The notes below the pieces were generated by a model, which searched no databases, was not told where the DNA came from, and worked only from the letters and a program-made list of their open reading frames with translations. Positions 1 through 28,319 of a stretch of 28,319 nt of DNA are shown in pieces. Each line of letters opens with the position of its first letter. The stretch's first letter is position 1. The position numbers and the translations under genes were made by a program. Origin of the DNA: a virus. The DNA is taken from the IMG/VR virus record IMGVR_UViG_3300018418_000098, positions 1 to 28,319 of that record. The stretch is one strand, 5' to 3'.

Positions 1-3000
1 GAGACATTTAGAATTATTGGTGGTAATTCTATTAGTACCTCTGCCACTAAAATTGGATCAGAATACAGACTTGTATTAGACGTTGATTCAACTGGTGTAA
101 CTCCTGGAGAATATGGTTCAGGAGCACAAGTTCCAGTTTTAACCGTAAATGATCAAGGGCAAGTGACCGCCATCAATACAGTTGCTGTTGCTGGTGTTAC
201 AAATCTAGAATATGATTCTTCTGACAATAGTGGTGAAATTACCATATCAACGGCTGACGGTCAAACATTTACTACAGCCGTAACACTTAGTCCGTTCTCT
301 ACAAGTGATTTAAAAGAAAGTGATAACCTTTATTATACAAGAGCAAGATTTGATTCTGCATTAGGAGACGCAACCTCTACATCTACAATTAGAGGTATGA
401 TTAGTACTTCGGGTGACCTACAATATGATGCTAATACTGGAGTCATTTCAGTTGACATCCAACAGGTTTACACTAGTGAAGACTTTGACTCAGATCTAGA
501 CCAAGCAATTGAAAATAGTGTAAACATACATTGGTATCCTGATTCTAACTATTTTGATTTAAACGTTACAGGTGTTGATTCTGGTACATTTGGTTCAGCA
601 ACCGAGATTCCAACATTTACTGTTGATAGATATGGTCGTCTATATGACATTACGACTACAACTGTTGCTGGTGTTGACTCAACTAGCTGGTTATCAAATT
701 TAAATACATTTAGAATTAATACTGCAGATGGTGGAACTTATGATCAGGTAATTGATTCATTCGGCCAAGACATTAGATTTCAAAATGATGTAAAGATTAC
801 TTTAGGATCAACAGATGGTATAGACGTTGATCTTTATCATGATGGCAGTAATTTCTTTGTAAAAAATAATGCATCGGGCAAAGTGGAAGTATGGTCTGAT
901 CAACAATACTTTAAGACCGGTGATGGTAATACTTTATTTGATGCCGAACGTCTTGGTGAAGGCGTAAGACTATTCTATGACAATTTGGTTAAATTCCAAA
1001 CTACCGATAGTGGTGTAAATGTATTAGGCAATATATTACCAGACCTTGATTCAACTTATGATCTTGGTTCACTTAATCGTAGATGGAAAGATCTATATCT
1101 TTCTGGTCAGTCAATATATCTCGGCTCACTTGTATTATCAGATAGTGATGGTGCCCTTGCTGTTAAAAATGCCAATGGTCAAACAGTAGATCTTGTAGCC
1201 AAGCATGCTAGATTTGATTCAGCCTATATTTCACAATTGACGGTAGATAGTCTAAATGTTTCTCAATTACATATTGACTCTTCATTTATCAATAACTTCA
1301 ACATTGTTAATATGGAAGCCAATACTGCCGAGATACAACAATTAGCAGTAGATTCAATTTCAGCTCAAACACTAAATGTTGTAACTGGTGATATTGATCA
1401 GTTTACTACAGACTCGGCTTATGCAATTCAACTTAACGTTGTAACTGGTGATATTGATACTCTTACATCTGCCAATGCAATTCTTGATTCAGTATATGCG
1501 GGACAACTTAATGTAGCAACTGGTGATATAGATGCATTAACATCTGCTAATGCTACAATTGATTCAGGTACTATTACTAATCTTAATGCAGTAGATGCTT
1601 TAATTGATTCAGCACGTATAACAAATTTAAATGTTATTACCGGTGATATTGATACGGCCACATTTGGTCAAGTATCAATTGATTCCGCATATATTTCTCA
1701 ATTTAATGCTGATAGTGGTGTAATTACTAATCTTAAATCTACTTCAGCAATTGTTAATGATAATCTCTTAATTAAAGAAAATGGTTTTATTGAATTTGAA
1801 CCCACTGATTACCTATCAGCACCATCATATCAAGAAGGTAGATTGTGGTATAATCAAGATGCTAAGACTCTTTACCTACAAGGTGCAAGCGACAGCCTAG
1901 ATATCCTTTTAGGTGAAAGAGAATGGATTAGAGCCAGAAACAATTCTGGTACAACAATTGAAAAAGGTAAGCCTGTTTATATTACCGGAGTTCATATTCC
2001 GGGGCATCCAATACATGGACGTCATCCTCACATAGCATTAGCAGATGCTTCTGATGTAAATAAAAAAGATGTTATAGGTCTTGCCGGTGAGACTATTGCT
2101 GATGGCTCACATGGGTATGTGGTTGTTCGTGGTGTGCTTAATGGAATAGACACATCTAATCTTACAGAAGGTGAAAGAGTACATTTAGGATTTAATACAC
2201 CAGGTGCTCTTACTTCAACTGCTCCTGAATATCCAAATTATCCTATGGATGTTGGTACTTGTCTAACTGCAGATTCTGCTGGTGCTGGTGGTTCTTTATA
2301 TGTTACATTGTATGATCATACCTTTGAAAGGTTCCGTGTAACTGGTGCTACCCGTATTGATGGTAATGTTACTATTGCGGGTAACCTACAGGTTCTTGGT
2401 ACACAAACCACTTCATCTTCAGCAGCACTAAATGTTTCTGACACATTCATTTATCTTGGGGGTGGTGATACTATTGGCGAAGCTGGTACTAACTTCCAGG
2501 GTTTAGGCTCAGGTGGTACGGGTCTTGATGATGCGACAATATCGGGACACTTTACCGGTGAAGCAACTACTACTTATTGGGTTAGAATTAAAACTGCAGG
2601 TGCTCAAGATGTAATTGAGTGGGCCAAAGATTCAGACTTTAGTTCTATAGAATATTTTGATTCAGCTGGCACTGGATTGACTGAATGGAATTTGTCTACC
2701 GATGGTTTAGCTGCTATGCTGGCTGGACAAGACAATCAGGTAATTACATTTGGTGCGTCTACAGGTCACACCCAAGGTGATAGATGGAAAGGTACAGCTT
2801 CTCCAATTAACGTACAAATTGGTATTGCTGGTAACTATAATAACCCAGCTGATTCATATGCACATTCTGGTTTGTTTAGAGATGTATCTGATCAACGTTG
2901 GAAATTCTTTACGGGGTATCAACCGGAACCTGAAGGCAATATTAACACAAGCGATCCAACATTTGCACTGGCTCCTGTTCAATTTAGTATGGGTTATGGT

Positions 3001-4827
3001 AATCTAACCGGTAATGTTACGGGTCAGGTATCCACTCTCCAAAACCATACTACTGATGCTCTTAATGAAGGTTCAACAAATCTTTATTATACTGATACAA
3101 GAGCAGACAGTGACGCTAAACATGCTATTTCTGTTACGGATACTGGAGGAGATGGATCTTTAAGTTATGCTCCTACAACTGGTATTATTACATATACAGG
3201 CCCTTCCGCGGCTGAGACACAAGCTCATTTTACAGGCGGGACTGGTATTAATTATAATGCAGGTGAAATAAAAATTGACTCTGCAGAACTAGAAAGTTAC
3301 TATAAACAAGACATAAGAGGTTACTTTACTGCCAGTGGAGATTTAACATATAATAATCAAACCGGTGAATTTAGTTTTGACGTAGAACAAGTTTACACAG
3401 CAGATAATTTTGATTCGGATTTTGGAATAGCCATTCAAACAATTGATGGTCATTTAGTTCCTGCAATCAATGAGACATACGATCTAGGGGATTCAAACTA
3501 CCGTTGGAAAGATTTATATCTATCTGGAAACACAATTAATCTTGGTGGCACTCTTATATCTGTTGACTCAAATGATGGCGGAGTAAGATTCCATAATCCT
3601 GCATTCGACAGAGTGCCTATGAGAGGTCTAGAAATTGATCTAGGTGGTACTGGCCCAAAAATTACTCTTAAGAAACACAGTACGAATGGTTTACTACAAG
3701 TAGTTGATTCTGATAATACTCAACTGAAATACGACCTATCACAACAAACTACAGATAGTTTAGGTGAAGGTTCCTTAAATCTTTATTATACAGCAACTAG
3801 GGTTGATAGTGATATTGACGCAAGATTGGTTGGTGGTACTGGAATTACGGTAGCATCAGGTGATATTTCTATTACCAATACCACAGTCACTGCAGGTACA
3901 TATGGTTCTGCATCTCAAGTGCCAGTCTTTACGGTTAATGCCCAGGGTCAATTAGATTCTGCGGGATCAGTTAGTGTTGCAGGAGTATCATCCACATCAT
4001 TCGATTCTGCTACAGGTGAATTTATTATTAATACAGCCGATGGTGGCAGTTTTGCAACACTCATACTTGATTCTGACTTTACATCACAACGTGCAAGAGA
4101 TGTAATGGTAGCAGGATCTAACATTGTATATGATTCTGCATCAGGTCTAATATCACTTAATACAAATCCATCAGTTGCGGATATTACTGCTTCAGGTAGA
4201 GTTACAATAAATGATGATAGTAATGGTTCATTTATAGTTGATAACAACACCATTCTAAGAACCTATGGTGGCAGAGATTCTGATAATGCTAATACAAACA
4301 TTCCAGCATTAGTAGGCCTAGTTGATAGCTATGGTGATGATATTATTAACATTTATGTAAGATCTGGCTTTAAGACATCAGCACATCGTTATTATGGTTC
4401 AGGCTCTGCGAAAGGTTATTACATTGCCTTTGATTCAGATGATCTATATACAGCAAGAGAAATTCAAGCTCCTCATTTAGATCTTCAACCTGGTACTACA
4501 TATAGATTCCATCAAAACGATTCTTCAATGTCTACACATGACATAAGATTCTATTTTGATAATGAAAGAAATGGTTCTATTACCGACTCTGCAGCAAAAG
4601 TAATCTATAGTGGAACAGCCGGGGATATTAATGTTGGCAATACTTGGTCTCAAATCAGAGTTCATGATTATGGACCTAGAACAATTGCATATCAATGTTT
4701 AAACCATCCCTATATGGGCAATGCAGCTAATACAAATACAACCGGTGGAGGTAGAATTTGGTCTACGGCAGATGGTGTAAAAATAGAGGGACTTATTTAC
4801 GGTACCCTTGATGGTGGTACATATTAA
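1..4827 (+). CDS. Giant tail-fibre-like structural protein, C-terminal part (5' end outside window)
   Basis: The frame is open from base 1, so this is the C-terminal 1608 codons of a longer gene; an internal GTG at 163 is not a credible start. It is a mosaic of phage-fibre modules. A G(T/E)(Y/F)GS...P..TV..(Q/Y)G module occurs three times (near 91, 571 and 3885). LYYT..R motifs occur near 328, 3080 and 3780. A DLYHDGSN module lies near 823-1020, and YDLG...RWKDLYLSG occurs near 1057 and 3478. A repetitive stalk (1200-1740) is followed by a KGKPVYITG module with a His cluster (about 1920-2330) and a GASTGHTQGD module (about 2520-2980). A cupredoxin-like segment (about 4456-4720) precedes the GTLDGGTY terminus. 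These modules are familiar from marine T4-like phages. The exact position on the virion (long fibre, baseplate fibre or whisker) cannot be assigned. Asp-Ser dipeptides are very frequent. The gene ends just before a late promoter. Confidence 0.85.
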   Translation, partial: ETFRIIGGNSISTSATKIGSEYRLVLDVDSTGVTPGEYGSGAQVPVLTVNDQGQVTAINTVAVAGVTNLEYDSSDNSGEITISTADGQTFTTAVTLSPFSTSDLKESDNLYYTRARFDSALGDATSTSTIRGMISTSGDLQYDANTGVISVDIQQVYTSEDFDSDLDQAIENSVNIHWYPDSNYFDLNVTGVDSGTFGSATEIPTFTVDRYGRLYDITTTTVAGVDSTSWLSNLNTFRINTADGGTYDQVIDSFGQDIRFQNDVKITLGSTDGIDVDLYHDGSNFFVKNNASGKVEVWSDQQYFKTGDGNTLFDAERLGEGVRLFYDNLVKFQTTDSGVNVLGNILPDLDSTYDLGSLNRRWKDLYLSGQSIYLGSLVLSDSDGALAVKNANGQTVDLVAKHARFDSAYISQLTVDSLNVSQLHIDSSFINNFNIVNMEANTAEIQQLAVDSISAQTLNVVTGDIDQFTTDSAYAIQLNVVTGDIDTLTSANAILDSVYAGQLNVATGDIDALTSANATIDSGTITNLNAVDALIDSARITNLNVITGDIDTATFGQVSIDSAYISQFNADSGVITNLKSTSAIVNDNLLIKENGFIEFEPTDYLSAPSYQEGRLWYNQDAKTLYLQGASDSLDILLGEREWIRARNNSGTTIEKGKPVYITGVHIPGHPIHGRHPHIALADASDVNKKDVIGLAGETIADGSHGYVVVRGVLNGIDTSNLTEGERVHLGFNTPGALTSTAPEYPNYPMDVGTCLTADSAGAGGSLYVTLYDHTFERFRVTGATRIDGNVTIAGNLQVLGTQTTSSSAALNVSDTFIYLGGGDTIGEAGTNFQGLGSGGTGLDDATISGHFTGEATTTYWVRIKTAGAQDVIEWAKDSDFSSIEYFDSAGTGLTEWNLSTDGLAAMLAGQDNQVITFGASTGHTQGDRWKGTASPINVQIGIAGNYNNPADSYAHSGLFRDVSDQRWKFFTGYQPEPEGNINTSDPTFALAPVQFSMGYGNLTGNVTGQVSTLQNHTTDALNEGSTNLYYTDTRADSDAKHAISVTDTGGDGSLSYAPTTGIITYTGPSAAETQAHFTGGTGINYNAGEIKIDSAELESYYKQDIRGYFTASGDLTYNNQTGEFSFDVEQVYTADNFDSDFGIAIQTIDGHLVPAINETYDLGDSNYRWKDLYLSGNTINLGGTLISVDSNDGGVRFHNPAFDRVPMRGLEIDLGGTGPKITLKKHSTNGLLQVVDSDNTQLKYDLSQQTTDSLGEGSLNLYYTATRVDSDIDARLVGGTGITVASGDISITNTTVTAGTYGSASQVPVFTVNAQGQLDSAGSVSVAGVSSTSFDSATGEFIINTADGGSFATLILDSDFTSQRARDVMVAGSNIVYDSASGLISLNTNPSVADITASGRVTINDDSNGSFIVDNNTILRTYGGRDSDNANTNIPALVGLVDSYGDDIINIYVRSGFKTSAHRYYGSGSAKGYYIAFDSDDLYTAREIQAPHLDLQPGTTYRFHQNDSSMSTHDIRFYFDNERNGSITDSAAKVIYSGTAGDINVGNTWSQIRVHDYGPRTIAYQCLNHPYMGNAANTNTTGGGRIWSTADGVKIEGLIYGTLDGGTY
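1200..1740 (+). repeat. Degenerate repeats encoding a fibre stalk
   Basis: The translated segment repeats LNVVTGDID-like units; the Thr codon of each unit starts at about 1384, 1444, 1519 and 1639. The units are separated by DS(A/V)Y..QLN and TSANA..DS strings. Spacings are 20, 25 and 40 residues, all multiples of five, with hydrophobic residues recurring at short intervals. This suggests a beta-structured trimeric shaft, though no structure can be proven by eye. The repetition is at protein level, and codon use has diverged between copies. Confidence 0.6.
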
Positions 4828-4830
4828 CTA

Positions 4831-4838
4831 TATAAATA
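4831..4838 (+). promoter_or_regulatory. T4-type late promoter (TATAAATA)
   Basis: An exact match to the T4 late-promoter box (read by sigma gp55 with the gp45 clamp in T4) lies 3 nt after the stop of the giant fibre gene. A roughly 45-nt leader separates it from the next ATG at 4889, which has an AGGA ribosome-binding site. No -35 element is expected. It probably drives the fibre block up to the adhesin genes, since no other intergenic consensus box occurs before 19667. Confidence 0.75.
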
Positions 4839-4888
4839 ATGACAAGTGGGATTTTTATCCAATTAACTTACCTTTTTAGGAATTAGAT

Positions 4889-6097
4889 ATGGCAGCAAAT
4901 ATTAAGCTAAAGAGATCGGCTGTTGTAGGCAAGCAGCCTCAAGCAGGAGACCTAGACTATGGTGAGCTAGCTCTTAACTATAGTGATGGTATTCTCTATT
5001 ATAAAAATTCAGCAAATGTAATTAATAGTATTTCTGGTGGTGGTGCTATTACTGATAGTGATGCGCCGACTCAGTCTTTACAAGATGGATCACTTTGGTG
5101 GGATGCCACAAATGGTAAATTAAAAATTTATTATATTGATGAAGATGCTCAAACAACACCACAAACAATATCTCTTACTTCTACAGCTTCTACTAACCAT
5201 GACTATGAAATATCAGGTTCCGATAGAATCACAACACATAGTAGTGCTTTAGATCCCAACATATATCTTATTCAGGGTGACACATTACAAATCACCCAGA
5301 ACTCAGGTGCCACGCATCCCATGTATTGGGTTACACAACTTAGTATTACAGACTCTTATGATGCCCAGTATAATATATCAGGTGTAACAAACCAAGGTGC
5401 TTATGGCGGAGTCGTAATTTCACATCAATTTAATACAGTTGGTACTTTTTATTACATTTGTTCATCACACCCTATGATGGTCGGCACTATTACTGTCGTG
5501 GCAGCAGAAGCTGCAGGAGCACAATGGGTTGATGCAGCGCCTGGTTCCATTGGTTATACAGGTTCTGCCGGTGCAATTTTTCAAGGGGAAACAGCTCCTG
5601 CTAATCCAACAGACGGTCAGATCTGGTACAATTCACAGACAGGTAAATCATACATTTATTACACAAATCCTGCCACTTCTCAATCTCAATGGGTATTACA
5701 AGCAGATCCTACTGTAACCGATGGCGATACTGGATATTCTGGATCAAGAGGTTATACAGGATCACAGGGTGCTTTAGCACCAAGATTTATCTCTATTTCT
5801 TCACCCACCGCAAATAATAATAGAACTCTTATGTATGTTCATACAGCGATTACAGTAACAGCCGCACGAGCCGCTATTGTGAATGGTACAAACGTGACTT
5901 ATAATCTTTATTTTAACAGTAGTCGCAGTGGCACTGGCACACAAATCTGTGGAGAAACTACAACAAGCACTACCACAGGATCAACACCAACAATTGCAAA
6001 TGCATCAGTACCTGCAGGTAGCTGGATCTGGGTTGAGATAACTGGTGTAACTGGATCGGTAGATGAATTTAATTTAAGTATAGACTTTACAGGGTAA
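4889..6097 (+). CDS. Structural fibre protein with cupredoxin-like domain and collagen-like motifs
   Basis: This 402-aa protein starts MAANIKLKRSAVVGK and continues with DLDYGELALNYSDG. This N-terminus recurs on structural proteins of marine T4-like phages and probably marks virion attachment. Short SLWWDATNGKLKIYY and QIWYNSQTGKSYIYY strands (residues about 68-82 and 244-258) look like repeated beta motifs. Residues about 103-204 form a cupredoxin-like domain with candidate type-1 copper ligands H143, C191, H194 and M197. A short collagen-like GYTGS stretch (about 222-294) leads to a C-terminal beta-rich domain (about 298-402). It is the first gene after the late promoter, with RBS AGGA about 8 nt upstream. 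Structural role is likely; copper binding is inference. Confidence 0.8.
   Translation: MAANIKLKRSAVVGKQPQAGDLDYGELALNYSDGILYYKNSANVINSISGGGAITDSDAPTQSLQDGSLWWDATNGKLKIYYIDEDAQTTPQTISLTSTASTNHDYEISGSDRITTHSSALDPNIYLIQGDTLQITQNSGATHPMYWVTQLSITDSYDAQYNISGVTNQGAYGGVVISHQFNTVGTFYYICSSHPMMVGTITVVAAEAAGAQWVDAAPGSIGYTGSAGAIFQGETAPANPTDGQIWYNSQTGKSYIYYTNPATSQSQWVLQADPTVTDGDTGYSGSRGYTGSQGALAPRFISISSPTANNNRTLMYVHTAITVTAARAAIVNGTNVTYNLYFNSSRSGTGTQICGETTTSTTTGSTPTIANASVPAGSWIWVEITGVTGSVDEFNLSIDFTG
5195..5500 (+). other. Cupredoxin-like module with amicyanin-type ligand spacing
   Basis: The module reads as a GSDR.TTHSSALDP start, then a GDTLQITQ strand, THPMYW carrying the upstream His (H143), and a C-terminal loop YYICSSHPMMVGTITV. 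That loop gives C191-x2-H194-x2-M197. In cupredoxins the four ligands are one upstream His plus Cys, His and Met in the last loop; C-x2-H-x2-M is the spacing of amicyanin. Ligand conservation is seen in the sequence; metal binding is inferred. Confidence 0.65.
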
Positions 6098-6102
6098 TTG
6101 AT

Positions 6103-7074
6103 ATGGCAGCTTTAACATTTCCATCTAATCCAACTCACTTAGACCTCTATACTGATCCTAACCAAGCCAAATGGCAGTGGGATAGTGATAATACTGTTTG
6201 GAATGTAATAACATCAACAACTAGAAAAAACTTTAGTGGAGTAAAAAGAAATATTATTAATACTGATTTTTCTGTTACTAACTCCTATCTTCCAATAGAA
6301 TTTGAAGTTTCCCAATATGAGGTTGATAATTATTTTATAAACAGTGATACTACCGCAACAGCACCATCAACCGGATATTATAGAATTATATCAAATATAT
6401 TTGCAGGTACAGAAGGTTCTGGTGCATCCTATACGGTAGAACTAAGAAAAAACAATGTTGAATTGTATATGATTCAGTTTGGTCCTAATCAATCTGTAAC
6501 AATTGATGAAACACTTAGTCTGGTTGCCGGTGATTATATTAATCTTTATGTAAAAGAAAATGTTGGCGTAGGTACATTGCTTGCTGCAAGTACATTTACT
6601 ATGTATAGATTGGGTTATTCTCCGGGCACTGGTATAAGTAATCACAATGCGTTTAGTGGTGTTAAAACTATAATTACTCAACCGTTTAATACAACCTCGA
6701 CATTAACTCCAATATCTTGGGGTACGACTGATTTTAATGCCAATGCTAACGTTCTTGGTGACCTTTATTGGTATTCGGCGGTGCAAGAAAGAATTACGGC
6801 AAGAACAACAGGATATTATAGTTGTAAGGTTTTTGCACAATCTGGAACAGCAGGTTCTGGAAACTCTTATACAGTTACCTTAAAGAAAAATAGAAATCTC
6901 CCCAGTGAAACTGATTTATTTACAATATCTATTAGTCCAAATGATTTTGTACAATTGGATGAAACTCTTTATTTGCTTGAGGATGATTTTTTAGAATTAA
7001 TGGTATCTAATAGTGATAACACAGGTAGTTTTACTACCGATACATATTTAGAAATCGTCAGAGAAGGAGTATAG
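6103..7074 (+). CDS. Structural protein with two tandem C1q/TNF-like domains
   Basis: This 323-aa protein opens MAALTFPSNPTHLDLYTD, with W-x-W-D-S-D following. This short N-terminal motif is shared with the 735-aa collagen-like protein at 12676 and is typical of marine phage fibre proteins. Two repeats follow, each starting FSGVK (residues about 44-174 and 184-323). They share a TGYY(R/S) strand, GSG(A/N)SYTV.L(R/K)KN, and an acidic ..(I/L)DETL.L...D(Y/F) strand. The order and the TGYY strand suggest a C1q/TNF-like jelly roll, a fold used as trimeric receptor-binding heads; this is fold inference from motifs. The start is 5 nt after the previous stop, with AGGG as the probable RBS. Binding specificity is unknown. 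Confidence 0.75.
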   Translation: MAALTFPSNPTHLDLYTDPNQAKWQWDSDNTVWNVITSTTRKNFSGVKRNIINTDFSVTNSYLPIEFEVSQYEVDNYFINSDTTATAPSTGYYRIISNIFAGTEGSGASYTVELRKNNVELYMIQFGPNQSVTIDETLSLVAGDYINLYVKENVGVGTLLAASTFTMYRLGYSPGTGISNHNAFSGVKTIITQPFNTTSTLTPISWGTTDFNANANVLGDLYWYSAVQERITARTTGYYSCKVFAQSGTAGSGNSYTVTLKKNRNLPSETDLFTISISPNDFVQLDETLYLLEDDFLELMVSNSDNTGSFTTDTYLEIVREGV

Positions 7075-7077
7075 TAA

Positions 7078-7446
7078 ATGGCGTTTGTTAAATCAACTAG
7101 TACACTATCTGCTGATGCCGTTACAGTACCAAACCTATCAGGCGGTGATAATGGTAAGATAGTAAGAATGACCGGATCTAACACAACAGTTAATGCATTA
7201 AATACAGATACTGTAACACAACTTATGGCCGTATTGTGTAAAATGGGTGATGAATATTATGCAGCAGGTGTTGTTTCTGGATTTACAGGACTCACACCCG
7301 GCGCGCCATACTTTTTGGATGCAACTGGTGGTATTATATCATCACCGCCCACACCAAGTGCAAGTACAAGAGCCTTGTATATTGGTTTTGCTACTAACTC
7401 AACAGATATCGTCTTTAGACCAGGAATTCCAGTTTCAGGAACTTAA
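7078..7446 (+). CDS. Small fibre-associated structural protein (unknown)
   Basis: This 122-aa protein starts at an ATG preceded by GAAGGAG, 3 nt after the upstream stop. It has no signal peptide, membrane helix or cysteine cluster. The second half contains VSGFTGLTPGAPYFLDATGG followed by a Pro-rich turn, RALYIGFATNSTDIVF and an RPGIPVSG end. A TGLTPGA.Y(F/Y)L element is common in phage fibre modules where a small beta domain precedes or closes a fibre. The compact size and position between fibre genes suggest a fibre accessory, cap or chaperone-like part. No specific function can be assigned. Confidence 0.65.
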   Translation: MAFVKSTSTLSADAVTVPNLSGGDNGKIVRMTGSNTTVNALNTDTVTQLMAVLCKMGDEYYAAGVVSGFTGLTPGAPYFLDATGGIISSPPTPSASTRALYIGFATNSTDIVFRPGIPVSGT

Positions 7447-7449
7447 TAT

Positions 7450-10400
7450 ATGACTATTGCCAATCTAACACAGCATTATACTTTAGTAGACTCAGATTTT
7501 TTGGGTTTACCAGTTATGCATCATATATCTAATGATGGATATTGGTATACCTATCATCCATCTGATCTTACTAATAATGCTACACTTACAGGTAATGCTA
7601 TATCACCCTACCAATGGGATTCTGCACTAGATATTGCAACAGCTTCTGCACTATCAGGTGAACCTGAAAAAATGGCATTAGATGGTACCATTGCATTTAT
7701 TGATGAAACACATAATGGATCATCATTAAGATATCATGGAGGCTGTATTCAAAATATCGGAACAGGCGTTAATGATATTACCAATATTAATGAACAAGAC
7801 GCGTTTTTCTTTGGACATATTGGTACATGGGGTGATGATGGTACCCAAAATGGTGGTTTGTTAGAAGATGATGCTTTTTATTGGGATAGGGCTTATCATA
7901 CATCTGCAGGAGCAGATTGGGAATTTTATCAATACCACAAACACCTTCCTTCCAACTACGCTCAGTTTGATGACGGCAGATTAGTTTGGGATGCTGATGG
8001 ATATATTAGACCTGCTGATAAACAGTATGGTTATCTAATTACTATCCGAGCTACATCAGGCGGTTCTTCTTATAATGTTCCACTTGCACGTATCCACACG
8101 CCATCAGTAGGTGGTGCACATAACTCACACAATGATGTTACTTTGCCATCAACCGCTGGTATTAACTATCTTGCCGGTGGTATTTTAAAAGGATCATCAA
8201 ATAGATTCCATGCTTTTTATATGGATTCCTCATCAACAGATGGTGAATGGAATGTGTATTCAAGAACCTATACATCATCTTCAGGTTCGTTTACTCCTCA
8301 GGTTAATTATGGATCATTTGATCTAGCAACTCCTACATTTGTGCCATATCCTGGTGGTAATGCTCAAGCTGAAGGTATTATGAGTCAATATCCAATGAGG
8401 GTATCAGCAGGTCATACATTTGGTTCTTATGTATACTGGCCGACAATTATGAAGGCAGAAGTTATTGACTTTGGCGATCTAGTTGTTACTGCAAATGGTG
8501 GTAACCTTTATCAATTAAATGGTACGGACAGACAAGCCCCAGGTACACTTGATGGTGTGGCTAACCATCCGACTGTAAGATTAAAAGTTGGAGATACCGC
8601 AAGATGGGCATTTGCAAATTCTGGTGATGCATCTACACATCCACTTTATATTAAGACAAACAATCAAACGAACACGACTGGTCAGGCTGCGGGTGCTTCA
8701 GGGCATGGTACACAGTATATTACCTTTACACCACAAACAGCAGGTACATATTATTATGTCTGTGTTGTACATAGTGGTATGTATGGTACTATTATTGTTG
8801 AAGATATAGATGATACTTATGATACTCAGATTTGGCGCGTAACGGATGCTAATACTATTTCACCTGGTACTTTAACACGTATCAATATGCCATGGAATTT
8901 TAGAAGTACACCGGAACGTCCTGATGTCTTAATAACAAGTGTTGGTACAAAGTTATATGTAGCTGGTACTGGATCTTTAAGAGGTGGTGCCGATCTCTAC
9001 AGCGCCGAAACTTTGATTGATTCTACTGGATCACTATATGATGAAGGACAAATTGTCACTAATACTGTTGCTAATGATTTAAGAATTCATGGCTTTAAAT
9101 ACAATGCTACCAACACTAAGTTCTACACACTATTAAGTGGTACTCAAGGTACTGGTACATATTCTGGAAAGGGTCTTTATAGTTTTGATCTTGCTGGTGG
9201 GTCGTTTGCAGGTTATGATCATTTAGATTATGATGTAGCTACAGGAAGTTTTATTACTAAAGGGCCTAATACATCTGGGCATATTCAATATACTCACTCA
9301 AATGCAGAATTTGTAAAAAAGACAACTTCCGAACCTGAGGGTATTACACAAGGCACTTCTATTCTACAATACGATGTTGCTTCCCCGATATTCTTTAATA
9401 AAAAAGAAATTAATACAGGCGCAGAGGAATATTATTATCAAGGTATCTATCTTTCTGATGGTCGCAAATGTCTAGTGGGGCGTGTTGAAGATAATGTGCA
9501 AAATACTGGCCTTGGCGGTGATCTATTATTAACTATTATTGATAACGAAAACAACTCAATTAGCTATACATACACAGCTGAAGGTGATGATTATATTACA
9601 GGTGTTATCGAAGATGTGCAAAATAACTCCTTAATATTATCTGGATACGCAAAGGGCGAATTGACTAGTAAAGGTTCACAATTGGTTCATGGATGGGGCA
9701 GAAACCTTAAAGAAACCGCTGATTCGGCTGATATGTCATTTACAAGTTTGTTTAAAACTAATGATAATGGATTTAAACTTGTAGGCAATGATGTAAGAAT
9801 TAAATCACCGTTTTTGGCTACTTATGATGAGAATTATAACTATACTGGTGCAAAATATTTTTCATTGGGGTTTGACTCTGATGAAATACATACTGTAACC
9901 CCACTCGCAAATCATAAAGATTATATTGTATCAGGATGGACAAAGAATGGCACGTTGTATAAAAATGGTTATCTTGCAAGACTTGATTCAGCAGATAATG
10001 TAATCTGGTCAAAGCGGTTTGGAGTAAGCAATAACTACAGTGAAATTACAAGCCATGCAGTAATAAATAATAATGGAATTGATAACATTGTAACATTTTT
10101 AACAAATGAAACTAATGATGACTCCTCTAGGGGAGCTGGTATTTTATCAGTTATTAATGCTGCTAATGGCGATATTGCGACTTCTAAACTTATGCAGTTT
10201 TCAAACGCCGATTTTCATATTAATAGAATAAGACCAGGTAGACCAAATACAGGTGAGTTTTTATTTGCAGGATCTGATAAAACTGGTAATTATAGAGCAC
10301 CTAGTTGGGGTATTGGTAATGTTAATTCTAGTACTTTAGTTGATTATGTAAGACATCATTCTTGGGCAAGTACATCTGTTGCAGATGCTCAGATCCGTTC

Positions 10401-12672
10401 AATTGAAGCTGGTTATAATGATATCAGATTAACCAGATATGATTCTGATAATGCTCAATGGCGGATTGTTGTTGCTGGTAAAAGAGAAGATATATCATTA
10501 GCAGACTCAGCACAAACTCCTGTAAACTATACTTCATATGGCCACAGATCTTTTGCGATTGCTGGTAGATATGATTTAAGAGATTCTGCAAATGGATGGG
10601 TGTCGGATATTGTATGGGAAAAACAATATCAAAGTTTAAGAAATGAAGCTTATGTTGAAGAAATTAATACTCTTCTATCAGAAGATTCCAATCAAAGAGA
10701 ATGGTACTTAAATGAGCCTGATCATAATAACAATATGGGCAACAACCGTGTTATTATGTTAGCCACTGGTCTTAATCTTGATAGTGACGCATCTAATAGT
10801 TTTGGTATGCTTTGGAGAAATGATACACTTGTTGCGGGTATAAATGATTCAGATGGCTCATTGTATTTTGCAAATACTCTTGGGCATATGGGCGAGGACT
10901 TTATTAATAAAGATATGGTTTGGGATCGTCTCGGTAAAAACTTTGTATTTGGTGGAAGTTCAACTTCGCACTCCTATGGCAGAGATGCTGTAATGTTTAG
11001 ACAATGGAAAACTGGATTTGGAACAGGTGTATATCATACATCATATTCAACTTCAAATGCTTATTATTATGATTCTAATCCCATTACTGCAATAAATGAT
11101 ACAGTTTTACAAAACAATACCACTGAAATATTGGACCCAACAATGTTTACTGTAAACATTGATACAAACAATATTTCAACAAGTGTATTGGATAAAACTT
11201 ATTATAGCACGGAATATAATGGTTCATATGGTGCAAATGGTTTGTTTACTGGATTTCTTGGCATTGTAGAGTTGTCTGGTTTACAAGAATTTTTAAACAC
11301 ACCAAGATATCAAGAAGAAAGAAATAAAGGATATAATATCCACGCTGCAAATGAACTCTTTGAAATATACCAGATGTCGACGGTTGGAGATGCGACCGCG
11401 GACGATGGTAATATATTTGCTTACGATGTTATTAAATCTTCTGATAATGAATATTATTATACAGGCGGCCAAATATCTGGTAATATGGCAAAGACTAATA
11501 CTGGTCTTTCCGGTGTTTATGATTATTGGTTAGGTCAATTTAATATCGCAACAAAGGAATTTCGATTCTGGCAGAACGGATCTGCGGACGATGAAGAAAT
11601 ATATGCAATTACAGAATTAAGGGGTTCTACTCCTTCAAACTTAGTTGAAGATCCACCTGTTACAAATAATGGGTCTGTAAACGGTGTTGTTAGCTGGACT
11701 CCCGATACTGCGGGAACATATTACTATCAATGTGGCAATCATGCTAATATGAATGGTATTATCACTGTTACTGATCAATCAAGTGGCACAGGAACCTATA
11801 ACCTTAATGTTACATCAACATTTACCGGAGGAGCGTTGTATTGGGCAATTTCTGGAACTGATAGAGCTACTACTCATAGCAGTGCTCTTAATCCAACCAT
11901 TACAATGGATACCGGTGATACAGTTAATTTTAGTGTAAGTACAACTAGCAATAATCACCCATTCTATATTCAGGTGTCACCCGGTATTTCACCAAAGGCA
12001 GGAAATATTGCAGTTGTAGGTAGATCAACTGGTGATCTCGCGGGGCCAGGCACAACTATTGGTGGATATGATATTTTCTTAGGTATATTCAATCCTACTA
12101 CATGGAGCGGAGAATATTATGTAAACGGTTCAGGGTTTAATGATAAAGCAATGAACGTACATGATATTGACGACACCATAGAGAATACACTAGCTATTGT
12201 ATATACAACTTTTGGTAGTGTAAATGGTTCAGCAACATTTGGTTCTGAAGATATTGGGGTTATTACGTTTAACTATGCAACTGATACTTGGAGTCAAGGA
12301 TATAATACTGGATCAGAAACCTCAGAAGAAATTGAACAAAATGGTAAGCCAAGTTCAAGATTACCAGACGGAAGAATCGGAGTTGTCTGCAATAGCGCCG
12401 GAGCCTTTGCTGATGATGCCAACACCTTTGGTCTAAAGGATATCGGATTAGGTATCTTTGATTTTGATAGTGACGGTTCTGGCAACTTTAATGGTTGGTC
12501 TAAATATCAAGTAGGATCCGGATCTTCTGATTTCTCATATAGCATAGATAACAATGGATCTACATTCTTAGTAACAGGATATTCGGAAGCAACATGGGAT
12601 AAAGAAGTACATGGTGTGTTTGTTGAATTCGACCCCGAAAGAGGGTTCTTAGCGAAGTCCGCAGGGAGTTAA
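7450..12672 (+). CDS. 1740-aa beta-propeller-like structural protein with inserted cupredoxin segments
   Basis: The start ATG follows AGGAACTTAATAT, 3 nt after the previous stop. Kelch- or propeller-like beta repeats appear to fill most of the protein. Examples are D.QIWRVTDANTI near residue 457, DIFLGIFNP (about 1536) and DIGLGIFDFDSDG (about 1665), with aromatic and acidic turn residues recurring. Two segments break the pattern. Residues about 345-452 are a canonical cupredoxin-like domain (H397, C438, H441, M444). Residues about 1398-1512 carry the same two halves in swapped order (C1428, H1431, M1434, then H1503). No catalytic motif was recognised. The context suggests a large exposed virion protein for receptor or glycan binding. 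The propeller call comes from the repeat pattern only and is moderately sure. Confidence 0.8.
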   Translation: MTIANLTQHYTLVDSDFLGLPVMHHISNDGYWYTYHPSDLTNNATLTGNAISPYQWDSALDIATASALSGEPEKMALDGTIAFIDETHNGSSLRYHGGCIQNIGTGVNDITNINEQDAFFFGHIGTWGDDGTQNGGLLEDDAFYWDRAYHTSAGADWEFYQYHKHLPSNYAQFDDGRLVWDADGYIRPADKQYGYLITIRATSGGSSYNVPLARIHTPSVGGAHNSHNDVTLPSTAGINYLAGGILKGSSNRFHAFYMDSSSTDGEWNVYSRTYTSSSGSFTPQVNYGSFDLATPTFVPYPGGNAQAEGIMSQYPMRVSAGHTFGSYVYWPTIMKAEVIDFGDLVVTANGGNLYQLNGTDRQAPGTLDGVANHPTVRLKVGDTARWAFANSGDASTHPLYIKTNNQTNTTGQAAGASGHGTQYITFTPQTAGTYYYVCVVHSGMYGTIIVEDIDDTYDTQIWRVTDANTISPGTLTRINMPWNFRSTPERPDVLITSVGTKLYVAGTGSLRGGADLYSAETLIDSTGSLYDEGQIVTNTVANDLRIHGFKYNATNTKFYTLLSGTQGTGTYSGKGLYSFDLAGGSFAGYDHLDYDVATGSFITKGPNTSGHIQYTHSNAEFVKKTTSEPEGITQGTSILQYDVASPIFFNKKEINTGAEEYYYQGIYLSDGRKCLVGRVEDNVQNTGLGGDLLLTIIDNENNSISYTYTAEGDDYITGVIEDVQNNSLILSGYAKGELTSKGSQLVHGWGRNLKETADSADMSFTSLFKTNDNGFKLVGNDVRIKSPFLATYDENYNYTGAKYFSLGFDSDEIHTVTPLANHKDYIVSGWTKNGTLYKNGYLARLDSADNVIWSKRFGVSNNYSEITSHAVINNNGIDNIVTFLTNETNDDSSRGAGILSVINAANGDIATSKLMQFSNADFHINRIRPGRPNTGEFLFAGSDKTGNYRAPSWGIGNVNSSTLVDYVRHHSWASTSVADAQIRSIEAGYNDIRLTRYDSDNAQWRIVVAGKREDISLADSAQTPVNYTSYGHRSFAIAGRYDLRDSANGWVSDIVWEKQYQSLRNEAYVEEINTLLSEDSNQREWYLNEPDHNNNMGNNRVIMLATGLNLDSDASNSFGMLWRNDTLVAGINDSDGSLYFANTLGHMGEDFINKDMVWDRLGKNFVFGGSSTSHSYGRDAVMFRQWKTGFGTGVYHTSYSTSNAYYYDSNPITAINDTVLQNNTTEILDPTMFTVNIDTNNISTSVLDKTYYSTEYNGSYGANGLFTGFLGIVELSGLQEFLNTPRYQEERNKGYNIHAANELFEIYQMSTVGDATADDGNIFAYDVIKSSDNEYYYTGGQISGNMAKTNTGLSGVYDYWLGQFNIATKEFRFWQNGSADDEEIYAITELRGSTPSNLVEDPPVTNNGSVNGVVSWTPDTAGTYYYQCGNHANMNGIITVTDQSSGTGTYNLNVTSTFTGGALYWAISGTDRATTHSSALNPTITMDTGDTVNFSVSTTSNNHPFYIQVSPGISPKAGNIAVVGRSTGDLAGPGTTIGGYDIFLGIFNPTTWSGEYYVNGSGFNDKAMNVHDIDDTIENTLAIVYTTFGSVNGSATFGSEDIGVITFNYATDTWSQGYNTGSETSEEIEQNGKPSSRLPDGRIGVVCNSAGAFADDANTFGLKDIGLGIFDFDSDGSGNFNGWSKYQVGSGSSDFSYSIDNNGSTFLVTGYSEATWDKEVHGVFVEFDPERGFLAKSAGS
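8482..8805 (+). other. Cupredoxin-like module inserted in a propeller-like blade
   Basis: The segment runs from an NLYQLNGTDR start through VGDTARWAF, THPLYIK (H397) and TAGTYYYVCVVHSGMYGTI (C438, H441, M444). The flanking text (EVIDFGDLVV before, DTQIWRVTDANTI after) looks like the two halves of one propeller strand motif. The module is therefore probably an insertion in a loop. Ligand identities are seen; the insertion is inferred. Confidence 0.6.
11641..11985 (+). other. Cupredoxin-like module with halves in reversed order (circularly permuted)
   Basis: The C-terminal half comes first (VTNNGS...SWTPDTAGTYYYQCGNHANMNGIITV, with C1428, H1431 and M1434). A short linker leads to the N-terminal half (SGTDRATTHSSALNP, then GDTVNFSV and NNHPFYIQ with H1503). 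In the module at 5195-5500 these halves occur in the opposite order. Both ends join propeller-like text. Confidence 0.6.
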
Positions 12673-12675
12673 TAA

Positions 12676-14883
12676 ATGGCAGCGTTAAATTTTCCAATCA
12701 ACCCATCACATGGTGATACATATAGTACTAATAGCATATCATATTTTTATGATAGTGATACTACATCTTGGGTTGCATCTACATTTATTGGCTATACTGG
12801 ATCTCAAGGTTTTACGGGATCTAAGGGGTCGGGTTATACTGGATCTCAAGGTAACCTAGGATTTGTTGGTTCGGTAGGTTTTACAGGATCTATTGGTTTT
12901 ACAGGTTCTAGAGGTTATGGTGGATCTGCAGCTGCTCAGGGCTTAAAATACGAAGCTGATCCAAGTTCAACAACTGTTAACCAAGCCGCTAGTGGTTCTA
13001 TTCGTTGGAACAATGCTACACTTACATCTGCCTCTCAGATTGGTATTCACAGAACAAGTTCAGATGGTCATGATAATATTAACTATTTAAATACCTTTGA
13101 CGATTATGGGGGTACTACTGATCGTGGTTATCTAATGATAAGATCTGCAGATGCTAACTCATCTGACTTTTTACTTTATAGAGTTACTGGAAATAGTACT
13201 TTCTCTAATAGTGTAATGTTGTTTGATGTTACATACCTTGGAGGTACAGCTGTATTCTCAGCAAATGAAGACACTATTTTATCTTATACCCATAGAGGTA
13301 ATTCAGGCTTTGTGGGCTCACAAGGTGATCAAGGGTTTACAGGTTCACAAGGTCTCAGAGGATATTCTGGATCGTTAGGTTATTCTGGATCAGTTGGTGA
13401 TAAAGGAGATATTGGATATACTGGATCACAAGGTAACCAAGGTGTGCCAGGTATTAGTGGTTCTGGAGGAGGTATATTCGGGCTTGTCGGTGAAAAGTCA
13501 GCAACTCCTGCTTCTGGAGATCAATTCTCATTTGGTAACGGTGCTACTGGTAATATCTATGGTGTAAAAATACCAGAAGATATGGTTCTTGAAGCTATCA
13601 CAGTTACAACCCAAAATGCTGTAACAACTCCTATGAACATTTCTGTAAGAAGAGGTGGTGCTGCTATTGCACAGGCCCAAGTTGGCTTTGGTAATAATGA
13701 TGTAAGAATATCAAATTTAAACGTATCAATAAACGCAGATGATGAAATTTCTATACGATGCGAAACATCTTCTACTGGTTCGGGTGCAGTAATTGCAACT
13801 GCTTGGTTTACCACAAATGGAGCTAAAGGTTATACAGGATCTCAGGGTATTCAGGGTCCTCAGGGTCCTTTAGGTGATACAGGTTATACTGGGTCTCAGG
13901 GTGTTATTGGTTATACTGGATCTCAGGGAGATATTGGTTATACAGGATCTAAGGGCGATCAAGGTATTCAGGGACCTATCGGCTATACTGGTTCTCAAGG
14001 TATACAAGGTCTTCGGGGATATACAGGATCTCAAGGTATACAAGGTGTAAGAGGCTACACAGGTTCTCAAGGTGTTATTGGTTATACAGGATCAAGAGGC
14101 TCAGACGGTACATCGATTGCAATTCAAGGGTCTGTTGCTACAACAGGTAATCTACCAAGTTCTGGCAACACAGCAGGTGATGCTTACATTGTTACAGCTA
14201 ATGGTAATCTATATGTTTGGGATGGTTCTGCATGGATTGACGCAGGGCAATTTGCTGGCTATACTGGATCTCAAGGGGTAAGAGGTTATACTGGTTCTAA
14301 AGGTGATACAGGAGCTGGAGGCCCAGGAGGTGCACAAGGCCCTAGAGGATATACAGGTTCTCAAGGTATTCAAGGTCCTGGTGGTCCTGGAGGTCCTCAA
14401 GGCCCTAGAGGTTATACAGGATCTAGAGGTGCAACAGGACCAGGTGGCGGTACTGGTCCTCAAGGCCCTAGAGGTTATACGGGCTCTAAAGGTAATACGG
14501 GTCCTGGAGGTCCTAGAGGATATACAGGTTCTCAGGGTAATACGGGTCCTGGAGGTCCAGCGGGTCCTGGAGGTCCAGCGGGTCCTAGAGGTTATACGGG
14601 CTCTAAAGGTGATACAGGTCCTGGAGGTCCAGCTGGACCAGGTGGCGGTACTGGTCCTAGAGGTTATACGGGCTCTAAAGGTAATACGGGTCCTGGAGGC
14701 CCAGCGGGTCCTGGTGGTCCTCAAGGCCCTAGAGGTTATACAGGATCTAAAGGTTCAAACGGAACCAACGGCAGTGCTGGGCCTACAGGCCCTAGAGGAT
14801 ATACAGGTTCTAAAGGTGCCACAGGGCCGGCAGGTACTACATCAGCAGCTAAAGCTATTGCTATGGCAATTGTATTTGGGTAA
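12676..14883 (+). CDS. Collagen-like fibre protein with GYTGSQG repeats
   Basis: This 735-aa protein starts [16 protein letters not shown], the same N-terminal motif as the protein at 6103, with GGGAG as RBS and a start 3 nt after the previous stop. Four Gly-X-Y blocks (nt about 12790-12927, 13300-13470, 13828-14106 and 14257-14838) alternate with globular inserts. The inserts are residues about 85-205, a second beta domain at about 273-384, and a short [20 protein letters not shown] module at about 500-525. The last block is rich in GPGGP and GPRGYTGS, then the chain ends in [12 protein letters not shown]. Collagen-like blocks in phage fibres are known to form trimeric stalks, so this is likely a trimeric fibre. 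Without prolyl hydroxylase, stability would depend on sequence and caps. Receptor specificity is unknown. Confidence 0.88.
12790..14838 (+). repeat. Collagen-like GYTGSQG coding repeats (four blocks)
   Basis: Units such as GGTTATACAGGATCTCAAGG recur with synonymous variation in four blocks. The last two, at 13828-14106 and 14257-14838, are the densest. Near-identical units (for example GGTTATACGGGCTCTAAAGG at several places in 14470-14690) point to recent slippage or recombination. The repeats keep the Gly-X-Y triplet phase. Confidence 0.85.
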
Positions 14884-14888
14884 ATAAT

Positions 14889-15278
14889 ATGGACTTCGGA
14901 CAAAATACATATGCCGAAATGGAAAGTAGGGTATCGCTAAAGAACTTTACGGCAACAGATTGGATACTTGATACTGCATATGGTTCCCCTGGGAAATTAG
15001 TTCACCTTACTATAGCCAATGTTGATACCAATCAATTGGACCGGCAGATAAGTATTGTTGCTTCACAAACTAGAGGTGGAGTTTCTTCTGGTAATGTATA
15101 CTTATGCCATGATTTTTGGATACCATGGGGATCCGCATTGGTTCTTGGTGGGAGGTCGGCTCCGTTGTATTTAGATCCAGGCACACAAAGTAATGACAGC
15201 ACCGCGTTGAAATGGGTGACTTCAGAACCTAATAATTGTTTTCAATTTGCTATTGAATGGTGGGAGGCAGATTCTTAA
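14889..15278 (+). CDS. Small beta-sandwich-like fibre accessory protein A
   Basis: This 129-aa protein starts 5 nt after the collagen-like gene. It reads GKLVHLTIANVD, then an ISIVASQ strand, VYLCHDFWIPWGSALVLGG and PLYLDPG. The order is strand, then IP-x-GS-x-L, then L-x-L-x-PG/GD. That order is seen in small phage proteins of predicted beta-sandwich fold linked to tails. It ends FAIEWWEADS, echoing the IQLEWTEEWYG end of the next gene. I do not recognise a named family. Probably one of a set of small head or fibre decorations or adhesin parts encoded in tandem here. Confidence 0.7.
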   Translation: MDFGQNTYAEMESRVSLKNFTATDWILDTAYGSPGKLVHLTIANVDTNQLDRQISIVASQTRGGVSSGNVYLCHDFWIPWGSALVLGGRSAPLYLDPGTQSNDSTALKWVTSEPNNCFQFAIEWWEADS

Positions 15279-15700
15279 TGCCAATAAATGTATGGTCAGA
15301 TAATACTGTAACAAAAATTAGATACAATTTTACCAACATGCCATCAGCAGAGGCACAAATTTTTAATTGGAGTGGGTCTAATTTTACAAGTGTACGAATA
15401 TTTAATATGAGAGCCTACATGCTTGATGGTACAAATGGTTCGGGTCAAGACTCTTTTAATAGAATATATCTAGGTGTATATGGAGATGCAAGTAATCCGT
15501 ATGCGAAGTTTTGGAGGTTTAATGGTCTTAAGATTTGGAGAGGACAAGTACATCAACTAGTAAATAAAAACAATCCTATTCATATTACTACAGCAAGTGA
15601 CTATGCTAACACTGGTCTAAATAATAACTGGAGAATGATGGGATATAAAGTTGGTAATGAAAACATTCAACTAGAATGGACGGAGGAATGGTATGGTTGA
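15278..15700 (+). CDS. Small beta-sandwich-like fibre accessory protein B
   Basis: The best start is the ATG at 15278 (MPINVWSDN, 140 aa). It overlaps the previous TAA by 1 nt (TAATG) and has a strong GGGAGG at 15262-15267. A longer in-frame start at 15257 would bury this RBS. The middle reads FNGLKIWRGQVHQLVNKNNPIHI, which aligns with FNGLQIARGNTYNLATKDAPIMI in the next gene, so the two are probable paralogues. The protein ends with an IQLEWTEEW strand. Function is not recognised; its place in the adhesin cluster suggests a virion surface protein. Confidence 0.7.
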   Translation: MPINVWSDNTVTKIRYNFTNMPSAEAQIFNWSGSNFTSVRIFNMRAYMLDGTNGSGQDSFNRIYLGVYGDASNPYAKFWRFNGLKIWRGQVHQLVNKNNPIHITTASDYANTGLNNNWRMMGYKVGNENIQLEWTEEWYG

Positions 15701-16214
15701 TAGTTGGTTTGATAGAGGTGGTGCAACTTCTCCAGAAGGAAATGTACAACTTCGTACGTATAGTGTTGGAATACCTATTCAGTCTGCTGGAAGTCCAACA
15801 AACCCAAGTAGGGTTATATATCCGGCCAGCCAAGTTTATAGAATTATAGGTATGTACATATGCAATAGAACAACTACAGAAGCTCCTACAATTGGAATGT
15901 GTTTGTATGGGCACACCACTAGTTATTCTAATTATGTAATTGTATTTAATGGTTTACAAATAGCAAGGGGCAATACATACAACCTTGCTACTAAGGATGC
16001 ACCTATAATGATAGTTAATCCACAGGCAAGGGAAAGCATTGCACCAATGCACCCTCTTTCCCGAAATAGCAGTGGATCAGGTTATGCTCCAAATAACATT
16101 AATTATGGTGATTCGTGGATGACCAGAAGGATAGGGTTCTGGTCAAATAATAGTACCTATAGTACAAACCTTGATCTTAATATTACATATGAAGGGTGGA
16201 GTTTTCCGTCATGA
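15693..16214 (+). CDS. Small beta-sandwich-like fibre accessory protein C
   Basis: This 173-aa protein overlaps its upstream neighbour by 8 nt (ATGGTTGA), with GGAGG 6 nt upstream of the ATG. A central strand pattern (RIIGMYICNRTT, then IGMCLYG, VFNGLQIARG and DAPIMI) parallels the preceding 140-aa protein. The C-terminus LDLNITYEGWSF again ends on a strand plus aromatic residues. Two cysteines are present, but no metal site is obvious. A likely paralogue within a tandem family; precise role unknown. Confidence 0.7.
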   Translation: MVDSWFDRGGATSPEGNVQLRTYSVGIPIQSAGSPTNPSRVIYPASQVYRIIGMYICNRTTTEAPTIGMCLYGHTTSYSNYVIVFNGLQIARGNTYNLATKDAPIMIVNPQARESIAPMHPLSRNSSGSGYAPNNINYGDSWMTRRIGFWSNNSTYSTNLDLNITYEGWSFPS

Positions 16215-16837
16215 GTTTTCCTGGGGAACCTATGTTTGCCGATTTAACAGAATACACCGGCGCGAGAATGATAAGTGGTATTAGTAGAACTAATAACCTA
16301 ACAACTGGTTTAAGTACAGACGCTTATACCTCTTTATTTACATTAACCGATATGCAGACATCTCCATATTGGCCTGATGACTACCATAACAAGACAGGGG
16401 CTACATTTGATATCAGAGAATCGGCAGTTTGTATAACAACCGCGTCCGCGTGGATAGAAATTCCATCTTCCAGTACTACCATGGTATCGACGCCGTCCTT
16501 ATATACATATCCCCCATGGGTGAAGATTGATATAGAATGGGGTATTTCTTCATCATCAATTTATCAAATTTCCGAACCACGATTTGCACTTCAATGGCCA
16601 ACAAGTTATGATAAGCAAAGCCCAACTCAACTTTGGACTAATGAAGCGCCTGTTTGGGTTTTACCATCACGACACTCCATGAGTGCGACTGATCCGAATG
16701 CAGGTTCTTTGGCATCTGTAAACACGAGAGTTATAGCAAAGTTTTATACACCAACTGGCAGTTGGAGTAGTCGTATATCTGGTACGGCTTATGGGGTTGT
16801 AATGTGGAACGGTATAGTATTTCATAAATATACATAA
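16211..16837 (+). CDS. Hypothetical structural protein D
   Basis: Start ATG 16211 (MSFPGEPMF, 208 aa) overlaps the previous stop as ATGA, with GGGTGGAG just upstream. An in-frame GTG at 16196 is less likely. The protein is Trp/Ser/Thr-rich with many short strands (WIEIPSSSTT, WVKIDIEWG, VIAKFYTPTGSW, YGVVMWNGIVFHKYT). It has no cysteine cluster, signal peptide or membrane helix. It lacks the FNGL-x-I-x-RG motif of proteins B and C, though it shares their size range and beta-rich look. Not recognised; presumed adhesin or fibre component by context. Confidence 0.65.
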   Translation: MSFPGEPMFADLTEYTGARMISGISRTNNLTTGLSTDAYTSLFTLTDMQTSPYWPDDYHNKTGATFDIRESAVCITTASAWIEIPSSSTTMVSTPSLYTYPPWVKIDIEWGISSSSIYQISEPRFALQWPTSYDKQSPTQLWTNEAPVWVLPSRHSMSATDPNAGSLASVNTRVIAKFYTPTGSWSSRISGTAYGVVMWNGIVFHKYT

Positions 16838-16847
16838 GGATATTTTT

Positions 16848-17222
16848 ATGACACAATATATAAATCAGGTTACTGATTGGAATTTTGGATATTATATTGG
16901 CGCTATTACTAATGGTGCTCACCAACGTATATTTAATGCGGCTAATACAGGTGTTGTTGATTGGGTTGATGGTATTATAAATTTGACCTTTGCCAACACT
17001 TATCAATCTAATACAACGGAATACATATACATATATACAAAAATTGGGGGAACAACGCGTTATTTGATTTATAATCAAGAGCTACTCCCATACGAAACAT
17101 TTACACCCTTTAGTTTTAATAACCCTTTATGGATTGGTGGTAATAATACGTCAAATGAACTCTGGGCCTATACTACTAGTGGTTATGTACCATATTATAC
17201 CAGTTACATTTTTATAGAATAA
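16848..17222 (+). CDS. Small beta-sandwich-like fibre accessory protein E
   Basis: This 124-aa protein starts at the ATG preceded by AAGGA, 10 nt after the previous stop. It reads INLTFANTYQSN, then EYIYIYTKIGGTTRYLIYN, ELLPYETFTPFSFNNPLWIGG and NELWAYTTSG. The order of strand, asymmetric loop, x-LLP-x-E and PLWIGG resembles protein A, suggesting the same fold. No enzyme motif was seen. A tiny member of the tandem surface-protein set. Confidence 0.65.
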   Translation: MTQYINQVTDWNFGYYIGAITNGAHQRIFNAANTGVVDWVDGIINLTFANTYQSNTTEYIYIYTKIGGTTRYLIYNQELLPYETFTPFSFNNPLWIGGNNTSNELWAYTTSGYVPYYTSYIFIE

Positions 17223-17232
17223 TGGAAATACA

Positions 17233-17748
17233 ATGGCTTTAACTTGGAAACCAATTACAAAATATGGTAAAATAACTGCTCAGGGGTTTGCCCAAGGCCG
17301 CAGCTATGTGAACTTGTTAACCACGGATGGTACTGCATCAAATCCTTTTTATTTTGTAACACATTTCGCTATTGGCACAAATGAACTTAATACGAGCGAA
17401 GCACCTGTTACTCTTCACCCAAGAATATTTTTACGCATGGGTCAAGGCTCTAACTATGGTTCAGGTGGAGGTGGATATGATATGATTTTCGATTATGGAA
17501 ATGATCAAACGTATAACTCTCAGGTCTCTGCACTCTATAGTAGAAGTGTACATACATATCAAGATAACAGTAGTTTAATGAGAACCTTAATATCAAGGGA
17601 GAATGCATTTTTTCTTAGTGGACCAAATAATTATATAAAATTTGCAATGCATCATGAAGTTTCTGGTAGAGTTTTTAGTTATGTTTTTTCTTATGTTGAA
17701 TGTTTAGCTAGCTCTAATATTACTTATAACGGGGATTGGACGTTCTAA
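17233..17748 (+). CDS. Hypothetical structural protein F
   Basis: This 171-aa protein (MALTWKPITKYGKITAQ) starts at 17233, with GGAAA upstream. A Gly-rich turn (GSNYGSGGGGYDM) sits in the middle. The second half holds long strands (NYIKFAMHHEVSGRVFSYVF), and the chain ends ITYNGDWTF. There is one Cys and no catalytic signature. Its stop overlaps the next start by 1 nt (TAATG). I do not recognise the family; the tandem context points to a virion surface role. Confidence 0.65.
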   Translation: MALTWKPITKYGKITAQGFAQGRSYVNLLTTDGTASNPFYFVTHFAIGTNELNTSEAPVTLHPRIFLRMGQGSNYGSGGGGYDMIFDYGNDQTYNSQVSALYSRSVHTYQDNSSLMRTLISRENAFFLSGPNNYIKFAMHHEVSGRVFSYVFSYVECLASSNITYNGDWTF

Positions 17749-18542
17749 TGACTTTTTTAACAAGTAGAGGTGGAAAAGTATATCACCCTGGTGTGCAAGG
17801 TACAGTTTCAGGTCACGGTCAGGATATACCGGCATATCATGCTGGGGCTGAACATCCAGGAGTATATGACTTTGCCGCGATTTTTAGCCAGGAATCAAAT
17901 AATAACGAGACTGATGTATTTAGAGGATGGTCAGCTGGTAAAACTGGACTTGGTCCTACTCCGGGATACTATGATGGTATTCTAGGTAGCTCAACTACTA
18001 ATTCAGGTAACACTACCCCGCAACCAGTTGGTATTTACTATAGAAGATCCCTTTTAGGATATGTTATTCCCGCAGCAACAATTCAAGCTGCGATTGCACA
18101 ATCTGCTCAAGGATGTACAATTTCAGGTATAGGTTTTTATCAAAGTAGAGGTGTTAGTGCTTCCTATAGTCCCCTACCCAACTACGCTGTGGCAATGGCC
18201 CATTTGCCAAACGGTGGACACACATCAAGTGCGTTTGATACAAACCGTACAGATTTTACAACGGTAAAAGCACAACATAGTTTAGCTATAACAGCAACTG
18301 GTCAAAAAAGAATTGCATTAGATACAAACTTTAATTATAATGGGAACGACGCTCTTTGTATAATTTTTGCATGGGGTCAATGCCCGACCAACTGGACTAG
18401 CAATGGTCCTCTTGTGTATACAGCAACCACCGCAGGTACTCTTTATTATTCGTGGACTGATGGTTCTGGTACTTATTTGGTTACTAATACGGGGTCATCC
18501 CAAAACACCACCCGGCCATATTTTGAAATTCTAGTTGCATAG
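17748..18542 (+). CDS. Predicted carbohydrate-binding-like adhesin protein G
   Basis: Start ATG 17748 (MTFLTSRGGKVYH, 264 aa) is chosen over an in-frame TTG at 17736 because it forms a TAATG junction. The C-terminal two thirds (about residue 100 on) follows a strand order I associate with secreted Bacteroidetes-type beta-sandwich modules. The order is CTISGIGFYQS, then LPNYAVAMAH, a long loop ending DFTTVKAQ, IALDTNFNYNGNDALCIIFAWGQCP, YSWTDGSGTY and a terminal TRPYFEILV. Such modules often bind surface glycans, but the resemblance is by pattern and may only reflect fold. Three cysteines lie in this part. It immediately precedes the Gly-rich adhesin gene. Confidence 0.7.
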   Translation: MTFLTSRGGKVYHPGVQGTVSGHGQDIPAYHAGAEHPGVYDFAAIFSQESNNNETDVFRGWSAGKTGLGPTPGYYDGILGSSTTNSGNTTPQPVGIYYRRSLLGYVIPAATIQAAIAQSAQGCTISGIGFYQSRGVSASYSPLPNYAVAMAHLPNGGHTSSAFDTNRTDFTTVKAQHSLAITATGQKRIALDTNFNYNGNDALCIIFAWGQCPTNWTSNGPLVYTATTAGTLYYSWTDGSGTYLVTNTGSSQNTTRPYFEILVA

Positions 18543-18550
18543 GTAAAAAA

Positions 18551-19666
18551 ATGAAAATTGCAAGAAATCATAATTTAAATGCATTTTTAAGTGTTCAGGG
18601 CGTAACACAAGGTGGCGTCAATTCAATCTATTATGATGAGGCCGTTTACTTTCGCAGAAGTGCTGTAGGATCAATAAACTCAACCGTTGATCAAGAAGAG
18701 TGGATGCAGGGTGATATTTCAGCTTCTTATTCAAATTCTCTTGGCGGTCAGCAGAATTTTACAACACCAGGTACTACTTCATGGTCTATTCCCGGTGCAG
18801 TAAATGTATCGTATATGTGTTTTCTTTTAGTGGGAGCTGGTGGATCTGGTATGGGAACATCTTCTTATGCCCCTGGAGCAGGTGGTGGATCTTTGGTTTG
18901 GGTAAATAATGTTCCTATGACGGATGATGGCACCCTTGAAATAACAGTTGCGTCAGAGGCTCCGAAAACTTCTGGTATACCCACACCATATGGTGGATAT
19001 CAAGTAAATCATTTTTCACGAATTACCGGTACATGGGGAGGTCAAAGTGTATTTTGGCAAGCTGGAGGAGCACCTAATCCAAGACGAACAAACAGTGCTA
19101 ATGATACCTATGCACAAGGAGGTAATGCAAGTTTACCAAGCATTGGGTCGAATGCCACTTTAAACACTGCTGGTGTTACACAAGCGGGCTATTCTGGGGG
19201 CCGAGGTGGATATGGTTATGCTTATGCTGGTGGTGGTGGTGGCGCCGCTGGTTACTCAGGTGCTGGTGGCCGTGGTGGTGGACAGACACAAAATCAGTAT
19301 TATGGCGCTGGATTGTCTGGATCTGGTGGCGGCGGAGGAGGTGGCGGTGCATGTGGATCTTTTGATGCTGGTGGAAATGGTGGTGGTGTAGGAATTTTTG
19401 GTGAAGGATCTAGTGGCAGTGGTGGCGCAGGTGGTAGCGGTAATGCCGCCAATGGATATGGAGGCTCTGGAGGTGAAGATGGAGGTCGTGGTGGTGGACT
19501 ATATCAAGGGTCGTCGACTTATATAAATAAAGGTGGTGATTATGGTGGTGGTGGTGCAAGTGCAGACAATACTTATGGAGAGCACGGATCTGGCGCACAG
19601 GGTGTTGTAAGGATCATCTGGGGTGCGGGTCGGGGGTACCCAGCCACTTTGACTGGAGATATATAA
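18551..19666 (+). CDS. Glycine-rich tail-fibre adhesin with VRIIWG terminus
   Basis: This 371-aa protein has AGGT six nt upstream of its ATG. An N-terminal domain is followed by FTTPGTTSWSIPGAVNVSY, then a LVGAGGSG...GGGSLVWVNNVPMT module, known in marine phages as GGGGGGLGWKNNI-type. Residues about 210-355 are a poly-Gly region with runs up to eight glycines, ending GAQGVVRIIWGAGRGYP, a very common terminus for these proteins. Glycine-rich polyglycine-II sandwiches form the receptor-binding tip of T-even adhesin gp38 (Salmonella phage S16), so this is a good candidate for a host-recognition tip. Homology to gp38 is not shown, only the shared Gly-rich architecture. It is the last structural gene before the glycosyltransferase. 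Confidence 0.82.
   Translation: MKIARNHNLNAFLSVQGVTQGGVNSIYYDEAVYFRRSAVGSINSTVDQEEWMQGDISASYSNSLGGQQNFTTPGTTSWSIPGAVNVSYMCFLLVGAGGSGMGTSSYAPGAGGGSLVWVNNVPMTDDGTLEITVASEAPKTSGIPTPYGGYQVNHFSRITGTWGGQSVFWQAGGAPNPRRTNSANDTYAQGGNASLPSIGSNATLNTAGVTQAGYSGGRGGYGYAYAGGGGGAAGYSGAGGRGGGQTQNQYYGAGLSGSGGGGGGGGACGSFDAGGNGGGVGIFGEGSSGSGGAGGSGNAANGYGGSGGEDGGRGGGLYQGSSTYINKGGDYGGGGASADNTYGEHGSGAQGVVRIIWGAGRGYPATLTGDI
19186..19625 (+). repeat. Poly-glycine low-complexity coding region
   Basis: GGN-rich DNA encodes Gly runs broken by Ala, Ser, Asn and aromatic residues. Such regions in adhesin tips are hypervariable. A shadow ORF on the minus strand (19410-19598) rich in His is a by-product. Confidence 0.75.
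19522..19529 (+). promoter_or_regulatory. Possible internal late promoter (TATAAATA) inside the adhesin gene
   Basis: An exact TATAAATA lies within the coding sequence (Thr-Tyr-Ile-Asn-Lys), about 160 nt before the glycosyltransferase start. It could drive that gene or be chance in AT-rich DNA. Confidence 0.3.
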
Positions 19667-19674
19667 TATAAATT
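19667..19674 (+). promoter_or_regulatory. Near-consensus late promoter (TATAAATT)
   Basis: It directly abuts the adhesin stop codon. One base differs from the T4 late box. Transcription starting about 6 nt downstream would leave only a short leader with AGG before the ATG at 19690. This would allow the glycosyltransferase gene to be expressed separately from the fibre block. Confidence 0.4.
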
Positions 19675-19689
19675 TATTATAGGTATATT

Positions 19690-22326
19690 ATGATAAAAAT
19701 AGCGATAATAGACTTACTAGGTCTAACATATGATGGTGATACATTAAACAGTAGAGGTTTGGGTGGATCTGAATCTGCTGTTATTCTTATGTCAAAAGAA
19801 TTGGCTAAGATTGGATTTAATGTAACCGTATTTAATAATTGCCTTGACAGTCAAGCTACTCCTGGTATATACGATAATGTAAAATTTATTGACCATACAC
19901 AAGCGGATACTAATGAAGTATTTGATATTGTAATATCTTCAAGATCTGTTTATCCTTTCTTTGCAAATAATCAATACGGTACAATGTGTGCAAATGCAAC
20001 ACATAAAGTTGTATGGATGCATGATACTTTTTGTGAAGGTGATCAACATATTGAGGATATGATTAATCAAGGTATTATTGATGAATTGTTTACTCTATCT
20101 GATTTTCATTCTACATATGTACTTAATTGTGATCATGGAAGCAAGAGAAATTTTGAAGTATTAAAACATAAAATATTTCAGACACGTAATGGAGCCGTAA
20201 AGTATATTGATGAAATTAATCTTTCTAAAAAAGACAAAAATCATTTTGTATACAATGCGTCAGTTACAAAAGGTCTTAAACCACTTCTCAATGATATTTG
20301 GCCAAAGGTAAAAGAACAAATACCGAATGCTCATTTAACTGTTATTGGTGGATACTATAGATTTAGAGAAGGAGCCGAACCAGACGCCCAAGAAAAAGAC
20401 TTACACGCCTTTGAAGAATCAATATCAGAAGATCTTAATGTAACATTTACTAACGTAATACCTCAAAACCAAATAGCCGATATATTAGCAAATGCTACTT
20501 ATATGATATATCCAACAGACTTTCCCGAGACGTTCGGTATATCCTCATTAGAATCTCTTTTATATAAAACACCTATCATTACATCTAGGTTTGGTGCTCT
20601 TGAAGAAACAGCAATTGACTTGGCGTGTTATAAAACTAATTATGCTTCTGTGCCTAATAGTTTATTTCCTCATATAGATGCCCAAGCTCAATCTGATATT
20701 TTTGTTTCGAAGGTGTTAGAAGCATATGGTGATGATTATCTTCTACAACAAAAACAAAACTATTGTGATGTAATTAATGATATCTATGGATGGGATACAG
20801 TAGCACTACAGTGGAAGCAGCAGTTTTATTTTAAATTAGAAAAGTATCTACCGGTAGATGACTATCGTAAGGTACAACAAATTAATGATAAAGTCAAGAG
20901 GGTTTACGGCAGAAGATTTGATAATGAAGTTGAAAGGCAAGTCTATAAAAGTTATGGTGATCAAAAAAGAATTGTAATTATATCACCGTTTTGGAACGCT
21001 AGTGATTATTTACTTGCACATTGTGAATCTATTGATCAACAAGATTACGATAATTATCTACATATATTGATAGACGATGCGTCTGATGATGTAATACCTG
21101 AATTACCCGAAAATAAAAAAAGAATATTTGTTCAAAATCCCCAAAGGCTAGGCTGTATTAGAAATCAAATGAATGCTTTTCATCGATGGGTTGAGGAGGA
21201 TGACATTGTAATACTTCTTGACGGTGATGATTTTTTAGTAAGTAATAATACTATATTCCATTACTATAATCAATTATATAATGATGGAATAGAATTTACT
21301 TATGGCTCCTGTTGGAGTATGGCGGATAGCATACCTCTTATTGCACAAGATTATCCTACAGATGTTAAACTTAATAAAACATATAGAGAGCATTTATTTA
21401 ATTGGAAAATACCATACACTCATTTAAGAACCTTTAAAGGTATTCACTGTAAGGATCTTAACTATAGTAATTATAAAAAAGATGGAAAGTGGTTAATGAG
21501 TGGCATGGACAATCCTTTATTTTATGAACTTATAGAAAAAGTAGATTCAGATAAAATAAAAGCTGTTAAAGAAATAACATGTTTTTATAACGACATTAAC
21601 CCACTAAATGATTATAAGGTAAACCCAATGGAACAAAATCAAAACGCTGATACATCTTATGAAACATCTGAAGAAAAACATGCTCCTCATTTACTTTATA
21701 AAAAAATTGAAGAGTTGCCTGAGATTAATATTCTTATAGCGGTGCCAACAAATAAGTATATTTCTCCAGAAACATTTAAATCAATTTATGATGTAAAGAA
21801 ACCTCAAAATGTTAAATTACATTTTGAATACTTTTTTGGCTATATGGTTGATCAGGTTAGAAACCTTGCCGTTGAGTGGGGTAAGAATTATGATTATTTG
21901 TGGTTTATAGATAGCGATATTTCTTTTGATGAGGGTGCTTTGATCAGACTTTTAAGTCATGATAAAGACATTGTTTCAGGAGTATATGTTCAGAGAAAAG
22001 AACCACATAATATTACTGAATTGTATCATGATACTGGTAAGGGTCAGGAGAATATTATTTGGACAGAAGAATTAAAAAACAAGGTTTTTAGGGTTTCTGC
22101 ATGTGGAATGGGTTGTGTTTTAATAAAAAGACATGTATTAAAAACCATTGAGTATCCTCATTTTTATTATCAATCGGCAATTAATCATATGAATACAATT
22201 TCTGAGGATGTGTACTTCTGTAATAAAGCTAAAAAACTCAATTGGCAAATCTGGGCGGATGGTGGAGTAATATGTCATCATCATGGTGAATCAGTGTTTA
22301 TTCCAACAGATGAAGAAAAAAAATAG
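19690..22326 (+). CDS. Three-domain glycosyltransferase fusion (GT4-like, GT2-like, third GT-A-like)
   Basis: This 878-aa protein has three segments. Residues 1-~400 look like a GT-B, GT4-type transferase: SRGLGGSES (21-29), SVTKGLKPLL (191-200) and the E-x7-E element ETFGISSLE (E280, E288). Residues ~427-660 look like a GT-A, GT2-type domain with IDDASDD (461-467) and a DGDD metal site (511-514). Residues ~679-865 form a second GT-A-like domain with WFIDSDI (D741, D743), SACGMGC (803-809) and ISEDVYFC (837-844; the ED is a plausible base), then HHH at 862-864. No signal peptide or membrane segment is seen, so it should act in the host cytoplasm. Targets could be the Ser/Thr/Asn-rich fibres just upstream or host glycans. 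Donor sugar is unknown. GTs near fibre genes are known in marine T4-like phages; a triple fusion is less usual. Confidence 0.85.
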   Translation: MIKIAIIDLLGLTYDGDTLNSRGLGGSESAVILMSKELAKIGFNVTVFNNCLDSQATPGIYDNVKFIDHTQADTNEVFDIVISSRSVYPFFANNQYGTMCANATHKVVWMHDTFCEGDQHIEDMINQGIIDELFTLSDFHSTYVLNCDHGSKRNFEVLKHKIFQTRNGAVKYIDEINLSKKDKNHFVYNASVTKGLKPLLNDIWPKVKEQIPNAHLTVIGGYYRFREGAEPDAQEKDLHAFEESISEDLNVTFTNVIPQNQIADILANATYMIYPTDFPETFGISSLESLLYKTPIITSRFGALEETAIDLACYKTNYASVPNSLFPHIDAQAQSDIFVSKVLEAYGDDYLLQQKQNYCDVINDIYGWDTVALQWKQQFYFKLEKYLPVDDYRKVQQINDKVKRVYGRRFDNEVERQVYKSYGDQKRIVIISPFWNASDYLLAHCESIDQQDYDNYLHILIDDASDDVIPELPENKKRIFVQNPQRLGCIRNQMNAFHRWVEEDDIVILLDGDDFLVSNNTIFHYYNQLYNDGIEFTYGSCWSMADSIPLIAQDYPTDVKLNKTYREHLFNWKIPYTHLRTFKGIHCKDLNYSNYKKDGKWLMSGMDNPLFYELIEKVDSDKIKAVKEITCFYNDINPLNDYKVNPMEQNQNADTSYETSEEKHAPHLLYKKIEELPEINILIAVPTNKYISPETFKSIYDVKKPQNVKLHFEYFFGYMVDQVRNLAVEWGKNYDYLWFIDSDISFDEGALIRLLSHDKDIVSGVYVQRKEPHNITELYHDTGKGQENIIWTEELKNKVFRVSACGMGCVLIKRHVLKTIEYPHFYYQSAINHMNTISEDVYFCNKAKKLNWQIWADGGVICHHHGESVFIPTDEEKK

Positions 22327-22334
22327 TATAAATA
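22327..22334 (+). promoter_or_regulatory. T4-type late promoter (TATAAATA) for the neck block
   Basis: An exact box overlaps the end of the glycosyltransferase stop region, about 28 nt before the gp13 ATG. A GAGGAAG ribosome-binding site lies at 22351-22357. It probably drives gp13 through gp17. Confidence 0.78.
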
Positions 22335-22362
22335 CATACATTATCTATTACGAGGAAGACAT

Positions 22363-23112
22363 ATGTCTGTAGCATCCAAAGATCAATTAATTGAATGGTG
22401 TAAAAGAAAACTAGGCGATCCTGTGATTGAAATAAATGTGGATGATGATCAGGTTTCTGATAGAGTTGACGAGGCGGTTGAATACTGGAGAGAATATCAT
22501 TCAGATGCTACATATAGAGGTTATGTTTCACACGAGGTTACTTCTACTGACGTAGATAATGGTTATATACCAGTTGGTTCAAATGTAATCCATGTTACAA
22601 AACTTTTTAAAACAAATGAAAATCTAATTACCAGAAATATGTTTGACATCAAATATCAAATGATGTTAAATGATATTACTGACATGTATACATTTATTGG
22701 TGACCTTGCATATTACGAACAAATTCAACAATACCTGTCTTTATTAGATATGAAATTGGCTGGTACTCCACAGGTTGATTTTATAAGACGCATGGGCAGA
22801 CTTTATATTCATGGCGACTTTGTTGATGGTGATATTAAAGAGGGTGACTATCTAGTATATGAAGCCTACACATATATTGATGAAACTGCACATACATCAC
22901 TGTGGGATGATTTGTGGCTAAAAGAATATGCAACCGCTTTAATTAAACAACAATGGGGTGCAAACCTTTCTAAATTTGAAGGTATGCAATTACCTGGTGG
23001 TGTAATGTTAAATGGTGCCAGAATTTTTGAAGAGGCCACTAATGAAATTAATGTGTTAAGAGAAAGAATCAGAACTGATTTCGAATTACCACCAGACTTT
23101 TATGTAGGTTAA
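22363..23112 (+). CDS. gp13: Neck protein gp13
   Basis: This 249-aa protein matches the T4-like gp13 family. It opens with DQLIEWCKRKLGDPVIEINV, followed by DDQVSDRVDEAVEYWREYH. T4 gp13 is longer (309 aa), and shorter forms are usual in marine T4-like phages. With gp14 it forms the neck that closes the packaged head and joins the tail. The ATG follows GAGGAAG and a late promoter. The gene order gp13-gp14-x-gp15-gp16-gp17-gp18 supports the call. Confidence 0.92.
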   Translation: MSVASKDQLIEWCKRKLGDPVIEINVDDDQVSDRVDEAVEYWREYHSDATYRGYVSHEVTSTDVDNGYIPVGSNVIHVTKLFKTNENLITRNMFDIKYQMMLNDITDMYTFIGDLAYYEQIQQYLSLLDMKLAGTPQVDFIRRMGRLYIHGDFVDGDIKEGDYLVYEAYTYIDETAHTSLWDDLWLKEYATALIKQQWGANLSKFEGMQLPGGVMLNGARIFEEATNEINVLRERIRTDFELPPDFYVG

Positions 23113-23113
23113 T

Positions 23114-23998
23114 ATGGCAACCAATTATTACTTTAGTCAAAAAGTTCAATCTGAACAATTATTATATGAAGATATAGTAATTGAATCCCTGCAAATGTAT
23201 GGTCAAGATGTTTACTATTTACCAAGAGAAATAGTAAATGAAGATCGTGTGTTCGGTGATGATGTGCCATCAAGATTTGGATCTGCATATAAACTAGAAA
23301 TGTATATTGAAAACATAGAAGGTTTTGATGGTGAGGGGGATCTTTTTACTAAGTTTGGTGTGCAGATAAGAGATCAGGCCAGTTTTGTGGTTGCAAGAAA
23401 AAGATGGACACAAACTGTAAAAAGATATGACAATGATATTACACAACCAAGACCAAGAGAAGGTGATTTAATATATCTACCATTGTCAAATTCTTTATTT
23501 GAAATTATGCACGTTGAACACGAACAACCATTTTATCAATTGTCAAATCTTCCAACATTTAAATTACGCTGTGAGCTGTTTGAATATAATGATGAGGATA
23601 TGGATACCGGTGTCACTAACATTGATGATTTAGAAAAAGAATATGCATATACATATTCATTATATTTAGATTCAGCAGGTACGGGAGCAAACTTCTTTAC
23701 AGTGGGTGAAAATATATCTATGACACTTGACGATGGTGTTATTATATCTGGTGAGGTAAGTGAATGGTTAGATCTTACCAAAACACTTAATGTAACACAT
23801 GTAGGAGCTAATGATGGTAAATTCCACACATTTGTTCCGGGTAAATTGGTTGTAGGATCTAATGGTTCAATAAGATTAAGTACGGTTAGTGAAGTAAATC
23901 AAATTGCCGAAAATGAACAGAATTCCGATTTCGAAAGTATTTCAAGTGGTTTCTTAGACTTTAGCGAATCAAACCCATTTGGAGATCCTAATGACTGA
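23114..23998 (+). CDS. gp14: Neck protein gp14
   Basis: This 294-aa protein opens MATNYYFSQKVQSEQ, with QDVYYLPREIVNEDRVFGDD typical of gp14. A TKFGVQIRDQASFVVARKRW stretch and an EGDLIYLPLSNSLFEI strand follow. The start is 1 nt after the gp13 stop. gp14 works with gp13 in head-tail joining. T4 gp14 is 256 aa, so this one has a modest extension, seen as an Asp-rich C-terminal part. The stop overlaps the next ATG in an 8-nt ATGACTGA junction. Confidence 0.92.
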   Translation: MATNYYFSQKVQSEQLLYEDIVIESLQMYGQDVYYLPREIVNEDRVFGDDVPSRFGSAYKLEMYIENIEGFDGEGDLFTKFGVQIRDQASFVVARKRWTQTVKRYDNDITQPRPREGDLIYLPLSNSLFEIMHVEHEQPFYQLSNLPTFKLRCELFEYNDEDMDTGVTNIDDLEKEYAYTYSLYLDSAGTGANFFTVGENISMTLDDGVIISGEVSEWLDLTKTLNVTHVGANDGKFHTFVPGKLVVGSNGSIRLSTVSEVNQIAENEQNSDFESISSGFLDFSESNPFGDPND

Positions 23999-24251
23999 TT
24001 TATTTGATTTTGGTTTTACAGCAGTAGATGAATCTGAACTTGAAGCCGTACAAGCATTAGGTGCTACTGCTAAAGAAGTTGAAGCTGCTGCATCATCTAC
24101 TCAAGAAAAACTTGATGCATTATATAATGCTATTGTTCCTCTATTAAACAATTTAAAAAAGAATCCCGAAAAAGAATATATTCTTTGGCCCAATAGATTG
24201 GAAAAAGTAGAACAATTCGAAACTCATCTGCAGTCAATATATAAAGGTTAA
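23991..24251 (+). CDS. 86-aa conserved-looking protein between gp14 and gp15
   Basis: The ATG at 23991 lies inside the gp14 end, with GGAG at 23981-23984. An in-frame TTG at 23979 is unlikely. The protein is helical and Ala/Glu-rich in the middle (SELEAVQALGATAKEVEAAASS), consistent with a short coiled coil. It ends with NPEKEYILWPNRLEKVEQF, a basic-aromatic patch I recall in small proteins at this position in marine T4-like phages. No function is known to me. The fixed position suggests a neck or tail-completion accessory or an assembly factor. Confidence 0.75.
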   Translation: MTDLFDFGFTAVDESELEAVQALGATAKEVEAAASSTQEKLDALYNAIVPLLNNLKKNPEKEYILWPNRLEKVEQFETHLQSIYKG

Positions 24252-24253
24252 TT

Positions 24254-25042
24254 ATGTTTACTTACTTTTATCATCAAAAGTTTAGAAAAGCTGTGGCTGC
24301 GTTTGGAACGTTGTTTAACAACATATATGTATTGCGTAAGAACAGCTCTGGTGAGGTTATAAGTCAGGTAAAGGTTCCTTTGTCATATGCCCCTAAGAAA
24401 GCATTCTTAGATAGAATTAGAGAAAATCCCGATTTAGTAAACAATACTAAAATTGCAGTAAAATTACCTCGCATGTCTTTTGAAATTATTTCAATAGCAT
24501 ATGACCAGGGTAGACAGTTACAAAAAACAAATACTTTTACTCAAACCGGTTCAGCCGCAGATTTAAGAAATAAATTCTATAGTTTTGTACCATATAATCT
24601 TACTTTTCAGTTAAGTGTATATGCCAAGAACCAAGATGATGCATTACAAGTAGTGGAACAAATATTACCATACTTTAATCCCCAATATAATTTGACTATG
24701 AAACCCTTTGCTGATTTTCCAAATGTAAAAGAAGATATTCCAATTGCTCTTAACAGTGTTGACTTTACGGACGACTATGAAGCACCGTTAGAGCAAAGAA
24801 GAACCATCATATATACTTTAACATTTGATATGAGAGTAAACTTTTATGGTCCAATTAATGAGACTGGTGTTATTAAAACATCTCTGTCTAATCTTTATGA
24901 AATCCAAACCGGAGATGATTCTGATCGCCAAATTGGTAAAATAAGGGTAAGACCTAATCCGTTTGATGTAAGTGCTGATTCTGATTTTGGATTTACCGAT
25001 TCATCGGATTATAGCTATATTTTTGATTTTGATAGTACATAG
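24254..25042 (+). CDS. gp15: Tail terminator / sheath stabiliser gp15
   Basis: This 262-aa protein matches the usual gp15 length (T4: 272). The N-terminus MFTYFYHQKFRKAVAAFGTLFNNI is a strong gp15 signature, and PYNLTFQLSVYAKNQDDALQ fits the core. In T4, gp15 caps the finished tail as a hexamer, stabilises gp18 and connects to gp13/gp14. It starts 2 nt after the previous stop. The C-terminus has an acidic, Phe/Tyr-rich tail (DSDFGFTDSSDYSYIFDFDS) of unknown role. Confidence 0.93.
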   Translation: MFTYFYHQKFRKAVAAFGTLFNNIYVLRKNSSGEVISQVKVPLSYAPKKAFLDRIRENPDLVNNTKIAVKLPRMSFEIISIAYDQGRQLQKTNTFTQTGSAADLRNKFYSFVPYNLTFQLSVYAKNQDDALQVVEQILPYFNPQYNLTMKPFADFPNVKEDIPIALNSVDFTDDYEAPLEQRRTIIYTLTFDMRVNFYGPINETGVIKTSLSNLYEIQTGDDSDRQIGKIRVRPNPFDVSADSDFGFTDSSDYSYIFDFDST

Positions 25043-25050
25043 GAGCTATT

Positions 25051-25230
25051 ATGGAAAACAGAATTTGTAGAAGTTGTGGTCATTCTTGTCATTGCCCAGA
25101 AAATACTGTCGGCAGTAAGTTTGAATCAAGTCGAGAGGCGTCAGAAGTTGATGTCATAAAATGCCTGGATCATGATACCATTGATGGTAATGAGTGTACA
25201 TGTACCGAATGTGATTGTAGTGATGAATGA
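25051..25230 (+). CDS. 59-aa Cys-rich, probably zinc-binding small protein
   Basis: This ORF starts at ATG 25051 behind an excellent RBS (AGGAG, 5 nt spacing) and ends at TGA 25230, where it overlaps gp16 by 8 nt (ATGAATGA). It has nine Cys and three His in 59 residues, in two clusters: CRSCGHSCHC (6-15) and CTCTECDC (49-56), plus C38 and H41. The N-terminal C-x2-C...C-x-C pattern could make a zinc ribbon or knuckle. The protein is otherwise acidic. I do not recognise the family. Translational coupling to the small terminase suggests a role in packaging or its regulation, but this is inference. Confidence 0.75.
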   Translation: MENRICRSCGHSCHCPENTVGSKFESSREASEVDVIKCLDHDTIDGNECTCTECDCSDE

Positions 25231-25576
25231 TAAAGCAGATAATGATTTTGAATATTCCAGGAGAATATATCATGACCTCTTAGCAAAAGGATCTGAGGCT
25301 TTAGATGATATGATGGATGTTGCAAGAGCCACAGAACATCCAAGAGCATTTGAAGTATTATCTAATATGATGAAGAACATGGGTGATATAAATGGCTCTC
25401 TTTTAGATTTACATAAAAAACATAAAGATTATCATAAAGAAGATAAACCGGCGGAACTAGCCAATCAAACTACTAATAATGTGTTTATAGGTTCTACTAG
25501 TGATTTACAGCGTATGCTTTTAGATAATGATGAGGATAAGGTAGTTGACATTAGCGATTACAAGAAAGATGAATGA
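25223..25576 (+). CDS. gp16: Small terminase subunit gp16
   Basis: This 117-aa protein starts at ATG 25223 (MNDKADNDFEYSRRIYHDLL). Longer in-frame starts upstream lie within the Cys-rich gene and give an unrelated N-terminus. It is a helical protein (GSEALDDMMDVARATEHPRA, NMMKNMGDINGSLLDLHKKH), as expected for gp16, which assembles into a ring that recognises DNA and regulates gp17. T4 gp16 is 164 aa, and shorter forms are known in marine relatives. Both junctions are 8-nt ATGAATGA overlaps, so it is probably translated by coupling. Its own RBS is weak. Confidence 0.9.
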   Translation: MNDKADNDFEYSRRIYHDLLAKGSEALDDMMDVARATEHPRAFEVLSNMMKNMGDINGSLLDLHKKHKDYHKEDKPAELANQTTNNVFIGSTSDLQRMLLDNDEDKVVDISDYKKDE

Positions 25577-27167
25577 CACTTACCTTGGTAATGCAAATAT
25601 TAAAAGAGATGGTGTTCTACATAATTTTACAGCCCATGAGGTAAGTGAATATAGAAAGTGTTTAAAAGACCCATCATACTTTGCTTCTACGTATTGTAAG
25701 ATTATTCACGTTGATAAGGGCTTAGTAAATTTTCAACTGTATCCATATCAGGAGGATATGTTTGATCACTTCACCAACAATAGATTTAGCATTGTACTCG
25801 CTTGTCGCCAGTCTGGTAAGTCTATTAGTTCTGTTGCCTATCTACTTTGGTATGCGATATTTCATCCTGAGAAGGTTATTGCGATTTTGGCCAACAAAGG
25901 AGCTACAGCCCAGGAGATGCTCGGACGAGTAACTCTAATGTTAGAGAATCTTCCATTCTTTTTACAACCAGGATGTAAGGCCCTCAATAAAAGATCAATT
26001 GAATTTTCAAATAATAGTAGAATTGTATCAGCAGCCACTAGTGGTTCATCTATTCGTGGTATGTCTGTTAATCTTCTATATCTTGACGAGTTTGCATTTG
26101 TTGAAAATGCAGCTGAGTTCTATACATCAACCTATCCAGTTATTTCATCTGGTACAGAAACTAAAGTAATAATTACGAGTACAGCTAATGGGATCGGTAA
26201 TCAATTTCATAAAATCTGGGAAGGTGCAGTCCAAGAAGTCAACGAGTTCAAGTCCTTTAGAGTTGACTGGTGGGACGTCCCTGGTCGTGATGATAAATGG
26301 AAACAACAAACTATATCTAACACGAGTCAATTGCAATTCGACCAAGAGTTTGGTAATACATTCTTTGGGACGGGAGATACGCTTATAAATGCTGAGACTC
26401 TAATGAGTTTCAGAGCCATGCCCCATAAAAAACTTTTAGAAGGAAATAGTGTCTGGATTTATAGTGACCCAGAACCCGGCCATCAATATGTAATGGCAGT
26501 AGATGTTTCGAAAGGAAGAGGACAGGACTATTCTACTTTTAATGTAATCGATATTAGCACTAGACCCTTTAAACAGGTTGCTGTATATCGCAATAACCTT
26601 ATCTCTCCATTACTCTTCCCTAATCTTATATATAAGTATGCAAAATTCTACAATGATGCTTGGGTAGTAGTAGAATCAAATGATCAAGGAACAATTGTTT
26701 GTAATGGTCTTTATTATGATTTAGAATATGAGAACCTACATGTTGAGTCAACAGTTAAGGCCAATAGACTTGGTATTGAAATGAATCGTAAGGTAAAACG
26801 TATTGGATGTTCTGCAATTAAAGACTTACTTGAATCTAAAAAATTAGAATTAGTAGATCAACATACTATATTAGAAGTATCAACGTTTGTATCTAAGGGT
26901 ACATCATATGAAGCATCAGAAGGCAACCATGATGATCTAATGATGAATTTAGTAATGTTTGCTTACTTTGCAATTGGTGATTATTTTTTACAATTAACAG
27001 ATGTAAACATTAAAGATATGATGTTTAAGAACCAAATGAAGGCAATTGAAGATGATGTCTTACCATTTGGATTTGTTGATGACGGTATTGAAAATGCAGA
27101 AATGGAAGATGCAAGAGATGTCTGGGCTACACAACAATTTGTGACAGACTGGGAAGATATTCACTAA
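25569..27167 (+). CDS. gp17: Large terminase subunit gp17 (ATPase-nuclease packaging motor)
   Basis: Start ATG 25569 (MNDTYLGNANI, 532 aa); an in-frame upstream start at 25545 would lie in gp16. ATPase motifs are Walker A CRQSGKS (about 79-85), Walker B LLYLDEF (169-175) and coupling motif TSTANG (203-208). RNase-H-type nuclease motifs follow: AVDVSKGRGQDYS with D312, VVESND with E370, and GNHDDLMMN with D455/D456. These match T4 gp17, which cuts concatemers and pumps DNA. Length is close to other marine T4-like versions (T4: 610). No intein or intron interrupts it. It ends 12 nt before the next late promoter. Confidence 0.97.
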   Translation: MNDTYLGNANIKRDGVLHNFTAHEVSEYRKCLKDPSYFASTYCKIIHVDKGLVNFQLYPYQEDMFDHFTNNRFSIVLACRQSGKSISSVAYLLWYAIFHPEKVIAILANKGATAQEMLGRVTLMLENLPFFLQPGCKALNKRSIEFSNNSRIVSAATSGSSIRGMSVNLLYLDEFAFVENAAEFYTSTYPVISSGTETKVIITSTANGIGNQFHKIWEGAVQEVNEFKSFRVDWWDVPGRDDKWKQQTISNTSQLQFDQEFGNTFFGTGDTLINAETLMSFRAMPHKKLLEGNSVWIYSDPEPGHQYVMAVDVSKGRGQDYSTFNVIDISTRPFKQVAVYRNNLISPLLFPNLIYKYAKFYNDAWVVVESNDQGTIVCNGLYYDLEYENLHVESTVKANRLGIEMNRKVKRIGCSAIKDLLESKKLELVDQHTILEVSTFVSKGTSYEASEGNHDDLMMNLVMFAYFAIGDYFLQLTDVNIKDMMFKNQMKAIEDDVLPFGFVDDGIENAEMEDARDVWATQQFVTDWEDIH

Positions 27168-27178
27168 ATATATAAAAC

Positions 27179-27186
27179 TATAAATA
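27179..27186 (+). promoter_or_regulatory. T4-type late promoter (TATAAATA) for the sheath gene
   Basis: An exact box lies in the 82-nt gap after gp17, giving a leader of roughly 57 nt to the gp18 ATG. A weak inverted repeat (ATACG...CGTAT, 27186-27206) overlaps it. This strong separate promoter fits the high copy number needed for sheath protein. Confidence 0.8.
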
Positions 27187-27249
27187 TACGTAATTGAATT
27201 CCGTATTATGTAAAACTTATAATTCGATTACTGGAAAAGGAAGAAACAT

Positions 27250-28319
27250 ATGGCAATATTCGCTCCATCCGAATCACCTGCTGTAATCGTCAAGGAAGTA
27301 GATCTAACTGGTGGCGTTCCAAACGTCCAATCTACTACTGGCGCATTCATGGGTGAGTTTCGCTGGGGACCGGTAGAAAAAGCGACCCTAGTAAGCAATG
27401 AGGCGGGTCTTGCTTCTACCTTTGCAGCCCCAGGCGCGACGACAAATGTTGATTTCCTATCTGCCGCTAATTTTTTAAGATATGCTAATTCACTACAGGT
27501 TACACGAGTTGTTGACGCAACAGCTGCGAACTCAGTTAACTCAGGTGGTACAGCAACTCTAATTAAGAATAACGAGCATTGGGAAAACAACTCAAGTTAC
27601 ACAATGGATTCTGATAACAGAATCTTTGCAAAATATCCAGGAGCCGTAGGCAACTCACTAAGAGTTGTGGCTACAGGTTCAACTGGTTGGGCCAACTGGC
27701 CCTATAAGGCTAATTTTGATGGTGCACCTACAGGCACAGAACGTCATGTTCTTGTGCTTGATGAAGATGGTGTAATCACAGGTACCGCAGGTACTGTACT
27801 AGAAAGATTTGCATTTGTAGAAGATGATTCTGCAGCAACAAATACAGATGGCTCATCAAACTATGTTAAGGACGTTGTCAACAGAGGATCCAATTGGGTT
27901 CGTGTTGCGGGTGGCCTTGATTCAGGGGATTGGTCATTGGCATCAGGAGCAGATGGATCACCTGCAGGTGCTTCTGATTTCGTATCAGCAGCTTCTGTAT
28001 TTGAAGACAAGGACACAATCACAGTTGATTTCTTAATCGCACCAGGTTCAGGTACTACAGCAACAAATGCTACTATTACTGATGAACTAGTTCGTATTGC
28101 AGAAACACGCAAGGATTGTGTAGTTGTGGCATCACCAGCATCTGAAAACGTTATTAATAACGCAGATCCCGTAACTGCAACAACAGCAGAAACAAATGCA
28201 ATGGATTGGTCAAGCTACCTAATCGTTGATAACAACTGGTTAAAAGTATATGATAAGTATAACGATACTTATGTCTACATTCCAGCTGCATCATCTACTG
28301 CAGGTATTATGGCAGCATC
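27250..28319 (+). CDS. gp18: Tail sheath protein gp18 (N-terminal part; truncated by window edge)
   Basis: The ATG at 27250 follows AAGGAAG. The frame stays open to the right edge (356 full codons). The start MAIFAPSESPAVIVKEVDLT, with VQSTTGAFMGEFRWGPVEK next, is typical of T4-like gp18. FLSAANFLRYANSLQVTRVV and FAKYPGAVGNSLRVV follow in the expected order. The later DFLIAPG and RKDCVVVASP parts fit the conserved core strands. gp18 forms the contractile sheath around the gp19 tube. Its C-terminal part, needed for the inter-subunit handshake in sheath assembly, lies outside the window. Confidence 0.95.
   Translation, partial: MAIFAPSESPAVIVKEVDLTGGVPNVQSTTGAFMGEFRWGPVEKATLVSNEAGLASTFAAPGATTNVDFLSAANFLRYANSLQVTRVVDATAANSVNSGGTATLIKNNEHWENNSSYTMDSDNRIFAKYPGAVGNSLRVVATGSTGWANWPYKANFDGAPTGTERHVLVLDEDGVITGTAGTVLERFAFVEDDSAATNTDGSSNYVKDVVNRGSNWVRVAGGLDSGDWSLASGADGSPAGASDFVSAASVFEDKDTITVDFLIAPGSGTTATNATITDELVRIAETRKDCVVVASPASENVINNADPVTATTAETNAMDWSSYLIVDNNWLKVYDKYNDTYVYIPAASSTAGIMAA

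Follow-up and report, generated by a model that had tools for sequence, protein, structure and literature searches.

Four modules in the structural proteins of a T4-like phage are best explained as cupredoxin domains like those of type-1 ('blue') copper proteins, quite probably serving as sandwich building blocks of tail-fibre, baseplate-connector and virion proteins with a predicted metal stake. Their sequences suggest that ocean phage particles may carry metal ions, probably copper. The window, meaning the whole stretch of DNA analysed (28,319 nucleotides, virus record IMGVR_UViG_3300018418_000098), is a fragment of a T4-like phage; its terminase shares 71% identity with that of Phage C48C1 (Kyanoviridae) and otherwise 46-48% with cyanophage terminases, and neck, sheath and terminase genes lie downstream of the module-bearing ORFs. 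The spacing C-x2-H-x2-M occurs four times in the ORFs of the window (9350 amino acids) against 0.013 occurrences expected from composition, and all four motifs were confirmed in frame where the original prediction had placed them (Table 1). A nearby histidine in THP, NHP or THD, put forward there as the fourth ligand, was found for all four modules, but in module 4 it lies downstream of the Cys and the order is swapped. The three carrier ORFs are real as well, but they do not form the consecutive block that was described, as two module-free ORFs (6103-7074 and 7078-7446) intervene between the second and the third.

Table 1. Module-bearing ORFs, modules and candidate ligands in the window (nucleotide positions)
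Feature	Position	Strand	Remarks
ORF A, tail-fibre-like structural protein, at least 1608 aa	1..4827	+	Open at the 5′ edge of the window; module 1 near C-terminus
Module 1, cupredoxin-like, type B, complete	4342..4740	+	Profile match E 7.6e-38
Module 1 ligands	His 4537-4539, Cys 4696-4698, His 4705-4707, Met 4714-4716		First His in THD; CLNHPYM 4696-4716
ORF B, 402-aa structural protein	4889..6097	+	Carries module 2
Module 2, cupredoxin-like, type A, complete	5156..5503	+	Profile match E 1.1e-28
Module 2 ligands	His 5315-5317, Cys 5459-5461, His 5468-5470, Met 5477-5479		First His in THP; CSSHPMM 5459-5479
ORF E, 1740-aa structural protein	7450..12672	+	Module 3 near N-terminus, module 4 in C-terminal repeat unit
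Module 3, cupredoxin-like, type A, complete	8479..8805	+	Profile match E 2.8e-28
Module 3 ligands	His 8638-8640, Cys 8761-8763, His 8770-8772, Met 8779-8781		First His in THP; CVVHSGM 8761-8781
Module 4 first part, C-terminal half (profile 52-119)	11575..11775	+	Match extends slightly into host repeat
Module 4 first-part ligands	Cys 11731-11733, His 11740-11742, Met 11749-11751		CGNHANM 11731-11751
Permuted domain, inferred extent in repeat unit EEIYAxxEL...GxIAxxGR	11620..12000	+	Ends uncertain by several residues
Module 4 second part, N-terminal half (profile 5-69)	11800..11991	+	First His 11956-11958, in NHP

Residues 1458-1581 of ORF A match the tail fiber protein family phrog_30742 (E 4.8e-23) and residues 46-271 of ORF B match PHROG tail families. 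ORF E has only the module in common with phrog_677, the cyanophage gp9-like baseplate wedge tail fiber protein connector that bears the same module at its C-terminus (profile 307-410 of 412); it is otherwise different and is not gp9. ORF A also contains a His-rich stretch, VHIPGHPIHGRHPHIALADASDV, as a further possible metal-binding spot. Stretches of GYTGSxG in ORF B are similar to those of a collagen-like protein at 12676-14883, which has GYTGSxG and GPxGPxGP repeats. An 878-aa protein at 19690-22326, among tail and neck genes, matches phage glycosyltransferase families with its N- and C-terminal parts, and one more C..H, found at 22273 within a glycosyltransferase-like ORF, lacks the Met and was rejected as unrelated to the modules.

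The phage modules read as one family, whose types A and B are together too diverse in one alignment for pattern searches, and this family is almost certainly homologous to the cupredoxins. The proposed profile search supported this: with a profile of 41 phage modules, type-1 copper proteins headed the PDB list, namely copper nitrite reductases (6hbe, E 3.7e-7; 4kns, 1.3e-5), pseudoazurin (0.0014), amicyanin (0.0023) and rusticyanin (0.0042). Solved type-1 copper proteins matched at E 3.7e-7 to 0.02, and unrelated entries such as fimbrial adhesins first appeared at about 0.7 or worse. The alignment places the first His of the phage modules on the His of amicyanin GHN and the phage YxCxxHxxM on YHCTPHPFM, with the four ligands in register. 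When the four ligand columns were masked as X, rusticyanin and copper nitrite reductase still made up the top 11 PDB matches, albeit weakly (E 0.015-0.19), and the resemblance to type-1 copper proteins does therefore not come from the ligand motif alone. The cupredoxin fold itself is already known, and module 3 can be flagged by Pfam (PF00127 Copper-bind, 22.7 bits, above the gathering score of 21.2). Module 2 stays slightly under this cut-off with 19.9 bits, modules 1 and 4 gave no Pfam match, and most single modules fall short of the Pfam models.

AlphaFold2 prediction from module 1 and 41 sequences gave an eight-strand sandwich (pLDDT 87.4, pTM 0.83). Its Foldseek neighbours in the PDB were mostly cupredoxins at weak scores (E 0.003-0.05, none below 0.001; TM about 0.4-0.5) and included non-cupredoxins such as an SO1698 peptidase. 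Whether the Cys, two His and Met come together in the predicted fold, a condition named in the original prediction, was addressed indirectly, through this model, its PDB neighbours and the alignment on the amicyanin ligands. In the viral library it matched phage tail-fibre, gp9-like and gp7 proteins. Four giant-virus BFVD models annotated as 'beta-sandwich protein' in Marseillevirus LCMAC and Pithovirus LCPAC (A0A481YWX9, A0A481YY19, A0A481Z6J5 and A0A481Z7Q7) also match the model.

The conservation of the ligands was assessed in 195 distinct full-length, non-permuted modules derived from 239 loci and the window. His-Cys-His-Met is complete in 188 of them, part of the sample (the wider set) having been collected via patterns that contain ligand residues; in the subset obtained with a ligand-free pattern 74 of 77 are intact, although its members are close relatives and the figure becomes 4 of 5 when redundancy is cut to 60%. 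Retention of all four candidate ligands across strongly diverged copies, as originally claimed, is borne out at a median pairwise identity of 27%: the Cys, both His and the Met do not vary freely, and they are lost as sets. The ligand columns rank 2, 3, 4 and 6 of 97 in conservation, in a ranking that still held three misaligned permuted rows, the effect of which, if any, is to lower the ligand ranks. The seven degenerate modules, HSDM (2), ESNA (2), KDHV, HSHI and YASM, lack two to four of the ligands, and single losses were not found among the 195; apparent ones (ECHM, KCHM and QCHM) came from permuted modules whose rows were aligned wrongly across the host repeat, and these were left out. 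Column shuffles, which ignore relatedness and give fractions that are not strict probabilities, produced as many joint losses in 0 of 20000 cases at 80% redundancy and in 140 of 20000 at 60%. In gp7 of Prochlorococcus phage P-HM1 (L003) a degenerate KDHV module lies adjacent to an intact one, offering a within-protein comparison of site loss.

Residues around the site are similarly constant in the 188 intact modules. The amicyanin spacing C-x2-H-x2-M, another point of the original prediction that stood, is present in 187, as is a Tyr two positions ahead of the Cys. Pro directly follows the first His in 183, and is replaced by Arg or Leu in five of the seven degenerate modules. Classical type-1 sites commonly, though not universally, have Asn or Ser in this position, and the second shell of the phage modules therefore differs from theirs. 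The ligand Cys is the sole Cys in 178 of the 188, which leaves no disulfide within the module.

Characterised relatives use an equally ordered set of one thiolate, two imidazoles and one thioether to bind copper. The loss of the site in a few modules (7 of 195) indicates that the scaffold does not depend on it. Even so, nearly every copy retains the four ligands and losses are joint, and a metal site is for this reason the simplest reading. It was weighed against a fold without metal, in which the cupredoxin sandwich was adopted as an all-purpose domain for adhesion or spacing, with packing as the sole reason to keep the four residues. Such a use would agree with the seven scaffolds that outlived their sites and with the frequent reuse of Ig-like sandwiches in tail proteins, and a module-bearing protein of P-HM2 (L005 1973-7456) is indeed annotated with an Ig V-set Pfam domain (PF07686). 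The four residues are, however, spread over the module and still outrank almost all core positions, the joint losses are seldom or never matched by the shuffles, and a lone free Cys would presumably be costly in an extracellular protein; packing alone is an improbable explanation. As a separate observation, the P-HM2 protein contains two intact cupredoxin modules.

With the metal-site reading, there is a good likelihood that metal is bound in the virions. A single thiophilic metal ion would sit in each intact module. In the completed particle this is most likely copper, and zinc may be taken up during folding in the host cytoplasm, where free copper is scarce; overall, copper seems somewhat the likelier of the two. 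The ion would tie the C-terminal Cys-His-Met loop to the loop of the first His and thereby stake exposed loops of the sandwich, instead of forming part of an electron-transfer chain. A structural or adsorption role is favoured over electron transfer because no redox partner was seen and the sites are scattered in large structural proteins, and a mainly structural one, given metal, seems moderately likely.

For marine cyanobacteria copper is mostly toxic rather than limiting. This weakens a receptor or Trojan-horse role, by which metal-loaded modules at the tail tip would be recognised by host metal uptake or would bind surface ligands via the metal, and modules are also found in proteins not known at the tip, e.g. 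subtilisin-like proteases. Their presence in tail-fibre, gp7 and gp9-like baseplate proteins is what such a role would predict, and an iron version of the idea has been published (PMC11705849); for the modules described here we give it a small probability. Redox-active sites that transfer electrons, as those of amicyanin and plastocyanin do, would account for a ligand set and loop spacing equal to those of amicyanin, but are very unlikely with no redox partner gene among the window ORFs, with single sites scattered in large structural proteins and with Pro in place of the second-shell Asn or Ser. Lower still stands the possibility that the conserved Cys forms inter-subunit disulfides stiffening the tail: one Cys per module in presumably trimeric proteins would suit it, and tail-stiffening disulfides are reported in phage Milano (PMC10811340), but the equally conserved two His and Met and their joint loss would be left unexplained.

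The staked cupredoxin domain thus preferred shares several features with amicyanin and other type-1 cupredoxins (PF00127 Copper-bind, PF13473 Cupredoxin_1), namely the His-Cys-His-Met order, the C-x2-H-x2-M loop, profile homology, the Y-x-C at the Cys and, following the Met, a strand resembling G-x-(I/V)-x-V. It differs from them in being embedded in large structural proteins, in the Pro after the first His and in having no redox partner gene among the window ORFs; the methylamine dehydrogenase genes that accompany amicyanin are absent around the modules, whose neighbours are phage tail, neck and terminase genes. Copper nitrite reductase domains (6hbe, 4kns, 9cck) are the best PDB profile matches, but neither a type-2 copper site nor a catalytic partner domain was recognised with the phage modules. 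The plastocyanin of cyanophages (petE) is a stand-alone protein of ~100 aa with a C-x2-H-x4-M loop, whereas the loop of the modules is two residues shorter and lies inside large ORFs. T4 gp37 is an iron-binding HxH tail fibre. Metal in the tail fibre of a marine phage has been proposed for the iron-binding HxH fibre of Alteromonas phage R22Y (PMC11705849); compared with iron on the HxH motifs of these two fibres, the modules present a candidate four-ligand thiolate site within one domain.

Type-B relatives were found in 40 phage records and the broader type in 233. The phages are mostly those of Synechococcus and Prochlorococcus, with others of Pelagibacter and Methylophilales and one Actinomycetia phage, and podoviruses are among them; small genomes are represented by P-SCSP2 (Autographiviridae) and Pelagibacter phage Baldr (39-kb record). 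Their carrier proteins are annotated as tail fibre, gp7 baseplate wedge, gp9-like connector, virion structural protein and subtilisin-like protease. The module also occurs in Flavobacteriia, Alphaproteobacteria and other bacteria, in several cases behind signal-peptide-like N-termini; it is therefore not confined to phages and has likely been exchanged with hosts. Nearly all of the bacterial relatives (L240-L260), which are secreted or lipoprotein-like proteins of marine Flavobacteriia and Alphaproteobacteria, have His-Cys-His-Met, and one of them (L247) has Asn for the first His and keeps the other three ligands. Flavobacterial lipoprotein-like proteins in this group end in the module, and several alphaproteobacterial proteins have two in tandem.

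Module 4, judged by the order of its halves, is a circularly permuted cupredoxin module in which the Cys-His-Met half comes before the first-His half, the first His lying 75 residues downstream of the Cys. The swapped order, the flanks and the four ligands are kept in 8-9 distinct relatives at 50-77% identity from several separate metagenomes (the permuted alignment comprises eight distinct relatives and the window, a near-copy of one being omitted). An empty site exists in L146/L147, where EEIYACTELNDGSGSIAFVGR corresponds to EEIYAITEL-[about 127 residues]-GNIAVVGR in the window; because the same repeat unit is encoded there free of the domain, module 4 is read as an insertion of roughly 11620-12000. 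In the permuted copy the old ends would be joined and new ends opened in the loop after the first His, now inside the ORF E repeat unit. The host repeat is probably a beta-propeller blade, a reading based on the recurring GYDxFLGIF...ELxDGxIAxxGxTxG units.

As MAFFT misaligned the half-module rows, the permuted fold was predicted from whole homologues. The AlphaFold2 model reached pLDDT 87-96 over residues 52-160, which span both halves, and was poor in the flanks. Foldseek with this model returned noise and no cupredoxin, a result that the permuted order and the poor flanks may explain and that leaves the structural side of the case incomplete. An assembly or deletion artefact fusing two tandem modules would also leave a C-terminal half followed by an N-terminal half once the outer halves were deleted, but it is extremely unlikely and was ruled out as an assembly product by relatives from separate samples that keep the identical order and all ligands, besides the empty site and the high model confidence across both halves. 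Tandem duplication with loss of the outer halves is a usual route to circular permutation, and an evolutionary origin of module 4 via tandem copies and outer-half deletion is possible.

Descriptions of cupredoxin domains in phage structural proteins, or of a natural permuted case, were not found in the open-licence literature searched; the one paper there that touches both cupredoxins and cyanophages deals with Borgs and has no bearing on the modules. Among the tail and baseplate proteins of T4-like phages from the sea, many lack a known function, and a metal-site domain conserved in more than 230 phage records would provide a testable biochemical handle, i.e. metal content, blue colour and metal-dependent stability or adsorption. 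Such a domain would carry the idea of iron in phage tails over to copper or zinc, and the permuted copy, whose empty site is known, would be a clear example from nature of a domain inserted by way of circular permutation. A bolder extrapolation from these sequences, which we hold to be rather doubtful, is that the tails of common ocean phages hold so many blue-copper-type sites as to constitute a sizeable marine pool of protein-bound copper, with the metal in use when the host is met, in adsorption or triggering that depends on copper, and with a natural permuted blue-copper domain evolved inside a tail protein. In the subtilisin-like protein of Synechococcus phage S-CAM1 (L001 3407-5662) a WYQCTAHPNM half likewise precedes the first-His half TASTHPFEIRV. 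This may be another permutation, cut at a different point and lying within a protease, although the region aligns too poorly to support such a claim.
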